64,000 bases of DNA. Source: Flavobacterium haoranii (GTDB taxonomy: Bacteria; Bacteroidota; Bacteroidia; Flavobacteriales; Flavobacteriaceae). Shown in pieces: positions 1 to 64,000 of this stretch (within the stretch, counting starts at the first letter, position 1; each line of letters opens with the position of its first letter). A model generated the notes under the pieces. It worked only from the letters and a program-made list of their open reading frames with translations. It did no database searches and had not been told where the DNA came from. The translations under genes were made by a program, and so were the position numbers. Location: positions 51,944 to 115,943 of the forward strand of contig QKBC01000016.1 in assembly GCA_003246205.1 (NCBI GenBank), read 5' to 3'.

Positions 1-1
1 A

Positions 2-241
2 GGCATTTGCGGACAAGTAGCAGAATCCAATCAAAATTTTGTAGTTCCTGATGTTAAAGCTCAGGACAATTACATTGCTTGTAGTTTAACTGTAAAATCA
101 GAGATTGTGGTTCCTTTATTTGTTAATGGTGTAAATATCGGACAAATAGACATTGATTCTCACGTCATCAATCCTTTTACAGCTGATGATGAGAGATTCT
201 TAGAATTTGTAAATGAACAAGTTGCCCTATTATTTCAGTAA
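2..241 (+). CDS. Free methionine-(R)-sulfoxide reductase, GAF domain (C-terminal part)
   Basis: An open frame enters from the left edge and ends with TAA at 239-241, giving the last 79 residues of a GAF-domain protein. The segment reads ICGQVAESNQNF, then NYIACSLTVKSEIVVPLF and GQIDIDS. It closely follows the end of the fRMsr family (E. coli MsrC/YebR), which reduces free methionine-R-sulfoxide in the cytosol. From memory of that family, the two visible cysteines (in ICG and IAC) correspond to two of its three redox cysteines; the third would lie upstream of the window. The start and N-terminal half are not visible. It reads toward rpsO but a complete promoter lies between, so they are probably separate units. 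Confidence 0.85.
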   Translation, partial: GICGQVAESNQNFVVPDVKAQDNYIACSLTVKSEIVVPLFVNGVNIGQIDIDSHVINPFTADDERFLEFVNEQVALLFQ

Positions 242-244
242 GTA

Positions 245-275
245 TTTGTTTTATAGAAAAATAAGTTTATCTTTG
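245..275 (+). promoter_or_regulatory. rpsO promoter, Bacteroidota type
   Basis: TTTG at 245-248 and TATCTTTG at 268-275 are separated by 19 bases. This matches the Bacteroidota primary-sigma consensus (TTTG, spacer of about 19-21, TAnnTTTG). The start codon of rpsO is 57 bases further on. The -33 box overlaps the region just after the upstream stop codon. Confidence 0.8.
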
Positions 276-331
276 CACCCGAATTGAGATAACCTCAATT
301 GTACATAAAAATCATTTAAAATAATATTGGC

Positions 332-601
332 ATGTATTTAACTAAAGAAGTAAAAGCTGATATCTTCGCAAAACACGGAGGAAAAGCAGAAAACACAGGT
401 TCTACTGAAGGACAAATCGCTTTGTTTACATTTAGAATCAACCACTTAACAGGACACTTAAAGCAGAATCGTCACGATTACAACACTGAGCGTTCACTAG
501 TGAAATTGGTAGGTAAAAGAAGAAGTCTTTTAGACTACTTAAAGAAAAAAGATATCAATAGATATCGTGAGATTATTAAAGAATTAGGTATTAGAAAATA
601 A
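332..601 (+). CDS. rpsO: 30S ribosomal protein S15
   Basis: This 89-residue protein has the normal length of S15 and the family core: GSTEGQIALFTFRINHLTGH, then HDYNTERSLVKLVGKRRSLL and DYLKKKDINRYREIIKELGI. S15 binds the central domain of 16S rRNA early in assembly of the small subunit. The ATG at 332 gives the canonical MYLTKEVKADIF start. It has its own promoter and is followed at once by a strong terminator. In many bacteria rpsO is paired with pnp, as here, and S15 often regulates its own translation; I see no clear pseudoknot and do not claim one. Confidence 0.98.
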   Translation: MYLTKEVKADIFAKHGGKAENTGSTEGQIALFTFRINHLTGHLKQNRHDYNTERSLVKLVGKRRSLLDYLKKKDINRYREIIKELGIRK

Positions 602-607
602 TCAACT

Positions 608-632
608 AAAGGGGCTTCACGCCCCTTTTTGT
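608..632 (+). terminator. Terminator after rpsO
   Basis: Perfect five-pair GC hairpin GGGGC-TTCAC-GCCCC followed by TTTTT, starting nine bases after the rpsO stop. It separates rpsO from pnp, so pnp probably has its own start signal within 633-740. Confidence 0.85.
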
Positions 633-740
633 TTACAAATAAAGACAGAAAAAAGTTTGGTTTTTCATTGGGTTTCAAACAACTAACAACAACACGCAAC
701 AACACAACTAACCCTTTGTTTAATTAAGAATTAATTATTT

Positions 741-2918
741 ATGATTCCTAAAGTAACCCAAGAAATTATCGATTTGGGTGATGGTAGAACCATCACTATC
801 GAAACAGGTAAACTAGCCAAACAAGCAGACGGTTCTGTCGTGGTACGTATGGGCGATGCCATGCTACTTGCAACTGCAGTTTCTGCCCGTACGTCCAATC
901 CGGGAGTTGACTTTCTCCCATTGACTGTAGATTACAGAGAAAAATTTGCCGCAGCAGGTCGGTTTCCAGGCGGTTTCTTCAAAAGAGAAGCACGTCCGAG
1001 CGATCAGGAAATTTTAACAATGCGTTTAGTAGATCGCGTATTACGTCCTTTATTCCCGGATGATTATCATGCTGAAACACAGATCATGATTCAACTAATG
1101 TCTCATGACGAAAACGTAATGCCGGACGCTTTAACAGGTTTAGCTGCATCTGCCGCTTTAGCTGTTTCTGACATTCCTTTCTATAACTTAATCTCGGAAG
1201 TTCGCGTAGGTAGAGTTAATGGACAATTAATCATTAATCCTAGCCGTGAAGAATTAGAACAATCTGACATCGATATGATGATCGGCGCTTCTAAAGATTC
1301 TGTTTGTATGGTAGAAGGAGAAATGAAAGAGATTTCAGAAAAAGAAATGGTAGATGCCATTAAATTTGCTCACGATGCTATCAAAGTACAAATTGAGGCT
1401 CAGGAAAAATTAAGAGCAGCTCTAGGTTCTCCTGCTTACAGAGAGTATGAAGGTGAAGTAGAAGATGATGCCGTTAAAGCAAAAGTTAAAGCAGCTGTTT
1501 ACGACAAATATTATGCTATTGCACAAGAAGCTTCTTCAAAACAAGAACGTGGTGAAAAATTTGCCGCAGTAAAAGAAGAAGTCGTTGCTTTGTATACGGA
1601 AGAAGAATATGCTGAAAATGAGAACTTAGCAGAATTAGTTTCTAAATACAACTATAAAGTTCAAAAAGAAGCAGTTCGTAATGTAATACTTGAAAAAGGA
1701 ATTCGTTTAGACGGTAGAAAAACTACAGAAATTCGCCCTATTTGGTGCGAAGTAGATTATTTACCTTCTGCACACGGTTCTGCAATCTTTACACGTGGTG
1801 AAACTCAGGCTTTAGCCACTGTAACATTAGGAACTTCAAGAGAAGCAAATGTTATTGATTTACCATCAGAACAAGGTGAAGAAAAATTCTATTTACATTA
1901 TAATTTCCCTCCGTTCTCAACAGGAGAAGCAAAACCTTTAAGAGGAACTTCTCGTAGAGAAGTTGGTCATGGAAACTTGGCACAACGCGCCCTTAAAAAC
2001 ATGATTCCGGCTGATTGTCCTTATACCATTCGTGTTGTTTCTGAAGTGTTAGAATCAAACGGTTCTTCTTCAATGGCAACAGTTTGTTCGGGAACATTAG
2101 CCTTAATGGATGCCGGTATACAAATCACAAAACCTGTTTCAGGTATTGCTATGGGATTAATTACTGACGGCGACAAGTTTGCTGTATTGTCTGATATTTT
2201 AGGCGATGAAGACCACTTAGGTGATATGGACTTTAAAGTAACCGGAACTGCTGACGGTATTACGGCTTGTCAAATGGATATTAAGATCGAAGGATTGCGC
2301 TATGATATTATGGAGCAAGCTTTAGCCCAGGCTAAAGACGGTCGTATGCATATTTTAGGTAAAATCACAAATACTCTTGAGCAACCAAGACCAACTGTAA
2401 AACCAAAAGCTCCTAAAATTATTAAATTTGATATTCCAAAAGATTATATCGGTGCTGTTATTGGTCCTGGTGGTAAAAACATTCAAGCGTTACAAGCTGA
2501 TACTAAAACAACTATCGTTATTAACGAAGAAGGAGATTTCGGTATCATTGAAATCTTAGGTACAGATCAAGACGGAATGGACAGAGCTATTAAATCTATC
2601 CAAAACCAAGTATTTGCTCCGGTTGAAGGTGAAACTTACAAAGTAAAAGTAACTAAGATATTAGACTTTGGTGCTGTTGTAGAATTTGTTCCCGGAAAAG
2701 ACAGTCTATTACACGTTTCTGAATTAGATTGGAAACGCGTTGAAAAAGTAAGCGACATCTTAAAAGAAGGAGACGAGTTAGAAGTTAAATATTTAGGTTT
2801 AGACCCGAAAACTAAAAAACCTAAAGTTTCCAGAAAAGCACTTTTACCACGTCCGCCTAGAGAAGAAAAAAAACCAATTGAAAAAATTGAAAAGAAAAAA
2901 GAAGATCCTCAAGGTTAA
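741..2918 (+). CDS. pnp: Polyribonucleotide nucleotidyltransferase (PNPase)
   Basis: A full-length PNPase of 725 residues. It degrades RNA phosphorolytically from the 3' end and also acts in RNA quality control. Two RNase PH-like domains are visible: the first has [19 protein letters not shown] near residue 85, and the second has [15 protein letters not shown] near 325, [16 protein letters not shown] near 400 and [20 protein letters not shown] near 435, a catalytic-core signature. The C-terminus has a KH domain ([14 protein letters not shown], with the GxxG loop) and an S1 domain ([20 protein letters not shown]). The tail is rich in lysine and glutamate. The gene lies alone between two terminators. 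Confidence 0.98.
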
Positions 2919-2942
2919 TTTCGTTTATTAATTCAAATATTT

Positions 2943-2973
2943 AAAAAACTCCAAGTAATTCTTGGAGTTTTTT
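2943..2973. terminator. Bidirectional terminator between pnp and the WYL gene
   Basis: The hairpin AAAAAACTCCAAG-TAATT-CTTGGAGTTTTTT is symmetrical, with an A-run before and a T-run after. It can end transcription of pnp (+) and of the convergent regulator gene (-). Confidence 0.85.
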
Positions 2974-2983
2974 AGTTTTACAT

Positions 2984-4006
2984 TTATTGATTTTCGTTTT
3001 CATAACGCTTCAAAGCACTTTCCAGTTTCTGATGGATGATCTTTCGCAAGCGTTCCGGTTTCAGTACCTCTACCCCATCTCCGAAACCTAATAGTACTCG
3101 TTCTAATTCATAATTCTCGATCAGGAACAAGTTAATAATAATACTACCGTCTTCATTTTGCTGTAATACCCGTTGCGTATGGTGCAAAGGTTTAGTCAAC
3201 ACATAAGGAGCGTTATACGCATCAATCCATAATCGAATCGCCTTGGGTTGTAATCCCGTATTGACCGTAACCCCGATCACATTTTTGTAAAAAGCTTCCG
3301 CATCAAAATCGACTTGGATAAACTCGGCCTGAAAATCATAATCGATCGCTATGATCCTGTCCAAAGCTAAATTAACCACCGGTTGCTTCATGGTCCGCTT
3401 CCCTATCAGGAACCAACGGTTGTTGTATTCTTTCAGCACCAACGGATAAAAGCGAAATGTTCTTTCTTCCGTTGATTTGAACGATTTATAAGTAATCACT
3501 AAAACAACCTTTTTAACAATAGCCTGATAGATCGTATCTAAAAAATGTAAGCCCTTCAGTTTCTCATTTTTTTCCAGATGAATTATCGGCTTACTATCGG
3601 ACTTTTCCGCATAGATTTTATCTTCCAAGCGTTGTAAAATATCCGAAACATCTGCAAAAAGCGAAAAATCCTTAAACTGTTTCAGCATCGAAACGGTTTC
3701 CGTCAACACATTAATATCCGTTTCCGTTAGCGGAATATCCGTAATCGAAAAATCTTCATCCGCATAGCGATAAAACTTTTTATCATACACTTCAATAGGA
3801 GCATTATAGCCCAGTTTTTCACTGCGCATCATCTGGATGTCCAATTGCACCGTGCGTTTGCTCACCGGATTTTGTTTGCCTTCATATTCGTATAAAGCCT
3901 CATTACAAGCTTCAATTAAATCCTCCAATGTCCATTGGCGGTATTGGTTCTGCAAACATTTGTCAATGGTTTTATAGCGAATCAATGCATTTTTATTTTG
4001 AGCCAT
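2984..4006 (-). CDS. WYL-domain transcriptional regulator
   Basis: This 340-residue protein has an N-terminal winged-helix region (about 1-80: IDKCLQNQYRQWTLEDLIEA, then SKRTVQLDIQMMR) and a WYL-type ligand domain (about 150-225). That domain shows ITYKSFKSTEERTFRFYPLV, NNRWFLIGKR and LALDRI. A C-terminal WCX-like extension follows. WYL regulators bind DNA and sense nucleic acids or nucleotides, and many control phage-defence or DNA/RNA-damage genes. The gene starts two bases after the HD hydrolase stop on the same strand, so the two are one transcript divergent from the phosphatase operon. It is the best candidate for the protein that reads the palindrome at 4653-4681; that is inference. Confidence 0.85.
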   Translation of the reverse strand: MAQNKNALIRYKTIDKCLQNQYRQWTLEDLIEACNEALYEYEGKQNPVSKRTVQLDIQMMRSEKLGYNAPIEVYDKKFYRYADEDFSITDIPLTETDINVLTETVSMLKQFKDFSLFADVSDILQRLEDKIYAEKSDSKPIIHLEKNEKLKGLHFLDTIYQAIVKKVVLVITYKSFKSTEERTFRFYPLVLKEYNNRWFLIGKRTMKQPVVNLALDRIIAIDYDFQAEFIQVDFDAEAFYKNVIGVTVNTGLQPKAIRLWIDAYNAPYVLTKPLHHTQRVLQQNEDGSIIINLFLIENYELERVLLGFGDGVEVLKPERLRKIIHQKLESALKRYENENQ

Positions 4007-4008
4007 GC

Positions 4009-4620
4009 TTACAATAGATTAATTTCTTTTTGAATGTTTGTTCTTGCTTGCTGTTCGTATCGATTTCGGAAAGTTTCCGTTTGGTAAATGAATTCATGCT
4101 CCAGAAAATGCTCTAAAGCTTTTTTGCGACCGGGTTTATACAAAATATCAGGATATATTTTATATTCTTTTCTAATTTGACCGCAATATACTTGATAGTC
4201 TTCCCTACTTTTCGACAGTATTTTCAGATCGAAATCAATCAGCCAGTTAATATCCTCTTCTTCGTGCTGTTGGTGATGTTGCGTAGCAACAATCATATCA
4301 AAAACCAATGTTTTGTTGATATAATGCTGCGGTTGCAATAGTGAAACGGCATACTCCGCACTTTGCAATTCGTTGTCCTTACGAGTGGTTTTATAGATGA
4401 AATCATGATAAAAAATAGCGAACAACACTTCGTCCGGATGTTGCAAGTGCGCCCGATCATTTTCAAACATCTCGACCATTTCTTCTAAATGGGTCAGATT
4501 ATGATACTGCCTGGATTTAGCCGTATATGCTTTTTCTAAATTATCCCACAAATCCTTTATTTCCACAGAAGTAAAACCTATTCTTACAGCTAATTGCGTA
4601 AATATTTCCCTAAGATCCAT
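4009..4620 (-). CDS. HD-domain metal-dependent phosphohydrolase
   Basis: This 203-residue protein belongs to the small predicted HD-superfamily hydrolases of the COG4339 type. Metal-ligand motifs are visible: YHNLTHLEEM at 39-48, the HD pair in YHDFIY at 71-76, the HH of ATQHHQQH near 114, and WLIDFDLKIL near 126. The substrate is not known for this family; HD enzymes cleave phosphoester bonds of nucleotides or nucleic acids. It is the first gene of the minus-strand pair with the WYL regulator. Its start lies 33 bases from the edge of the palindrome at 4653-4681, which overlaps its likely promoter. Function in RNA end processing is possible but only suggested by the neighbours. Confidence 0.8.
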   Translation of the reverse strand: MDLREIFTQLAVRIGFTSVEIKDLWDNLEKAYTAKSRQYHNLTHLEEMVEMFENDRAHLQHPDEVLFAIFYHDFIYKTTRKDNELQSAEYAVSLLQPQHYINKTLVFDMIVATQHHQQHEEEDINWLIDFDLKILSKSREDYQVYCGQIRKEYKIYPDILYKPGRKKALEHFLEHEFIYQTETFRNRYEQQARTNIQKEINLL

Positions 4621-4652
4621 AACCGTTGTTTTCTCAAAAATACAATTCTTTT

Positions 4653-4681
4653 AGTACTGCGCAAAATAATTGCGTAGTACT
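4653..4681. promoter_or_regulatory. 29-bp palindromic operator in the divergent WYL/HD - phosphatase promoter region
   Basis: AGTACTGCGCAA - AATAA - TTGCGTAGTACT is an inverted repeat with one mismatch in each 12-base arm. It sits between the divergent genes. The core TTATTTTG on the minus strand is close to a -7 box for the HD gene. On the plus strand AACCTTTG (4687-4694) lies where a -7 box for the phosphatase gene would be, with the palindrome in the -33 position. A second copy of the core is at 17412-17436. Size and symmetry suit a dimeric regulator, most simply the adjacent WYL protein. Confidence 0.7.
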
Positions 4682-4712
4682 GCAAAACCTTTGCTTCATC
4701 AAATAAGTGATT

Positions 4713-5180
4713 ATGAAAAAAAGAATGTTAAAAGAGGAACCAAGTTATATATTTCAAAATAATAAATTACCTAAAGCACTTATTTGTGATTTAGATGGTA
4801 CACTGGCATTAATGAATGGCAGAAATCCTTTTGATGCTAGTAAATGTGAACATGATGTTTTGAATGAACCCGTAGCAAATCTTCTAAAAAACTATAAAAG
4901 AATAGGACACCATATTCTTTTAGTTTCAGGAAGAGAAGAACAGTTTAAAACTCAGACCCTTTTGTTCTTAGAAAAAAATACTATTGCTTTTGATCTCTTA
5001 CTGATGCGTCAAAGCAAAGATTATCGAAAAGATGCTATCATTAAAACAGAACTATATAACAAATACATTAAAAACAAGTTCTTTATTGAGTTTGTTTTAG
5101 ACGATCGCAACCAAGTGGTGGATATGTGGCGAAAAGAATTAGGGTTGCCTTGTTTTCAGGTTTTTTACGGAGATTTTTAA
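4713..5180 (+). CDS. HAD-family 3'-phosphatase, Pnkp/T4 PseT phosphatase-domain type
   Basis: A single HAD phosphatase domain of 155 residues. It shows DLDGTLA (residues 26-32, with the two catalytic aspartates), HILLVSGREEQF (about 69-80), and FVLDDRNQVVDMWRKE followed by GLPCFQV and GDF at the end. The last part is characteristic of the phosphatase domain of T4 polynucleotide kinase-phosphatase and its relatives, which remove 3'-phosphates or 2',3'-cyclic phosphates from nicked RNA. The kinase domain is absent. I chose the ATG at 4713 over the in-frame GTG at 4707, because ATG is favoured and nothing is conserved upstream. It begins an operon with two nucleotidyltransferases. Confidence 0.8.
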   Translation: MKKRMLKEEPSYIFQNNKLPKALICDLDGTLALMNGRNPFDASKCEHDVLNEPVANLLKNYKRIGHHILLVSGREEQFKTQTLLFLEKNTIAFDLLLMRQSKDYRKDAIIKTELYNKYIKNKFFIEFVLDDRNQVVDMWRKELGLPCFQVFYGDF

Positions 5181-5227
5181 ATCTATTTAAATAATTAAGA
5201 CAACATGTTTAAGTAATTTAGGCAAAA

Positions 5228-5977
5228 ATGAAAGAAGTAATACAAAACAAACTAAAAGAAATAGAACTTCAAAAAGGAGTTGAAATACTATACGCTGTAG
5301 AATCGGGGAGTAGAGCGTGGGGATTTGCCTCACCGGATAGCGATTATGACATCCGTTTTATCTACAAGCATGATTTGGATTATTATTTGTCGTTATGGGA
5401 ACAAACCGATGTCATTGAATTTATGACCGAAGACGATTTAGACGGTAGCGGTTGGAATTTACGGAAAACCCTAAAATTATTAGCGAAATCCAATGCATCT
5501 TTGTTGGAATGGATTTATTCGCCTGTAGTGTATTATGAAAATGAAGCCTTTATGAACCAAATGCGAACACTAGCTCAAGATTGTTTTTCGCCTGTGGCCT
5601 GTGTATATCATTACATAAGCACAGCTAAAAACTTTATGCTGGCTTGCGAACAGGAACAGATAAAATTAAAAAGTTATTTCTATGCTTTGCGTACGGTTTT
5701 AGCAAGTAAATGGATCGTAGAAAACAATAGTTTTCCTCCTGTAGCTTTTGTAGAATTATTACCCACAGCACCACAGCATATACAAGAGAAAGTAACTGAA
5801 TTAATGGTTCTAAAAGCCAAGCAGGGCGAAAGTTATTTGCACTCAAAAGAAGAACTGTTAACAAACTTTATACGGGAAACTTTAGCTTTTACTATTGAGC
5901 AGGCTAAGAATTTGAATAGTGGAAAAAAAGATAATCTGAAACTAGATAATTTTTTTAGAAGTTCCATATTAAGCTAA
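5228..5977 (+). CDS. Nucleotidyltransferase, YcgL/COG3541 family (first copy)
   Basis: This 249-residue protein has the polymerase-beta-type nucleotidyltransferase signature at 26-42: SGSRAWGFASPDSDYDI, with the GS pair and two metal-binding aspartates (39 and 41). The helical remainder, including DLDGSGWNLRKTLKLLAKSN and LLEWIYSPVVY, fits the COG3541 family. Some relatives add nucleotides to RNA or protein, but the substrate of this family is not settled. It follows the phosphatase gene by 47 bases and precedes a second, divergent family member by 18, all on one strand. This arrangement of phosphatase plus nucleotidyltransferases would suit rebuilding of RNA 3' ends; that is inference. Confidence 0.8.
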   Translation: MKEVIQNKLKEIELQKGVEILYAVESGSRAWGFASPDSDYDIRFIYKHDLDYYLSLWEQTDVIEFMTEDDLDGSGWNLRKTLKLLAKSNASLLEWIYSPVVYYENEAFMNQMRTLAQDCFSPVACVYHYISTAKNFMLACEQEQIKLKSYFYALRTVLASKWIVENNSFPPVAFVELLPTAPQHIQEKVTELMVLKAKQGESYLHSKEELLTNFIRETLAFTIEQAKNLNSGKKDNLKLDNFFRSSILS

Positions 5978-5995
5978 AAAAAAGACAAATTTAAG

Positions 5996-7054
5996 ATGAC
6001 AATAAGGGAATTGAAATACAGAAATTTGATATTATTCGAAGTCATTTCGGGTAGTAAGTCCTTTGGTTTAGATACCCCAACTTCTGATACCGATATCAAA
6101 GGCGTGTATTATTTACCCAAAGAGCAGTTCTATGGATTACAGTATATTCCGCAAATCAGTAATGAAACCAATGATGAGGTCTACTATGAGTTGGGACGTT
6201 TTGTGGAGTTATTGCTTAAAAATAATCCCAATATTTTAGAAATCTTAGCCTCTCCGGAAGATTGTATTTTGTACAAACATCCTATTATGGAGCAGTTGCA
6301 CATCAAAGATTTTCTATCCAAACTGTGTAAAGACAGTTTTGCCGGTTACGCCATGACGCAAATCAAAAAAGCAAGAGGACTCAAAAAAAAGATTGTCAAT
6401 CCTGTGGCAAAAGAACGTAAAAGCTTATTGGACTTTTGTCATCTTTTACAAGGCTATCAATCCATCGCTTTACGGGATTGGTTAGAAAAAAATAATTTAA
6501 ATCAGGAACAATGCGGCTTGATCGATATACCACATGCCAAAGGAATGTATGCTCTGTTTTACGATGAAGCTAAAACTTTGGGCTATCGGGGCATCATCAA
6601 AAGCGAATTGTCTAATGACGTTTCGGTGTCTTCTATACCCAAAGGAGCAAAAGAACTCGCTTACTTATCCTGTAATTTAGAAGACTATTCCAAATATTGT
6701 AAAGAATATGCCGAGTATTGGGATTGGATAGAAAAACGCAATGAAGACCGCTATTTAACCAATCAAAAGCACGGAAAACAATATGACAGTAAAAATATGA
6801 TGCACACCATTCGCCTGCTGCAAACTGCAGAACAGATTCTTTCTAAAGGAACCTTGAATATCAGAGTGACCAACAGAGAAGAATTACTTTCCATTAAAGC
6901 CGGAGAAATGGAGTATGATGATTTGTTGCAAAAAGCTGATGATTTAATTGCTTCGATAGAAGATTTGTACGTATCTTCGACATTGCCTGAAACACCTAAT
7001 TTTGAGAAATTAATGACTGTTTTAGTAGAAATGCGAAAAGAATTATATAATTAA
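5996..7054 (+). CDS. Nucleotidyltransferase, YcgL/COG3541 family (second copy)
   Basis: This 352-residue protein has the same fold signature as its neighbour: SGSKSFGLDTPTSDTDIKGV at 18-37, with GS and aspartates 31 and 33. FVELLLKNNPNILEILASPE follows. It is about 100 residues longer, adding a helical C-terminal part that includes KHGKQYDSKNMMHTIRLL, a segment typical of the longer members. The two copies are too different to be a recent duplication. The gene is 18 bases after the first copy and 14 before the secreted unknown, so all are probably one transcript. Confidence 0.8.
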   Translation: MTIRELKYRNLILFEVISGSKSFGLDTPTSDTDIKGVYYLPKEQFYGLQYIPQISNETNDEVYYELGRFVELLLKNNPNILEILASPEDCILYKHPIMEQLHIKDFLSKLCKDSFAGYAMTQIKKARGLKKKIVNPVAKERKSLLDFCHLLQGYQSIALRDWLEKNNLNQEQCGLIDIPHAKGMYALFYDEAKTLGYRGIIKSELSNDVSVSSIPKGAKELAYLSCNLEDYSKYCKEYAEYWDWIEKRNEDRYLTNQKHGKQYDSKNMMHTIRLLQTAEQILSKGTLNIRVTNREELLSIKAGEMEYDDLLQKADDLIASIEDLYVSSTLPETPNFEKLMTVLVEMRKELYN

Positions 7055-7068
7055 AAACAAATTTAAAA

Positions 7069-7956
7069 ATGAAAAGAAAATTAATACTATTTCTAATGTT
7101 TATGATTTCACAACTATACTCACAAGTTGATAAAGATTCATTGAAAGTTAATGAAAAGAAAGTAATTCACGTAATATCTGAAGATAGTATTAGAAAGATC
7201 GAATCATTACCAGTTTTACCATATCCGTATCATAAAGACTTGAGAGATTTTGATAATATTAATCAAATTCTAGGTAATCTATATGCTTCAATTTTTATTT
7301 CAAATAACAAAGTTAGAATGTATTATGCAGATCAAGGTAGAGAAACAATTGTTATTACAAAAGAAGGGAGGCTTGAGTTAAAGGACTTGTATTCAAGAAG
7401 AAGAGCATTTAAAGATTATATAAATGAAACTTCATCGATTTATAAAAAGCATTTTGATTACTTAGATAGTATTGGGAAAAAAATTATTCCAGCCAAAAAT
7501 TTAAAATTAAATAAAAACTTAGATGTAAAACTTGGTTTACCTATCGGATATAGAATGGAGTGTTATGAAGATAAATATAGACGTAATGAACTCATATTGA
7601 GGGGACCATTAGTAAGTGATTCTAATGAAATATTTGTAGAAGATTTTGTTATTAAGTATATGTCTTTTAAAGATAAAATTTATGAAATGTTAGATTTAGA
7701 TAAAATTTTCGATACAAAACGGCAAATAAAATTGTTGGTAAAAATATCTCATGATGGAATTATAACTATTGAAGATGCTCGTGCTAATGATAAGGATATT
7801 ACTAAGAATTTTCAAAAGAATGTAGAAAAACTTAATGAATGGTTAAGTATTGAAAAGCAAAATGGTAAAATATTTTTTCCAGCGATTAATATTTATAACG
7901 AAGAAGTAGATTACTTTTTTGATTTTTCGAATTTTACTCTTGTTGCAGATGAATAG
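7069..7956 (+). CDS. Secreted protein of unknown function
   Basis: A 295-residue protein with a clear signal peptide (MKRKLILFLMFMISQLYSQ). The rest is charged and hydrophilic with no domain I recognise. The start ATG is 14 bases after the nucleotidyltransferase stop, so it may share that transcript, although an exported protein fits poorly with nucleic-acid enzymes. It is notably richer in A and T than the two nucleotidyltransferase genes. It ends 20 bases before the first leader module. Confidence 0.6.
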   Translation: MKRKLILFLMFMISQLYSQVDKDSLKVNEKKVIHVISEDSIRKIESLPVLPYPYHKDLRDFDNINQILGNLYASIFISNNKVRMYYADQGRETIVITKEGRLELKDLYSRRRAFKDYINETSSIYKKHFDYLDSIGKKIIPAKNLKLNKNLDVKLGLPIGYRMECYEDKYRRNELILRGPLVSDSNEIFVEDFVIKYMSFKDKIYEMLDLDKIFDTKRQIKLLVKISHDGIITIEDARANDKDITKNFQKNVEKLNEWLSIEKQNGKIFFPAINIYNEEVDYFFDFSNFTLVADE

Positions 7957-7976
7957 TTTATATATTTTCCCTCGAA

Positions 7977-8087
7977 ATGAGAACACAACACACACATAGT
8001 ATAGCATTCGTAAAGTCAATCTATCGCTTAAGAGGAGATTTTCTTCGTAGTCGAAAAGCGTGTTTTGTATCATTATGTGTGCGCTAA
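7977..8087 (+). CDS. Putative leader peptide A (36 aa)
   Basis: A short frame encodes MRTQHTHSIAFVKSIYRL, then RGDFLRSRKACFVSLCAR. A -7-like TATATTTT lies at 7961-7968, so the message would start almost at the ATG. The 16 bases at 7973-7988 are identical to 15768-15783 of module B, and the peptides share MRTQ, YRL and CFV. Residues 16-27 (YRLRGDFLRSRK) are nearly all Tyr, Arg, Leu, Asp, Phe or Lys, using CGC, CGT and CGA arginine codons. These amino acids match the tRNAs encoded at 16.5-17.05 kb. An imperfect terminator follows. The peptide itself probably has no function beyond being translated. Confidence 0.5.
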   Translation: MRTQHTHSIAFVKSIYRLRGDFLRSRKACFVSLCVR

Positions 8088-8135
8088 AGTAAACAATATA
8101 TTCAAAGCGCTCTCTTATCCAAAGGGGCGTTTTTC
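8060..8135 (+). promoter_or_regulatory. Attenuator-like element A (antiterminator and weak terminator)
   Basis: GTGTTTTG at 8060-8067, inside the last third of leader A, can pair with CAAAGCGC at 8103-8110 (eight pairs, two of them G-U). The same 8103-8116 stretch forms the 5' arm of an imperfect hairpin ending in GGGGCGTTTTTC at 8124-8135. The two structures exclude each other, as in module B. The terminator stem here has a bulge and a mismatch, so this copy may be decayed. No tRNA or gene follows closely: 8136-8456 is AT-rich and holds nothing I can identify. Confidence 0.4.
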
Positions 8136-8456
8136 TATTTCTAAATGAATACTTAACTATATAAATTAGATTGACAAACTAAAAATCAAAGGAATAATTT
8201 CATTATTTCAATCTTACTAATTAAAAAAAACACTTGTAAAAAGACTTTACAACTTCTTTCTCAAACAACTTGTGATCTATTTTTATTGTACAACAAAACA
8301 ATCACAATAACGTGATTAAAAAATTGTTTTATAAATAAAGATCATAATTTATTTCTTTATCAGATTATGAAAGAAGCACGCCAATTTCGAGAAGCACTCT
8401 TTGAAAGAGAGGCTTATGTTGCTTTACCGGAGTTAAGTTATGCTTGCATTTCCATA

Positions 8457-8502
8457 GAAAAAAACCTGCCCGATGAAAGTTAACCAACATTCCGGACAGG
8501 TT
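8457..8502 (-). terminator. Terminator of the 120-aa secreted protein gene
   Basis: Read on the minus strand, AACCTGTCCGG pairs with a near-perfect TCGGGCAGGTT arm (one mismatch) and is followed by a run of T. It lies 45 bases after the stop of the gene at 8547-8909. Confidence 0.65.
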
Positions 8503-8546
8503 TCGCGAATTAAATTACTTAACAAGGTCTATACATTACACTGAAA

Positions 8547-8909
8547 CTATTCACAAGATGAAGCCGCAATTGTACTGCTCGCCTCACGATTGGTTGTTAC
8601 CTTAACCTGATAAGGTGCTGTGATCGCTGTTCCGGCCGGAACTAATCCGATATAATTGAATTGTCCGCCTGTAGAAGTAACGGTATTAATACGAACTGAT
8701 TCGTTCTTAGGTCCGTAAATTAAATAAACCGAATAAGCCGTTATCGGTACTCCTTTTCTCCCGCTTAGCGATCCGCTGACATAAACAGCATTCACGGAAT
8801 TACAAGTAACCACATTAGCATCAGAAAGTGTTACCGTTTGTGCTTTTAGAGTAGTGTTGAAACAGCTGAACAACGAACAGGCTGCAAGAGCTAAAAAATA
8901 TTTTTTCAT
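8547..8909 (-). CDS. Small secreted protein of unknown function
   Basis: A 120-residue protein starting MKKYFLALAACSLFSC, a signal peptide with a cysteine that could be a lipobox, although the sequence NTTLKAQT after it also suits signal peptidase I cleavage. The mature part contains AVYVSGSLSGRKGVPITAYS and TAITAPYQVKVTTNREASS, a beta-rich composition of the kind seen in short extracellular Bacteroidota proteins. I know no family. It is a single gene with its own terminator, facing away from the T9SS-protein gene. Confidence 0.6.
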   Translation of the reverse strand: MKKYFLALAACSLFSCFNTTLKAQTVTLSDANVVTCNSVNAVYVSGSLSGRKGVPITAYSVYLIYGPKNESVRINTVTSTGGQFNYIGLVPAGTAITAPYQVKVTTNREASSTIAASSCE

Positions 8910-9321
8910 AATTGGTGTTTTTGGTTCCTACTCATCTAGCTTTTCGGTTACGCCCCGTTTTTAAAATGGTTTCCGATCTCCATGAAAAGAATTTTGTCTT
9001 CATTTCAAAATTCATATTCCAAAACTATTACACTATTCAATAGCAGCTATTTAAAAAGGAATAAATACTTATTTTTTACCCCTTAATACTGCAATTAATG
9101 AAATTTATAAGTTTTTAATTACGTAATGAATTAAAGGTAAAAACAAGCTGAAGTTCCCGTTCAGAAAAAATACGGTTTTATTCCTCAAAACTCTTCTTTC
9201 ATTCCATTTTTTCAGAATTCCTCCCCTACCCTCCGTTACATTTGCATGTGTGATTTTATTTAGAAATCATCCCATTAAGAAATATTTATTAACCGTTTAC
9301 CATTTTAAAATCAGTACAATT
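8910..9321. other. Divergent intergenic region with a promoter for the LamG protein
   Basis: This 412-base stretch separates the small secreted protein (-) from the LamG protein (+). TACATTTG at 9237-9244 is a good -7 box for the plus-strand gene, with a T-rich -33 region (TTTTTTC at 9207-9213) upstream. I see no other gene or structured RNA in it. Confidence 0.5.
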
Positions 9322-11835
9322 ATGAAGCAAAAAAACTACTTTTTATTATTAATCCTAACCTTTTTTCAACTGGTTAGTAATGCACAAACTTTGGATCAAT
9401 CCAATGCTCCTGCCAACTCCGGAGGCGGTGGTTTTCAAGTGAACAATTCCGGACAGACCGTGGGGCAGTCATTTGTTGCCGGTTTAACAGGAACCTTATC
9501 GCAGGTAAATGTATATTTAGGCAGCTACAATTTTGCAGCCGGAGACTTCAGATTATCAATTATTAACGGCGACGGATATGGAGGAGTTGTAGAAGGAACT
9601 CAGGATTTTACACTTTCAAGCTATCCCGGAGACGGAGAATATGCTATTTCCATCACTAATACAATTAATATCACAGCTGGCAATACCTATACTTTAAAAT
9701 TTGAAGGAATTACCGGAAGTATCAACATGCTGGCTCCGTCAGGAGATATCTTTACAAACGGAATATTGTATTATGGCAGCGGCTCTTCTTTTAGTTCGTA
9801 TGACCTATGGTTTAAAACGTATGTTACTGTTCCTACACCGGCAACTCACTTAAATTTTGACGGAGCTAATGATTATGTAAATTTAGGGACTTCAATTTCT
9901 TCGGCTATTAATAATACAAGTACATTGACACTTGAAGCTTGGATTAATCCTTCCGCTTTAAACGGGTGGAATAACATTATTACAGATTACAATGGTAGTT
10001 ATCATAAAATCTTATTGCGTGTAAGAAATAATAACAATATTCAATTTTGGTTAAACTCTACTGTTTTAAACTCTGCTTTCACAGTTCCATTAAATACCTG
10101 GACTCATATTGCGGCGGTATACGATGGCTCAAACATGTATGTATATGCAAACGGGACTTTAGTTGGTTCTCAAGCAGCTACAGTAAGCTTACCTACAACT
10201 ACGGATCAATTTAATATTGGTTCTAGAATTGGTTCAAATACTGAAAATTTTACAGGAAATATTGATGAAGTTCGTGTTTGGACTACTGCAAGAACAGTTG
10301 AACAAATTAATGGTTCTATGAACTGTGAATTACAAGGGACAGAATCAGGCTTAGTGGCTTATTACCAATTCAATCAGGGAACAGATCAAGCAGACAATAC
10401 AAGTGTCACTACTTTAACAGATGCCTCTTCAAATGGATATGACGGGACATTGACTAATTTTGCTTTAACAGGTTCAACTTCAAATTGGTTGGCAGGTTCT
10501 CCGGTAACAACAGGTTCAACAGTGCCAAGCACACCAGCAGCTCCTAGTGATGTAACTATTTGTGCAGGAGAAGATACTAATGAAATAGTAGTAAATAGAG
10601 TTTGCGGAACTGTAACAGAAGGAAATGCATTGACATTGACTGCACCTACAGGATTCACATTCACTTCAATTCCTTTTGCGAGTTATGGTACACCTAATGG
10701 TTCTTGTGGAAGTTATACACTCGGATCTTGTCATGCTACAACTAGTCAATCGGTTGTTGAAACGGCATTAATCGGACAAAATTCAGCAAATATTAATGCT
10801 ACTAATGCAGTTTTTGGAGATCCTTGTAGTGGTACATCTAAAAGATTATATGTAGAAGCATTATACGGCTCTATAACCTGGACAAACGATACACCATCTA
10901 TAGGTTTAGCTGCAAGTGGTTCAGGTCAAATACCAGCTTTTACAGCAGTAAACAATACCGAAAGCCCTATCGTAGCAACCATTACGATTTCATATAACAA
11001 TGGTTCATGTAGTGCTATTAATTCTTTTACAATTACGGTTAATCCTTTGCCGTCCACTCCTGTAGCAATTGACCAATCTTTTTGTTCTGCTGCAACAGCA
11101 GATGATCTTGTTCCAGCCATAAGTTCTACGACTAATTGGTATACTTCAGCATCATCAACAACACCTTTAGTACCAACGGATGCCTTGAGCACGGCAACTT
11201 ATTATGTAGCTAAAACAAATACAAACGGATGTGAAAGTGCTCGCACAGCTGTTAATATTACTATTTCTTCTTCGGTAGTAATCACAACTCAGCCACAAGA
11301 TCAAACAATTGTAGAGACGGATAGCTTAGTGTTTACTGTTGCATCAACCGGTGCAACTTCGTACCAATGGGAAGTCAGCACAGACGGAGGTAGTACATGG
11401 ATGGCTTTAAACGATAGCTTTGCCAATCCTGACGTTTCGGGTTCTACAACAAATACCTTAACAGTTTCAGGAAGTAATATGATTATGTTAAATGGGTATT
11501 TGTTTCGAGTAATTTTAGGAGCTTCACCTTGTACAGACGTAACCTCAAATGAAGCTTTAGCCACAGTTACTCTTTCATCTCGTGATTTTTCGGTAGATAA
11601 CGGAATTAAAATTTATCCTAATCCGTTTCAAAGCGATGTAACTGTTGAATTACAGAACATAACAGATACTGACACTTCATTAAAAGTATATGATATTAAC
11701 GGACGTTTATTAAAAGATAAAAAACTAAATGCTTCTCAGAACAGAATTGATATGCATGATCTGCCATCAGGCTTGTATTTATTCCAGATCACTTCTAATG
11801 AAAGAACATTAATCCAAAAGGTAGTGAAAAAATAA
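9322..11835 (+). CDS. Secreted LamG-domain protein with T9SS type A sorting domain
   Basis: The protein is 837 residues long from the ATG at 9322, which begins a good signal peptide (MKQKNYFLLLILTFFQLVSNAQ). The GTG at 9250 would add 24 residues before it and I reject it. After an N-terminal beta domain comes a LamG/concanavalin-like module (about 175-335: LNFDGANDYVNLGTSISSAI, SLTLEAWINPS-like TLTLEAWINPS, then GNIDEVRVWTTARTVEQI). Ig-like repeats follow with PTPAAPSDVTICAGE-type linkers (here STPAAPSDVTICAGEDTNEI). The end (about 765-837) has IYPNPFQSDVTVEL, DINGRLL and DLPSGLYLFQI, the T9SS type A sorting signature, removed after export across the outer membrane. It is probably a surface adhesin or carbohydrate-binding protein. 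Confidence 0.85.
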   Translation: MKQKNYFLLLILTFFQLVSNAQTLDQSNAPANSGGGGFQVNNSGQTVGQSFVAGLTGTLSQVNVYLGSYNFAAGDFRLSIINGDGYGGVVEGTQDFTLSSYPGDGEYAISITNTINITAGNTYTLKFEGITGSINMLAPSGDIFTNGILYYGSGSSFSSYDLWFKTYVTVPTPATHLNFDGANDYVNLGTSISSAINNTSTLTLEAWINPSALNGWNNIITDYNGSYHKILLRVRNNNNIQFWLNSTVLNSAFTVPLNTWTHIAAVYDGSNMYVYANGTLVGSQAATVSLPTTTDQFNIGSRIGSNTENFTGNIDEVRVWTTARTVEQINGSMNCELQGTESGLVAYYQFNQGTDQADNTSVTTLTDASSNGYDGTLTNFALTGSTSNWLAGSPVTTGSTVPSTPAAPSDVTICAGEDTNEIVVNRVCGTVTEGNALTLTAPTGFTFTSIPFASYGTPNGSCGSYTLGSCHATTSQSVVETALIGQNSANINATNAVFGDPCSGTSKRLYVEALYGSITWTNDTPSIGLAASGSGQIPAFTAVNNTESPIVATITISYNNGSCSAINSFTITVNPLPSTPVAIDQSFCSAATADDLVPAISSTTNWYTSASSTTPLVPTDALSTATYYVAKTNTNGCESARTAVNITISSSVVITTQPQDQTIVETDSLVFTVASTGATSYQWEVSTDGGSTWMALNDSFANPDVSGSTTNTLTVSGSNMIMLNGYLFRVILGASPCTDVTSNEALATVTLSSRDFSVDNGIKIYPNPFQSDVTVELQNITDTDTSLKVYDINGRLLKDKKLNASQNRIDMHDLPSGLYLFQITSNERTLIQKVVKK

Positions 11836-11920
11836 AAAACAGGTTATCTTAGCATTTAGTTAACTTAAACAAAAATGTTTTTGTTATTTTTAAATTACGT
11901 ATTAATCTATTAAAAACACC

Positions 11921-12364
11921 ATGGAAACAAATCAAAATTTTACTATGCTTAAAGAAGGTGAAACTAAAATTGTTCCTTCTTCAGCCAAACCGGTAATTAT
12001 TCCTGAAAAAGAAGTACAATCAGTTATTACTTTTTCCAATAAAAGACCGGCAACTCCACTTCCTCCGTTAGTTCAGGCCTATTATACTGCCGAAAAAAAT
12101 ACGTTACAAGTCAGTGCTGTGGTTTTTATTGCACAAGGTAACATTGAGCCTTCATCTATCTCTGTAGGATATGACAATCCTACGGGTGATCAACCTCAAT
12201 TCTATATTTACTATTATGCCCCTGAAGTTGAAACGGATACTTTCTACGGATTTCAGATCAATTTTGAAATTCAATTGGAAAAACAACCGGTATTAATAGA
12301 AACTTTTGTATGTGACAAAGACCCTGTAACATCCAGAGGAACATTGACTACAGTACAACCTTAA
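11921..12364 (+). CDS. Protein of unknown function (147 aa)
   Basis: This 147-residue protein lacks a signal peptide and has no family I recognise. It is rich in proline and threonine; the middle (LQVSAVVFIAQGNIEPSSIS, then QFYIYYYAPE) alternates like beta strands. It lies 85 bases after the LamG protein, with a -7-like TATCTTAG at about 11846 and an inverted repeat (AACAAAAATGTTTTTGTT) between. It is therefore likely a separate unit and ends with its own terminator. The spacing and the unusual composition leave its role open. Confidence 0.55.
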   Translation: METNQNFTMLKEGETKIVPSSAKPVIIPEKEVQSVITFSNKRPATPLPPLVQAYYTAEKNTLQVSAVVFIAQGNIEPSSISVGYDNPTGDQPQFYIYYYAPEVETDTFYGFQINFEIQLEKQPVLIETFVCDKDPVTSRGTLTTVQP

Positions 12365-12391
12365 TAATAGAAAGGGAGTTTTATTTTGCTT

Positions 12392-12426
12392 AAACAGACG
12401 GTCAAAATCGATCGTCTGTTTTTTTA
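12392..12426 (+). terminator. Terminator after the 147-aa gene
   Basis: AAACAGACG and CGTCTGTTT form a nine-pair stem around a 12-base loop, followed by T's, 28 bases after the stop codon. Confidence 0.8.
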
Positions 12427-12490
12427 TCATAAAATTTAGCTAACTTGCCGATTCGTTTTGATAATGCACCAAATCTAATCCGGCATACAA

Positions 12491-14239
12491 ATGAACGTTT
12501 ATTTTTCTAAAATATTTATTTTCATTTTCCTAACAGCTAATTATTTACTTTGGGGGCAAACGCAAAAACAATCCTATTCAGTCTTTGAGAAAGAAATTGA
12601 AAAGAAAAGTACGGCTTTGTCTGATACTCCTTATTTTAAAAAAACATATACGTTCTTCTTAGAAAAAAATTGGGATTCCACTTTAGTTTATTCCATGAGG
12701 CAGCTAAACTCAAACCACTCCGATAAAACTATCAACGATTATTGCCACTTTTTCAGAGGTTTCAGTTTCAAAGAAAAAAAGCTTTTCAAAGAAAGTCAAA
12801 AGGAATTATCCGAGATTACAACTAACTTCTTTTTTTACCGCCGCGTAACCATGCTCTTAGGAGAATTGGCATTAGAAAACAACGAATCGGAAAAAGCAAT
12901 ACAGTATTTCAAAAAACTGGAAACACTGGATAATCCCCTCCTCTACGGTATCAAAAACAGTACTATAAAACATAATCTGGGGATTTGTTACCTTCACTTA
13001 GGCAACTTTAACGATGCAGAAGCTTACTTGCTTGACAGCACAAAACTTCAAGAACAGGAGCAAGACACTATTATGTTGATCGGATCCTACGGCGATATCG
13101 CGAATCTTTATTACGAACAATACAAAGACGATCAGGCAATCCCTTATTTTACAAAAGCTTACGAACTCGCTCAAAAGACAAAAGACTTTAAACTAAAATA
13201 TACCACAGCCTATAATATGGCAATAGTGGAAGAAAATCGTAAAGATTTTCTCCGATCGCTCCATTACAGAAAAGAATTTGAAAAATGGAAAGATTCTCTA
13301 AACGATCAAAACAAGATCTGGGAAGTTGCCCAACTGGAAAAACAATTTGCTATTAAGCAAAAACAAAAAGAAGTGAGTCTTTTACAGGCAGAAAACAAAA
13401 TTAAAATAGCTGAAAGAAACGGACTTCTGTTTTCAGCTATTATTCTTTTGATCTTATTAATAACGGGAGTCTATTTTTATCTTGAAAAAATAAAATCGAA
13501 CAAGATCATACTGGCTCAAAAGCAAAAATTAGACGAATTAAATGCAACTAAAGACAAACTGTTCTCCATCGTCAGCCACGATTTACGTTCCTCAGTAAAT
13601 GCACTAAAAACAAGTAATGGTAAGCTTTTAAAGAACTTAGAAACTAAAAGTCTGGATGAATTAGACTTTCTACTGCATCAGAACAGTGCTATCGCCAATT
13701 CAACTTATAATTTACTCGACAACCTATTGCATTGGGCTTTACTGCAAAGTCAGCAATCGTTCTTTGAAATTAGTGCTATGCGTTTGTTTTTTATAGTAGA
13801 GCAAATTAGTTTTAATTATAAATCCCTGTTACAGGAAAAGGAGATTCAGTTTGAAAATAATGTTGCCCGAAGTGAAGTGGTTTATGCAGATCAGGAATCG
13901 TTAAAGATCATTTTGAGAAACCTGATGGACAATGCTATTAAATTTTCAAAAGAAGGAGGCTACATTCACATCTATACCCGGAATCAAAACGATAATTACT
14001 GTGACCTCATCATTGAAGACAATGGTTTAGGCATGGATGCTGCCACACGTGAAAACCTTCTTAAAGAAGATATCTCATTGGTGAAAAAACAAAACAACGA
14101 CAAAATAGGTAGCGGATTAGGGTTACAACTCTGCAAATCAATGATCAAGAAGAATAAAGGAAAATTTGCAATAGAAAGCGAATTGGGAAAAGGAACGAAA
14201 ATGATTGTATCTTTGCCTAAAACCTTGTCTGATGGATAA
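12491..14239 (+). CDS. Sensor histidine kinase with periplasmic TPR region
   Basis: A 582-residue protein: signal peptide or signal anchor (MNVYFSKIFIFIFLTANYLL), a TPR-rich periplasmic region (about 30-290, e.g. HNLGICYLHLGNFNDAEAYL and QAIPYFTKAYELAQ), then one membrane segment near 312-331 (GLLFSAIILLILLITGVYFY). The kinase core begins with a short coiled stretch and the H-box FSIVSHDLRSS, where His accepts the phosphate. The ATPase motifs are NLMDNAIKFS (N), DNGLGM (G1) and GSGLGLQLCKSMI (G2). Its stop overlaps the start of the LytTR regulator gene by eight bases, so the pair is a two-component system. Some Bacteroidota proteins of this shape sense cell state or surface stress; the signal here is unknown. 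Confidence 0.9.
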   Translation: MNVYFSKIFIFIFLTANYLLWGQTQKQSYSVFEKEIEKKSTALSDTPYFKKTYTFFLEKNWDSTLVYSMRQLNSNHSDKTINDYCHFFRGFSFKEKKLFKESQKELSEITTNFFFYRRVTMLLGELALENNESEKAIQYFKKLETLDNPLLYGIKNSTIKHNLGICYLHLGNFNDAEAYLLDSTKLQEQEQDTIMLIGSYGDIANLYYEQYKDDQAIPYFTKAYELAQKTKDFKLKYTTAYNMAIVEENRKDFLRSLHYRKEFEKWKDSLNDQNKIWEVAQLEKQFAIKQKQKEVSLLQAENKIKIAERNGLLFSAIILLILLITGVYFYLEKIKSNKIILAQKQKLDELNATKDKLFSIVSHDLRSSVNALKTSNGKLLKNLETKSLDELDFLLHQNSAIANSTYNLLDNLLHWALLQSQQSFFEISAMRLFFIVEQISFNYKSLLQEKEIQFENNVARSEVVYADQESLKIILRNLMDNAIKFSKEGGYIHIYTRNQNDNYCDLIIEDNGLGMDAATRENLLKEDISLVKKQNNDKIGSGLGLQLCKSMIKKNKGKFAIESELGKGTKMIVSLPKTLSDG

Positions 14240-14978
14240 CATAAATATTCTGATCGTTGAAGATACTCCTTCCGAAAGCGAAGCCTTAATAGCAGTATTA
14301 AAAGAGAATGGTTACAATATTGTAGGACTGGCTACTAACCATAAAGATGCTTTGGCCTTATTTTATGCCAACAAAGTCGACATCGTTATTATTGACATTT
14401 ACTTAAATGGTATTCCGGAAGGAATAACCTTTGCCGAAACGATTAACGTTATTCCTAATTCGGCTAAGCCTTTTGTCTTTTTGACCAGCTCTACAGACCG
14501 ACATACATTTGAACGCGCCAAACTGACAAACCCGTTCAGTTACCTGCTCAAACCATTCAACGAACTGGAACTTTTGTATGCGCTGGAACTTGCTATTGAA
14601 AAGTTCTATGCCCAGAATGATGTTTTCTTAGGCGAAGAGGAAGACACAGTGATCAGTACCGAATATTTATTCATTAAAAAAGGAAAATCTTTAAAAAAGG
14701 TATTAGTCGCTGATATCATTTATATAGAGGTCGAAGAAAAATATTGCAACATTATCACTGAAAAGGAAAAATTTGTCATCTTAATTTCTTTAACCAAAAT
14801 ACTCGACATGCTCGACAATACTCTTTTTTGTCGGACGCATCGAAACTATATTGTAAATACAGAAAAGATCATTGAGATCGTTCCTGCCGATAACTTGGTT
14901 GTCTTAACCGGAAACCATAAAGTAACCTTAGGTGAAAAATATAAGACTCTAACGAAAAGAATACGTACTTTAAAATAA
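14232..14978 (+). CDS. LytTR-family response regulator
   Basis: A 248-residue protein from the ATG at 14232; the longer frame from 14205 only adds residues that overlap the kinase gene. The receiver domain has ILIVEDTPSES, DIVIIDIYLNG (phosphoacceptor Asp in VIIDIYL) and the SYLLKPF lysine motif. The LytTR DNA-binding domain is at the C-terminus (LKKVLVADIIYIEVEEKYCN, then FCRTHRNYIVNTEKI). LytTR regulators usually bind pairs of short direct repeats. It partners the kinase encoded immediately upstream. No terminator is obvious after it. Confidence 0.9.
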   Translation: MDNINILIVEDTPSESEALIAVLKENGYNIVGLATNHKDALALFYANKVDIVIIDIYLNGIPEGITFAETINVIPNSAKPFVFLTSSTDRHTFERAKLTNPFSYLLKPFNELELLYALELAIEKFYAQNDVFLGEEEDTVISTEYLFIKKGKSLKKVLVADIIYIEVEEKYCNIITEKEKFVILISLTKILDMLDNTLFCRTHRNYIVNTEKIIEIVPADNLVVLTGNHKVTLGEKYKTLTKRIRTLK

Positions 14979-15078
14979 CCGCAACTACAACCCATATCCT
15001 CTGCACCCTGTAAACAACCTGTTTATAAGGCAGTTATACCTGTATCTAAAAACGAGTTTTTCCTCTCTACTTCCTGTC

Positions 15079-15086
15079 TAATTTTG
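15079..15086 (+). promoter_or_regulatory. -7 promoter element for the Vap-like gene
   Basis: TAATTTTG fits TAnnTTTG exactly. A T-run at 15057-15061 lies in the -33 position, although it lacks the G. The leader to the ATG at 15165 would be about 70 bases. Confidence 0.5.
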
Positions 15087-15164
15087 GTTGTAATATTGTT
15101 AACGAATTACTTAATGCGGAAACCGAAAAGCAAAAAGAGTAGGTCTATTTTAAATTTTTAAGTT

Positions 15165-15620
15165 ATGTCTGAAAAAAACGGCACTGCAGAAATGCAGCAA
15201 GTAACACCGGAAATGATTGCACATGATTTTCATGTGGCAACAGCAGGAAAAGTTGATGACGCTACAATAGCATCTGTAAAAAAAGGTTTAGCAGCCACTA
15301 CTGCTTCTTACGGGGCAAACGGCAGTGTGGCCAGTATGATCTTTTATCTGAAGTTTCAGGTCAACATCAAAAACGGGAAATCGTTTAACGGAAATGCAGG
15401 AGGAGTGTCATCACCCGGAGGAGGAGCTTTGTTCGGAGATGTTTATACTGACGATATTAATAAATTATATTCGGATACAGTTAGTTTTCAATTTAATTGT
15501 ACTCCTGTATATACTAGTTTATTGTTTTTTGACAAGCATTCTAACTTATTAGGGCATTTCCAATCCGGATCTGTTTCAACTGTTTTAGGTACCGGAGGCG
15601 GTAGCGGCCATTGGTCATAA
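15165..15620 (+). CDS. Vap-fold protein (Rhodococcus VapA/VapB-like)
   Basis: The C-terminal two thirds of this 151-residue protein strongly recall the core of the Rhodococcus equi virulence-associated proteins: a glycine-rich turn (NGKSFNGNAGG), then LFGDVYTDDINKLYSDTVSF, YTSLLFFDKHSNLLGHFQSG and a closing VSTVLGTGGGSGHWS. I recognise this from memory of VapA/VapB, which end in a similar GGGSGSW. Vap proteins fold as compact beta-barrels; VapA acts in host phagosomes. Unlike VapA there is no signal peptide; the N-terminus is acidic (MSEKNGTAEMQQVTPEMIAH). Single gene with its own promoter and terminator. The role in a flavobacterium is unknown. Confidence 0.75.
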   Translation: MSEKNGTAEMQQVTPEMIAHDFHVATAGKVDDATIASVKKGLAATTASYGANGSVASMIFYLKFQVNIKNGKSFNGNAGGVSSPGGGALFGDVYTDDINKLYSDTVSFQFNCTPVYTSLLFFDKHSNLLGHFQSGSVSTVLGTGGGSGHWS

Positions 15621-15643
15621 TATAACCAAAAATAAAAAAATTG

Positions 15644-15670
15644 AAAGTGCTCTATACAGAGCACTTTTTT
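15644..15670 (+). terminator. Terminator after the Vap-like gene
   Basis: AAGTGCTCT-ATAC-AGAGCACTT is a perfect nine-pair hairpin followed by T's, about 25 bases after the stop. Confidence 0.9.
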
Positions 15671-15755
15671 ATGCTGTAAAATAATATTTCATTACTTTTT
15701 TAAGTAGTAAGGCACAAATTTTTCGATCTTATATGTTCTTTTTTAACAAAAATCT

Positions 15756-15763
15756 TACCTTTG
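15756..15763 (+). promoter_or_regulatory. -7 promoter element of leader module B
   Basis: TACCTTTG matches the Bacteroidota -7 consensus. It ends eight bases before the ATG at 15772, the same spacing as TATATTTT in module A, so transcription should begin at or just before the start codon. Confidence 0.65.
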
Positions 15764-15771
15764 CCTGCGAA

Positions 15772-15885
15772 ATGAGAACACAAAACCTACATATACAAGC
15801 TATTTCAAGTGATAGTACCTATCGTTTAGAGGTAAAATTTCCTTCTAAACCTATCGGATGTTTTGTGAAAATCTATAAAAAATAA
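15772..15885 (+). CDS. Putative leader peptide B (37 aa)
   Basis: The frame reads MRTQNLHIQAISSDSTYRLE, then VKFPSKPIGCFVKIYKK. It shares MRTQ, H, YRL, F and CFV with leader A, and the surrounding DNA is similar too. A -7 box immediately upstream implies a nearly leaderless transcript. The codons around 15823-15850 (Tyr-Arg-Leu, then Lys-Phe and Lys) again favour amino acids of the first tRNA array. The bases coding Gly-Cys-Phe-Val form the antiterminator arm described in the next entry. I regard it as a translated sensor and not as a functional protein; a true small protein remains possible. Confidence 0.55.
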   Translation: MRTQNLHIQAISSDSTYRLEVKFPSKPIGCFVKIYKK

Positions 15886-15948
15886 ATCAAGATTTAAAAT
15901 ACTATAGCTATTTCAAAGCGTCCTTTTAGTCAAAAGGGCGCTTTTTTT
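15856..15948 (+). promoter_or_regulatory. Attenuator-like element B (antiterminator/terminator pair)
   Basis: GGATGTTTTG at 15856-15865, within leader B, can pair with CAAAGCGTCC at 15914-15923 (ten pairs, two G-U). The latter overlaps the 5' arm of a strong terminator: AGCGTCCTTTT at 15917-15927, loop AGTC, AAAAGGGCGCT at 15932-15942, then seven T's. The two hairpins are mutually exclusive. A ribosome that reaches the stop at 15885 would cover the upstream arm and favour termination. Between here and module C (15949-16181) I see no gene. Confidence 0.6.
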
Positions 15949-16181
15949 ATATCAAAAAAACAAAAAACAAAATGAAAATAACACTTAAACAAACCTAGTG
16001 TGAAAAAAATTAAAAAATGTTAGATGATTAGTAAATATAAATTGAAATAAGACTTGAAAGGTAATCAAATGAGAGACAGCCATTTGAATTTTTCTGAAAA
16101 ATCTGCCGAAAGCGGATCGGATTCTTATTGCCTAAAAACAATCATAAACAACTGATAATCAATAAAATAATTTAAAAAATA

Positions 16182-16214
16182 TTTGGAAGTTATTTTTTTT
16201 TGACCTTATCTTTG
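16182..16214 (+). promoter_or_regulatory. Promoter of leader C and the first tRNA array
   Basis: TTTG at 16182-16185 and TATCTTTG at 16207-16214 with a 21-base spacer, a full match to the Bacteroidota consensus. The following bases (CCTCAGAAATTTGAAACAAC) resemble the start of module B (CCTGCGAAATGAGAACACAA), which suggests common origin. It is the only convincing promoter before the tRNA genes at 16489-17053. Confidence 0.75.
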
Positions 16215-16294
16215 CCTCAGAAATTTGAAACAACAAATAATTAGATCATTACGTACAACGAATACTTTATAACCTAAAGTTTATACCGATAAAA

Positions 16295-16417
16295 ATGAAA
16301 CGAGATTTTAAACAACATATAGCACTTGTAACAATTAAAGCAAAAAATGCTTTATTAGGATTTAACCGTCCGAGTTTTTACAGTGATTATAAATTGGTGT
16401 CTCCATATAGGGAATAG
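16295..16417 (+). CDS. Putative leader peptide C (40 aa) of the tRNA array
   Basis: The frame reads MKRDFKQHIALVTIKAKNAL, then LGFNRPSFYSDYKLVSPYRE. It is preceded by a strong promoter and an 80-base leader and followed by an attenuator-like terminator and six tRNA genes. The stretch FNRPSFYSDYKL (residues 23-34), just before the antiterminator arm, contains Phe, Arg (CGT), Tyr, Asp, Lys and Leu, exactly the amino acids of the six downstream tRNAs. It resembles leaders A and B only loosely in sequence (HIALV versus HSIAFV) but has the same position and layout. A role as a translated sensor of tRNA supply is inference. Confidence 0.6.
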   Translation: MKRDFKQHIALVTIKAKNALLGFNRPSFYSDYKLVSPYRE

Positions 16418-16473
16418 ATTGTTATATACAATTGTATTGTTATGGAGCACCTTCAAAAAGAGGTGCTTTTTTT
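16396..16473 (+). promoter_or_regulatory. Attenuator C: antiterminator and terminator before the tRNA array
   Basis: GGTGTCTCCATA at 16396-16407, coding residues 34-38 of leader C, pairs with TATGGAGCACC at 16441-16451: eleven pairs with one bulged T. The second segment overlaps the 5' arm of the terminator, AGCACCTT (16446-16453), which pairs with the 3' arm at 16460-16467 and is followed by a T-run to 16473. The structures cannot coexist. A ribosome finishing at 16417 would mask the first arm and allow termination; a stall near codons 23-30 would free it and allow read-through into the tRNA at 16489. No other promoter lies between terminator and tRNA. Confidence 0.7.
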
Positions 16474-16488
16474 ATGCCTAAAAATCAG

Positions 16489-16562
16489 GATTCTGTAGCT
16501 CAATAGGATAGAGCATTCGCCTACGAAGCGAAAGGTTACAGGTTCGACCCCTGTCAGGATCA
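16489..16562 (+). tRNA. tRNA-Arg(ACG)
   Basis: Complete cloverleaf: acceptor GATTCTG/CAGGATC (one wobble), D-stem GCTC/GAGC, anticodon stem TTCGC/GCGAA with loop CTACGAA, and T-stem ACAGG/CCTGT with loop TTCGACC. The discriminator is A and no CCA is encoded. The anticodon ACG reads CGN arginine codons, which I expect to be minor in such an AT-rich genome. It is the most normal member of the array and starts 16 bases after the terminator of leader C. Confidence 0.9.
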
Positions 16563-16584
16563 CATGAGTCTTTAGAAAGGGACT

Positions 16585-16656
16585 GGCTTATTGAGGTAAT
16601 GGCTAACCTACCTGACTGTCTCTCAGGAAACACGGGTTCGATTCCCGTATAAGCCG
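16585..16656 (+). tRNA. tRNA-Asp(GTC), unusual base 37
   Basis: Cloverleaf of 72 bases: acceptor GGCTTAT/ATAAGCC, D-stem AGGT/ACCT, anticodon stem CCTGA/TCAGG, T-stem ACGGG/CCCGT with loop TTCGATT, and discriminator G as expected for Asp. The anticodon loop is CTGTCTC, so the base after the anticodon is T where tRNAs almost always have a purine. The variable loop is four bases. Stems are perfect, so the gene looks maintained despite the odd loop. Confidence 0.85.
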
Positions 16657-16682
16657 CAAAACTGATCTTTTGATTAGTAAAG

Positions 16683-16803
16683 CTGAGAAGATAACGATTG
16701 GTTGTTTGTCCCGTTTTAGCGGGAAGATTGCAGGTTCGAAATGCGAAGCATTCGTGAACACCTAAAAAATAATAAAATTAGGTAAACAATCCTGCTTCTC
16801 AGA
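16683..16803 (+). tRNA. tRNA-Lys(TTT)-like gene with a 49-base insertion in the T-loop
   Basis: Acceptor CTGAGAA/TTCTCAG and T-stem GCAGG/CCTGC are perfect. The anticodon arm TCCCG/CGGGA encloses TTTTAG, a six-base loop with anticodon TTT and no base 32. The D-stem keeps only AAC/GTT. The T-loop (16735-16790) begins TTCGAA and ends AT like a normal one, but holds an insert with two internal hairpins: ATGC-GAA-GCAT, and CCTAA paired with TTAGG at 16761-16782. It could be an intron-like insert, a processed element, or damage. Discriminator A suits Lys. Confidence 0.65.
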
Positions 16804-16809
16804 CAATTT

Positions 16810-16893
16810 GGAAGTACGTCGGAGTTAGAGAGCCGAGCTTGTCTGTAAAACAAGTGCTTTTATGCTGAATGAGTGCAAATCTTATTACTTCCA
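16810..16893 (+). tRNA. tRNA-Tyr(GTA), altered elbow bases
   Basis: Acceptor GGAAGTA/TACTTCC, D-stem TCGG/CCGA, anticodon stem CTTGT/ACAAG with loop CTGTAAA (anticodon GTA), a class II variable arm of 14 bases and discriminator A all suit tyrosine. The T-loop is TGCAAAT where TTCAAAT is normal, so base 55 is G. The D-loop AGTTAGAGAG lacks the usual GG pair. Both halves of the normal elbow contact are thus changed together. Confidence 0.8.
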
Positions 16894-16900
16894 CAAAATT

Positions 16901-16974
16901 GTAGGAATGGCGGAATAGGCAGACGCGTCAGATTTAGGATCTGAATTTTGAGCGTTCAATTCTCTCTTCCTGTA
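16901..16974 (+). tRNA. tRNA-Leu(TAG) lacking the long variable arm
   Basis: The D-arm (TGGCGGAATAGGCAGACGCG) is typical of leucine tRNA. The anticodon stem TCAGA/TCTGA encloses TTTAGGA, giving anticodon TAG. The T-arm GAGCG/CTCTC has one mismatch around TTCAATT, and the acceptor GTAGGAA/TTCCTGT has two wobbles. Leucine tRNAs are class II, but only five bases (ATTTT) separate the anticodon stem from the T-stem, so the long variable arm is missing. Discriminator A. Confidence 0.75.
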
Positions 16975-16979
16975 CAAAA

Positions 16980-17053
16980 GGAACAGTGGTGTACTTGGTG
17001 TTGCACGTTAGTCTGAAGAACTAAAGGTATTCGTTCGATTCGGATCTGTTCCA
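16980..17053 (+). tRNA. tRNA-Phe(GAA)
   Basis: Acceptor GGAACAG/CTGTTCC is perfect. D-stem GTGT/GCAC has one wobble, the anticodon stem TTAGT/ACTAA encloses CTGAAGA (anticodon GAA), and the T-stem ATTCG/CGGAT encloses TTCGATT. Discriminator A suits phenylalanine. It is 31 bases before the ATG of the 105-residue protein, which is therefore probably on the same transcript. Confidence 0.85.
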
Positions 17054-17084
17054 CTAAAAGAAGTTTAATTAAAAACAAAAAAAG

Positions 17085-17402
17085 ATGAGACCAGACATTT
17101 TAAAACGCTTTTTGACCAATACGGATGAAACAGGAAGATTTTTGATGAAGTCAAGAATTACCGGAATCATCTATTTTGTAGAACCGCTCTATAACGGTAA
17201 AACACCTAAATGGGGCGACGTGGATCCGGCCACAAAACAAATTACCGGAAATTATGGTTCTAAATATACCGGTGCCATTACCCGTAAAGAATCTTTAATT
17301 ACAGAAGAAAACGGATTTGCCAACATCGGCTATTTCAAAGGAAGCCCTTTCGGAGCCATAGATGTACGAGACAAAGAACATCAAAAACAAATGGGATTAT
17401 AA
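17085..17402 (+). CDS. Protein of unknown function inside the tRNA arrays (105 aa)
   Basis: This 105-residue soluble protein contains MKSRITGIIYFVEPLYNGKT, WGDVDPATKQITGNYGSKY and FANIGYFKGSPFGAIDVRDK. I know no family for it. The composition is ordinary and no membrane or signal segment is present. It lies directly after tRNA-Phe and 9 bases before the second palindrome, so it seems to be an integral part of the locus and likely the last gene of the first array's transcript. An RNA-binding or tRNA-related role would fit the context but nothing in the sequence proves it. Confidence 0.65.
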   Translation: MRPDILKRFLTNTDETGRFLMKSRITGIIYFVEPLYNGKTPKWGDVDPATKQITGNYGSKYTGAITRKESLITEENGFANIGYFKGSPFGAIDVRDKEHQKQMGL

Positions 17403-17411
17403 TTATTTTTT

Positions 17412-17436
17412 GCTACGCAAAATAACTGCGTACTTC
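17412..17436. promoter_or_regulatory. Second copy of the palindromic operator, before the second tRNA array
   Basis: TACGCAAAATAACTGCGTA (17414-17432) matches TGCGCAAAATAATTGCGTA at 4658-4676 at 17 of 19 bases. It is followed by AATCTTTG (17443-17450), in nearly the same relation as AACCTTTG to the first copy. The outer arms (GC/TTC) are less symmetrical. The shared core, spacing and -7-like element suggest the same regulator at both places. Confidence 0.65.
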
Positions 17437-17490
17437 ATTTTGAATCTTTGTTCAGTAATAAAGAAAACGTTCTTTGAATACAAAAGATTA

Positions 17491-17518
17491 TGAGATTTCT
17501 CCTAACGTCGAAATGACA
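17491..17518 (+). repeat. Partial copy of a dispersed REP-like repeat
   Basis: GAGATTTCTCC, four to six variable bases, then GTCGAAATGACAA is shared with the right half of the imperfect palindrome at 30255-30320. It lies between the second operator and the second tRNA array. Confidence 0.55.
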
Positions 17519-17523
17519 ATATT

Positions 17524-17603
17524 AGGGTAAAAATATCAAGCAAGTCCTGTTGGGTGTTTCTGTAAGACACTAATGTGATGCTCTTTACACGGTAGTGTAT
17601 GAA
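17524..17603 (+). other. Unassigned structured segment before the second tRNA array
   Basis: Two hairpins are clear: GTGTT-TCTGTAA-GACAC (17554-17570), which resembles an anticodon arm, and TACAC-GGTA-GTGTA near 17586-17599. I could not build a cloverleaf, and no T-arm is present. It may be a decayed tRNA (a Tyr- or Thr-like loop) or a leader of the array. Confidence 0.3.
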
Positions 17604-17694
17604 GCGGTATTATGCAACTTGGCTTGGAGGTTTGAGGTTGTTTTCCAAAAAACGATCTACCATTAGTTTCGCAGGTTCGAATCCTGCTACTGCG
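17604..17694 (+). tRNA. tRNA-Trp(CCA)-like, aberrant
   Basis: Acceptor GCGGTA/TACTGC (one wobble), a perfect T-arm GCAGG-TTCGAAT-CCTGC and discriminator G suit tryptophan. The anticodon arm is TTGTT/AACGA around TTCCAAAA, an eight-base loop with anticodon CCA and one extra A. The D region is long and poorly paired, and 15 bases separate the anticodon stem from the T-stem. The gene is thus recognisable but far from canonical. Confidence 0.5.
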
Positions 17695-17696
17695 AA

Positions 17697-17785
17697 AGTA
17701 GTATGGCGGAGCGGTTAAACGCGCAAGATTAAGGCTCTTGTAACTATTCATTTGGTGGTCATCGGTTCGATTCCGATACGCCTGC
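17697..17785 (+). tRNA. tRNA-Leu(AAG)-like with mismatched acceptor
   Basis: D-arm GGCGGAGCGGTTAAACGCG, anticodon stem CAAGA/TCTTG with loop TTAAGGC (anticodon AAG), a 20-base variable arm and the T-arm ATCGG-TTCGATT-CCGAT are all normal for a class II tRNA. But the 5' acceptor AGTAGTA cannot pair with the 3' acceptor ACGCCTG. Instead, ACGCCT pairs with AGGCGT of the next unit at 17788-17793. A34 in a bacterial leucine tRNA is also uncommon. Confidence 0.5.
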
Positions 17786-17786
17786 A

Positions 17787-17860
17787 GAGGCGTTAACTCA
17801 GTTGGTTAGAGTCCCAAAAGCAGACTGTAAATCTGTTTTTACGAGAGAAGCATGACTCTT
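17787..17860 (+). tRNA. tRNA-Tyr(GTA)-like 5' half
   Basis: After the would-be acceptor GAGGCGT comes the D-arm ACTC-AGTTGGTTA-GAGT and the anticodon arm GCAGA-CTGTAAA-TCTGT (anticodon GTA). Seven bases (normally one) separate the two arms. No T-arm and no 3' acceptor follow; the sequence runs into an A-rich stretch. The missing acceptor partner is present just upstream, as ACGCCT at 17778-17783. Confidence 0.4.
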
Positions 17861-18130
17861 AAAAAAAGTGCAAAAAATTGAAAACATTTGGTTTTTATCT
17901 GTTTCAACATTTTTCGAAATCAAGAAACACTTACGAAGAAACCTGAAAGGGGCTTCGCTTTCAAAACCGTTCTTTTGCTTTTCTGTGTGATCATTGGTTT
18001 ATAATAAACCTATGAAACAAAACAGTTAACCATTTGAATGTTTCTGTTAACTAATCTTTTTCCGTTTTGGGTTAAGGATAAAAACCAAAAGTTTTCTTTA
18101 AAAGAAATAATACAATTAAAATATAAAGAC
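17861..18130. other. Intergenic region before the slipin gene
   Basis: This 270-base stretch has a spaced inverted repeat (TGTTTC ... GAAACA, about 17900-17929) and two near copies of CTGTTAAC (CAGTTAAC near 18024 and CTGTTAAC near 18047). No gene or complete promoter is evident. The slipin frame could begin at 18038, but I prefer 18131. Confidence 0.35.
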
Positions 18131-19228
18131 ATGATTAAATACATTACTATTAATGCTTACCAAGTAGGTTTGGTATTCGAAAGAGGAAAATTGACCGACG
18201 TATTACGGGAAGGAAACTTCTGGATCGTCGGGAACAAAGAAGTGAAATTATTTGAAATGAAGCAGTCTTTTGTTGCTCCGGTGGAATTGAACATTTTGTT
18301 AGAAAATGCAACCTTAGCTTCTATGTTAGAGATCGTTGAAGTGGGCGATACTGAAATAGCCTTGTACTTCGTAAACGGAATGTTCAAAGAAGTTTTGCAA
18401 ACCGGTCGATACGCATTTTGGAAAGGTTACTTGACCCATGAATTTATCAAAGTTGATTTGACTAAAGTAGCAATTACAGAAAATGTAAACACAAGTTTGT
18501 TGGAGAACATCAAATTGCGAATGTACACCCGTAAATTTCAAGTCTTCAATTACGAAAAAGGATTATTGTTCATTAACGGAGCCTTTATCAAAGAGTTGTC
18601 TGCCGGAACTTTCTATTTCTGGAATAACGCCATTCCAATTGATGTAATAAAAGTGGATATGCGCCAAAAACAAATGGAAATCTCAGGACAAGAATTGTTG
18701 ACCAAAGACAAAGCGACCTTGCGTATCAACTTTTTTGTGAATTACAAAGTAACAGAGATTCAGAAGGCTGTTGTAGAAAACAAAGACTACGAAAAACAAT
18801 TGTATGTTTTAATGCAGTTGGCCTTAAGAGCTTTTGTCGGTGGATTTACATTAGACGAATTATTGAGCAAAAAAGACAGCATTGCCGAAATTATTTTGGA
18901 AGACACTCAAATAAGAGCCAAAGAATTAGGTGTTGCAATTACCGATGCCGGAATTCGCGATGTAATCTTACCGGGCGAAATGAAAGAGATCATGAATCAG
19001 GTATTGATGGCCGAAAAAAAAGCACAGGCTAACAGTATTATGAGACGTGAGGAAACTGCGGCAACCCGTAGTTTGTTAAACACTGCTAAATTGATGGAAG
19101 AAAACGAAATGTTGTGGAAATTGAAAGAAATGGAATATGTGGAAAAAATCGCTGACCGTATCGGAGAAATCACCATTTCAGGAAGCGGAAACGTCATCGG
19201 GCAGTTAAAAGAGATTTTTGTCAAATAA
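18131..19228 (+). CDS. Slipin (SPFH/band 7 family) with triplicated N-terminal motif
   Basis: A 365-residue protein from the ATG at 18131 (MIKYITINAYQVGLVF); the frame upstream looks non-coding. The SPFH part has DMRQKQMEISGQELLTKDKA and ATLRINFFVNYKVTEIQKAV, then LDELLSKKDSI and a coiled C-terminal stretch (GEMKEIMNQVLMAEKKAQAN). Before this, a motif of about 20 residues occurs three times (12-31, 77-97, 143-164): a hydrophobic strand, a G, a variable loop, L..G, then an aromatic W/FW. No membrane helix is visible. SPFH proteins form oligomeric rings, usually at membranes; slipins of this kind are known to me beside RtcB and tRNA genes in RNA-repair clusters. It follows the tRNA arrays and has its own terminator. 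Confidence 0.85.
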   Translation: MIKYITINAYQVGLVFERGKLTDVLREGNFWIVGNKEVKLFEMKQSFVAPVELNILLENATLASMLEIVEVGDTEIALYFVNGMFKEVLQTGRYAFWKGYLTHEFIKVDLTKVAITENVNTSLLENIKLRMYTRKFQVFNYEKGLLFINGAFIKELSAGTFYFWNNAIPIDVIKVDMRQKQMEISGQELLTKDKATLRINFFVNYKVTEIQKAVVENKDYEKQLYVLMQLALRAFVGGFTLDELLSKKDSIAEIILEDTQIRAKELGVAITDAGIRDVILPGEMKEIMNQVLMAEKKAQANSIMRREETAATRSLLNTAKLMEENEMLWKLKEMEYVEKIADRIGEITISGSGNVIGQLKEIFVK

Positions 19229-19230
19229 AG

Positions 19231-19264
19231 AAAACCTCGAAAAATATCATTTTCGGGGTTTTTC
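19231..19264 (+). terminator. Terminator after the slipin gene
   Basis: AAAACCTCGAAAA pairs with TTTTCGGGGTTTT (one G-U) and a short T-run follows, three bases after the stop codon. Confidence 0.85.
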
Positions 19265-19370
19265 ATAAAAACAAAGAAAATGAAAGAGGTAAAAATTGAG
19301 TTTAAAACTATTATAAAGATTATTTTAATACTCTTGAAAATTATAGAGAGTATGATCGATTAAACAAAAC

Positions 19371-19919
19371 ATGAAAACAACAGATAAAATTTTAATTATT
19401 GACTTAGAAGCCACTTGCTGGAAAGGGGAAATCCCTACCGGTGAAATGCATGAGATCATTGAGATCGGTATTTGTGAACTAGATCGTTCCAGCGGTGCCG
19501 TTTCTAAAAACAAAGGGATATTAGTACGCCCTACCCGTTCGAAAGTAAGTTCTTTTTGTACTGAACTGACAACGATTACTCAAGAACTTTTAGATACAGA
19601 AGGTGTAACTTTTGAAAAAGCTATCGCAATCTTAGCCAAAGAGTATCAAGCAGATCAATATACTTGGGCCAGTTACGGACAATACGACCTGAATATGCTC
19701 AAACGCCAGTGTAAAGCCAGAAAAGTCCCTTATCCTTTAGGAAACCAACATATTAATGTAAAAGAATTATTTACGGAAGTTAAAGGTTTACATAAGAAAG
19801 TTGGCATGAACGGAGCTTTAGAAATCTTGGGTTTACCATTGGAAGGAACTCATCACAGAGGAATAGATGATGTAAAAAATATTGCTAAGATTTTGCATTG
19901 GTGTTTGCAATCGCACTAA
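19371..19919 (+). CDS. DEDDh 3'-5' exonuclease, ERI1/KapD-like
   Basis: A 182-residue single-domain exonuclease. The catalytic acidic residues are visible in LIIDLEATCW (ExoI, D-x-E, residues 9-13), SYGQYDLNML (ExoII, near 104) and HHRGIDDVKNIA (ExoIII with His and Asp, near 163). The arrangement fits the ERI1/KapD branch of DEDDh enzymes, of which several trim structured RNA 3' ends; the substrate here is not known. It is 142 bases after the slipin gene with a terminator between, so it probably has its own promoter. It ends the apparent RNA-related island. Confidence 0.85.
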   Translation: MKTTDKILIIDLEATCWKGEIPTGEMHEIIEIGICELDRSSGAVSKNKGILVRPTRSKVSSFCTELTTITQELLDTEGVTFEKAIAILAKEYQADQYTWASYGQYDLNMLKRQCKARKVPYPLGNQHINVKELFTEVKGLHKKVGMNGALEILGLPLEGTHHRGIDDVKNIAKILHWCLQSH

Positions 19920-19956
19920 TGAATCCTACCTGTAAAACAGGTTCTTAATGTGACTA

Positions 19957-20562
19957 TTATTGTAGTTCGCTACCTTTTTGAATAACCGGAACCTTTTTCA
20001 GAAACCACATACATAGAAGTTTACCTAAAAATTCTACCTCATCTCCTCCTCTCAACTTTTCCTGGTCTCTTTCGAAGAAAAACAATTTCAGAATCTTCAT
20101 AAATATTTGTATTGCATTTTCCTTTCTTTCAACATTCTTATAGACGCCCTCTTTAATGCCTCGTTCTATATTTGTTTGTAAAAAAAGTTTTATCAACTGT
20201 TCATTTTCTTTCCGCAATTTAAGGTATAAATCTTTATAGTATTTCCTTAGATCGTTTATAAAAACAGTATTTATTCGTGAATAAATTTCATTTAAATATT
20301 TGAAAAAAGAAATCAATTCGTCAATAGCGTTTATAGATGTTCTGTTTATTGTCTCAAGATTTAATTCAAAAAAATCCAGTTCTTGTTCCAATATTATAGT
20401 CAACAGATAAGATTTATTTCCAAAAAGAGTGTAAAGAGTTTTCTTAGAAATACCACATTCTTGAGCAATATCATCCATAGAAACTGCATGAATTCCTATT
20501 TTACAAAAATACGCTTTAGCTACTTGCAGAATATGTTCTTTTTTATTGTTTCCGGCCATCAT
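19957..20562 (-). CDS. TetR/AcrR-family repressor of the efflux operon
   Basis: A 201-residue protein with the TetR N-terminal DNA-binding domain (HILQVAKAYFCKIGIHAVSM, then DDIAQECGISKKTLYTLFGN). The C-terminal ligand domain is helical (about 60-200) and not conserved enough to name a ligand. It is the last gene of the minus-strand efflux operon, 26 bases after fabH. It probably controls the operon of which it is a part. Confidence 0.85.
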   Translation of the reverse strand: MMAGNNKKEHILQVAKAYFCKIGIHAVSMDDIAQECGISKKTLYTLFGNKSYLLTIILEQELDFFELNLETINRTSINAIDELISFFKYLNEIYSRINTVFINDLRKYYKDLYLKLRKENEQLIKLFLQTNIERGIKEGVYKNVERKENAIQIFMKILKLFFFERDQEKLRGGDEVEFLGKLLCMWFLKKVPVIQKGSELQ

Positions 20563-20588
20563 TGCTTTTTTTATTGAACATCAATAAC

Positions 20589-21572
20589 CTAAATATCCCA
20601 TTTTATAAGAGTAGCACCCCAGGTAAACCCTGCTCCGAAAGTTGTCAATAATAAAAGATCTCCTTTTTTTATTGTAGCTTCATAATCCCACAGACACAAA
20701 GGTATAGTAGCAGCCGTTGTATTACCATAATACTGTACGTTTGTTAAAATCTTTTCACTTTCTATTCCTAATTCTTTTCCGACTGCTTCTATAATCCTAA
20801 GATTTGCCTGATGAGGTACAAACCAACTAATATCTTTTATACCTAATTGATTCCGTTCAAGCAGATCTCTACACACTTTAATCATTTTTGCAATGGCATT
20901 CCTAAATACAACTCTTCCTTCTTGTTTAATAAAATGTTTTTTAGAGAGTAAGGTTTCCATTGAAGCCGGATAGCGCGAACCTCCTCCTTCAATATTTAAA
21001 AATTCCATTCCTTCTCCATTACCCTCTAAAATACTATCCATCACACCGGTTTTTTCCGTTGATGACTGTAATAAAACGGCTGCTGCTCCGTCCCCAAAAA
21101 GGATATTTGTAGTCCGATCATACTTATTTAATACACTACTCATTTTATCTGCCCCAACTACTATAACATTTTTATACCGGCAACTTTCTACTAAAGATGC
21201 TCCCAAGGACAAAGCATACAAAAAACCGCTACATGCTGCATTTATATCAAAGCCAAAAGTTTGTTGAATACCTAATTTCCGACAAACAATATTAGCTGTT
21301 GAAGGCATCGGCATATCAGGAGTTGAGGTCGCAACAATTAAACATGCTATTTCGTTAACTGTGATTTCTGCTTTCATCAACAGGTTTTGTATGGCTTCTA
21401 CTACCATATCAGAAGTCCCTAAATCGTTAGCCAAAATCCTTCTTTCCCGGATTCCTGTTCTCTTTAAAATCCACTCATCTGAAGTATCTGAAATATTGGA
21501 TAACCACTCATTAGTTCTGATTTCGGGAGGCACATAACCTCCCAAAGCTGTTATTCTGGCGTTCAATCGCAT
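20589..21572 (-). CDS. 3-oxoacyl-ACP synthase III (FabH family)
   Basis: A 327-residue thiolase-fold enzyme. The catalytic Cys is in DINAACSGFLYAL, His in FVPHQANLRIIEAVG and Asn in YYGNTTAATIPL, so the Cys-His-Asn triad is intact. FabH condenses acetyl- or branched acyl-CoA with malonyl-ACP to start fatty-acid synthesis. This copy lies inside an efflux operon, six bases after the TolC gene, so it is probably not the housekeeping enzyme. It may change acyl chains when the pump is induced, or make a substrate of the pump. A genome-wide count would tell whether it is the only copy. Confidence 0.88.
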   Translation of the reverse strand: MRLNARITALGGYVPPEIRTNEWLSNISDTSDEWILKRTGIRERRILANDLGTSDMVVEAIQNLLMKAEITVNEIACLIVATSTPDMPMPSTANIVCRKLGIQQTFGFDINAACSGFLYALSLGASLVESCRYKNVIVVGADKMSSVLNKYDRTTNILFGDGAAAVLLQSSTEKTGVMDSILEGNGEGMEFLNIEGGGSRYPASMETLLSKKHFIKQEGRVVFRNAIAKMIKVCRDLLERNQLGIKDISWFVPHQANLRIIEAVGKELGIESEKILTNVQYYGNTTAATIPLCLWDYEATIKKGDLLLLTTFGAGFTWGATLIKWDI

Positions 21573-21578
21573 ATCTTG

Positions 21579-22859
21579 TTAATACTCCCCAATTGCTTTT
21601 TTGTATCTGGCTTCATTTACTTTGTATTCGGCCTTAGCATCTATTACATTAGAATAGGCCTGTTGCCACAATACCTGCGCTTCCAGTACATCCTCACCTA
21701 AAACCGTTCCCGCTTCAAATCTATCCTGATTTAAACGAAGATTTTCTTCTGCCTGCTGTAGTGATTTTTGAGTAAGATCTATACGTTTTGCTGACTGATT
21801 GAGTTGCAACCAAGCATTTTGAATTTCCAATCCAAGCAATTCTTTGGTTTCTTCTAACTCTAATTTTTGTGCTTCTGTTTTGAACTGTTGTTCTTTCACT
21901 TTTTGTTTTCTTCCTCCCCAATCAAAAATGGGAACATTTACTGATAGTAAGCCTACAAAAAATTGCATATCATTACTTCCGTCTTCAAAATTGATTTGTT
22001 TCCCGAATGCAGCAATTCCATTAGCACTCAATGCAACTGTTGGTCTACGAGCACCTCGTAACAATTCTGTTTGTAATTTTTGAATTTCTACTGCTTTACC
22101 GAGCATCGTTACTTCAGGTCGACTTTCCACTGATGAGGTATTTGCTTCCGAAACTAATGAATAGGTAACCACCACATCGTCCTGTATATCAAAATTGACA
22201 TTGTCTAAACCCGTAATTTGTGCCAGACTCAATTTTGCCATTGTTAAACCATCTTCTGCTTTTGTCAGATTGAGTTCAGCTTCATTGCGTTGTACTTCTA
22301 CTTTTAGTAGATCATTCTTGTAAATTAATCCTGCATCAAAAGAATTTTTAAGACTGGTATGCAAGGCATTGAGCAACCTTACATATTCATTGGCCAAAAC
22401 ATTTTTCTCTTTCAGATTAACTACCTGCCAATAAGCCGTTTCAGCATTCAATAGAACCTCATCTTCGGTTAAATCTTTTTGAGCCGTTTGCAGGTCAACA
22501 GCAGATGCCGAAAGTTTTTTTGCATTGTGTACTTTTCCACCTGCATACAATACCTGAGACACCGAAAGCACTCCGCTTCCCTGATATTCAGGTAATAATG
22601 TATTTAAAGGATCTGAAAGATAAATACCTGTTGCACTTGCATCGACTGTTGGTTTGCCGCCTGCTTTAGCAGAGGCACTTGCTACTTGTGCAGCTTCCAG
22701 GCTTTTTTGTGCTTTTTGAAGTTTTTTGTTATTTTCCAAAGCCAAAGATTTCACTTCTTCCAATGAAAGTTTTCTTTCCTGCGCATTTCCATCATACCCG
22801 AAAAGTAACATGACGGACAAAAACAAGATCACAATTTTATTTTGTTGTATTTTCATCAT
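21579..22859 (-). CDS. TolC-family outer-membrane efflux channel
   Basis: A 426-residue protein with a signal peptide (MMKIQQNKIVILFLSVMLLFG, then YDGNAQ) and two OEP repeats rich in coiled coil: LSLEEVKSLALENNKKLQKA near the start, and KRIDLTQKSLQQAEENLRL, LNQDRFEAGTVLGEDVLEA near the end. It forms the outer-membrane exit of a tripartite pump, together with the RND and membrane-fusion proteins. The stop is six bases before fabH and the gene begins 87 bases after the RND stop. Confidence 0.9.
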   Translation of the reverse strand: MMKIQQNKIVILFLSVMLLFGYDGNAQERKLSLEEVKSLALENNKKLQKAQKSLEAAQVASASAKAGGKPTVDASATGIYLSDPLNTLLPEYQGSGVLSVSQVLYAGGKVHNAKKLSASAVDLQTAQKDLTEDEVLLNAETAYWQVVNLKEKNVLANEYVRLLNALHTSLKNSFDAGLIYKNDLLKVEVQRNEAELNLTKAEDGLTMAKLSLAQITGLDNVNFDIQDDVVVTYSLVSEANTSSVESRPEVTMLGKAVEIQKLQTELLRGARRPTVALSANGIAAFGKQINFEDGSNDMQFFVGLLSVNVPIFDWGGRKQKVKEQQFKTEAQKLELEETKELLGLEIQNAWLQLNQSAKRIDLTQKSLQQAEENLRLNQDRFEAGTVLGEDVLEAQVLWQQAYSNVIDAKAEYKVNEARYKKAIGEY

Positions 22860-22946
22860 TTTTTCTTTATAAAAACTGCCCTGTCAAAGGGAATTGTAGA
22901 ATTGCAGTAAATAACAGGACAGTTTGAAGATTACTGTTTAATAGAG

Positions 22947-25900
22947 TTAATGAGCCGTTACGGGTTTATACATCACATCATCGTCACCATCAGGCTGAAT
23001 TTCAGGTGCTTCTTCAGGAATAATGGGCTGTTTTAAAAACTTATAATACATTACCGGTACTACAAACAAGGTAAGTATCATTGAAAATATCAATCCGAAG
23101 GCTAATACACTTCCCAGTGGTGCCCACATTGGAGATTTACCGATAATCATTGGAACCACTCCAACTGCCGCCGCCGCTGATGTAAGGAAAATAGGTCGCA
23201 TTCTTCTTTTTGCAGCTGCAATAGCCGCCGCTTTATGTGTGTATCCGTGGTCACGTATAAGTTCGTCGGCATAATCTACCAATATAATCCCGTTTCGTAC
23301 TACAATACCAATCAAACTGATGATTCCCATAAAACCAGTCATTCCCAATGGATTCCCTGTAATAAGCAATCCGAAAAATGCACCGAACAAACTCAACAAG
23401 AACGTACACAAAATGATAAGTGATTTTCCCAAACTTTTGAATTGAAACAACAACGTAAGGAAAATAAGAATAAGACTAACTCCTAATGAAGTTCCCATTC
23501 CCGGAGCATTTTCCGCACTTGACTCTGCATCCCCTCCATATTGAATACTTGTTCCTTTAGGTAATTCCAATGCATCTATCTGCGGTTGAATATCTTTCAA
23601 AATACGTGATGGTTTTTTACCTAATTGTGCTTCGGAATATACACTTAACAATTTTAATCCATTGCGTCTTAAAAGCATTCCTGTATGCCATTCCGGTTCC
23701 AGCGTGGCTATTTCTTTCAACGCAATCTTAGTCCCATACATAGATGTAATATGCAGGTTTTCAAGCGCTGTAAGATCTTTTCTGCTTTCTTTATCATAGC
23801 GCAAAAAGATATCTACGGGCTTATCGCCTTCCCACAAAGTGGAAAAAGCAAAACCTTTTAATCCTGCACCCAAAGTTTGAGTAATTCTCTGATTAGAAAT
23901 ACCAAGGCGGTTCGCTTTTACATTATCGATATTAAGCTTTACCCCCATGTAGTCGTATTCGCTACTCAAACGGACATAGTTCGTACCTTCGGCTTCTTCA
24001 AGTATTTTTTTAACTTTTAAGGCAACTCTTTTTTGATCTGCTTCGTTCTCACTTACTATACGAATATCTATAGGTGCGCCTTCCTGAAAACTTAATTGTT
24101 TTATTTTAACAGCCCCATCAGGTATAAAACCTTTTAGCTTTTGCAGATATTCTTGTGCCATTTCGTTAGTTGCATCATTATCAACAGTTGTAATAAACAC
24201 TTGGGCAAAATGTTTTTTAGGAGATTCAGGCGCATACGAAGTATGGAAACGAGGTGAACTCATTCCTATAAAACTCGTTACATCCACTACTCGCTCATCT
24301 TTTTTCAAAATAGTTTCCAGTTCTTTTACTTTTTCTTCTGTTTTTTCTAAAGAAGTTCCGTTTGGCATCCAAATTTCCATATTGAACTGATTGCGCTCTG
24401 ATAGCGGGAAAAATTCAGAATCTACTTTAGTTGCAATGAAAAAGGCAGATAATACCGATAATACACCAAGAGCAATAGTGGTTTTAGGATGTCTGAAAGC
24501 AGCTTCTATTCCTTTGTCGAAAGCAGACTGCAGGTGGTCGAGCATATTTTTCTTTACAGGACGATCGCTTACTTTGTGTTTTAATCCTTTTTTAATAAAT
24601 ACATAACACGTATAAGGTGTAAACAACAACGCAATGAGCATGGAAATAGTAAGGGCTATTGCTACTGTAACAGGAAGCCAAAACATAAAATCTTTAGCAA
24701 TACCATCCATAAAAAGAGCCAATGGAAGGAATGCAAAAATAATAGCTAACGTTGCCGTAAAAATAGGAACCATTAACTGCTTGGCTGCCTGCCATGCTCC
24801 TGTCCACGGTGTAATGCCTTCATCTAACTTTTCGATATAATTATCGACAACTACAATAGCATTATCTACAACCATTCCTAAAACAATAACTAAGGCTGCT
24901 AATGTTACCTGATGAAGTTCTACACTAAACATTTGCATAAAAGCAAAAGTTATCAGAATAGAAATAGGTGCTGCTGCTGAAGCTACTGCTGCTACCCGAA
25001 AAGGCAACAACAACATTACAACCAATACTACTGAACCGATAGCCAAACCAAACTCCTTCATAAAATGACTGATACTCTCATCAACTACTTCGGGCTGGTT
25101 TACAATCGTTTTCATTTTTATATCGGGCGGAAAAGTTTTCTGGATCGTAGCGATCTTTTCTTCTACTTCATGCCCGAAAGCTACAACATTGTTCCCGGGC
25201 AACATATCAATAGATAGTACCATTGCCTGCTCTTCTCCTATTCGTACAAAAGATGATTTTTCCTCAAAACGACGCTCTAATGTTGCCACATCTTTCAAAC
25301 GGACAATTGTTCCTGAAGGTGTGGTATATATAATTTGATTCGCAATATCGTTCTCATCTTTATAACGACTATTGGTATAAATCGGAATCGTATTGTTTGA
25401 ACCCATTGCCACTTCGCCGGTATAACTCGTTACATTCTGTTGTTGCAACGTTCCGATAAGTGTACTAATATCAAAGCCGTATTGTTGTAACTTTTTATCA
25501 TCTATTTTGATATAGATCTGCTGACGTTGCCCTCCTGAACGGTTAATTTTAGAAACCATCGGAATCACTTTCAGTCCGTCTTCCAGTTTATCGAGATATT
25601 TTTCTATCTCGGCATACGAGCGTTCTTTTGACGATACCGAAATAATCATTGCTGTTACATCAGCAAAATTACTGTTGATAAAAGGTCCGATCACACCGGC
25701 AGGAAGTTTAGGACGTAAATTCGCATCCATATCTAATTGTAAGGTGTGCCAGAACTTTTTGCGATCCTTCACGCTGGTATAGATTTCCGTTGTCAAGAAA
25801 ACCTGTCCTTCTCGAACTTCTGATTTAGCCTTTTTCTTTTTGATTTCTTCAAATGAAAACAAATATTGTTCTATTTTTTTTGCTACTTCTTCCTCTACCT

Positions 25901-26087
25901 GATGTTCATCAGCTCCGGGATACAAAGCATATACCAATGCCGTAGGCATATCAATACGCGGGTTTTCGCTTCGCGGCATATTCATCAGCGAATTAAGTCC
26001 CATAATCATCAACAGGACTACCAGCACAATAACTACCTGCTTATGCTTCATCGCAGCTTCCAGGAAATGTATGTTACGTTTCGTCAT
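22947..26087 (-). CDS. RND efflux transporter (AcrB-like)
   Basis: A 1046-residue proton-driven transporter with 12 membrane helices and two large periplasmic loops, as in AcrB. Helix 4 has GMVVDNAIVVVDNYIEKLDE: the first Asp of the usual DD pair is kept but the second is Asn, seen also in other HAE-type pumps. The second half repeats the pattern (GIVVRNGIILVDYADELI). The N-terminal MPRSENPRIDMPTALVYALY is typical. It exports drugs, bile acids or lipids across both membranes; the substrate cannot be told. It follows the membrane-fusion gene by 30 bases. Confidence 0.92.
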   Translation of the reverse strand: MTKRNIHFLEAAMKHKQVVIVLVVLLMIMGLNSLMNMPRSENPRIDMPTALVYALYPGADEHQVEEEVAKKIEQYLFSFEEIKKKKAKSEVREGQVFLTTEIYTSVKDRKKFWHTLQLDMDANLRPKLPAGVIGPFINSNFADVTAMIISVSSKERSYAEIEKYLDKLEDGLKVIPMVSKINRSGGQRQQIYIKIDDKKLQQYGFDISTLIGTLQQQNVTSYTGEVAMGSNNTIPIYTNSRYKDENDIANQIIYTTPSGTIVRLKDVATLERRFEEKSSFVRIGEEQAMVLSIDMLPGNNVVAFGHEVEEKIATIQKTFPPDIKMKTIVNQPEVVDESISHFMKEFGLAIGSVVLVVMLLLPFRVAAVASAAAPISILITFAFMQMFSVELHQVTLAALVIVLGMVVDNAIVVVDNYIEKLDEGITPWTGAWQAAKQLMVPIFTATLAIIFAFLPLALFMDGIAKDFMFWLPVTVAIALTISMLIALLFTPYTCYVFIKKGLKHKVSDRPVKKNMLDHLQSAFDKGIEAAFRHPKTTIALGVLSVLSAFFIATKVDSEFFPLSERNQFNMEIWMPNGTSLEKTEEKVKELETILKKDERVVDVTSFIGMSSPRFHTSYAPESPKKHFAQVFITTVDNDATNEMAQEYLQKLKGFIPDGAVKIKQLSFQEGAPIDIRIVSENEADQKRVALKVKKILEEAEGTNYVRLSSEYDYMGVKLNIDNVKANRLGISNQRITQTLGAGLKGFAFSTLWEGDKPVDIFLRYDKESRKDLTALENLHITSMYGTKIALKEIATLEPEWHTGMLLRRNGLKLLSVYSEAQLGKKPSRILKDIQPQIDALELPKGTSIQYGGDAESSAENAPGMGTSLGVSLILIFLTLLFQFKSLGKSLIILCTFLLSLFGAFFGLLITGNPLGMTGFMGIISLIGIVVRNGIILVDYADELIRDHGYTHKAAAIAAAKRRMRPIFLTSAAAAVGVVPMIIGKSPMWAPLGSVLAFGLIFSMILTLFVVPVMYYKFLKQPIIPEEAPEIQPDGDDDVMYKPVTAH

Positions 26088-26117
26088 TTTTAAACAAGAT
26101 TTTACATTAAAAAGAGA

Positions 26118-27155
26118 TTAGAATTTAATCGATGAACCGTCTTCCAAGTTCGTTTGTCCGCTTACGATAAGCCTATCACCCGCTTGTAATCCTTTGCTTA
26201 CCACCACATCGTTAGTTCCTGTTATTTTAGAAATGCTTACTCTTTTTTTGATTGCAATATTGTTTTCTTTAGCAACAAACACGTAATTGATATTATCCGG
26301 GTCACGTACAAGTGCTTGTGCCGGAACAATAATCGCATTTTGATTTTTACCTGTGCTGATAATAATATCAGTAATCATTCCCGGTAGAAGTTGTCCGTTT
26401 GCATTATCCAGACGAACTTTTACAGTATATGTTTTTGAAAAGTTATCTGCCTGCGGATTGATAATGGTTACTTTTCCACTAATCTCTTTGTTCAACGACG
26501 GAATGGAAACCTGTGCTTCGGCTCCAATTTTCAATGATGAAATTTCATTTTCAGTGATAGCCGCTACAGCATAAACTTTATCTGTTTTTACAAGGGTAAA
26601 AGCAGGAATACCAGGCGCTGCAGTTGCACCTGCTTCGGTTTGTTTTTGAGTAACTATACCTGAAAAAGACGCATAAAGTTTAGTATCTCTCAAATTTTTA
26701 GCAGCAGACTGACTATTGGCTTGTGCTTGTGCCAAAGCTACTTTTGCAGCAATATAATCGCGTTCAGGCAGGCTATTCTTTTTGTACAACTGGTCTAAAC
26801 GATTAAAGTTATCTTGCGCTTGTTCTAAACCCGCACTTGCCACATCAAGATTATTTTGGTATGTATCAGGTTCAATGGCTGCTAATAACTGTCCTTTGGA
26901 AACATGCTCTCCTTCCTGAACATAAACTGCCGTTATTCTACCCGCAACGCTAAAACCGATGGAAACGGTATTATCTGCTTCTATACTTCCACTGTAGGTA
27001 AGTTTTTCAGGTTGTTCTGAAACCGTTATTTCCTTTACGGAAACTTTGTATACTTCTGTTGCTCCATCTGTGTTTTTTTGTTCTTTCTTGCCACAGCCAG
27101 ATACTATCAATATAGACAACAACATCAAAAAAAGATTTGTTCTAACCATATTCAT
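26118..27155 (-). CDS. Membrane-fusion protein of the RND pump (HlyD/AcrA family), lipoprotein
   Basis: A 345-residue lipoprotein: signal peptide MNMVRTNLFLMLLSILIVSG followed by Cys at the lipobox (LIVSGC). The body has a barrel-sandwich hybrid (GSIEADNTVSIGFSVAGRIT, then VYVQEGEHVSKGQLLA), a short coiled hairpin and the beta-barrel end (LVRDPDNINYVFVAKENN). It links the pump to the TolC channel and is the first gene of the operon. A second ATG two codons downstream is possible. Confidence 0.9.
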   Translation of the reverse strand: MNMVRTNLFLMLLSILIVSGCGKKEQKNTDGATEVYKVSVKEITVSEQPEKLTYSGSIEADNTVSIGFSVAGRITAVYVQEGEHVSKGQLLAAIEPDTYQNNLDVASAGLEQAQDNFNRLDQLYKKNSLPERDYIAAKVALAQAQANSQSAAKNLRDTKLYASFSGIVTQKQTEAGATAAPGIPAFTLVKTDKVYAVAAITENEISSLKIGAEAQVSIPSLNKEISGKVTIINPQADNFSKTYTVKVRLDNANGQLLPGMITDIIISTGKNQNAIIVPAQALVRDPDNINYVFVAKENNIAIKKRVSISKITGTNDVVVSKGLQAGDRLIVSGQTNLEDGSSIKF

Positions 27156-27266
27156 GGGATTTTTACATTTGATAATTTAAATTGCAAATATCCGCGAATC
27201 GGTTAGGGTTCAAAAGACCTGTTTTCGGCTAATTTTGGTCTAAATCCGTACTTTTTAACAAAAACC

Positions 27267-28175
27267 TTATTTGTATCGTTCTCTGAATGCTTTCGGAGAA
27301 ATCTTCATTTTCTTTTTAAAAAATTTCCCGAAGAAAGATTGATTGCTAAAATTGAGTTTTTCAGCTATCTGAGCTATGGTCAGCGAATTATCAACAAGTA
27401 AATCCAGTGCTTCCATAATAACTACTTCTTCTATAACTTCGCGAGCAGACAAGTCGGATGCTTCTTTTGTTACTTTGGACAAATAATCAGGTGTAACAGA
27501 AAGTTTATTGGCATAAAACTGTACACCTCGTTCTTCTTTTACATGGATTTCCAATAAATTGAGGAACTTCAGGACAAGTTGTTTTTTACGGGATGTTTTC
27601 ATTTTCATTTCTTTTATATCTTCTCTGAAAACATCCATGAATTCTAAAGTTAGCAAATTAAAATAATGGGCTATTCTTTCTTTTTGATAAAATGCTTCTT
27701 GATTCAAATTGAGATAATACATATTTTTTATCAGGACAAAAAATATGTCTCGCTTTTCTACCGTAAGTTTCCAAACCGGTTTTTCTTTTACTGTAAAAAA
27801 ACGCAATACATTTAAGTCACTGTGATTTAAAAGGTTTCTTTGTGCAAAATCTTGTGTAAAACTGACTCCGATAGACTCTGTGTCTTCTATAATTTCTAAG
27901 ACCTGAATAATGGTTTGCGGAGAAAAAACAATAAGGTCATTTTCTTCCAACAAGTATGTAACCAAATTAAGCTGAATCTTAATTTTTCCTTTTATTATAA
28001 GCATTACACCTATATTATCAGACCGAAACGGATATGGAAAAGGATTTTCGGTTATTGGTTCTTCATCAAAGCTAACGTGTAATTCGCTTGATTGCTCTTC
28101 TTGTCCCAAAATATTGAAAACATCTCTTAAGCTATGATGTTGTATGGAAGGTTTATTATTCAAATTATGCTGCAT
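27267..28175 (-). CDS. AraC-family transcriptional regulator
   Basis: A 302-residue protein with an N-terminal cupin-like sensor (about 40-130: GVMLIIKGKIKIQLNLVTYL, then LEENDLIVFSP) and a C-terminal AraC DNA-binding domain. The domain has FYANKLSVTPDYLSKVTKEA and the second helix-turn-helix TIAQIAEKLNFSNQSFFGKF, then FKKKMKISPKAFRERY. It lies upstream of the efflux genes on the same strand, 111 bases before them, and is the likely activator. TetR at the other end would then be a second control point. AGACC...GGTCT at 27215-27241 is a possible operator. Confidence 0.88.
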   Translation of the reverse strand: MQHNLNNKPSIQHHSLRDVFNILGQEEQSSELHVSFDEEPITENPFPYPFRSDNIGVMLIIKGKIKIQLNLVTYLLEENDLIVFSPQTIIQVLEIIEDTESIGVSFTQDFAQRNLLNHSDLNVLRFFTVKEKPVWKLTVEKRDIFFVLIKNMYYLNLNQEAFYQKERIAHYFNLLTLEFMDVFREDIKEMKMKTSRKKQLVLKFLNLLEIHVKEERGVQFYANKLSVTPDYLSKVTKEASDLSAREVIEEVVIMEALDLLVDNSLTIAQIAEKLNFSNQSFFGKFFKKKMKISPKAFRERYK

Positions 28176-28360
28176 TTTATGTAAAAATAAAAAATATATC
28201 TATCATTTAAATTTTATCTTTTTTACGCTGTCTTACATTGATTTTTTTACTCTGAAAAACTATCCGTTTATCCGTTAGAAAAAAAATAAAAAAAATTGTA
28301 ACTTTTTTGAAACTCATTACGTATAAGTATTGAACTTAAAAGAACAAAGGAGAGAAATAA

Positions 28361-29224
28361 ATGAGACAGCTCAAAATTACGAAGCAGGTTACAAACCGTG
28401 AGACTGCTTCTTTAGACAAATACCTTCAGGAGATTGGTAAAGTTGATCTTATTACTGCTGATGAAGAGGTAGAATTAGCACAAAGAATCAAAGCCGGTGA
28501 CCAAAGAGCATTGGAAAAACTAACAAAAGCTAATTTACGTTTCGTAGTATCAGTTGCAAAACAATATCAAAATCAAGGACTTACACTACCCGATTTAATT
28601 AATGAAGGAAACTTAGGTTTGATTAAAGCGGCACAACGTTTTGATGAAACCCGTGGTTTTAAATTCATTTCTTATGCTGTTTGGTGGATTCGTCAATCTA
28701 TCTTACAAGCTTTGGCAGAACAATCGCGTATTGTACGTTTGCCATTGAATAAAATCGGTTCTATCAACAAAATCAATAAAATGTATGCGTTGTTAGAACA
28801 ATCCAGTGAGCGTGCTCCTTCTGCTGAAGAGATTGCAAAAGAGTTGGACATGACGGTAAATGACGTAAAAGAATCTATGAAAAATTCCGGTCGTCACTTA
28901 TCAATGGATGCACCGCTTGTAGAAGGTGAAGATTCTAACTTATATGATGTCTTACGTTCAGGAGAATCTCCGAACCCAGACAGAGAATTAATTCACGAAT
29001 CTTTACAGACTGAAATTGAAAGAGCTTTGGAAACTTTAACACCGAGAGAAGCGGACGTTGTACGTTTGTATTTCGGTTTAGGAGACCAACATCCGATGAC
29101 TTTAGAAGAAATCGGTGAAACTTTCGATTTAACTCGCGAACGTGTTCGTCAGATCAAAGAAAAAGCAATCAGACGATTAAAACACACTTCAAGAAGTAAA
29201 ATTTTAAAAACATATTTAGGCTAA
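28361..29224 (+). CDS. rpoD: Primary sigma factor RpoD (SigA)
   Basis: A 287-residue sigma-70 protein, the short form usual in Bacteroidota, lacking most of region 1.1. Region 1.2 ([18 protein letters not shown]), 2.1-2.4 ([40 protein letters not shown]), region 3 and 4.2 ([20 protein letters not shown]) are all present. It directs the core enzyme to TTTG/TAnnTTTG promoters like those described here. Unusually for this phylum, the leader has AAAGGAG 10 bases before the ATG, a purine-rich ribosome site. It is followed by two terminators. Confidence 0.97.
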
Positions 29225-29240
29225 GCCTATTAAACGTAAC

Positions 29241-29304
29241 AACAGTTTAATAACTGTTCGTTTTTTGATTGATGATTGAAACCTCGGCTGATTACCGAGG
29301 TTTT
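29241..29304 (+). terminator. Double terminator after rpoD
   Basis: The first hairpin is AACAGTT-TAAT-AACTGTT followed by CGTTTTTT (29241-29266). The second is AAACCTCGG-CTGATTA-CCGAGGTTT (29279-29304), then TGTTTTA. Both are close to perfect. Confidence 0.85.
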
Positions 29305-29572
29305 GTTTTATAAATAAACTCAAGATTCAAAATTCTAAGTTGAATATTCTAAATTCAAAAAAATCTTAATTTATATCTTTACTTAAATAACGAACATTCA
29401 ATGTTGAACAACGAATTTTCAACTTTATAAACTTCAAGATTCTAAATTCAAATGCCAAAATTTTGAACGATGAAATATTTTTATTTATTGTACCTTTGCC
29501 AAAACAACATAACAACAGATTAATTCAATGTTCATTTTTGAATTTTGATTAACGAATTTTGAACTAACTACT
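29305..29572. other. AT-rich intergenic region with the rpe promoter
   Basis: TACCTTTG at 29491-29498 is a full -7 element for rpe; no TTTG lies at the exact -33 distance. The rest repeats imperfect ATTC/GAAT motifs (AAGATTCTAAATTC, TTGAATTTTGA, GAATTTTGAAC) in both orientations. Beyond this low-complexity sequence I see nothing. Confidence 0.5.
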
Positions 29573-30235
29573 ATGAGTAAAAACACATTAATTGCGCCAT
29601 CAATTTTAGCCGCAGATTTTGCAAATCTTCAACGTGATATTGAAATGATCAACCAAAGTGAAGCGGATTGGTTTCACATTGACATTATGGATGGTGTTTT
29701 CGTTCCGAATATTTCTTTTGGAATGCCGGTTTTAAGCGCTATTACTAAATATGCTAAAAAAACTATTGACGTTCATTTAATGATCGTAGACCCGGATCGT
29801 TATATTGCTACTTTCAAAAAATTAGGTGCTGATAATTTAACGGTTCACTATGAAGCTTGTACTCACTTACACCGTACATTACAAGCCATAAAAGCGGAAG
29901 GGATGAAAGCCGGAGTCGCTATTAATCCTCATACTAACATTATGCTATTAGAAGATGTTATCCAAGACATTGATCTAGTATGCTTAATGAGTGTTAATCC
30001 CGGATTCGGCGGACAATCTTTTATTGAAAACACGTATACCAAAGTAAAAAAGCTTAAAGAATTGATCACTCTGAAAAATGCTCCGACTTTAATTGAAATT
30101 GACGGTGGTGTTACAAATAAAAATGCGAAAGCTTTGGTCGAAGCCGGAGCTGATGTTCTGGTTGCCGGAAGCTATGTATTCGGTGCTGCTAATCCAACAG
30201 CAACAATTGCAGATTTAAAAAAAATTACTAAATAA
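29573..30235 (+). CDS. rpe: Ribulose-phosphate 3-epimerase
   Basis: A 220-residue TIM-barrel protein at normal length. The start is IAPSILAADFANLQRDIEMI; metal and substrate motifs follow in WFHIDIMDGVFVPNISFG, VDVHLMI-like DVHLMIVDP, VCLMSVNPGFGGQSF and LIEIDGGVTNKNA. It interconverts ribulose-5-phosphate and xylulose-5-phosphate in the pentose phosphate pathway. It is a single gene with its own promoter and a REP-like repeat after it. Confidence 0.97.
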   Translation: MSKNTLIAPSILAADFANLQRDIEMINQSEADWFHIDIMDGVFVPNISFGMPVLSAITKYAKKTIDVHLMIVDPDRYIATFKKLGADNLTVHYEACTHLHRTLQAIKAEGMKAGVAINPHTNIMLLEDVIQDIDLVCLMSVNPGFGGQSFIENTYTKVKKLKELITLKNAPTLIEIDGGVTNKNAKALVEAGADVLVAGSYVFGAANPTATIADLKKITK

Positions 30236-30254
30236 AATTCAGCATAAACCCCAT

Positions 30255-30320
30255 CACTTCGAACAAAGAGAGGAATTTCCTAATTTGTTTCATGAGATTT
30301 CTCCCTTTGGTCGAAATGAC
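30255..30320. repeat. REP-like imperfect palindrome between rpe and the CBS gene
   Basis: ACTTCGAACAAAGAGAGGAA on the left and GAGATTTCTCCCTTTGGTCG, then AAATGAC on the right form an imperfect inverted repeat. The right half recurs at 17491-17518. Similar TTTCTCC...GTCGAAATGAC units are dispersed in flavobacterial genomes. It may end transcription of the convergent genes, although no long T-run is present. Confidence 0.55.
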
Positions 30321-30342
30321 AAACTATCTGTTATATTAGATT

Positions 30343-30789
30343 CTAATATTGACTTATCAAATATTTGATCAAATCTGTTGTGGTTAAAATTCCTACCAAC
30401 AGATTTCCTTCGCAAACAGGAAGCGCGTGAAATTCTTTTTTAGCTAATATTTCAGCGGCTTCTTTAATCGTTGTTTCCGGTGAAATAGCGATCAGATTTT
30501 TAGCCATAACCTGCTCCACTGTAAACATATTATATACTGTAGTATCTACTACTTCATCGTTATCATCAACTGCATCGGCAAATGAAATACGCAACAAATC
30601 GGTATAACTCAACATCCCCAAAATTTTATTGCCATTTACAACCGGAATATGACGAATATGGTGCTTTTTGAAAAGGCTTTCTGCTTTAGTCAAATCATCG
30701 GTAATATTCAACTTAACTACGTTTGTTGTCATTATAGTTGAAACAGGAACACGTTGTTTCATAAGGCTTATTTTTTGATTACTATTCAA
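30343..30789 (-). CDS. CBS-domain pair protein
   Basis: A 148-residue protein made of two CBS motifs: VSTIMTTNVVKLNITDDLTK with HIRHIPVVNGNKILGMLSYT, and VEQVMAKNLIAISPETTIKE with FHALPVCEGNLLVGILTTTD. Such pairs bind adenine nucleotides and regulate partners or transport. No other domain is fused. It is probably a single-gene unit; the next minus-strand gene begins 81 bases upstream of its start. The partner is unknown. Confidence 0.85.
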   Translation of the reverse strand: MNSNQKISLMKQRVPVSTIMTTNVVKLNITDDLTKAESLFKKHHIRHIPVVNGNKILGMLSYTDLLRISFADAVDDNDEVVDTTVYNMFTVEQVMAKNLIAISPETTIKEAAEILAKKEFHALPVCEGNLLVGILTTTDLIKYLISQY

Positions 30790-30869
30790 AGTTACTCATA
30801 AAACAACAATAATCAGAAAAGCTAAATCATTGGAAATGAATATTTTTTTTTGTATCTTAAGCAGTTGGT

Positions 30870-31670
30870 TTACTTTACTTCTTTAAAATTAATCATTGTT
30901 TTTACCAACTCATATAATTGCGGAAATTCTGTCTGAAACCTATGCGGAGTTTCAAAGAAATGCTCCAAAACAACTGCTATAAATTCAAACTCATTGGTAT
31001 ACGCATAAATTCGAAAATAATCCGATTCAACCATTTTCTTATGATTTGCCGGATATTTGATCTGCTCAATAATCTCGTCATAAGTTGCTGTAAAAATAGT
31101 AGAGGAAGTATCTGTACTCTTTAATCCCTGATAATGCAATACGTGTCCGAATTCATGCAATCCTAAATTCAAATTATCATTAGAAATCTGATATCCTTCT
31201 AAAAAATGTTTCCATGAAAAAACAATGGCATTCATTGCAGGGTTAAACTCTCCTTTATGGTAATTATCATTGATTCTGGAATAATAGATATCCGGATAAA
31301 TAATGATCTTATCTATCACGTCAAATAAATAACGGCGCATTCCAAAAGTCAGCATAATGGCTGTTGCAGCAATCAACACCTGTATTTCATCTGTAATTTC
31401 AAGCCCATCTTTTCCATAAAACGGATATTGTTTTATGAATTTTGCTACTCTGTGTTCAAAATACTGTTTTTGTTTTATCGGCAGTTTACTATAAAACTCA
31501 AATTGATCGTTTAAGATTTCTAACTGTTGAAGTGACAATTTCTTTGGGAAAGGATAAAAATGTACATAAATAGGTTTCCTGAAAAAGAAAGCATAAACAG
31601 GTTCAACTACAACATGGTAGACAAAGAACGATGTAAAAATAAGACCTGCAAGGATTAAAAAATATACCAA
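30870..31670 (-). CDS. MtfA-like zinc peptidase (M90 family)
   Basis: A 266-residue protein with an N-terminal membrane segment (MVYFLILAGLIFTSFFVYHV). The zinc motif is LGLHEFGHVLHY (HExxH type) and further down NEFEFIAVVLEHFFETP, where MtfA places its third ligand glutamate. In E. coli MtfA binds Mlc and affects glucose transport; here only the fold and zinc site can be claimed. It is a single gene, separated by 73 bases from the TolQ-like gene upstream. Confidence 0.75.
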   Translation of the reverse strand: MVYFLILAGLIFTSFFVYHVVVEPVYAFFFRKPIYVHFYPFPKKLSLQQLEILNDQFEFYSKLPIKQKQYFEHRVAKFIKQYPFYGKDGLEITDEIQVLIAATAIMLTFGMRRYLFDVIDKIIIYPDIYYSRINDNYHKGEFNPAMNAIVFSWKHFLEGYQISNDNLNLGLHEFGHVLHYQGLKSTDTSSTIFTATYDEIIEQIKYPANHKKMVESDYFRIYAYTNEFEFIAVVLEHFFETPHRFQTEFPQLYELVKTMINFKEVK

Positions 31671-31743
31671 AAAATAAGCGAGATTACATATACAGCTAAG
31701 ATATAAAATTAAGCTAAAAAATCTCGCTTATTTAATAATACTT

Positions 31744-32097
31744 TTATTTATCTAAAAGTGTTAAAACAATTATTCCGACTCTTCCGATTAAAAAAGTGAA
31801 CATTCCGAAAACAGAAGGCAAAAAAGATACTTTTAAACCTCCAGCCAAAATTTCGGCTGTAACATTCCCCATTCTCTGAATAAAATCAAAGGCACTTATT
31901 AAGCCTATCGATTGTCCCAGAATTCCCCAAACTAAGACAAACAAACTAATTGAAGCAATTAAATTTTTCGTTTTAGTGTTATCCGATTTTTTAAACACTC
32001 CTTTTACTATCAGTAACAGAATCACTATTAATAGTAAAACAATAGGAACCATAAAAACAGGTCCGCCTTCATAAATTTTTTCTAAAATCATTTTCAT
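31744..32097 (-). CDS. Small MotA/TolQ/ExbB-like membrane protein
   Basis: A 117-residue protein with three membrane segments: near 14-32 (VFMVPIVLLLIVILLLIV), 48-66 (SISLFVLVWGILGQSIGL) and 95-113. EKIYEGGPVFMVPI near the start and GNVTAEILAGGLKVSFLPSV near the end recall the MotA/TolQ/ExbB family, but it is shorter than functional stators. It is divergent from the LytS/LytTR pair and likely their target. TTTTGCGAC repeats flank the shared control region. Confidence 0.65.
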   Translation of the reverse strand: MKMILEKIYEGGPVFMVPIVLLLIVILLLIVKGVFKKSDNTKTKNLIASISLFVLVWGILGQSIGLISAFDFIQRMGNVTAEILAGGLKVSFLPSVFGMFTFLIGRVGIIVLTLLDK

Positions 32098-32153
32098 ATT
32101 TTTTAGTTGTTAATATGATCCAAAATTAGTTTACTATTAATTTCTGTTTTTTG

Positions 32154-32266
32154 TTTTGCGACTAACTAACTGTACTTTACTCTAAAAAACCAAATTTACA
32201 TCGATACCAGCAAATATTTCCATTAGAAAACCGAAACAGGCTTAAAATGCGTCATTCGTCGCAAAA
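32154..32266. promoter_or_regulatory. Two inverted copies of TTTTGCGACnAA in the divergent region
   Basis: TTTTGCGACTAA begins at 32154 and its inverse TTCGTCGCAAAA ends at 32266. Each copy lies 38-57 bases before a start codon (the membrane protein at 32097 and the kinase at 32304), in mirror orientation. This fits one regulator, such as the LytTR protein encoded here, acting on both sides. Confidence 0.5.
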
Positions 32267-32303
32267 GTTTTAAAAAAAATGAGAATTTCGTTAAATTGGC
32301 TAC

Positions 32304-33356
32304 ATGAATTTTAAAGCTTTAAACACTACCAGATCATTCTTCCTTCATTTCATATTTTGGGTAGGTGTTTGGGCATTTTACCTCTATTTTTTCAGTTATA
32401 ATTCAAATGACATCAATTACATCATTTGGTTTTCCAGCTTACTACTTCCTGTTACCATTATCGCCACTTATCTTACTAATTTTATTCTGATCCCTAAGTT
32501 TTTATTAACTAAAAAATATTTTAAATTCAGTTTATATACTTTTTACTCACTTGTTTTATCGACCTATTTGATTATTATGGCCATTTTTGGCGGTTATATT
32601 TTTGTAACCAATTTAAATATAACTAAAATACCGCCAATGGGCAGAAACCTTGTTTTTATCTTTATTTTAGTATATCTAATCGTTGGGATTTTTAGTTTTA
32701 TCACAATTTTAAAACATAATCTGCAAGATAAGACCAAACTTAAAATTTTAGAAAATAAGATTTTAGAAACAAATCTTCAGATTAAAGAACAGGAACTTGA
32801 CTTTTTAAAGAAACAAATTCACCCTCATTTTTTATTCAATACCTTAAATACAATTTATGCATTTGCCTTAAAAAAATCGGAATATACTCCGGATCTGATC
32901 TTGAAGCTCTCTAATTTATTAGATTATATTTTATACCAAATTCAAAAACCAAAAGTATTTTTAATTGATGAGATAGAACATTTAAAAGAATATATTGACT
33001 TAGAAAAGATACGCTTTCAGGATAGACTTAGTATCAATTTCAATTTAAAAAATATCCCGAACAATTTAGAAGTACCGCCTATGTTGCTGATTCCCTTTGT
33101 TGAAAATGCTTTTAAACACGGTAGCATTATAAATGGTAAACTTACAATACTAATTTTCTTGGAATACAGGACTGATCAAACATTATATTTTACAATCCGG
33201 AATAGTTCTTTAGAAAGTTTTGATCCTGATAAAGAAGGTATTGGTCTAAAAAATATCGCAAAAAGACTACACTTATTATTTCCAGGCAACTATACTTTAA
33301 AAAAAGATGTTTCTGACGATTGGTTTTCTATTGAATTAACCCTGCTTAAAACTTAG
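32304..33356 (+). CDS. LytS/YehU-type sensor histidine kinase
   Basis: A 350-residue kinase with four N-terminal membrane helices (within 12-145), a coiled stretch and a His_kinase domain. The phosphoacceptor is in FLKKQIHPHFLFNTLNTIYA (near 175); the ATP-binding lid includes PPMLLIPFVENAFKHG and the glycine motif KEGIGLKNIAKRL. There is no separate sensor domain, so the membrane region probably senses the signal. It is four bases before its LytTR regulator. Confidence 0.92.
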   Translation: MNFKALNTTRSFFLHFIFWVGVWAFYLYFFSYNSNDINYIIWFSSLLLPVTIIATYLTNFILIPKFLLTKKYFKFSLYTFYSLVLSTYLIIMAIFGGYIFVTNLNITKIPPMGRNLVFIFILVYLIVGIFSFITILKHNLQDKTKLKILENKILETNLQIKEQELDFLKKQIHPHFLFNTLNTIYAFALKKSEYTPDLILKLSNLLDYILYQIQKPKVFLIDEIEHLKEYIDLEKIRFQDRLSINFNLKNIPNNLEVPPMLLIPFVENAFKHGSIINGKLTILIFLEYRTDQTLYFTIRNSSLESFDPDKEGIGLKNIAKRLHLLFPGNYTLKKDVSDDWFSIELTLLKT

Positions 33357-33360
33357 TGAA

Positions 33361-34074
33361 ATGAGTAATTATAATTGTTTAATTGTAGATGATGAAGTTT
33401 CTGCACAGGAAATTATAGCATCTTATCTTTCTAAAATTGAAAATTTTAAAGTTTGCGGCATTTGTAAAAACGCGATTGAGGCTTTTACCGTCATTAATAA
33501 CCAAACCGTAGACTTAATTTTCTTAGACATTAATATGCCTGAAATTTCAGGATTATCTTTTGCTCAATCTATCAATAAAAATATCAAAATAATCTTCACC
33601 ACTGCTCACAGGGAATTTGCTATTGAAGGTTTTGACCTGCAAGCCGTTGACTATCTTTTAAAACCAATTCCTTTTGAGCGTTTTATAAAAGCGACTAACA
33701 AATTTCTCGGAGAAAACAGCATACCGGAAAGTACTCCTAGAAAAGAAATCGAAATGGATAAAAATGATTTTTTATTTGTACGTTCTGACAGAAAAATGAT
33801 AAAAGTTGATTTTGATGAAATCCTTATTATAGAAAGTCTAAGTGATTATATTAAGATCATAACGCCGAAAAAAGCGATCATAACACGAGAAACTATCTCA
33901 AATATTGAAGCAAAACTTCCTCAAGAAAGATTTTTAAGAGTGCATCGTTCCTTTATTATTTCAATTTCTAAAATAGATTCTTTTACTAACGAATATATTG
34001 AAATCAACAAAACTGCCATTCCGATAAGCAGAAGCTATAAAAAAAATGTATTATCCGTTTTAGAGCGATTTTAA
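33361..34074 (+). CDS. LytTR-family response regulator
   Basis: A 237-residue protein: receiver domain (CLIVDDEVSAQEII, LIFLDINMPEISG with the phosphoacceptor Asp, VDYLLKP) and LytTR domain (FLFVRSDRKMIKVDFDEILI, then FLRVHRSFIISISKI). It is the partner of the kinase just upstream. A likely target is the divergent membrane-protein gene. A terminator follows within 40 bases. Confidence 0.92.
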   Translation: MSNYNCLIVDDEVSAQEIIASYLSKIENFKVCGICKNAIEAFTVINNQTVDLIFLDINMPEISGLSFAQSINKNIKIIFTTAHREFAIEGFDLQAVDYLLKPIPFERFIKATNKFLGENSIPESTPRKEIEMDKNDFLFVRSDRKMIKVDFDEILIIESLSDYIKIITPKKAIITRETISNIEAKLPQERFLRVHRSFIISISKIDSFTNEYIEINKTAIPISRSYKKNVLSVLERF

Positions 34075-34110
34075 AATTATTCTTTTAAAAGATTCTCTGA
34101 TTATAAAATA

Positions 34111-34139
34111 AAAACCACGCTAATTGCGTGGTTTTTTTT
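34111..34139. terminator. Terminator after the LytTR gene
   Basis: AAAACCACGC-TAATT-GCGTGGTTTT is a ten-pair hairpin with more T's after it. The A-run before it lets it act for the minus-strand tRNA-Arg too. Confidence 0.9.
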
Positions 34140-34147
34140 GCTTTATG

Positions 34148-34221
34148 TGACCCCGGAGGGATTCGAACCCCCAACCCTCAGAGCCGAAATCTGATATTCT
34201 ATCCAGTTGAACTACGGAGCC
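34148..34221 (-). tRNA. tRNA-Arg(TCG)
   Basis: Read on the minus strand: acceptor GGCTCCG/CGGGGTC (wobbles), D-arm GTTC-AACTGGATA-GAAT, anticodon arm TCAGA-TTTCGGC-TCTGA with anticodon TCG, and T-arm TTGGG/CCCTC-type GGGGGTTCGAATCCCTC. Discriminator A. This is an ordinary-looking tRNA, in contrast to those at 16.5-17.9 kb, and reads the CGA codon. Confidence 0.9.
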
Positions 34222-34284
34222 ATTTTTAAGAAAATAGAAAAAGGAGAAAGGACATTCTCCCTTATCCCTTTCTTATTATTTTTA

Positions 34285-34734
34285 TTACGCTAAAAGCTTT
34301 TTAACAATCGTTGAAATAGTTTTACCGTCAGCTTGTCCAGCCAATTGCTTAGACGCCATTCCCATTACTTGTCCCATAGCTGCCATTCCTGAAAAACCAC
34401 CCTCTGCAATAATTTTTGCCACAGCAGCTTCTACTTCAGCTTCTGACAACTGAGCCGGTAAAAATTTCTCAATAACAGCTACTTGGGCTAACTCAGGTTC
34501 AGCTAAGTCAGCTCTACCTTGTTCAGTATAGATCGCAGCGCTATCTTTACGTTGCTTAACTAATTTCTGCAATAATTTTATTTCATCATCCGCTGTTAGT
34601 TCTTCTTTTGCACCGGATTCTGTTTTCGCTAAAATAATCCCCGATTTTATGGCTCTTAAAGCTTCTAAAGCAACTGTATCTTTTGCTTTCATCGCTTCTT
34701 TCATCTGATCCATAATTTGTTTTTCTAAACTCAT
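34285..34734 (-). CDS. GatB/YqeY domain protein
   Basis: A 149-residue all-helical protein, full-length for the YqeY family. MDQMKEAMKAKDTVALEALR and KSGIILAKTESGA are near the start and EKFLPAQLSEAEVEAAVAKI and AMGQVMGMASKQLAGQADGK near the end. The domain is the tRNA-binding tail of GatB, but stand-alone proteins have no proven role. It follows ftsZ with a terminator between. Confidence 0.92.
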   Translation of the reverse strand: MSLEKQIMDQMKEAMKAKDTVALEALRAIKSGIILAKTESGAKEELTADDEIKLLQKLVKQRKDSAAIYTEQGRADLAEPELAQVAVIEKFLPAQLSEAEVEAAVAKIIAEGGFSGMAAMGQVMGMASKQLAGQADGKTISTIVKKLLA

Positions 34735-34816
34735 ATTTCTCGTTTTATACTAAACTTAAAAATTTCCTTTTCAAGAGTGGATTGTACCTTCTCTTAATTG
34801 TTCCCGCAAAAGTAAT

Positions 34817-34844
34817 AAAAAAACCCGAAAAAAAATCGGGTTTT
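34817..34844. terminator. Terminator between ftsZ and yqeY
   Basis: AAAACCCGA-AAAAAAA-TCGGGTTTT is a symmetrical nine-pair stem with A and T runs on its sides, 27 bases after the ftsZ stop (minus strand). It closes the dcw operon. Confidence 0.8.
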
Positions 34845-34870
34845 CAGTGAGTAGGTAGGGAGTTCATGGA

Positions 34871-36841
34871 TTAGTCTACATTATCATGTAGAAATGAATT
34901 ATTCGAACGCAACTGCAAATCATCGTTACTATCTGTCCCTAAGGACATTCTTGATGTATTGTTCGTTTGCGGAGTTGATGTTACATCTATTCCCATACGT
35001 TTGTATGCCGGTTCGTTTTCAATTTTATCAATATTAGCAGCACTATTATTAAATTTATAATTGAACTCTTTCATTTTTCTTTTTCGCTCTTCGGCTCTTG
35101 CTTTTAATGTTTCTTCTATTGACATTTCAAAAGGAGACACATTATCCAATTCTTCACTGTTTTTAAATTCAGTCGTTTTTTGCTTTACGCTGAAATTCAA
35201 TGATTCATCTATTGGCTCTTCAACTTTTGCAACCGGTTTTGCTATTGCTATTACTTTTTCCTCTTCTTCTTTTTCTTCAAAATCCTCTAATGAATACTTG
35301 ATAACGCCGCCTTGAGTTACTTCGGTTACCGGAACTACATTGATAGGATCTTTAACTTCCATTTGTTTGGTTTCCTCTGAAATATCAAAAATAGTTTTCT
35401 GCACTGCTTTTGGCTCTTCAAACAAATCAAATGAATAATTAAATTCTTTGTTGGCTACTACAAACTCCGGTTCTATTACTTCTATATCTTTAACCTCTGA
35501 AGTAATGATTTCAAAGTTTTGTGGTACACTTATTTTTGGTGAAACTATTTCAAATTCCACATCTATATTTTTGATAGCTTCCGTTGTAGCTACTAAATCC
35601 ATTTGAGGTTTTTCTTTGATCTCAAAAGATAGCGGCTGCTCAACAGTTTCTTCATCTAGTGAAAAAATAATTTTTTCTTCTTTAACTTGATCTGCTACCG
35701 GATTGATAATATCTTGTTTAGGGGCTTCTGCTTTTACTTCATTTTGAACAGGAGCAGCATAAGAAGATACTGCATTCTTTTGGCTTAAATCGTGAACAAT
35801 TTTTTGTTCATCTTCTAGAGAATGAATAATCTTTTTAGGTTCTGTATTTACAATTTCAGCTTGTTGCTCAATGTCAAAACCTGTAGCAATAACAGTAACA
35901 GCTACAGCATCGCCTAAAGTTTCATCTTCACCAACTCCCATGATAATATTTGCATTAAAGCCAGCTTCAGTTTGAATATGATCGTTGATTTCTCCGATCT
36001 CATCCAATGTAATTTCAGAAGTACCGGATACTATCAATAACAATACATTCTTGGCTCCGGTAATTTTATTATCGTTCAACAACGGAGAGTCTAAAGCACT
36101 AACAATAGCTTGTTTTGCACGATCTACACCTTCCGCAACTGATGAACCCATAATAGCCGTTCCACTATTGGCTAATACCGTTTTGGCATCGCGCAAATCG
36201 ATATTTTGTGTATAGTGGTGGGTAATAACTTCTGCAATTCCTTTTGCGGCAGTTGCTAAAACCTCATCTGCTTTGGAAAAGCCTGCTTTAAATCCTAAAT
36301 TTCCGTAAACTTCTCTTAACTTATTGTTATTGATAACAATTAAAGAGTCTACTTGTTTACGCAATCTTTCTACTCCGTTCATTGCCTGTTCTGAACGAAT
36401 CTTTCCTTCAAACTGGAACGGAATAGTTACAATACCAACTGTTAAAATATCTCTTTCTTTTGCTAATTGAGCGATTACAGGGGCAGCACCAGTACCTGTA
36501 CCACCTCCCATTCCTGCTGTAATGAAGAGCATTTTTGTGTTCGTATCTAACATTTTTTCTATTTCTGCAATACTTTCAATGGCGGATTGCTGTCCTACTT
36601 CGGGATTAGCACCTGCTCCAAGACCTTCGGTAAGGCTAACTCCTAACTGAATCTTATTGGGTACAGCACTATTTTCTAAAGCTTGAGAATCGGTATTACA
36701 AACAACGAAATCAACACCTTTGATTCCTTGTTGAAACATGTGGTTAATTGCATTACTACCACCACCTCCTACTCCAATAACTTTGATAACGTTTGATTGG
36801 TTTTTGGGTAAATCGAAAGAAATACTTGTAAATTCTGACAT
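34871..36841 (-). CDS. ftsZ: Cell-division GTPase FtsZ
   Basis: A 656-residue FtsZ. The tubulin-like core is at 1-330: VIGVGGGGSNAINHMFQQGI, the G-box AGMGGGTGTGAAPVIAQLAK and the synergy loop NIIMGVGEDETLGDA. An acidic linker of about 250 residues follows, much longer than in E. coli and usual for Bacteroidota. NEPAYKRMGIDV near 620 is probably the conserved tail peptide that binds FtsA. FtsZ makes the division ring at midcell. It is the last gene of the dcw operon, 11 bases after ftsA. Confidence 0.98.
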   Translation of the reverse strand: MSEFTSISFDLPKNQSNVIKVIGVGGGGSNAINHMFQQGIKGVDFVVCNTDSQALENSAVPNKIQLGVSLTEGLGAGANPEVGQQSAIESIAEIEKMLDTNTKMLFITAGMGGGTGTGAAPVIAQLAKERDILTVGIVTIPFQFEGKIRSEQAMNGVERLRKQVDSLIVINNNKLREVYGNLGFKAGFSKADEVLATAAKGIAEVITHHYTQNIDLRDAKTVLANSGTAIMGSSVAEGVDRAKQAIVSALDSPLLNDNKITGAKNVLLLIVSGTSEITLDEIGEINDHIQTEAGFNANIIMGVGEDETLGDAVAVTVIATGFDIEQQAEIVNTEPKKIIHSLEDEQKIVHDLSQKNAVSSYAAPVQNEVKAEAPKQDIINPVADQVKEEKIIFSLDEETVEQPLSFEIKEKPQMDLVATTEAIKNIDVEFEIVSPKISVPQNFEIITSEVKDIEVIEPEFVVANKEFNYSFDLFEEPKAVQKTIFDISEETKQMEVKDPINVVPVTEVTQGGVIKYSLEDFEEKEEEEKVIAIAKPVAKVEEPIDESLNFSVKQKTTEFKNSEELDNVSPFEMSIEETLKARAEERKRKMKEFNYKFNNSAANIDKIENEPAYKRMGIDVTSTPQTNNTSRMSLGTDSNDDLQLRSNNSFLHDNVD

Positions 36842-36852
36842 AATGGTACTTT

Positions 36853-38211
36853 TTATTCGGCGTTATCTAAAAATTCTTTAATCTTTTCTATATACTTATC
36901 AAAAAATGATTTTTTGATTTTGCTTTCGGTAGTCTCGGGTTGCGGTTCTTCTATTTCTTCCTCTACTACTGGCTTTTCTTCGACTACAGTTTGTTTGATT
37001 ATCACAGGTTCTTCCTGTTTCATCTCTACAAAAGGCGTTGCGCTTTTTGTATTGTTACGGATGCTATTCATTACCAAACCAACGGCAGTTGCGTATAGCG
37101 GACTCGATAATTCTTCATCAGAACTACCGGCTAAATGTTCGTTAGGATAACCGATGCGGGTATCCATTCCTGTGATGTATTCAACTAATTGTTTAATATG
37201 TTTTAATTGAGCTCCACCACCTGTTAATACAATTCCGGCAATAAGTTTCTTTTTAGGATTCTCATGTCCGTATAATTTAATTTCTGCGTATACTTGTTCA
37301 ATAATTTCTACCACACGTGCATGTATAATTTTTGACAAGTTTTTAAGTGAAATCTCTTTAGGTTCACGTCCTCTTAATCCCGGAATAGAAACAATCTCGT
37401 TGTCTTTATTTTCTCCAGGCCAAGCAGAACCGAATTTCACTTTTAACAATTCAGCTTGTTTTTCTATAATAGAACATCCTTCTTTTATGTCTTCTGTAAT
37501 CACATTTCCTCCGAAAGGAATCACAGCAGTATGACGAATGATGCCATCTTTAAAAATAGCTAGGTCTGTCGTTCCACCTCCTATATCAATTAAAGCTACT
37601 CCGGCTTCTTTTTCTTCTTGACTTAAAACAGCATCGGCAGAAGCCAATGGTTCCAATGTAAGTCCGGACAACTCTAATCCCGAACTTTTAACACATCGTC
37701 CTATATTTCTGATAGAAGCCGCTTGCCCGACAACGACATGAAAACTCGCTTCTAATCGTCCTCCTGACATTCCGATCGGTTCTTTTGTTTCTGTTTGCCC
37801 GTCTATCTTAAATTCCTGCGGCAAAACATGGATAATTTCTTCACCCGGCAACATCGCTAATTTATGCACTTGCCCGATCAAAGCATCAATATCCATATCT
37901 CCTATTACTTCTTCTGCATTCTGACGGCTGATATAGTCACTATGCTGTATACTTCTGATGTGTTGGCCGGCAATACCTACCACTACATCATTAATTTTAT
38001 ATCCTGAATCATTTTCGGCTTCAAGGACAGCTTGCTGAATAGACTGAATGGTTTGGGTAATATTATTCACCACACCTCTATGAACACCTAAACTCTTGGA
38101 CTTTCCTACTCCAAGAATTTCCAGCTTCCCATATTCGTTTTTTTTACCTATCATGGCTACAATCTTTGTAGTTCCGATATCTAAACCTACTGCAATGTTA
38201 TCTCTGTTCAT
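36853..38211 (-). CDS. ftsA: Cell-division protein FtsA
   Basis: A 452-residue actin-like ATPase with the phosphate loops IAVGLDIGTTKIVAMIGKKN and VALIDIGGGTTDLAIFKDG and the adenosine motif IVLTGGGAQLKHIKQLVEYI. A long proline- and glutamate-rich insertion (PVVEEEIEEPQPETTESKIK) precedes an amphipathic end (SFFDKYIEKIKEFLDN), which tethers the protein to the membrane. It anchors FtsZ filaments. It starts nine bases after ftsQ. Confidence 0.97.
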   Translation of the reverse strand: MNRDNIAVGLDIGTTKIVAMIGKKNEYGKLEILGVGKSKSLGVHRGVVNNITQTIQSIQQAVLEAENDSGYKINDVVVGIAGQHIRSIQHSDYISRQNAEEVIGDMDIDALIGQVHKLAMLPGEEIIHVLPQEFKIDGQTETKEPIGMSGGRLEASFHVVVGQAASIRNIGRCVKSSGLELSGLTLEPLASADAVLSQEEKEAGVALIDIGGGTTDLAIFKDGIIRHTAVIPFGGNVITEDIKEGCSIIEKQAELLKVKFGSAWPGENKDNEIVSIPGLRGREPKEISLKNLSKIIHARVVEIIEQVYAEIKLYGHENPKKKLIAGIVLTGGGAQLKHIKQLVEYITGMDTRIGYPNEHLAGSSDEELSSPLYATAVGLVMNSIRNNTKSATPFVEMKQEEPVIIKQTVVEEKPVVEEEIEEPQPETTESKIKKSFFDKYIEKIKEFLDNAE

Positions 38212-38220
38212 AACTCAATT

Positions 38221-38946
38221 CTATTTCTTACAAACTACTTGCTCTGTAAACATTAAGTTTACTTCTTTATATTGTTTAATTAAAGTGTCTTTTACAGCAT
38301 GGTAAAAAAACGCTTTATAATTCTTTAACTTTCTGTCGATAAAAACAGGTTTGCCGAAAATGATGGTATAATCATAATTTCGGCTTTTCATCAAAACACT
38401 TCCTGAAGGCAATATTTTTATGCCCGTTATATCTTTACTCAAAAAATCATCATCGCTGATTTCATTAAAAAGCGACAGATATTGATCCTTATCATTTTCG
38501 GCATAAGAACCCACTACAAGAGGAACTCTCGCAGAAAAATTTTCGGATAAAGGCATCGTAGTACCTTTTCTATCAACATAATACGAAGTATTACCTGATA
38601 TAAATCTTACAGTTGGGGACTTTTGTTTTATATGCGCATTTAGAGAACCATCTACTGTTGAAAAAACTTCCGCTTTTTCTATCATCCCGTGATCATCGAG
38701 AACAGTTTCTAAAGTATTCAAATCTACCGCATCTTTTTGAATTGATAAAGAGCCTCCCAAATTTTGTTTCAACAAGTTATTAACCATTTCGTGAGTTATG
38801 AACAAGTTATCTGTTCCTTCCTCAAAGGAAATATTTACTTCTTTCAATGCCCTGTTTCCATTTCTTTTTGATGAAAAAGAATATAAAAATATCATCAAAA
38901 GAACGATAACAATCAAACGAATATTATGCCATTTGAGTCCTTTCAT
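38221..38946 (-). CDS. ftsQ: Cell-division protein FtsQ
   Basis: A 241-residue bitopic protein: short cytoplasmic end, one membrane helix (LIVIVLLMIFLYSF), a POTRA-like domain (about 35-120) with NLFITHEMVNNLLKQNLGGS, and a beta domain with KSPTVRFISGNTSYYVDRKG. FtsQ links early and late divisome proteins. It overlaps the end of murC by 23 bases, so translation is coupled. Confidence 0.9.
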   Translation of the reverse strand: MKGLKWHNIRLIVIVLLMIFLYSFSSKRNGNRALKEVNISFEEGTDNLFITHEMVNNLLKQNLGGSLSIQKDAVDLNTLETVLDDHGMIEKAEVFSTVDGSLNAHIKQKSPTVRFISGNTSYYVDRKGTTMPLSENFSARVPLVVGSYAENDKDQYLSLFNEISDDDFLSKDITGIKILPSGSVLMKSRNYDYTIIFGKPVFIDRKLKNYKAFFYHAVKDTLIKQYKEVNLMFTEQVVCKK

Positions 38947-40282
38947 CTAATACTTTTTTTAAATCTTTTACCATTTCTCCAATGTCTCCTGCCCCTATAG
39001 TTATAAACACTTCTGCATCAGATTGTTGAAAAACTTCAAATAAAATTTCTTTTGTTACCAACTTCTTATTGGGGTTTTCAATTTTTGTTAATAAAACCTC
39101 TGAAGTTATCCCTTCGATCGGCAATTCTCTTGCCGGATAAATATTCAATAGGACGATTTCATCAAACTTTGATAAGCTTTCGACAAAACCTTCCATAAAA
39201 TCTCTGGTTCTGGAAAATAAATGCGGTTGAAAAACGGCCAACACTTTTTTTCCGGGATACAACTCTCTAACAGCATTATAAACTGCTGAAATTTCTGTAG
39301 GGTGATGTGCATAATCATCAATGTACACACATTTTTCATTACGCAATTGAAATGAAAATCTTCTTCTTACTCCCGGAAATGTTGCCAAAGCGGCTCTTAC
39401 CTTATCATTTGATACACCGTATTTATTAGCCATTGCTAATGCTATTACAGCATTTGACAAGTTATGTCTTCCTGGTAATCCGAACTTGATATCTTTAATC
39501 AATTCTGTAGGTGTTTGCACATCAAAATGATAGAATCCCTCTATAATTTGGATATTTTTTACTTCGTAATCTGCTTGTTCTTCAATTCCTATGGTATTTC
39601 CGTTCAATTGAACTTTTAGCGGAACAAACAAATGATTCGCATCTACTTTATCAGCAAACAAACGGAATGATTCTTCCACAGAAGCTGCATTTCCATAAAT
39701 ATCCAAATGATCTGCGTCCATTGAAGTTACACAAGCTAAATCGGGATGTAAATGTAAAAATGAACGATCAAATTCATCGGCCTCAACTACTGTCACCGTT
39801 TTTCCGCTTCCGATAAGATTAGAATTGTATCCTTCTACAATTCCTCCTAAAAAAGCAGTAACATCAACTCCGCTTTGGTATAAAATATGCCCTAAAATAC
39901 TGGATGTTGTTGTTTTTCCGTGTGTTCCGGCAACAGCAAAACAGAAAGAATCTTTCGTAATTATTCCTAGAACTTCGGCTCGTTTTTTAACTTCAAAACC
40001 ATTGTTCAAAAAATAATTCCACTCAGAATGATTTTTAGGAATAGCCGGTGTTACCACTACTAAAGTAGACTCTTTATCTAAATATTTTTTTTCAATCAGA
40101 TCAACATTGTCTTCAAAATGAATATGCATTCCCAAAGCTTCGAGCTCATCGGTCAGCTGCGTATGTGTTTTATCATATCCGGCTACATTTTTTCCGATAT
40201 GCATAAAATATCGGGCTAAGGCACTCATTCCGATACCTCCGATACCTATAAAATATACACTTTGTATTTGGTTACTATTCAT
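38924..40282 (-). CDS. murC: UDP-N-acetylmuramate--L-alanine ligase
   Basis: A 452-residue Mur ligase with the N-terminal Rossmann fold (VYFIGIGGIGMSALARYFMH), ATP loop CFAVAGTHGKTTTSSILGHI, and the C-terminal (VLAVFQPHLFSRTRDFMEGF). MurC adds L-alanine to UDP-MurNAc, the first peptide step. Length and motifs are normal. It follows murG by 20 bases. Confidence 0.97.
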   Translation of the reverse strand: MNSNQIQSVYFIGIGGIGMSALARYFMHIGKNVAGYDKTHTQLTDELEALGMHIHFEDNVDLIEKKYLDKESTLVVVTPAIPKNHSEWNYFLNNGFEVKKRAEVLGIITKDSFCFAVAGTHGKTTTSSILGHILYQSGVDVTAFLGGIVEGYNSNLIGSGKTVTVVEADEFDRSFLHLHPDLACVTSMDADHLDIYGNAASVEESFRLFADKVDANHLFVPLKVQLNGNTIGIEEQADYEVKNIQIIEGFYHFDVQTPTELIKDIKFGLPGRHNLSNAVIALAMANKYGVSNDKVRAALATFPGVRRRFSFQLRNEKCVYIDDYAHHPTEISAVYNAVRELYPGKKVLAVFQPHLFSRTRDFMEGFVESLSKFDEIVLLNIYPARELPIEGITSEVLLTKIENPNKKLVTKEILFEVFQQSDAEVFITIGAGDIGEMVKDLKKVLDERTQMA

Positions 40283-40302
40283 TTTTAATCTTTTTTTTCA
40301 GG

Positions 40303-41409
40303 CTATTCACCTTTTTCTAAAGCCAATTTAACAATCTCATCTGCAATTTGTTGTGTGGCATTAGGCAATGCTTTTTTATGTATTTTTTTGCTCAGTTTTG
40401 CTTGTTTTTCGTCATTCGAAATCAAGTCCGCAAAGGTACGTTTGAATTTTTCATTTAGCTCGCTTTCTTTTAATAAAATTGCAGCTTTTTTTGCTGACAA
40501 AGCGAGTGCATTTTTAGTTTGGTGATCCTCAGCCACATTGGGTGATGGGATCAAAATAGTAGGCTTTCCGACAATACATAATTCCGAAATCGAAGAAGCT
40601 CCGGAACGTGAAATTATAAAGTCGGCTGCCGCATAGGCCAAATCCATTCGATCAATAAAAGCAAAAACATGCACATCTTCTTTTTCATTAAAGTGCTTGT
40701 ACTGATCGTAATATAATTTTCCACATTGCCAAATCACTTGAATCCCTAACTGTAGGATAATATCCAACTCATCTGAAATCAATTGGTTTATTCTTTTGGC
40801 TCCTAAACTTCCTCCTAAAACCAACAATGTTCGTTTGTTTGTATTCACTTCGAAATAAGTAAGTCCTTCGATACGTTTATCGTCTACAAAAATGAGGTCT
40901 TGACGTACCGGATTTCCGGTTAATTTTATCTTATCAACCGGAAAAAACTTTTCCATTCCTTCATAAGCTACACAAATTGACTGTGCTTTTGATGCTAATA
41001 ATTTATTGGTAATTCCCGGATAGGAATTCTGTTCTTGAATTACTGTAGGAATCCCTAGCATATTAGCTAATTTTAGAACTGCTCCGCTAGCAAAACCACC
41101 TGTTCCGATCACTACATCGGGTTTGAATCTTTTTATAATGAAATAGGACTTCCACAAACTTGACAGGAGTTTAAACGGAAATAACAGATTTTGAAGGCTT
41201 ATTTTTCGCTGAATTCCGGAAATCCACAATCCTTTAATCTCGTAACCGGCTTGCGGCACTTTTTGCATTTCCATTTTATCTTTAGCTCCTACAAACAGAA
41301 TTTCTGCCTGCGGAAAACGAGCTTTTAATTCGTTTGCAATAGCTATTGCCGGATAGATATGTCCTCCGGTTCCTCCTCCACTAATGATAAATTTCAGCTT
41401 TTGCTCCAT
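40303..41409 (-). CDS. murG: UDP-GlcNAc transferase MurG
   Basis: A 368-residue GT28 glycosyltransferase: [20 protein letters not shown] with the two glycine loops, [20 protein letters not shown] and, in the second domain, [17 protein letters not shown] and [20 protein letters not shown]. It transfers GlcNAc to lipid I at the inner membrane. It begins one base after the ftsW stop. Confidence 0.97.
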
Positions 41410-41410
41410 A

Positions 41411-42688
41411 CTACTGATTTAAAACCGGTTCTAACGGATTTGTTTCTGATTCTTCTCTTTTTTCTCCCTCACTTAGATCTAATTCTTTATCTATAATGCG
41501 TTGTAATGCTTCTTCTCTTTTTTTCCGTTCTTCTTCATCTTGTGCCACTTCTTCGTCTTTTTTAGTTACACTCAAAATAACTCCTATAGACACGCAGGTC
41601 ATCCATATCGATGTTCCTCCGGCACTAATCAATGGCAAGGTTTGACCTGTTACCGGCAATAATTCCACTGCTACTGCCATATTCACCAAAGCTTGAAAAA
41701 TAATCGGGAAACCTAAACCTACAATAAGTAACTTTCCGAACAAACTGGAAGCTTTTTGGGCATTGATAATGAAACGGACAAACAATAACATATATAAGAA
41801 CACTATTCCTAATGCTCCTATTAAACCGTACTCTTCTACTATAATAGCAAAAATAAAATCGGAAGATGATTGCGGTAAAAAGTTCTTTTGCACACTTTTT
41901 CCCGGCCCCAGTCCGTAAATTTTACCTGAAGCAATGGCTATTTTTGCTTTTTCAATTTGGTAATCATCATCTTTAGCATCTTCACTCTTATCAAAAAAAC
42001 TATCCACCCGGCTAATCCAAGTATCCACGCGGTTTGGCATGGCTCCCGGAAAAGCTTTAGCAACCAAAATAAAAAAGGTTAAAGCTATAACTCCTGCTCC
42101 TATGATTAATGCTAAATACTTAACAGGATAATATCCAACGTATACTAACATGCAGACCATTGAGAAAATCAAGGCTGTCGTAGAAAAATTAGCTGGCAAG
42201 ACTAATGCCAATATTGCAAAAACCGGCAACCAAAGTTCTAATAGTGAATCCTTAAATGAATATTCTTTTTCACTGACTTTCGCTAAATAACGTGCTACAT
42301 AAACCATCAATACGGTAAAGGCTAATGTTGATGTCTGAAAACCAATCCCGATAAAAGGAATTTGTATCCATCGGCTGGCATTTGCCCCACCAATCGTTGT
42401 TCCTTGGAACAGTGTATACAATAGTAAAACCAATACAAACGGAATCCCTAAAATAGATAATGCTCTAAAATAGTGATAGGGTACTTTATGAATCCAATAA
42501 ATGATAATGAAACCTATGAACAGATGTACCAAATGTTTTATTAAATATCCGATTGTGGAACCTTTACCTATAACATAAACTAAATTTGTACTGGCACTGT
42601 AAACAGGTAAAAAAGATATAAGAGCCAATAGAAAAACTATTGCCCAAATTACTTTATCTCCTCTTAACCTATTTACTAATTGTGTCAT
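41411..42688 (-). CDS. ftsW: Peptidoglycan polymerase FtsW
   Basis: A 425-residue SEDS protein with about ten membrane helices. [14 protein letters not shown] and [20 protein letters not shown] and the catalytic-region loop [13 protein letters not shown] are conserved, as is [20 protein letters not shown]. The C-terminal cytoplasmic tail is highly charged ([20 protein letters not shown]). It works with the ftsI transpeptidase to build septal wall. It begins six bases after murD. Confidence 0.95.
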
Positions 42689-42693
42689 AATTT

Positions 42694-44025
42694 TTATAAG
42701 TTGTGTATTGCTTGTTTAAACTGACGCCCTCTGTCTTCGTAGTTTTCAAATAAATCAAAACTTGCACAAGCCGGCGATAACAATACCGTATCTCCTTTTT
42801 CTGCCATTTTTTGTGCAATTTTTACCGCTTCTGTCATAGAAGTTGTTTCTACCATAACATCTACAACATCACTAAACGCATTGAAGATTTTTTGGTTATC
42901 TACTCCCAAACAAACGATTCCTTTTACCTTTTCACGTACCAGAGACATTAACTCGTCATAATCATTTCCTTTGTCTACCCCTCCTACAATCCATACCGTT
43001 GGCGTTGTCATACTGTCTAATGCAAAAAAAGTAGCATTAACATTAGTTGCTTTAGAATCATTAATATACTGCACTCCTTGAATTTTCAACACTTTCTCTA
43101 AACGATGTTCTGCTCCCTGAAAATTGCTCAGACTCTCACGAATAGTCTGCTTTCTTATTTTCATCAATTGAGCCACCGCAGTTGCTGCCATAGCGTTCTT
43201 CACATTGTGTTTTCCTTCTAATGATAATTCATTTATTGGCATGGTAAATAAATCGTTATTTATGTTATTGTTCAAATTGTTATCTTCTATACTTCCTCCG
43301 TTTTCAATTTTTTTCGTAAGTGAAAACGAAATTAATTTTGCTTTTACCGAATGCTGATCCAACCATTTTTGAGTTTCAACATCATCAGCATCGATTATTA
43401 AATAATCTTCTTCTGTTTGATTCATTGTAATCCGGAACTTAGCTGCTATATACTGGTTATAATCATAATTATACCGATCTAAATGATCCGGACTTAAATT
43501 GGTAATGATAGCAATATGCGGCTTGTATTTCTCAATTCCGTCCAATTGAAAACTGCTTAATTCCAACACATACACATCGTGTTTGTTTTCGGCTACCTGC
43601 CAAGCAAAACTTTTCCCGATGTTTCCGGCTAAACCAACATTCAATCCGCCTTGTTTTAACAAATGATATGTTAAAAGTGTCGTAGTAGTTTTACCGTTAC
43701 TCCCTGTGATACCAATAGTTAAAGCATCTGTGAATTGCGAAGCAAACTCAATCTCTGAAATAACCGGAATCTCTTTCTCTTTTAGCTTTTTAATTATAGG
43801 CGCTTTATCCGGAATTCCAGGACTTTTCATTACTACATCAGCATTGAGAATTAATTCTTCTGTATGCTTTTCATCTTCCCAATCTATCTTGTTTATTAAA
43901 AGAACTTCTCTATAATTATTTTTAATTTTTCCGAAATCGGACAGAAAGACATCATACCCTTTCTTTTTTCCTAAAATTGCAGTTCCTACACCGCTTTCGC
44001 CTCCTCCTAAAACAACTAGTCTCAT
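42694..44025 (-). CDS. murD: UDP-N-acetylmuramoylalanine--D-glutamate ligase
   Basis: A 443-residue Mur ligase with GESGVGTAILGKKKGYDVFL at the N-terminus, ATP loop TIGITGSNGKTTTTLLTYHL and KYINDSKATN-like VQYINDSKATNVNATFFALD. It adds D-glutamate to UDP-MurNAc-Ala. It starts one base after mraY and has an unusual run of asparagines (EDNNLNNNINNDLF, near 245). Confidence 0.97.
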   Translation of the reverse strand: MRLVVLGGGESGVGTAILGKKKGYDVFLSDFGKIKNNYREVLLINKIDWEDEKHTEELILNADVVMKSPGIPDKAPIIKKLKEKEIPVISEIEFASQFTDALTIGITGSNGKTTTTLLTYHLLKQGGLNVGLAGNIGKSFAWQVAENKHDVYVLELSSFQLDGIEKYKPHIAIITNLSPDHLDRYNYDYNQYIAAKFRITMNQTEEDYLIIDADDVETQKWLDQHSVKAKLISFSLTKKIENGGSIEDNNLNNNINNDLFTMPINELSLEGKHNVKNAMAATAVAQLMKIRKQTIRESLSNFQGAEHRLEKVLKIQGVQYINDSKATNVNATFFALDSMTTPTVWIVGGVDKGNDYDELMSLVREKVKGIVCLGVDNQKIFNAFSDVVDVMVETTSMTEAVKIAQKMAEKGDTVLLSPACASFDLFENYEDRGRQFKQAIHNL

Positions 44026-44026
44026 C

Positions 44027-45244
44027 TTATCTTAGCTTTAATGATACCAATGTAAAAATGGCTAGTAAAATACCAACGATCCAGAAACGGGTAACAATCT
44101 TACTTTCATGGTATCCTTTCTTCTGATAATGGTGATGTAAAGGAGACATCAGAAAAATGCGGCGACCTTCTCCGTATTTCTTTTTCGTATATTTAAAATA
44201 GCTTACCTGTAATACCACTGATAAATTTTCAGCCAGAAAGATTCCGCATAAAATCGGGATCATTAATTCTTTTCGGATAGCAATAGCAATTACTGCTATA
44301 ATTCCACCGATTGTTAAACTTCCGGTATCTCCCATAAAAACAGTTGCCGGATAGGTATTGTACCAAAGAAAACCGACCAATGCTCCCACAAAAGCAGCAA
44401 TATAAATGGTCATTTCTCCTGAGTTAGGGATATACATAATATTCAGATAATCTGAAAAAATGATATTTCCGGAAAGAAATGTAAAAATTCCTAAAGTAAG
44501 TACCGATATTGCCGAAGTTCCGGCAGCTAAACCATCGATACCGTCTGTCAAGTTAGCACCGTTTGAAACTGCAGTGATAATAAAAATCACTACCGGAATA
44601 AATATTAACCAAGCCCATTTTTCATAACCATCTCCCATGAATGATAGCACTTTGGCATAATCAAACTCATTATTTTTTAAGAATGGAATTGTTGTCGCGG
44701 TTGATTTTTCCTGTAAGATCGTGGTGTTTACATTTTCTGTTTTAACACGGGCTCCCATAGTGTCTTTTCGCACAGTAACTCCTGGATGAAAATATAATAC
44801 AGAACCTACAATTAATCCTAAACCAACTTGCCCAATTACTTTAAATCGTCCTTTTAAACCTTCTTTATCTTTTTTAAATATTTTAATATAATCGTCAATA
44901 AAACCTATTGTTCCCATCCACAGGGTAGTTACTATTAACAGAACCACATAGATATTTTCCAATCTTGCAAACAAGAATACCGGAACTAGTGTTGCCAAAA
45001 TAATGATAATCCCACCCATTGTAGGTGTTCCTGCTTTTTGAGTTTGTCCTTCTAAACCTAACTCTCTGACGGTTTCTCCAACTTGTTGTTTTCTTAAAAA
45101 GTTGATGATCTTTTTCCCGTAAATAGTAGCAATTGCCAGCGAAAGTATAAATGCCATCGCTGAACGAAATGTTATATACTGAAATACTCCGGCTCCCGGA
45201 ACATCAAATGCTTTGTCTAAATACTGAAATAAATAATATAGCAT
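44027..45244 (-). CDS. mraY: Phospho-MurNAc-pentapeptide transferase
   Basis: A 405-residue integral membrane enzyme: [20 protein letters not shown], then [20 protein letters not shown], with the Asp pair, and [20 protein letters not shown] and [20 protein letters not shown], which carry the other catalytic residues. A loop ([20 protein letters not shown]) of about 45 residues is larger than in E. coli. It makes lipid I. It starts 12 bases after murE. Confidence 0.97.
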
Positions 45245-45256
45245 TGTGAGTTAGTT

Positions 45257-46717
45257 TTAGCTTAGTTGGTTTAAAAATTCTTTTACAATCTTCATATCAT
45301 CAAAATCATGTCGTACTCCGTTAATTTCCTGATAAGTTTCATGACCTTTTCCGGCAATTAATATGATATCATTTGGCTGAGCCATTTGGCAAGCCGTTTT
45401 TATAGCTTGTTTTCTATCTAAAATAGAAAGTGTTTTTTTGAAATTTTGCGGTTCCACTCCTTTTTCCATTTCATCAATGATCGTTTGCGGATCTTCTGAA
45501 CGCGGATTATCAGATGTAAAAATGGCTTTATTACTTAAATCAGAAGCAATCTTCGCCATTACAGGTCTTTTGGTTTTGTCTCTGTCTCCTCCACAGCCTA
45601 CAACCGTTATTAAAATTTCATTTTTAGTTCGTATATCGTTAATTGTTTTCAACACATTTTCCAAAGCATCCGGTGTATGAGCATAGTCTACAACAGCTGT
45701 TATTTTGTTTGGCGATATGAAGTATTGAAATCTTCCTGACACACTTTCAAGCTCGGAAAGCAAGCGTAATACTTCATTGCTTTCTAATCCTAATTCAACG
45801 CCTGTTGCATAAATTGCCAATAAGTTATACGCATTGAATGCTCCTATTAATTTAGTCCAGACTTCATTATTATTAATTTTCAACAACAAGCCACTAAACT
45901 GGTTTTCTAAAATTTGCGCTTTATAATCTGCATAGGATTTTATAGCATAGGTAACTTTTTTAGCCACTGTATTTTGCAACATTACCGTTCCGTTCTTATC
46001 ATCTACATTGCTAATAGCAAATGCCGTTTTGGGCAAATTGTCAAAAAACGATTTTTTAACATCTCGATATTCTGCAAAAGTTTTATGATAATCTAAATGA
46101 TCGTGTGTTAAGTTGGTGAATATTCCTCCGGTAAAATGTAGCCCTTCTGTTCTTTTTTGATGAATTCCGTGCGAGCTTACTTCCATAAAACAAAACTCAC
46201 ATCCGGCTTCAGTCATTTCATTCAAATAATAATTAATCGTCAACGAATCCGGCGTTGTATGTGTTGCCTTAAATTCGTTATTATCTACTAAAATCTTAAC
46301 AGTTGACAACAAGCCTACTTTATACCCGGCACGTTTAAACATTTGGTACAACAAAGACGCAATTGTTGTTTTCCCATTGGTTCCGGTTACTCCTACCAAT
46401 TTTAACTTATCTGAAGGATTGTCATAATAATTAGCTGCCATAAAAGCTAGTGCCTCATGCGTATTCTGAACCTGAATATAGGTTACGCCGTTTACAATTC
46501 TCTCCGGAAATTCTTCACAAATTACAGCTATCGCTCCTTGGTCTACTGCCTTATCAATAAAAGTATGACCATCTGCTACCACTCCCCTGATAGCTACAAA
46601 AGCATCATTCAATTGAACTTTTCTGGAGTCAAATTCAATTTTTTCAATAGCCACATCTGTGGTTCCTCTTACCGCTTCGATGTGTACTTTATATAATATG
46701 TCTTTTAATAGCTTCAC
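45257..46717 (-). CDS. murE: UDP-MurNAc-tripeptide synthetase MurE
   Basis: A 486-residue Mur ligase with VGVTGTNGKTTIASLLYQMF, THTTPDSLTINYYLNEM and FTSDNPRSEDPQTIIDEMEK. The DNPRSEDP motif indicates meso-diaminopimelate as the third residue, as in Gram-negative cells. It begins inside the last codons of ftsI (overlap four bases). Confidence 0.97.
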   Translation of the reverse strand: MKLLKDILYKVHIEAVRGTTDVAIEKIEFDSRKVQLNDAFVAIRGVVADGHTFIDKAVDQGAIAVICEEFPERIVNGVTYIQVQNTHEALAFMAANYYDNPSDKLKLVGVTGTNGKTTIASLLYQMFKRAGYKVGLLSTVKILVDNNEFKATHTTPDSLTINYYLNEMTEAGCEFCFMEVSSHGIHQKRTEGLHFTGGIFTNLTHDHLDYHKTFAEYRDVKKSFFDNLPKTAFAISNVDDKNGTVMLQNTVAKKVTYAIKSYADYKAQILENQFSGLLLKINNNEVWTKLIGAFNAYNLLAIYATGVELGLESNEVLRLLSELESVSGRFQYFISPNKITAVVDYAHTPDALENVLKTINDIRTKNEILITVVGCGGDRDKTKRPVMAKIASDLSNKAIFTSDNPRSEDPQTIIDEMEKGVEPQNFKKTLSILDRKQAIKTACQMAQPNDIILIAGKGHETYQEINGVRHDFDDMKIVKEFLNQLS

Positions 46718-48708
46718 GATAACTCTAAAATGATGGTTGTATTTTTATTGATCTGCTCTCCGGCTTTGACCGATTGTGCTTTCACTTTTCCTATGCCTTT
46801 AATCTCAACATGTAATCCTAAATTCTCCAAAAGCGCTACAGCATCCATAGCTTGCATGCCTTTTACATCAGGCACTTTACTTGTTTCATTATTTGACTTT
46901 TTATAATAAGAAGCATATTGGTTTTCTACCGAATTAATCTTCTCATTAATATCTTTAATATGATTTGTCGGTGGAGAATCTGTATAAATCTTTTGAGCAA
47001 TACGTTTAAAAACCGGTCCGGCCACGTCAGCACCATAATATCCGGCAGAAACATTTGGTTTATGAACTACTACTATACATGAATACTTAGGGTCATTAGC
47101 CGGAAAATAGCCTGCAAAAGAAGAAACATAATGCAACTTTGATTTATCGCGATAATTAGCTTGTGCTGTTCCTGTTTTTCCTGCCATCGAAAAATCTTTA
47201 GAATACAATTTAGACCCTGTACCTCTTTTTACTACATTTTCCAAAACTGAACGTACCTTTTTCAATGTTTCATCAGATGCTATTTTAGGATTGATGATTT
47301 CCGGTTCAAACTTTTCAATGGTTTTATTCCACTCTTTAATTTCTTTTACAAAATAAGGTTTCACCATTTTTCCGTTATTCGCCACTGCATTATACAACGT
47401 AAGCGTTTGTAATGGGGTCATAGCAATTCCGTATCCAAAAGCCATCCAAGGCAATGTTGTACCATACCAATTCTTATCTCCTGGCTGAGGCACTCTTGGT
47501 TTTCCTTCTCCTATTAATTGCAATCCTAAAGATTTATTCAGCCCATAACTATTGATTCTATCCACAAATTGTTTCGGATTGTCTTTGTAATTATCATAAA
47601 CAGCCTGTACTAAAACCGTATTGGAAGACAATTCAAAACCCCGGGCTAAAGAGATTTTTCCGTATCCTCCTTTTTTGGAATCCCGCACTTTCTTTTTGTA
47701 ATATTCCACAACACCATCATGTGTATCAAACACTTTACTGGTATCAATTTTATGATCGTCAAGCAGGGCGATTAAATCAAACAACTTGAATGTAGAACCC
47801 GGTTCGTGCGATTCAGCTACGGCATAGTTTTGAGATTCGTAATAACTTCCGTCTAAAGCTCTTCCCAAATTCGAAATAGCTTTAATTGCTCCTGTTTTAG
47901 TTTCCATTACTACCACACATCCATGATCTGCTTCGTAATGTTCCAATTGTTTTAACAATGCGTGATGTGCAATATCCTGAATGTAAACATCTATTGTTGA
48001 TACAATATCATAACCATCCTGCGGATCCAATTCGTTATTATCACTAATTGGCTTCCATTGGCTTTTGGCAATTTTCTGCATCATGCGATGTCCATTCTTA
48101 CCATTGATATATTTACGAAATGCGTATTCTAATCCTTTTCCGTTAGGTGATCCATCTGCATTTGCCCTTTCGTAACCAATAGTTCTTTGTGCCACCAAAC
48201 CGATTGGATGTTCCCGAACTGTTTTTTGTTCCACAATAATTCCACCTTTATACGCTCCTTTGTTAAAAAGCGGAAAACTTTTTACCCGCATATATTGCGT
48301 ATAGCTCAACTTTCGAGCAATAAGATAATATCGATTTTTGTTTGCTCTGGCTTTTTGTAGTTGTGCCTGATAATATCCGGGTGTTTTTCCAAACATCACC
48401 GAAAGAGAATCGCTCAACGGTTTTATAAGATTAGTGAAATTTTCCTGAGACGGCGAAAGTGCATCAAAACGAATTGTATATTCCGGAATTGAAGTAGCCA
48501 AAAGACTACCATCTGCCGAATATACATTGCCTTTATTAGCCGGAATGGTAAAGTTTTTAACCGTGCGTTCTTTAGCTAATTTTCGATAATATTCTCCTTC
48601 TACCCATTGAATATTATTCAATTTAACCAAAACCAAAATAGCTATCACAAATATTGCGAAAGCTACGCCATACATTCTATAATTTGTATTTTTTGGTTTT
48701 ACTGCCAT
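46714..48708 (-). CDS. ftsI: Division transpeptidase FtsI (PBP3-like) with PASTA domain
   Basis: A 664-residue penicillin-binding protein: N-terminal membrane helix (YGVAFAIFVIAILVLVKLNN), dimerisation domain and transpeptidase domain. Catalytic motifs are EPGSTFKLFDLIA (SxxK), SSNTVLV (SxN) and KTGTAQANY (KTG). A C-terminal PASTA domain (VPDVKGMQAMDAVALLENLG) is present, which E. coli FtsI lacks but many Bacteroidota have. It cross-links septal peptidoglycan. It overlaps ftsL by ten bases. Confidence 0.97.
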   Translation of the reverse strand: MAVKPKNTNYRMYGVAFAIFVIAILVLVKLNNIQWVEGEYYRKLAKERTVKNFTIPANKGNVYSADGSLLATSIPEYTIRFDALSPSQENFTNLIKPLSDSLSVMFGKTPGYYQAQLQKARANKNRYYLIARKLSYTQYMRVKSFPLFNKGAYKGGIIVEQKTVREHPIGLVAQRTIGYERANADGSPNGKGLEYAFRKYINGKNGHRMMQKIAKSQWKPISDNNELDPQDGYDIVSTIDVYIQDIAHHALLKQLEHYEADHGCVVVMETKTGAIKAISNLGRALDGSYYESQNYAVAESHEPGSTFKLFDLIALLDDHKIDTSKVFDTHDGVVEYYKKKVRDSKKGGYGKISLARGFELSSNTVLVQAVYDNYKDNPKQFVDRINSYGLNKSLGLQLIGEGKPRVPQPGDKNWYGTTLPWMAFGYGIAMTPLQTLTLYNAVANNGKMVKPYFVKEIKEWNKTIEKFEPEIINPKIASDETLKKVRSVLENVVKRGTGSKLYSKDFSMAGKTGTAQANYRDKSKLHYVSSFAGYFPANDPKYSCIVVVHKPNVSAGYYGADVAGPVFKRIAQKIYTDSPPTNHIKDINEKINSVENQYASYYKKSNNETSKVPDVKGMQAMDAVALLENLGLHVEIKGIGKVKAQSVKAGEQINKNTTIILELS

Positions 48709-49058
48709 AATTTGAATCGGTCAAAAAAACTTTTTTCTTCTTTTTTACTTTGTTTAACTATTATTTTTGTCGGCGGCACACTGGCCGGATAAATTTCTCT
48801 TTCTTCCATTTTTTTCGCTACAGTTGATTCCATTTTTAATTTCATCAACTCGGACCGTCTGTCTACAAATTCCGAACGCAGTTCTTTTACACGATTGGTC
48901 AACTCCGTTATTTTATAATTCTTAGCATCATATCTATGATTATTAGCAATCATTATCATGGCTAAAAAAATCAGAAAAACAATAAACTTCCAGTTTTTAA
49001 GTGCATCGTCACTTACCAGAAACTTAGCTTTTAACAAACTGTATATACTGTTTTTCAT
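48699..49058 (-). CDS. ftsL: FtsL-like cell-division protein
   Basis: A 119-residue protein with one membrane helix (FIVFLIFLAMIMIANN, residues 26-41) and a coiled coil after it (ITELTNRVKELRSEFVDRRS, then ELMKLKMEST). Size, topology and position between rsmH and ftsI identify it as the Bacteroidota FtsL equivalent, a scaffold of the divisome; sequence similarity alone would be weak. It overlaps ftsI by ten bases. Confidence 0.85.
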   Translation of the reverse strand: MKNSIYSLLKAKFLVSDDALKNWKFIVFLIFLAMIMIANNHRYDAKNYKITELTNRVKELRSEFVDRRSELMKLKMESTVAKKMEEREIYPASVPPTKIIVKQSKKEEKSFFDRFKLWQ

Positions 49059-49062
49059 TCTT

Positions 49063-49968
49063 TTATAGTTTTTCCGCTACTCTTAATTTTGCGCTTCTTG
49101 CTCTGTTATTTTGCGCTATTTCTTCTTCTGTCGGTACAATTAATCGTTCCACAATTTTAAACGGCACTTCAAAGTTTCCGAAGAAATCACGTTCCGGTTC
49201 TCCTTCAAACATTCCGTTTCTCATAAAGCGCTTAACCAATCTATCTTCCAATGAATGATACGAAATCACACTTAAACGCCCTCCTGTATTCAACAACTCC
49301 AGCGATTGCTCCAGAAACTCTTTCAACACTTCGATTTCCTGATTCACCTCAATTCGAATTGCCTGATAAATTTGAGCCAATATTTTATTACTTTTATGAG
49401 CCGGTAAGAACTTTGCCAATACTTGCTTCAAATGTTCCGTATTTCGAATTTGCTTATCTTTTCGAGCCGAAACAATTACATTTGCCATCGCTCCACCGTT
49501 TTTCAATTCGCCGTATTGCACAAAAACCCTTTTCAAATCCTGTTCGTCATATTCGTTCACCACATGAAAAGCACTTAACTCTCCTTTTTGACTCATTCGC
49601 ATATCTAATTCAGCATCAAAACGAGTAGAAAAACCTCTTTCAGCCATATCAAACTGATGAGATGAAACTCCCAAATCGGCTAAAATTCCATCTACTTTTT
49701 TAATCCCGTTAAAACGCAAGAACCTTTTAATGTTTCTGAAATTTTCATTAATCAGCAAGAAACGTTCATCATCAATAGCATTTCGCAACGCATCTTCATC
49801 CTGATCAAAAGCTATCAATTTTCCATTCTTACCCAATCGCGACATTATCTCCCTGGAATGGCCGCCGCCGCCAAAAGTCACATCCACATAAACACCATCC
49901 GGCTTAATATTTAAACCATCTACCGTTTCTTTTAACAAAACCGGATTATGATATTCCATCTTCGTCAA
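49063..49968 (-). CDS. rsmH: 16S rRNA m4C1402 methyltransferase RsmH
   Basis: A 301-residue SAM-dependent enzyme starting MTKMEYHNPVLLKETVDGL; the second ATG (residue 4, MEYHNPVLL) is an equally possible start. DVTFGGGGHSREIMSRLGKN binds SAM, and GILADLGVSSHQFD, RGFSTRFDAELDMRMSQ and LSVISYHSLEDRLVKRFM are the family signature. It methylates 16S rRNA. It overlaps mraZ by 23 bases. Confidence 0.97.
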   Translation of the reverse strand: MTKMEYHNPVLLKETVDGLNIKPDGVYVDVTFGGGGHSREIMSRLGKNGKLIAFDQDEDALRNAIDDERFLLINENFRNIKRFLRFNGIKKVDGILADLGVSSHQFDMAERGFSTRFDAELDMRMSQKGELSAFHVVNEYDEQDLKRVFVQYGELKNGGAMANVIVSARKDKQIRNTEHLKQVLAKFLPAHKSNKILAQIYQAIRIEVNQEIEVLKEFLEQSLELLNTGGRLSVISYHSLEDRLVKRFMRNGMFEGEPERDFFGNFEVPFKIVERLIVPTEEEIAQNNRARSAKLRVAEKL

Positions 49969-50416
49969 TATTAAAATTACCCATTACTTCTTCAGCCAAA
50001 TCTGCAAAATCCTGAGCTGAATCTTCAATTGCATTTTCATACAATTCTTTATCCCAGATTTCCACAATTGAAACAGCAGAAGACAAGACTACGTCTTTAT
50101 CAATTTTTGCAAACACCACTAAATCCTTAGGAATCAACAAACGTCCGTTAGCATCAATTTCTATTATTTTAACTCCAGCCGTAAACCGACGGATAAAGTC
50201 ATTATTTTTCTTTACAAAACGATTCAATTTGTTGATTTTTGCCATCATTTTGTTCCATTCTTCCATCGGATACAATTCCAGACAAGGCTGAAACACTGAA
50301 CGCTTCAACACAAAAGCGGCTTCTGTTCCGTCAAATTGCTTCTTTAAAGCAACCGGAATCATCAATCTGCCTTTTGCATCAACTTTACATTCGTATGTTC
50401 CAATTAGTGGTTTCAA
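49946..50416 (-). CDS. mraZ: Transcriptional regulator MraZ
   Basis: A 156-residue protein made of two SpoVT/AbrB-like repeats: GTYECKVDAKGRLMIPVALK and VKIIEIDANGRLLIPKDLVV. Each has the DAKGR/DANGR DNA-contact loop. MraZ represses the dcw cluster from its own promoter, as in other phyla. It is the first gene of the cluster, and triple boxes for it lie 42-67 bases upstream of its start. Confidence 0.96.
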   Translation of the reverse strand: MKPLIGTYECKVDAKGRLMIPVALKKQFDGTEAAFVLKRSVFQPCLELYPMEEWNKMMAKINKLNRFVKKNNDFIRRFTAGVKIIEIDANGRLLIPKDLVVFAKIDKDVVLSSAVSIVEIWDKELYENAIEDSAQDFADLAEEVMGNFNIDEDGIS

Positions 50417-50440
50417 AGCCTATTTATGCTATACTTTATA

Positions 50441-50483
50441 CAAAAGTAGAAAAAAATCACCACTTTTTACCACAAATTACCAC
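50441..50483 (-). promoter_or_regulatory. mraZ promoter with three MraZ boxes
   Basis: On the plus strand ACCAC occurs at 50459, 50469 and 50479, exactly ten bases apart (GTGGT on the minus strand). This helical spacing matches the repeated boxes bound by the MraZ ring. Downstream, on the minus strand, TACTTTTG (50448-50441) fits the -7 box. The boxes lie in the -33 region, which is consistent with repression. Confidence 0.8.
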
Positions 50484-50737
50484 TTTGTTGATAAGTTTTT
50501 ACCCTTTCGTAATCAAATACTTAAGTATTTTTTTCGATAAACTACTGTATACATTGAGCTTTTGGCTATTTTTATAACTTTAATTTAACACTCAAAAATC
50601 ATTTTTTTTAACATTTTGACCTCTTAAAAACCATTAGAACTAACTGACTTTTAAGTACATATAAACCAAATTTGAGCTATAAAAAACACATTCAAAACAG
50701 CGCCGTATTTTTGCTTTCAATTAAAGCATAAAGTCTT

Positions 50738-50745
50738 ATATTTGT
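50738..50745 (+). promoter_or_regulatory. -7 promoter element of the hydrolase gene
   Basis: TATATTTG fits TAnnTTTG exactly. TTTG at 50711-50714 is 23 bases upstream, slightly further than optimal; TTTC at 50716-50719 is nearer the normal distance. Confidence 0.6.
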
Positions 50746-50779
50746 GAAAATTTCATGCTGACAATTTGAAATTGACACT

Positions 50780-51535
50780 ATGCTAATAAAAGATAAAAAA
50801 TACACCTATTTTGAAGCCGGAGAAGGCACACCAATAATTGTATTACACGGATTGATGGGAGGATTAAGCAATTTTGACGGTGTTTCTGGTTTTTTTCCAA
50901 AAAACGGCTACAAAGTAGTGATTCCTGAACTCCCTCTCTATACTCAAAGTATATTGAAAACCAACGTAAAAGCCTTTTCAAAATTTGTAAAAGACTTTAT
51001 CATTCACAAAGGATTTGAAAAAGTAATACTGCTAGGAAACTCTCTTGGCGGACACATTGCTTTATATCATACTAAAATGTACCCGGAATTAGTAAAAGCT
51101 TTGGTTATTACCGGAAGTTCCGGATTATATGAAAGCGGTATGGGAGAAAGTTATCCGAAACGTGGCAACTACGAATACATAAAAAAGAAAAGCGAAGATG
51201 TTTTTTATGATCCTAAAGTTGCTACTAAGGAAATTGTTGATGAAGTTTTTGCTACTGTTAATGACAGAATGAAACTTTTAAAGACTTTAACAATAGCCAA
51301 GAGTGCCATTCGCCATAATATGGCAAAAGATTTGCCTAAAATGGAAACTCCTACTTGTATTATCTGGGGTAAAAATGACAAAGTAACACCTCCTGAAGTT
51401 GCAGAAGAATTCAATCAATTATTACCTAATTCAGAGTTATTTTGGATTGACAAATGCGGACATGCAGCAATGATGGAACATCCTGATGAATTTAACCAAA
51501 TTCTATTGGGTTGGTTACAAAAAAATCAAATATAA
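50780..51535 (+). CDS. Alpha/beta hydrolase
   Basis: A 251-residue single-domain hydrolase: oxyanion HGLMGGLSNFDGV near 24, the nucleophile elbow GNSLGGHIALYHTKMYPELV near 88 (Ser), the acid in IIWGKNDKVTPPEV and the base in CGHAAMMEHPDEF. The triad Ser-Asp-His is therefore complete. The substrate cannot be told; related flavobacterial genes are esterases or lactonases. It is followed by a terminator and then engB. Confidence 0.88.
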   Translation: MLIKDKKYTYFEAGEGTPIIVLHGLMGGLSNFDGVSGFFPKNGYKVVIPELPLYTQSILKTNVKAFSKFVKDFIIHKGFEKVILLGNSLGGHIALYHTKMYPELVKALVITGSSGLYESGMGESYPKRGNYEYIKKKSEDVFYDPKVATKEIVDEVFATVNDRMKLLKTLTIAKSAIRHNMAKDLPKMETPTCIIWGKNDKVTPPEVAEEFNQLLPNSELFWIDKCGHAAMMEHPDEFNQILLGWLQKNQI

Positions 51536-51537
51536 CT

Positions 51538-51560
51538 TTCCCCGCAAGGGGAATCTTTTT
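51538..51560 (+). terminator. Terminator between the hydrolase gene and engB
   Basis: TTCCCC-GCAA-GGGGAA followed by TCTTTTT, ending 12 bases before the engB ATG. It leaves almost no room for an engB promoter, so engB may rely on read-through. Confidence 0.8.
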
Positions 51561-51571
51561 ATTATTTTAGA

Positions 51572-52192
51572 ATGAAAATTACCAGTGCAGAATTTATTAT
51601 CAGTAACTCAGACGCTAAAAAATGTCCTAATGAGCCTATTCCTGAATATGCTTTTATCGGGCGTTCTAACGTAGGCAAAAGTTCTCTGATCAATATGCTG
51701 ACTGGACAAAAGAGTTTAGCCAAAACATCTTCAAAACCAGGAAAAACACAATTAATCAATCATTTTAAAATCAATCACAATTGGTTTTTAGTCGATTTAC
51801 CCGGTTATGGCTATGCCAAAGTATCTAAATCAACTAAGGCTACTTTTCAAAAGTTCATTACAGAATATTTCGAAAAAAGAGAACAACTAGTTTGTGCTTT
51901 TGTCTTAATTGATATTAGGTTAGAAGCTCAAAAAATTGATTTGGAATTTATCAACTATTTAGGAGAGTCGGGTATTCCGTTTTGTATTATTTTCACAAAA
52001 GCAGATAAAATAGGAAAAGTTAAAGCCCAACAAAATATTGCTGCTTATCGCAAAAAAGTATTAGCTAACGGTTGGGAAGAAATGCCTCAACATTTTGTAA
52101 CTTCATCTTTAGATACAACGGGAAAAGAAGAATTGCTCCAATTTATTGACCAAGTGAATCAAGATATGTTCGGGAGCAATCCTATGTTATAA
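51572..52192 (+). CDS. engB: Ribosome-biogenesis GTPase EngB (YihA/YsxC)
   Basis: A 206-residue GTPase with G1 GRSNVGKSSLINMLTGQKSL, G2/G3 SKPGKTQLINHF and DLPGYGYAKVSK, G4 TKADKIGK and G5 TSSLD. It helps assembly of the large ribosomal subunit and is often essential. Its stop is three bases from that of the convergent gldC. Confidence 0.97.
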   Translation: MKITSAEFIISNSDAKKCPNEPIPEYAFIGRSNVGKSSLINMLTGQKSLAKTSSKPGKTQLINHFKINHNWFLVDLPGYGYAKVSKSTKATFQKFITEYFEKREQLVCAFVLIDIRLEAQKIDLEFINYLGESGIPFCIIFTKADKIGKVKAQQNIAAYRKKVLANGWEEMPQHFVTSSLDTTGKEELLQFIDQVNQDMFGSNPML

Positions 52193-52195
52193 GAA

Positions 52196-52528
52196 TTAGG
52201 CTTTTAACTCTAGTTTCTCAGCAAAATAATCACAAAAATCACGCATAGTAGCGCTCATTTTCTCATCTGTTGTTGCTCTTTCAAAAGTATCAGCCATAGC
52301 CACTAATGTTTGATGAAAAAATTGCTTCATTTCATCAACCGGCATATCTTTCGTCCATAAATCAATACGCAACGTTTCTTTTTGTTTACTATCCCAAATA
52401 GACAATAACATTGCTTTAGCTTCGGCTTGGTCGATACCGCCGTCTTTAGCTGTCCACTTTAATTTTTCGGGAATTTGATTTTCATCTAATTCTACGGAAA
52501 TTTTTATATCTGATCTTTTATTTGTCAT
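52196..52528 (-). CDS. gldC: Gliding motility protein GldC
   Basis: A 110-residue cytoplasmic protein matching GldC in length and sequence: ISVELDENQIPEKLKWTAKD, ILLSIWDSKQK-like MLLSIWDSKQKETLRIDLWT and MRDFCDYFAEKL at the end. GldC helps, but is not essential for, gliding in Flavobacterium johnsoniae. It shares one base with gldB and is in its usual place next to it. Confidence 0.92.
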   Translation of the reverse strand: MTNKRSDIKISVELDENQIPEKLKWTAKDGGIDQAEAKAMLLSIWDSKQKETLRIDLWTKDMPVDEMKQFFHQTLVAMADTFERATTDEKMSATMRDFCDYFAEKLELKA

Positions 52529-53487
52529 TACTTTGCGGGTTTATATTTGGAACGTTCAAAAATAGTTTTGGCATCCATAGCCAACATATCGTGCAAAGAT
52601 ACATTATTATTTTCCATATAACTTCTAACAATTTGCCATCCTAACCATTGCCCGACTCTTCCCGGCGATTCATTGTCTATATCCAAATAGAACTTTGAAA
52701 AAGGAGCTTCCTCTATAAACCGGAATTCATTCTTTTGATTGGTATCAAAAAGCAAATTGTTTTCAATGAAGTAGCTCCACATTTGAGCTTCATTTTCTTT
52801 ACACCAAACTATTTGTTCTTCCGTATATGCCATTTTAGAAGCATCTGAAAATTTAGGCAGTAACAAATCTTCCATATACAATATTTTCCCATAATAAATC
52901 ATACTGGAAAGTAATGTTCTGTCAAACGGAGCCGGAACTTTTTGTACTGCAAAACTAGTCGCTAAATCCGGTAAAATCTCATCTTGATTAAAACGTACCC
53001 GCTGATATTCCGGAAAATCTGTATAAAAACGATGTTCGGAACCTAAATAGCAATCCAAGGAAATCAACGCCAAAGTATCTGCATAGATAGCCTTAGCATC
53101 TGTATCTACTTCATTAATTAAAGTAATTACTCTAGGTGTTTTATATTTGGGAAAATAATATTGTACTCTGGCAAAAAAATCTTCAAGCTCACTATTCAGT
53201 ACTTCTAAGTTTCCATATTTCTTCTGTACTTCGTTATACAATTCCCGCAATAAAGGATCGTTTAATTTACTAATCCAAACACTATCTTTATTTCCCGGCG
53301 GAAAAAAGAACGGGTATTCTGCTTTTATCTTTTTTAAATCTTCCGGTTTAGACTGATAAAATATTTGATCAAAACGTTCTACTTTGAAATCCACAGGAAT
53401 AGTAGCTATTTCTTTATCTGTTTTACTTTCTTCTTTACAAGAAAACAGAAGCCAAAGAATAGAAAAAACAAACAGTTTCTTCGTCAT
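52528..53487 (-). CDS. gldB: Gliding motility lipoprotein GldB
   Basis: A 319-residue lipoprotein: signal MTKKLFVFSILWLLFSCKEE with the lipobox Cys at 17. The body (VERFDQIFYQSKPEDLKKIK, then AEYPFFFPPGNKDSVWISK and DCYLGSEHRFYTDFPEYQRV) fits GldB. It is required for gliding motility in F. johnsoniae and probably faces the periplasm. It is divergent from nadE, 106 bases away. Confidence 0.93.
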   Translation of the reverse strand: MTKKLFVFSILWLLFSCKEESKTDKEIATIPVDFKVERFDQIFYQSKPEDLKKIKAEYPFFFPPGNKDSVWISKLNDPLLRELYNEVQKKYGNLEVLNSELEDFFARVQYYFPKYKTPRVITLINEVDTDAKAIYADTLALISLDCYLGSEHRFYTDFPEYQRVRFNQDEILPDLATSFAVQKVPAPFDRTLLSSMIYYGKILYMEDLLLPKFSDASKMAYTEEQIVWCKENEAQMWSYFIENNLLFDTNQKNEFRFIEEAPFSKFYLDIDNESPGRVGQWLGWQIVRSYMENNNVSLHDMLAMDAKTIFERSKYKPAK

Positions 53488-53593
53488 AGTTTTTAAGTTT
53501 ATTAGTATTTTTGAGTAATGTTAAGTTACCTTCTTTTCACATTGTTAAAAAGTAACGACAAATATACAGTTATAGTACAAAAAAATATAAAAA

Positions 53594-54400
53594 ATGAGTG
53601 TATCAGCAACTTTTAATCCAGAAAAAATTAACGAACATATTGTAAAATGGCTTTACGATTACGCTATTAATGCTAATGCAAAAGGTTTTGTTATAGGCAT
53701 TTCCGGCGGAGTAGACAGTGCTTTAACATCAACCTTATGTGCGCAAACCGGTTTACCTACTTTATGTGTAGAAATGCCGATTCACCAACACAAAAGTCAT
53801 GTAGACAGAGCCAATGAACATATTACACAATTAAGTAAGCGCTTTTCAAACGTAAGCAAGGCTTATGCCGATTTAACACCTGTTTTTGATACTTTTTTAA
53901 ATCAAGTTGAAAAAGACGAAAACAACAAATCTTATGAGATAACGCTTGCCAATACAAGAGCCCGATTAAGAATGACCACTCTTTATTATTTTGCCGGATT
54001 AAACGGTTTTTTAGTAGCCGGAACCGGGAATAAAGTAGAAGATTTTGGTGTAGGATTTTATACTAAATACGGCGACGGAGGTGTAGATTTAAGCCCTATT
54101 GCTGATTTGGTTAAGAGCGAAGTACGAGCTTTAGCTCAGTTCCTAAATGTTCCTAACAGTATTTTGACAGCGAAACCTTCGGATGGTTTATACGAAAATG
54201 ATTTATCAGATGAAGATCAAATCGGGGCAAGTTATGACGAACTGGAATGGGCAATGGAACAAGATAGTTTAGGCAAGTCCGCAAACGATTTCAATGGGCG
54301 CGAAGCAGAAGTTTTTAGCATTTTTAAAAGATTAAATACTATCAATCAACATAAGATGAATCCTATTCCAATTTGCGTAATTCCGAAAAACTTTAAATAA
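53594..54400 (+). CDS. nadE: NAD(+) synthase
   Basis: A 268-residue NAD synthetase of the short, ammonia-dependent type. The PP-loop is GFVIGISGGVDSALTSTLC; TGNKVEDFGVGFYTKYGDGG and LSPIADLVKSEVRALAQFL follow, and KPSDGLYENDLSDEDQIGAS closes the site. It converts nicotinate adenine dinucleotide to NAD. No glutaminase domain is fused. Confidence 0.96.
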   Translation: MSVSATFNPEKINEHIVKWLYDYAINANAKGFVIGISGGVDSALTSTLCAQTGLPTLCVEMPIHQHKSHVDRANEHITQLSKRFSNVSKAYADLTPVFDTFLNQVEKDENNKSYEITLANTRARLRMTTLYYFAGLNGFLVAGTGNKVEDFGVGFYTKYGDGGVDLSPIADLVKSEVRALAQFLNVPNSILTAKPSDGLYENDLSDEDQIGASYDELEWAMEQDSLGKSANDFNGREAEVFSIFKRLNTINQHKMNPIPICVIPKNFK

Positions 54401-54437
54401 TAATTACGTAATTAACAGGAATTTACATTTTTATCAC

Positions 54438-54445
54438 TATATTTG
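54438..54445 (+). promoter_or_regulatory. -7 promoter element of the LuxR-type regulator gene
   Basis: TATATTTG, 35 bases before the ATG. The -33 position has no TTTG. Confidence 0.5.
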
Positions 54446-54479
54446 TACCCCTACTATTATTAACCAAATTATTAAAAAA

Positions 54480-55109
54480 ATGATTAGAGTTTGTACCGCC
54501 GACAATCAACCCATTGTTCGTTATGGACTAAAGACGTATTTTAAAGAAAATGCGGATATTGAGGTTGTAGCTCAAGCATCGGATCTTGATGAATTAGTGA
54601 ACATTTTAGAAGACAAAAAAATCGATGTAATTTTATTAGACATTGAATTAAGTGGTATTTCAAGCATTCGAGACGTTAAAGAATTATTAAAAGAATTCCC
54701 GGGTTCAAGAATTGTACTTTATACTACAGTTTCTGAAAAAATGTATGCACCAACAGCTGTTAAAGCTGGTGTTTCTGCTTATGTTTCTAAAAACGCTTCT
54801 TTAAAAGAACTTGAAAACATTCTTTACAAAGTGAAAAAAGGAGAAGTGGTTGTTAGTGAAGATGTGAAAAAGAAAATTGAAGTTTTAAGCAAAGGCAAAA
54901 AAGCGGATCGTTTATTCAAAAAACTATCTGCCAGAGAAGTTGAAGTTTTACGTTATTTAAATGACGGAAAGAAAAACAAAGAAATTGCTGAAATCTTAAA
55001 GCTAGATGAAAAAACTATCAGCACGTATAAATTGCGTTTATTAGCTAAATTAAATGTTACTAACTTGGTTGACTTGTTGAACAAGGCTAAAACATTGGAT
55101 GTAATTTAA
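54480..55109 (+). CDS. NarL/LuxR-family response regulator
   Basis: A 209-residue protein: receiver domain (RVCTADNQPIVRYGLKTYFK, VILLDIELSGISSIR with the phospho-Asp) and LuxR helix-turn-helix (LSAREVEVLRYLNDGKKNKE, then IAEILKLDEKTISTYKLRLL). No kinase lies next to it. It is conserved beside nadE and dnaG in related genomes as far as I recall. Its stop is one base from that of the convergent dnaG. Confidence 0.92.
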   Translation: MIRVCTADNQPIVRYGLKTYFKENADIEVVAQASDLDELVNILEDKKIDVILLDIELSGISSIRDVKELLKEFPGSRIVLYTTVSEKMYAPTAVKAGVSAYVSKNASLKELENILYKVKKGEVVVSEDVKKKIEVLSKGKKADRLFKKLSAREVEVLRYLNDGKKNKEIAEILKLDEKTISTYKLRLLAKLNVTNLVDLLNKAKTLDVI

Positions 55110-55110
55110 T

Positions 55111-57093
55111 TTAACTGTAACGACTCATTACTCTACCGAGCTTTTTGGCAAAGATATTAGTGAGTCCTAAATAATCCATTACCAAAGACAATGTTTCCGC
55201 ATTGTCTTTGTCTTTTTCATTCCCTATCGATTGTTTCAATTCTTCCACAATACTGTTTACCCAATACCATCTTAATGACAGAATAGTTTCAGTTACATAT
55301 TGGGCAATAGTCTGTTCTTTTTGCTTTACAAAGATCTGCTTAACCTCCCAATTGTGCAAAGTTTCTTTCTCCTCATTCATCAGTATAGAAGTTACTTCAC
55401 CTGCAATTTCGGGTTGTAACTGCATTAAATACTGCTCCATGTGGAAATCATCCGTTTGGTTGTAATAGTTTATCAGATCTGCATAAATAGCTTTAAAAAC
55501 GGGATTAGCCAATTCTATTTCGTCTTCCTGCAAACTCATATAAATGCGTTGAAAGACTTTATACTTTCGATATTCTTTAACTTCTGTTAATTCTCCTTCT
55601 TCGTCGGCTTTCAGAAAAACATCTTCAAATTCTTCTTGTGCATTACCATATAAAAGTAAGATCTCTATAATTCTTTGTTCTAGTTCAAATTGGATATCTA
55701 CTTTTGTCTGCTGCTCAAAATTTTCATTTTTAACTACTTCAAAGACTTTTTCTTTTTGATCTGCTTTAAACTTTTTATTAGCATCAGCAATTTCCTTTTT
55801 ATCAATCTGGGCTAAAGTATTGAACAATACATCTTCTGATATGTCCATAATTCTGGAACATTCCTGAATGTAAACTTCGCGCTTGATCCTATCTGATATT
55901 TTAGAAATACTGACTACCATATCTCGAATCAAATCGGCTTTTTTTATCGGATCGTTATCTGCTTCTTTCATCAAAAGCGAAGCTTTGAACTGGATAAAAT
56001 CTTTAGCATTTTCTTCCAGATAGCTTACTAACTCTTCAAACGGCGTTTTTTTAGCAAAACTATCCGGATCTTCTCCATCCGGAAATGCACAAACACGAAC
56101 GTTCATTCCGGCTTCCAAAATTAAATCAATACCACGAATAGAGGCTCTTAACCCGGCCGCATCGCCATCAAAGAGAACCGTTATGTTTTTGGTTAACCTT
56201 TTGACCAAATTGATCTGATCAGGTGTTAATGCGGTTCCCGAAGAAGCCACTACATTTTCAATTCCCGTTTGGTTAAATTGGATTACATCGGTATATCCTT
56301 CAACTAGGTAGCAATTATCTTGCTTGGCAATTGCTTGTTTAGCATGATAAATACCGTATAGAACTTTACTCTTATGATAAATTTCACTTTCAGGTGAATT
56401 CAGGTATTTAGCTGCTTTTTTATCATTGGTCAGAATTCGTCCTCCGAAACCTAGCACTCGCCCGCTCATACTTTGTATCGGAAACATCACTCGACCTTTA
56501 AAGCGATCGAACTGTTTGTCTTCTTTTACAATAGTTAAACCGGTCTTCTCTAAGAACTCTAGTTGGTATCCTTTCTCTATAGCTTCTTTGGTAAAAGCAT
56601 CCCAAATATTAGGAGAATATCCTAATCCGAATTTTTCAATGGTATCTTGAGAAAAACCTCTTTCTTTAAAATAAGTTAAACCGATTGCTTTTCCTTCTTC
56701 CGAATTTTGTAAGATATTATGAAAATACTGTTGAGCAAATTCTGAAACCAGATACATACTTTCTTTCTCATTGGCTACAGCTGCTTCTTCAGAAGATTGT
56801 ACGGTCTCTTCTATTTCGATATTGTATTTTTTAGCTAAATACCGAATAGCTTCGGGATAGCTGAAGTGTTCGTGTTCCATCAAAAAGGTCACGGCATTAC
56901 CACCTTTTCCCGAACTAAAGTCTTTCCATATCTGTTTTACCGGAGACACCATAAAAGAAGGTGATTTTTCGTTTACAAACGGACTCAAGCCTTTTAAGTT
57001 GCTCCCAGCTCGTTTCAACTGAACAAAATCGCCGATTACCTCCTCTACCCGAGCGGTTTCAAAAACAGTGTCTATGGTACTTTGTGATATCAA
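55111..57093 (-). CDS. dnaG: DNA primase
   Basis: About 660 residues from the TTG at 57093 (ISQSTIDTVFETARVEEVIG). The longer frame from ATG 57135 would add 14 residues. I reject it because it starts directly at the T-run of the upstream terminator and contains a perfect -7 box, TATCTTTG, so it lies before the probable transcription start. The zinc domain normally has CHxC...C; here the visible part is LKGLSPFVNEKSPSFMVSPV, with no cysteines, as in other flavobacterial primases. The TOPRIM domain has YLVEGYTDVIQFNQTGIENV and LFDGDAAGLRASIRGIDLIL. Confidence 0.93.
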   Translation of the reverse strand: MISQSTIDTVFETARVEEVIGDFVQLKRAGSNLKGLSPFVNEKSPSFMVSPVKQIWKDFSSGKGGNAVTFLMEHEHFSYPEAIRYLAKKYNIEIEETVQSSEEAAVANEKESMYLVSEFAQQYFHNILQNSEEGKAIGLTYFKERGFSQDTIEKFGLGYSPNIWDAFTKEAIEKGYQLEFLEKTGLTIVKEDKQFDRFKGRVMFPIQSMSGRVLGFGGRILTNDKKAAKYLNSPESEIYHKSKVLYGIYHAKQAIAKQDNCYLVEGYTDVIQFNQTGIENVVASSGTALTPDQINLVKRLTKNITVLFDGDAAGLRASIRGIDLILEAGMNVRVCAFPDGEDPDSFAKKTPFEELVSYLEENAKDFIQFKASLLMKEADNDPIKKADLIRDMVVSISKISDRIKREVYIQECSRIMDISEDVLFNTLAQIDKKEIADANKKFKADQKEKVFEVVKNENFEQQTKVDIQFELEQRIIEILLLYGNAQEEFEDVFLKADEEGELTEVKEYRKYKVFQRIYMSLQEDEIELANPVFKAIYADLINYYNQTDDFHMEQYLMQLQPEIAGEVTSILMNEEKETLHNWEVKQIFVKQKEQTIAQYVTETILSLRWYWVNSIVEELKQSIGNEKDKDNAETLSLVMDYLGLTNIFAKKLGRVMSRYS

Positions 57094-57116
57094 TCCGAAT
57101 ATTTTTTTGGAAGATT

Positions 57117-57124
57117 CAAAGATA
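57117..57124 (-). promoter_or_regulatory. -7 promoter element of dnaG
   Basis: On the minus strand TATCTTTG (57124-57117) exactly fits the consensus. The transcript would begin near 57109, about 16 bases before the TTG start at 57093 but after the ATG at 57135. The -33 TTTG is only approximate (CTTG near 57151). Confidence 0.6.
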
Positions 57125-57135
57125 CGAAGTTCCAT

Positions 57136-57174
57136 AAAAAAACCTGCAAGGTTTTCGTCCTTACAGGCTTTTTT
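57136..57174 (-). terminator. Terminator after the outer-membrane protein gene, before dnaG
   Basis: Minus-strand hairpin CCTGTAAGG/CCTTGCAGG with one mismatch, loop ACGAAAA and a run of seven T's that touches the rejected ATG of dnaG. Confidence 0.8.
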
Positions 57175-57192
57175 AAACTAAATTCAAATTTT

Positions 57193-58287
57193 TTAATTAA
57201 AATCAAATCGTACTCCTAAAGAAATATTGTTTTGATCTACCGCATTGTCTTTAAATAGTGGATTGATATCGTATTTGGCATATAAACTCATGGTTCCATA
57301 ACCTATATAAGCACTTAAACCATAATTGAAATCAGAAACATTGAAATCTCCTTTTTGTTTTGTTTTAACTCTTTGATCGTCTTCTTCATATTTCAAAATC
57401 TGTTTTGATTTTACACGAACTCCGGCATATCCTCCGATTCCTACACGAAATGATTCATGCGTTCTGAAATAACTTTCTCCATCTTTATTAACCTTTTTCG
57501 GCGTAAAATCGAATTCTAAATGAACCGGTATTGTTAAATACACGTTTCTTAATCGTGATTCATCAAAACTAACTGCTCCGGTCTGCAATTCCGTTGCATC
57601 TCCGTTTTTTACGAAGTAACGATTGTCTGTCGGACGCAAATTGTTGTACATAACCGATAAACCATATTTAGCATGCAGCAAATTGTGATCTTTCAAAATT
57701 CGGGAATTTAGAGTTAAACCCCATTCGTAGAAATGTGATCCCCAAACTCTGAAATCAGATTTATCAAAACTTTCACCATCTGTTACTACATTATTTAATC
57801 CTGCAGCAAATACAAATTGGGTAGTTGTTCTTCTTTCTGATCTTGGTTTGTATTCTTTTTTTGATTTTCCTTTGGAAGGTTCAAAGCTGATAATAACCCG
57901 GCCTTTTCTAAACTCTATGGTATCTTGTTCGGTTTCTCTTATTCTTCCGTCCACTTTATCCTGCACCAATTGAGACAATCTAGCCTCTTCGACCGCTACT
58001 TTGGTTTCAATATTTTGCGCTCTTTCTTTTGCAATTTTTAATTTCAGTGCGTCTCCTTCTTCTTTTGTAATTTTCCCTTCTTCAATTTGTTTATCGATAG
58101 TAGCAACTTCTTCTTTCAACGCTTGCTTTTCTGCTGTTGTAATGGTTTGAATATTGTTAGCTATCTCTTTTGCCTGAGATTCAAAACTTCTCATTTGTTT
58201 TACCTTCACTGAATCTCTTTCCTGAGCACTTATTTTCCCTATAAAGGTTAATAAAATTACGACGGTATAAAGAATAATTTTTTGCAT
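57193..58287 (-). CDS. Outer-membrane beta-barrel protein with coiled-coil N-terminus
   Basis: A 364-residue protein: signal peptide (MQKIILYTVVILLTFIGKIS), a highly charged helical region (about 35-110, KQALKEEVATIDKQIEEGKI, then TKEEGDALKLKIAKERAQNI) and a C-terminal barrel (about 150-364) rich in aromatic strands (FVFAAGLNNVVTD, LSVMYNNLRPTDNRYFVKNG, MSLYAKYDINPLF, ending ISLGVRFDFN). It is not PorT or a named porin. It is the third gene of the ECF sigma operon, 42 bases after the previous stop, so it may be a target of that sigma factor. Confidence 0.7.
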   Translation of the reverse strand: MQKIILYTVVILLTFIGKISAQERDSVKVKQMRSFESQAKEIANNIQTITTAEKQALKEEVATIDKQIEEGKITKEEGDALKLKIAKERAQNIETKVAVEEARLSQLVQDKVDGRIRETEQDTIEFRKGRVIISFEPSKGKSKKEYKPRSERRTTTQFVFAAGLNNVVTDGESFDKSDFRVWGSHFYEWGLTLNSRILKDHNLLHAKYGLSVMYNNLRPTDNRYFVKNGDATELQTGAVSFDESRLRNVYLTIPVHLEFDFTPKKVNKDGESYFRTHESFRVGIGGYAGVRVKSKQILKYEEDDQRVKTKQKGDFNVSDFNYGLSAYIGYGTMSLYAKYDINPLFKDNAVDQNNISLGVRFDFN

Positions 58288-58329
58288 AACTGTTCGTTTT
58301 TTAATTAATGATTTTATAATGATTGAGAT

Positions 58330-59034
58330 TTATTCCTGATAATTTCTGCTAGCCAGAGCTGATTTTACTTTATTGTAATTTTTACTGATCTTATCCAAAG
58401 TACTTTCTCTGTATTCTGTTTGGATTTCTCCTTCAACAGATGACAAAAGCTCATCAGCACTCACTTTTAGCGCATTTTTTTTATTTTTCGTTTTCTCTGA
58501 AACAGCTTCTTTTGAATAATTTCCTTCAACAGAAGCTAATAATTCTTCCGGTGTAACATACTGATATTGATATTCCTCACCTTTTTCTACAACCGATAAT
58601 TCAACAGAAGAAGAAACAAGCGTAATTTCAACATCTTCCACCGCTACTTTTGGAATTTCCTTCGATTGCGCATAATTTATATTGCCTTTCTGAGCAATTC
58701 TAAGTTCATTCTGTATTGTCATTCGCACTTCGCTATTATTCTCATTCTGTACATTATTCTCAACTTCATCTGATTGAACTTCCGGGACTGACACCATTTT
58801 ATTTTCCGGAACTATCATTTTATTCGTATTTGACTGAATAAACCAATACGAAATTCCGAAAATCACAAATAATGACGCTGCTATATAAAGCCAAAAGTTA
58901 TTTTTCTTATTAGGTTGTTCCTGAGTAGCTAACATTGCATCCAATCTATCCCAAGCAGCGTCAGAGGGCTTTACCTCTCTCTTCGCCAGCTTTTCTTTGG
59001 CTATCTGTTCAAATTTATTCGGTTCCATTTTCAT
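58330..59034 (-). CDS. Membrane protein, probable anti-sigma factor of the ECF sigma
   Basis: A 234-residue protein with one membrane helix (FWLYIAASLFVIFGISYWFI, about 46-65) after a cytoplasmic part (MEPNKFEQIAKEKLAKREVK) and a long acidic periplasmic part with two PEELLASVEGNYSKE/ADELLSSVEGEIQTE repeats. The place right after an ECF sigma gene, with a 20-base overlap, suggests an anti-sigma or a partner of it. No zinc motif is visible, so it is not a ZAS type. Sequence alone would not name it. Confidence 0.6.
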   Translation of the reverse strand: MKMEPNKFEQIAKEKLAKREVKPSDAAWDRLDAMLATQEQPNKKNNFWLYIAASLFVIFGISYWFIQSNTNKMIVPENKMVSVPEVQSDEVENNVQNENNSEVRMTIQNELRIAQKGNINYAQSKEIPKVAVEDVEITLVSSSVELSVVEKGEEYQYQYVTPEELLASVEGNYSKEAVSEKTKNKKNALKVSADELLSSVEGEIQTEYRESTLDKISKNYNKVKSALASRNYQE

Positions 59035-59584
59035 TAGCTTTTAATTGGTTAATTTGGTTTTGCAGTAATTTGCGTGCATGTGCTAATTGTGACTTCGATG
59101 TTCCTTCGTTTATATTCAGCATTTTAGCTATTTCCTGATGTTTATATCCTTCTATTGCATAAAGATTAAAAACTGTTTGACAGCCGTCCGGCAGATTATC
59201 AATCAAATATTGAATATCATCAACAGAAAATTCTTGTGTTTCCAAAGCGGCTTCCTGTTCATTAGATACAACTTCTGCAATATTATTATGAGAAATAAAA
59301 TTTTTCTTTACTCTGAGGAAATCAATACATTCATGGATCATTATTTTTCGAATCCAACCTTCAAAACTTCCTTTGTTTTCATATCGGTTCAGATTGGTAA
59401 AAACTTTCATAAAAGCAGTAATCATCACATCTTCGGCATGCTGTACGTCTTTAATATACTGACGGCAAACACTTAACATTTTAGGTGAATATTTTTCATA
59501 TAATATTCTTTGCGCCTGCCTGTTATGAGCAATGGCTTGCTGAATGGTTTTATTTTCGTCTCTATGTAAATGGATTACTTTCAT
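59015..59584 (-). CDS. ECF-type sigma factor
   Basis: A 189-residue sigma-70 family protein with regions 2 and 4 only: KYSPKMLSVCRQYIKDVQHA, EDVMITAFMKVFTNLNRYEN, FEGWIRKIMIHECIDFLRVK, and the helix-turn-helix YAIEGYKHQEIAKMLNINEG, then TSKSQLAHARKLLQNQI. It directs RNA polymerase to stress genes, probably the operon that it starts. It overlaps the next gene by 20 bases. A 12-base inverted repeat lies upstream at 59625-59657. Confidence 0.9.
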   Translation of the reverse strand: MKVIHLHRDENKTIQQAIAHNRQAQRILYEKYSPKMLSVCRQYIKDVQHAEDVMITAFMKVFTNLNRYENKGSFEGWIRKIMIHECIDFLRVKKNFISHNNIAEVVSNEQEAALETQEFSVDDIQYLIDNLPDGCQTVFNLYAIEGYKHQEIAKMLNINEGTSKSQLAHARKLLQNQINQLKANENGTE

Positions 59585-59624
59585 AAAAGTTTACTACTCA
59601 TCTCAAAAACTCAACTTTAATGCC

Positions 59625-59657
59625 AAATTCTGTTTTTTAGAAACTAAAACAGAATTT
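59625..59657. promoter_or_regulatory. Perfect 12-bp inverted repeat upstream of the ECF sigma gene
   Basis: AAATTCTGTTTT and AAAACAGAATTT around a nine-base spacer, 41 bases before the sigma gene start. There is no T-run on the minus strand, so it is not a terminator; it may be an operator or a leader hairpin. Confidence 0.45.
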
Positions 59658-59780
59658 GTTTCGTCTTTCTATTAGTATAGACGAGATGGGTTTTAAAATA
59701 GTTGTATGATGTATGAAAAAAAAATATTCTCTTTAACAGAAACCGCAATAATCAACTAAATTACAGCACTTTAAAATAAT

Positions 59781-60761
59781 TTATTTTTTACGTTCAATAA
59801 CGTAATTCACCATTAAGGTCAGTGAATTTTTATAAGGAGAAGAAGGAAAATCTTGAATTAATGCTAAAGCTTCTTGTTGAAAAGCAATCATTTTTTCTTC
59901 CGCATACGTAAGTCCACCCTGCTTTTTTACAAAATCAATAACTTCTTTTACTCTTTTTTTATCCTTATTATAGTTTTTTACGGAATTGATTAACCATTTC
60001 TTTTCTTGTTCAGAAGAATTGTTTAATGCATAAATCAAAGGCAAAGTCATTTTTTGCTCTTTAATGTCAATTCCTGTTGGTTTTCCGATAGCTTCGTCAG
60101 TATAATCAAATAAATCATCTTTAATTTGGAAAGCCATCCCAATTAATTCACCGAACTTGCGCATTTTTTCAATTAATTCTGTATTCTCTGGATTAACAGA
60201 ACAAGCACCAAGTGCACAACAAGCGGCGATTAAAGTTGCTGTTTTTTGACGGATGATCTCATAATATACTTCTTCTGTGATATCTAATCGACGTGCTTTT
60301 TCAATTTGTAACAACTCGCCTTCACTCATTTCGCGAACCGCAACGGAAATAATTCGCAACAAATCAAAATCGCCATTATCTATAGAGAGTAATAACCCTT
60401 TAGATAATAAATAATCACCCACTAAAACAGCAATTTTATTTTTCCAAAGTGCATTGATAGAGAAAAATCCTCTGCGTTTATTGCTGTCATCCACTACATC
60501 ATCATGAACCAAAGTAGCTGTATGAATCAACTCAATTACCGAAGCACCACGATATGTTCTATCATTAATAGTTCCTCCGGAAATCATTTTAGCTGTTAAG
60601 AAAACAAACATCGGACGCATTTGTTTTCCTTTTCGATTTACGATATAATAGGTAATTCTATTGAGCAGCGCCACTTTTGAAGACATCGATTCCAGGAACT
60701 TTTTTTCAAAAAGCTCCATCTCGGTGGCAATAGGTTGTTTTATCTGCTCTACTATTTTCAT
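59781..60761 (-). CDS. Polyprenyl diphosphate synthase
   Basis: A 326-residue all-helical isoprenyl synthase. The first aspartate-rich motif is HTATLVHDDVVDDSNKRRGF (DDxxD), the second is GMAFQIKDDLFDYTDEAIGK (DDxxD). VEQIKQPIATEMELFEKKF and KGKQMRPMFVFLTAKMI are typical too. It makes the octaprenyl or similar chain for menaquinone, or a shorter chain; the length cannot be told from motifs. It is a single gene between terminators. Confidence 0.93.
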   Translation of the reverse strand: MKIVEQIKQPIATEMELFEKKFLESMSSKVALLNRITYYIVNRKGKQMRPMFVFLTAKMISGGTINDRTYRGASVIELIHTATLVHDDVVDDSNKRRGFFSINALWKNKIAVLVGDYLLSKGLLLSIDNGDFDLLRIISVAVREMSEGELLQIEKARRLDITEEVYYEIIRQKTATLIAACCALGACSVNPENTELIEKMRKFGELIGMAFQIKDDLFDYTDEAIGKPTGIDIKEQKMTLPLIYALNNSSEQEKKWLINSVKNYNKDKKRVKEVIDFVKKQGGLTYAEEKMIAFQQEALALIQDFPSSPYKNSLTLMVNYVIERKK

Positions 60762-60792
60762 TTAGGATTCAAAAATAAACAAAACTAATTTC

Positions 60793-60842
60793 AAAAAAAA
60801 AGGATTTAGATTAGTTTTATAACTATTTCTAAATCCTTTTTA
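60793..60842 (-). terminator. Terminator after the OmpA-family gene
   Basis: Minus strand: AAAAAGGATTTAGA pairs with TCTAAATCCTTTTT across an AT-rich 22-base loop, and a run of T follows. It lies 15 bases after the OmpA stop. Confidence 0.8.
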
Positions 60843-60857
60843 TAATCTCTACAAAAT

Positions 60858-62726
60858 TTATTTTTTCACGATCATAAACTCAGAACGTCTGTTTTGAGCA
60901 TATTCTTCGTCTGTACATTTCTTACACTCTACTTTCGGTTCTGATTCTCCGAAACCTTGTCCTGTAATTCTTTCTTTTCCTATTCCTTTCGAAATCACAT
61001 ATTGTACCGTAGCTTTTGCTCTTCTGTCCGATAAATCTAAATTGTATTTATCGCTACCTCTGCTATCGGTGTGTGACTTTACAAAGATTACCATATCTGC
61101 ATGCTCCTTCATTACTTCCACTAACTTATCCAACTCTTCTGCTCCTTGAGCCGTAATATTGCTCTTGTTGAACTCAAAGAAAATAGGTTGTAAAATTACT
61201 TCTGTCTCCGTAATGATCGGCTTAACAGGTTCTAACAATATCTCTACTGTAGCTTCTGCTTCTTCTGACGCATCCAATGTCGCTACCGCTGGCTCAAAAC
61301 CTGATTTGCTTGCCTGGAAGGAATACGCTTTATTACAAAGTAAATTGAATGACGTACCATCCATTCCACTTGTTTTGGTTGCTACTGTCGTATTCTTATC
61401 ATCTAAAGCCATAATGGTTGCGCCTTCCAGAACGGCTCCTGTTTTTGCATTTTTTGCAATCACTAATCCGTTTACGCCACAAATAGGTGTTGCAATATAG
61501 ATATTATCTACACCGGATCTGTTACTGGAAAAAAATGCCACTTTTTTTGACTTGTTATACGCAAATGAAAAATCGTCTTTTTCTCCATTAACCGGTGCTC
61601 CTAAATTAACAGCTTTATCGTTCTTGTTGAAATCTATCTTATAAACATCCAAGCCTCCGAAGCCTTGTTTACTATCTGATGCAAAATATAAAACATTATC
61701 GTCTGCTATAAATGGAAAGCTCTCATTTCCTTCGGTATTTACCTTAGCCCCCAAGTTCTCAGGTGTTCCGTACTCGTCTCCGTTTACACTTACTTTCCAA
61801 ATGTCTTCTCCTCCGATTCCGCCCGGCATATCTGATGAAAAATACAAGGTTTTGCCATCTTTACTGATACTTGGGTTTCTTACCGAATAAGCAGCAGCAT
61901 TAAAAGGAAGTAATTTCTTGTTAGCCCATTTATCGCCTTCTCTAGTTGCTTTATACAAATAAATCTTACCTTTCTTCAAGGTTTGATAAGTTGCTTTTTC
62001 TTTCTCAAACTGTCCTTCATTAAAGCTTTCGCTGGCAAAATAAACAGTGTTGCCATCTTGAGTAATGGCCAACGGACCGTCATGCCATTTGGTATTTAGT
62101 TCGTCTATTTCTGTAGCTTCACTAATGGTTCCGTTTGCATTATATGTTGCTTTGTACAAATCCAAATAAGGCTCATCGCTCCAACCGTTTGTCTTTCTTG
62201 AAGTGTTTCTGGCACTGGTAAAATACAATGTATTATCACTTGCCAATACAGCTCCAAAATCAGACTTATCGCTGCTGATATCTGATAATTGAACTTCAAA
62301 TAATTTGGCCTGTTCTTTTAAATCCGATAAGTAGTTCCTGTTTGATTTAAATGCAATGGCTCTTTGGTCTTTGGGTGCCAAGGAGGCAAACTTTTCCATT
62401 TGCTTATCTGCTTCGGCATATTTGCCTTCTGCTTTTAGCATTTGGGCATATTTATAATAAGTCTCTGCATCCTGTGGCTCCTGAACTACTTTTGAATACC
62501 ATTTTATCGCTTCTTTTGAGTTGAAAACGTTATAATAACATTCGGCCAATTGTTTGTTTACATAAGCATCGCCTTTGCCTTTATCGGCTAATTTTAAGTA
62601 TTCGTCCGCTGCTTCCACGTATTCGTAACGGTCAAATAACTTATCTGCCGCCTTAGTTTCTTTTGTCTGTGCGCTTACCATTCCACAAGCGATCACAAAA
62701 CTTAAGGTATATACTATTTTCTTCAT
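60858..62726 (-). CDS. OmpA-family protein with TPR and WD40-like (PD40) repeats
   Basis: A 622-residue protein: signal peptide (MKKIVYTLSFVIACGMVSAQ), TPR units (about 25-125), then WD40-like repeats with LYFTSARN, LYFSSDMPGGIGGEDIWK and LYFASDSKQGFGGLDVYK, a carboxypeptidase-regulatory-like domain (about 420-490) and a C-terminal OmpA domain with IFFEFNKSNITAQGAEELDK, VKSHTDSRGSDKYNLDLSDR and the final RRSEFMIVKK. It binds peptidoglycan. This layout resembles PorE and the OmpA proteins paired with PorP/SprF-like proteins. Its neighbours suggest a role in T9SS type B adhesin attachment. Confidence 0.9.
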   Translation of the reverse strand: MKKIVYTLSFVIACGMVSAQTKETKAADKLFDRYEYVEAADEYLKLADKGKGDAYVNKQLAECYYNVFNSKEAIKWYSKVVQEPQDAETYYKYAQMLKAEGKYAEADKQMEKFASLAPKDQRAIAFKSNRNYLSDLKEQAKLFEVQLSDISSDKSDFGAVLASDNTLYFTSARNTSRKTNGWSDEPYLDLYKATYNANGTISEATEIDELNTKWHDGPLAITQDGNTVYFASESFNEGQFEKEKATYQTLKKGKIYLYKATREGDKWANKKLLPFNAAAYSVRNPSISKDGKTLYFSSDMPGGIGGEDIWKVSVNGDEYGTPENLGAKVNTEGNESFPFIADDNVLYFASDSKQGFGGLDVYKIDFNKNDKAVNLGAPVNGEKDDFSFAYNKSKKVAFFSSNRSGVDNIYIATPICGVNGLVIAKNAKTGAVLEGATIMALDDKNTTVATKTSGMDGTSFNLLCNKAYSFQASKSGFEPAVATLDASEEAEATVEILLEPVKPIITETEVILQPIFFEFNKSNITAQGAEELDKLVEVMKEHADMVIFVKSHTDSRGSDKYNLDLSDRRAKATVQYVISKGIGKERITGQGFGESEPKVECKKCTDEEYAQNRRSEFMIVKK

Positions 62727-62744
62727 GTCGGTATCGCTTTTAGG

Positions 62745-63680
62745 TTAGAAAAATCTTGGTGAACTTGATACTTTCTTAGGGAAGTTCAAATCAAATAACA
62801 ATATAATCTCGTGGGATGATGGTGTTGTTACTTTCAAATCAGAAACAATGTGATCATAAGCATATCCGATCTTCAAATTAGGTGTGATGGCATAACTCGC
62901 CATGGCACCAAAACTGTCCTCTAATCGATAAGTTCCTCCTATTTCAAATTTATTATTGAATAAGAAATTAGCCGACAAGTCTAAAGATGGCGAAACATTA
63001 AACGCTGACTTTAACATAAAAAACGGCTTGAATTTTACGGTTTGTGATAAATCAAACACGTATCCCCCTGTTAAGAAGTAGTGTGATGTCTCTGATCCAA
63101 ATTCATATTGGTCTCCGTTAACCGTTAAATCCAAATGCTTCGACTTTAACATATTGGGAACCGAAAAACCAACATAATATTTATTGGTGTAATAGAACAA
63201 TCCTGAACCAATATTAAAATACGTATTACTTACATTCTCTTGAAAAGCAGGGTCGTTCGCATCCGGTACGTGACCGTTTCCGATATCGGAATATAGTCCT
63301 ACTTTATGTAACGTTAAACCTGTTTTGATACCGAAAGCCAATTTATGTTCGCCTCCTAAATTTAACGTATAAGAGAAATCTCCGTAAATATTGTTCTCTT
63401 CCACAGGACCTATTTTATCCGATATGACCGATAAACCTAATCCTACGTTTTTACCTACCGGACTGTGTCCGAAAAATGTAGCTGTTGTCGGAGCGTCCTC
63501 TATATCAACCCACTGTTTTCTATACAACAAGCCTAAGGATAAATTTTCCTTAGAACCGGCATAAGCCGGATTCATTACACTCATGTTGTACATGTATTGC
63601 GTATAATGAGGATCTTGCTGAGCTTTTATACCATTTGAGATCCCCAGCAGTGCTACTATAACTAATAAAAGTTTTTTCAT
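62745..63680 (-). CDS. PorP/SprF-family outer-membrane protein
   Basis: A 311-residue protein: signal peptide (MKKLLLVIVALLGISNGIKA), then QQDPHYTQYMYNMSVMNPAY and AGSKENLSLGLLYRKQWVDI, the hallmark of the PorP/SprF family. The rest is beta-barrel strands. Members attach or secrete CHU_C-type (T9SS type B) proteins, and each tends to be next to its partner. The upstream gene ends in such a domain, so the pairing fits. It is 18 bases before the OmpA gene. Confidence 0.93.
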   Translation of the reverse strand: MKKLLLVIVALLGISNGIKAQQDPHYTQYMYNMSVMNPAYAGSKENLSLGLLYRKQWVDIEDAPTTATFFGHSPVGKNVGLGLSVISDKIGPVEENNIYGDFSYTLNLGGEHKLAFGIKTGLTLHKVGLYSDIGNGHVPDANDPAFQENVSNTYFNIGSGLFYYTNKYYVGFSVPNMLKSKHLDLTVNGDQYEFGSETSHYFLTGGYVFDLSQTVKFKPFFMLKSAFNVSPSLDLSANFLFNNKFEIGGTYRLEDSFGAMASYAITPNLKIGYAYDHIVSDLKVTTPSSHEIILLFDLNFPKKVSSSPRFF

Positions 63681-63738
63681 TATTTTATACTTTTTTAAGG
63701 CAGCTCCCTCCTTAACGACGGAAGCTGCTCTACTAATT

Positions 63739-64000
63739 TTATTCTTCTCTGTTGATATAAACCCAACCCGTTCTAACCGGCATGTCGTTAAACTCTACTA
63801 CATAATAATACGTAGCCGAAGGTAAATCATTTCCATTGTCGGATTGACCATGCCACTCATTGGTGTATCCACCCGATTTTGAATATACTTTCAATCCATA
63901 ACGGTTGAAGATCTCTACCTTCTTAACATTGAACCCGCTCAAATCCCAATCGTCATTCTTGTCATCTCCATTCGGAGAAACACCCTTAGGTATATCGCAA
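63739..64000 (-). CDS. T9SS type B sorting domain (gliding motility-associated C-terminal), partial
   Basis: The frame is open to the right edge and gives the last 86 residues of a larger secreted protein: CDIPKGVSPNGDDKNDDWDL, VKKVEIFNRYGLKVYSKSGG, YTNEWHGQSDNGNDLPSATY and YYVVEFNDMPVRTGWVYINR. This is the CHU_C domain; SPNGDDKNDDW and IFNRYG are its hallmarks. In Flavobacterium such proteins (for example SprB) are adhesins. The N-terminus lies outside the window. The start of the short frame at 63942 is only an internal TTG. Confidence 0.9.
   Translation of the reverse strand, partial: CDIPKGVSPNGDDKNDDWDLSGFNVKKVEIFNRYGLKVYSKSGGYTNEWHGQSDNGNDLPSATYYYVVEFNDMPVRTGWVYINREE

What the first reader, a model, noticed from the sequence alone, without database searches (positions are those of the whole stretch)
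16295..17053. tRNA array under a leader-peptide attenuator
Seen: promoter, 40-codon ORF, mutually exclusive antiterminator (16396-16407 with 16441-16451, eleven pairs and one bulge) and terminator (16446-16473), then six tRNA genes from 16489 with no other promoter between. The antiterminator arm lies in the last codons of the ORF, in the geometry of trp/his attenuators. The codons just before it (residues 23-34) encode Phe, Arg(CGT), Tyr, Asp, Lys and Leu, the six amino acids of the tRNAs. Established: attenuators of amino-acid operons use ribosome stalling. Inference: loss of charged or intact tRNA stalls the ribosome and turns on spare tRNAs. I know of no described case where a translated attenuator controls tRNA genes themselves.
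Basis: partly seen in the sequence, partly recalled or inferred. Interest (0 to 1): 0.93.

Follow-up and report, generated by a model that had tools for sequence, protein, structure and literature searches.

The report
tRNA-counting switch for spare tRNAs
In many Flavobacterium and related genomes a cluster of extra tRNA genes lies behind two very short open reading frames that hold a codon for almost every tRNA in the cluster, and each is predicted to let a ribosome that stalls for lack of one of those tRNAs switch the spare genes on, which would make tRNA supply control tRNA genes directly.

Summary
In 76 non-redundant loci of Flavobacterium, Chryseobacterium and relatives, the tRNA array follows an ORF of 27-57 codons whose arm pairs with the terminator's 5' strand in every predicted fold (mean z -3.5). 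The ORF is present in 76 of 76, against 10.8% of shuffled flanks.

The decisive result is codon content: leader 2 holds a codon for 421 of 424 array tRNAs, leader 1 for 365 of 371. On clustered loci other frames reach 64-79%, and six-fold boxes (CGN/AGR, CTN/TTR, AGY/TCN) match 62 of 62, against 51.7 +-2.4 after synonymous shuffling.

Neighbours are RNA-repair genes: slipin here; RNA ligases, TROVE and RtcB in relatives. Array tRNAs are diverged extras; relative G193 has tRNAs for all 20 amino acids elsewhere.

Best reading: tandem leader-peptide attenuators that sense tRNA loss and open a tRNA-replacement/RNA-repair operon. Regulation is inferred; there were no expression data.

The parts
15756..15763 (+). 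promoter-like -7 box TACCTTTG of leader 1 (Bacteroidetes type; consensus recalled)
15772..15885 (+). leader 1 ORF, 37 aa, MRTQNLHIQAISSDSTYRLEVKFPSKPIGCFVKIYKK
   Evidence: a leader in this place in 66 of 76 loci
15856..15865 (+). leader 1 antiterminator arm inside the ORF, pairs with 15914-15923
15917..15949 (+). terminator 1 (stem 15917-15942 plus T run)
16071..16086 (+). conserved element GAGAGACAGCCATTTG between terminator 1 and promoter 2; function unknown
16207..16214 (+). promoter-like -7 box TATCTTTG of leader 2 (TTTG at 16182-16185)
16295..16417 (+). leader 2 ORF, 40 aa
16396..16407 (+). leader 2 antiterminator arm inside the ORF
16417..16433 (+). inner hairpin starting at the last base of the stop codon, nested in the antiterminator
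16441..16451 (+). shared strand: pairs with the arm (antiterminator) or with the 3' terminator strand
16444..16473 (+). terminator 2
16489..16563 (+). tRNA-Arg(ACG)
16585..16657 (+). tRNA-Asp(GUC)
16682..16804 (+). Lys-like tRNA interrupted by a palindromic insert (probable pseudogene)
   Evidence: read by eye; not called by ARAGORN or Rfam; insert
16810..16894 (+). Tyr-like tRNA with decayed T arm (probable pseudogene)
   Evidence: read by eye; not called by ARAGORN or Rfam
16901..16975 (+). tRNA-Leu(UAG) without the long variable arm
16980..17054 (+). tRNA-Phe(GAA)
17085..17402 (+). 105-aa protein of unknown fold, patchy companion of the array
17660..17840 (+). tandem tRNA-like RNA elements (ARAGORN 'Leu-aag' 17697-17785; sub-threshold YrlA match 17725-17838)
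18038..19228 (+). slipin (Band_7/SPFH)
19371..19919 (+). 3'-5' exonuclease (RNase_T; closest NCBIfam model KapD, below its cut-off)

Best explanation
Two short ORFs in tandem, each with an arm that can pair with the 5' strand of a terminator just downstream, precede the tRNA array and are predicted to act as ribosome-mediated attenuators that sense the very tRNAs the array encodes. Inferred mechanism: with enough tRNA the ribosome likely runs to the stop codon, covers the arm and the stop-codon hairpin, the terminator forms and transcription would end before the array. If one of the array's tRNA species is cleaved or uncharged, a ribosome would stall at its codon upstream of the arm, the free arm would capture the 5' strand of the terminator, and RNA polymerase would read through into the spare tRNAs and likely on into the 105-aa gene, the tRNA-like RNA and slipin. 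Because the leader holds a codon for nearly every tRNA of its own array (shown), shortage of any one would suffice. The spare tRNAs are diverged from housekeeping ones, several at position 37 (shown), and so might resist the nuclease that caused the loss (inferred).
For: Architecture: ORF through the arm in 76 of 76 kept loci against 10.8% of shuffled flanks; predicted fold pairs arm and terminator 5' strand in 76 of 76, mean z -3.45; leader 1 in 65 of 66, mean z -3.09. TANNTTTG box in 64 of 76 leader-2 regions against 187 of 1520 random windows. Covariation in leader 1, all 41 representatives: 93.9% of cells paired, 17 cells changed on both sides, 0 of 500 shuffles as high on either measure, slid controls 28-57% paired. 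Concerted three-strand changes in leader 2, read by eye: L023 GGCGC/GCGCC/GGCGC; L009 and L010 GGGTGT/GCACCC/GGGTGC; L231 AGATG/CATCT/AGATG; L232 GGGCG/CGCCC/GGGCG. Codons: 421 of 424 and 365 of 371 array tRNAs have a cognate codon in leaders 2 and 1. On clustered loci coverage is 0.998 (leader 2) and 0.996 (leader 1) in frame against 0.64-0.79 in other frames, and six-fold boxes are 62 of 62 (47 of 48) against 51.7 +-2.4 (39.0 +-2.5) with synonymous codons. Swapping arrays between loci lowers coverage to 0.921 +-0.015 and 0.943 +-0.016; locus-specific association z 7.8 and 4.1 in frame only. The arm is paired upstream less than in shuffles in 42 of 46 loci. Context: slipin; in single relatives Rnl2, R2K, TROVE, RLIG1-like ligase; RtcB within 6-14 kb in 5 of 10 genomes tested. 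Relative G193 has tRNAs for all 20 amino acids outside the array.
Against: No expression data. Loci were collected by a terminator pattern that required a GG[TC]G[CT] arm upstream, and the leader-1 arm was chosen as the best complement, so arm pairing in 76 of 76 and 65 of 66 is partly by construction; ORF and codon results are not. Loci are related, so permutation figures are not true probabilities; the leader-1 changes trace to few lineages, and the count of pairs with changes on both sides (3) is reached by 175 of 500 shuffles. Leader 2's outer stem hardly varies (one both-side change; 15 of 500 shuffles reach it). Amino-acid enrichment follows array content against genome proteins (rho 0.57) but not against nucleotide shuffles (rho 0.26, p 0.27); the Chryseobacterium/Flavobacterium contrast is not significant (p 0.17-0.99). 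A-ending codons are over-used in general. Leader 1 also covers 85% of amino acids absent from the array. Counter-cases: L021 has a stop codon before the arm; L031 and L032 have arrays with no attenuator found; three of five late loci (L230, L233, L234) showed none, and the two that did have no TANNTTTG box near; 19 loci have the attenuator but no tRNA called downstream. Two window tRNAs are decayed.
Confidence: 0.8

Rival explanations
1. General translation monitor: any failure of ribosomes to finish the leaders (antibiotic, initiation block, starvation) opens the operon, and the codon match is secondary.
For: The arm is kept free and no 1:2 protector was found, so no ribosome would mean ON. 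The Anabaena trn array is induced by translation-blocking antibiotics (PMC10272220).
Against: It does not explain codon-box matching to each locus's own array (62 of 62 six-fold boxes) or the in-frame-only association.
Confidence: 0.12
2. The array RNAs are decoys or guides (sacrificial substrates for anticodon nucleases) rather than working tRNAs; control by the leaders is as proposed.
For: Array tRNAs of G193 and the window are only 56-70% identical to housekeeping ones, Leu lacks its long arm, some are decayed, and tRNA-like RNAs follow.
Against: The four called genes of the window keep D- and T-loop signatures (read by eye), and several array anticodon loops differ from housekeeping at position 37 (Asp 31 of 31), which suits resistant replacements better than bait.
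Confidence: 0.2
3. The short ORFs encode functional small proteins, and the terminator is a constitutive one.
For: Some C-terminal motifs recur (QVHQYRQ, RCLYTWVS).
Against: Peptide sequences differ widely while frame, arm, stop position and codon coverage are kept; a synonymous-codon effect cannot come from the peptide.
Confidence: 0.03

Closest known systems
trp/his/phe-type leader-peptide (ribosome-mediated) attenuators (features recalled)
   Same: leader ORF, regulatory codons, mutually exclusive antiterminator and terminator
   Different: lies before tRNA genes instead of biosynthesis genes; samples many tRNAs at once; two units in tandem; arm inside the ORF; no 1:2 protector found
Anabaena trn operon of 26 tRNAs under the TrcR repressor (PMC10272220; abstract, passages, sections 9 and 13 read)
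   Same: silent extra tRNA array, induced by translational stress, in one regulon with rtcB and a hypothetical-slipin gene pair
   Different: controlled there by a DNA-binding repressor; here by cis leader ORFs (no protein regulator looked for)
RNA-repair gene islands (RtcB, RNA ligases, TROVE/Y RNA, SPFH with a tRNA-like RNA; Burroughs and Aravind 2016, recalled, not held)
   Same: gene content: slipin, tRNA-like RNA, Rnl2/R2K/RLIG1-like ligases, TROVE
   Different: as far as I recall, no leader-peptide attenuator is described for them
Salmonella mgtCBR tandem attenuators (PMC3641672; search listing and start of abstract only)
   Same: two leader ORFs with attenuation ahead of one operon
   Different: not tRNA genes; signal not read here
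Phage tRNAs that escape anticodon nucleases (PMC10264068; passages read)
   Same: extra tRNAs with altered anticodon loops
   Different: phage-borne; no such leader control in the passages read
T-box riboswitches
   Same: sense tRNA state by a terminator/antiterminator choice (recalled)
   Different: no Rfam match to a T-box here; sensing is predicted to be by codons

Membership tests
ribosome-mediated transcription attenuator | short translated ORF upstream of the controlled genes | tested here: met
   ATG ORF through the arm in 76 of 76 kept loci, 10.8% in shuffles; frame-specific codon signal; translation itself not shown
ribosome-mediated transcription attenuator | mutually exclusive antiterminator and terminator followed by a T run | tested here: met
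   the arm was partly a search criterion
ribosome-mediated transcription attenuator | codons for the sensed amino acid or tRNA placed before the arm | tested here: met
   coverage 0.97 upstream of the arm against 0.54-0.69 in other frames
ribosome-mediated transcription attenuator | 1:2 protector (pause) hairpin, as in trp | tested here: not met
   arm paired upstream with P 0.39 against 0.60 in shuffles; 42 of 46 not above the shuffle mean. This is a trait of the trp subtype as recalled, so the claim is 'works like', with a different default state
ribosome-mediated transcription attenuator | read-through that depends on ribosome stalling | not testable with these tools
   needs expression data
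T-box riboswitch | match to its Rfam family | tested here: not met
   no such match at gathering in the window, nor up to E 5 in 15700-18100
stress-induced tRNA array (Anabaena trn type) | extra tRNA cluster beside a housekeeping set | tested here: met
   G193: array plus tRNAs for all 20 amino acids elsewhere; not worked out for the window's own, incomplete genome
stress-induced tRNA array (Anabaena trn type) | TrcR-type repressor | not tested
   no search for TrcR was made
RNA-repair island | RNA ligase, slipin or TROVE genes at the locus | tested here: met
   slipin in the window; Rnl2 in L018, R2K in L010, TROVE in L026, RLIG1-like ligase in L067 and L075; RtcB within 6-14 kb in 5 of 10 genomes and on other contigs in the other 5, the window's own among them

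The most novel reading that the evidence does not exclude
A widespread class of codon-indexed tRNA inventory sensors in Flavobacteriales: paired leader ORFs list the tRNA species of the operon they guard, and loss of any listed tRNA releases nuclease-resistant replacement tRNAs together with RNA-repair proteins. It would be the first leader-peptide attenuator known to me that governs tRNA genes themselves.
Probability: 0.65. Interest if true: 0.95.

Novelty: new variant of a known kind. Interest (0 to 1): 0.9.

Why it matters
It would close a loop not found in my searches: tRNA availability, read by ribosomes on a leader, controlling transcription of tRNA genes. It gives a sequence-level, testable answer to what such extra bacterial tRNA arrays are for (replacement after tRNA damage), ties them to RNA-repair genes, and offers a natural reporter whose codon list can be edited to measure single-tRNA shortage in vivo.

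Tried and rejected
Rejected: T-box (no Rfam match). YrlA/Y RNA label for 17725-17838: the same model also hits adjacent tRNA pairs inside an array (L026 4128-4229), so only 'tRNA-like' is claimed. Weak Rfam matches over the terminators (SpF41, GibS, Phe_leader, PyrR) taken as chance. The element at 16071-16086 as a regulon-wide site: of ten genomes, six have an exact match, each at the array and nowhere else; three (family f5) have one mismatch at the array, and G111 two, with closer or equal matches elsewhere in some; all matches together number 69, against 73 for the reversed-pattern control. Fold of the 105-aa protein: model of middling confidence, no PDB match. Inner-hairpin counts on MAFFT alignment A1 failed because gaps break the register; stop-anchored gapless groups were used instead. 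A hairpin just upstream of the arm is not general (mean z -0.42).

Dropped rows: of 131 raw hits 79 were kept as non-identical; three were dropped before counting (L010 second terminator, L114 terminator 1, L021 with a stop before the arm), leaving 76. L021 is a true counter-case. Of the 32 loci, 27 gave a terminator 2 with ORF, L021 included; L020, L022, L024, L031 and L032 did not. tRNA names ARAGORN could not place, or that look wrong (???, Leuaag, Proagg, Thragt, Seract), were left out of codon counts. A first leader-1 alignment left out six of 41 rows, all with weaker arms (95.7% paired); it was repeated with all 41 (93.9%), and the second is the one quoted. Terminator-1 pairs are from the 35-row alignment only. 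Leader starts were moved to the first ATG after the last promoter-like box, so 65 of 66 leader-1 boxes are partly by construction.

Not-in-print statement: no description of leader-peptide control of tRNA genes came up in the listings; the library lacks most subscription papers.
Full report
What is there. Folding gives the 11-pair antiterminator with one bulge (-20.8 kcal/mol, z -4.5) and the competing terminator. ARAGORN and Rfam call four of the six tRNAs; a Lys-like gene split by a palindromic insert and a Tyr-like gene with a broken T arm fall below detection.

It is a family, not a curiosity. A search with the downstream 105-aa protein returned 32 loci, 25 of them with three or more tRNAs called. 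A DNA search of 398 genomes of the genus gave 85 with a match, many over the array tRNAs or the terminator region. A model of the leader 2/terminator region (R1) hit 74 of 199 genomes of the genus, 55 of them at 70 bits or more with a clear gap to the next at 43.8, and 49 of 296 of the order, including weak hits (E 7e-5 to 0.01) in a block of family f5 genomes whose loci, when read, carry the Chryseobacterium-type leader and array. Most of the 43 upstream regions printed show the same order: promoter-like box, ORF, arm, stop codon, terminator, array; L031 and L032 do not. After removing identical regions and three artefacts, 76 loci remain; leaders are 27-57 codons (median 41). The stop codon ends 22-28 nt after the arm starts in 63 of 76 and 24-29 nt before the terminator in 66 of 76. 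The ORF was not a search criterion: it is there in 76 of 76, against 10.8% of shuffled flanks, and a TANNTTTG box lies ahead in 64 of 76, against 12% of random windows.

The switch. In all 76 loci the minimum-energy fold from arm to terminator pairs the arm with the terminator's 5' strand (mean z -3.45), with an inner hairpin that holds the stop codon in its 5' side in 58 of 76. The arm pattern was part of the search, so the pairing is partly by construction; the z-scores are not wholly so. In 15 gapless sequences of one spacing class the inner stem keeps seven pairs in 87-100% of sequences, through changes such as G-C to A-U. The outer stem hardly varies, but changes in concert on all three strands are visible in L023, L009/L010, L231 and L232 (read). 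The arm is held free of upstream pairing (P 0.39 against 0.60 for shuffles; 42 of 46 loci). So, unlike trp, there is no protector hairpin, and a leader without a ribosome would read through.

A second switch upstream. Most loci have another terminator about 500 nt upstream. It too follows an ORF (window 15772-15885) with an arm: 66 of 76 loci have it, and 65 of 66 fold as predicted (mean z -3.09). Here the stems vary: GGATGT/GCGTCC, GGGCGT/GCGCCC, GGATGC/GCATCC and, in the Chryseobacterium type, GAGGCG/CGCCTC. On a sequence-only alignment of 41, 93.9% of cells are paired, three of six pairs show changes on both sides in 17 cells, and no shuffle of 500 reaches that cell count or the covariation score, though 175 reach the pair count; slid partners pair in 28-57%. 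The terminator varies in step as well (35 rows). Each unit of the window has its own promoter-like box (15756, 16207). Between them lies a conserved element of unknown role.

The codons name the tRNAs. For every locus I compared codons of the leader with tRNAs that ARAGORN finds downstream. Leader 2: 421 of 424 tRNA-locus pairs have a readable codon, 73 of 76 loci complete. Leader 1: 365 of 371, 60 of 66 complete. On leaders clustered at 60% identity, codon-box coverage is 0.998 (38 loci, 224 pairs) and 0.996 (27 loci, 170 pairs), against 0.65-0.79 and 0.64-0.76 in the five other frames. Exchanging arrays between loci gives 0.921 and 0.943; none of 500 permutations reached the observed value. 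The association is locus-specific in frame (z 7.8; leader 1 z 4.1) and absent in control frames (-0.7 to 1.6; -0.9 to 1.1), and it holds when the Chryseobacterium-type leaders are left out (38 of 46 clusters; 0 of 1000 permutations). For six-fold families the right box is used in 62 of 62 cases, against 51.7 +-2.4 when codons are replaced by synonyms (leader 1: 47 of 48 against 39.0 +-2.5; 0 of 300 each). A peptide-level function would not produce that. Two loci found afterwards by another search, L231 and L232, fit: 13 of 13 boxes in leader 2, including Val in an array that has tRNA-Val; leader 1 gives 4 of 4 and 7 of 9. Their other frames are nearly as good (up to 4 of 4 and 9 of 9) and they lack a near promoter-like box, so they add little by themselves. 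Three other late loci showed no attenuator. Weaker or negative tests are listed under evidence against.

What it controls. The array tRNAs are extras: the relative G193 has tRNAs for all 20 amino acids elsewhere, and the array members of G193 and the window are 56-70% identical to those. Array Leu(UAG) is 74-75 nt, without the long arm, in 30 of 33 distinct sequences. Set against housekeeping loops of G193 and G000 only, several array anticodon loops differ at position 37: Asp U37 in 31 of 31 against A37, Pro A37 in 30 of 30 and Gln A37 in 17 of 17 against G37, Arg(ACG) mostly A37 against G37; Tyr, Lys, Asn, Cys and Trp keep 37. Downstream come the 105-aa protein (patchy: 3 of 295 and 6 of 299 genomes of class and family), tRNA-like RNAs and slipin. 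Single relatives add an Rnl2-type ligase (L018), an R2K ATP-grasp protein (L010), and TROVE/Ro60, a cyclic-phosphate receiver domain and a phosphoesterase (L026). RtcB lies 6-14 kb upstream in 5 of 10 genomes; in the other five, G000 among them, it is on other contigs. In 19 of 21 R1 loci looked at, the attenuator remains but no tRNA is called downstream; 18 of the 19 keep a leader ORF (17 distinct, one repeat; none found in L075). A conserved protein without Pfam match follows in most, and L075, like the array locus L067, has an RLIG1-like RNA ligase. Whether those leaders list particular tRNAs was not tested. The switch therefore seems to belong to an RNA-repair operon of which the tRNAs are one part.

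How it likely works. A finished leader likely hides the arm and stop hairpin, so the terminator forms. A ribosome stalled at an empty codon before the arm would leave the arm free, and the operon would be read. Listing every spare tRNA makes the leader an inventory; two leaders in series would raise the threshold or combine signals for transcripts from promoter 1. Which insult matters (tRNA cleavage, lack of charging, general arrest) is not decided here. The closest parallel, the Anabaena trn array, answers translation stress through a repressor and shares its regulon with rtcB and slipin (PMC10272220).

Novelty. Ribosome-mediated attenuation is an established kind; use of it on tRNA genes, with a multi-tRNA codon list and tandem units, was not met in my searches. 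I file it as a new variant with high interest.

Noticed in passing
window 16071-16086: Element GAGAGACAGNCATTTG between terminator 1 and promoter 2, kept in Flavobacterium and, with one mismatch, in three family f5 genomes; could be a protein site or part of an RNA.
   Followed up: partly
window 17660-17840; L009, L012, L014, L020, L007: Tandem tRNA-like elements with T-arm sequences between the 105-aa gene and slipin; possibly the SPFH-linked tRNA-like RNA recalled from Burroughs and Aravind 2016.
   Followed up: partly
window 16735-16758; upstream of the first called tRNA of L027: A palindromic insert sits in the T loop (TTCGAA) of a tRNA-like gene; a similar insert is seen at L027, which may point to a small element that targets T arms.
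   Followed up: no
L122, L124, L127-L129, L131, L133, L135-L138, L069, L070, L073, L075, L077, L112, L118, L121: Attenuator without detected tRNA genes, followed in most by a conserved protein of 154-193 aa (two tested: no Pfam match) and in L075 by an RLIG1-like RNA ligase.
   Followed up: partly
G300: L041 and L140: One genome carries two separate arrays, each with its own attenuator.
   Followed up: no
arrays in most loci: Array tRNA-Leu(UAG) (30 of 33) and Leu(UAA) (4 of 4) are 74-75 nt, without the long variable arm normal for tRNA-Leu.
   Followed up: no
window 15165-15620: Protein with a Rhodococcus equi Vap-type domain (PF05526, E 8e-38) next to the locus.
   Followed up: no
window 268-334, 8921-8988, 15113-15145: Rfam matches: S15-Flavobacteria leader, DUF805 RNA, DUF805b RNA.
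   Followed up: no
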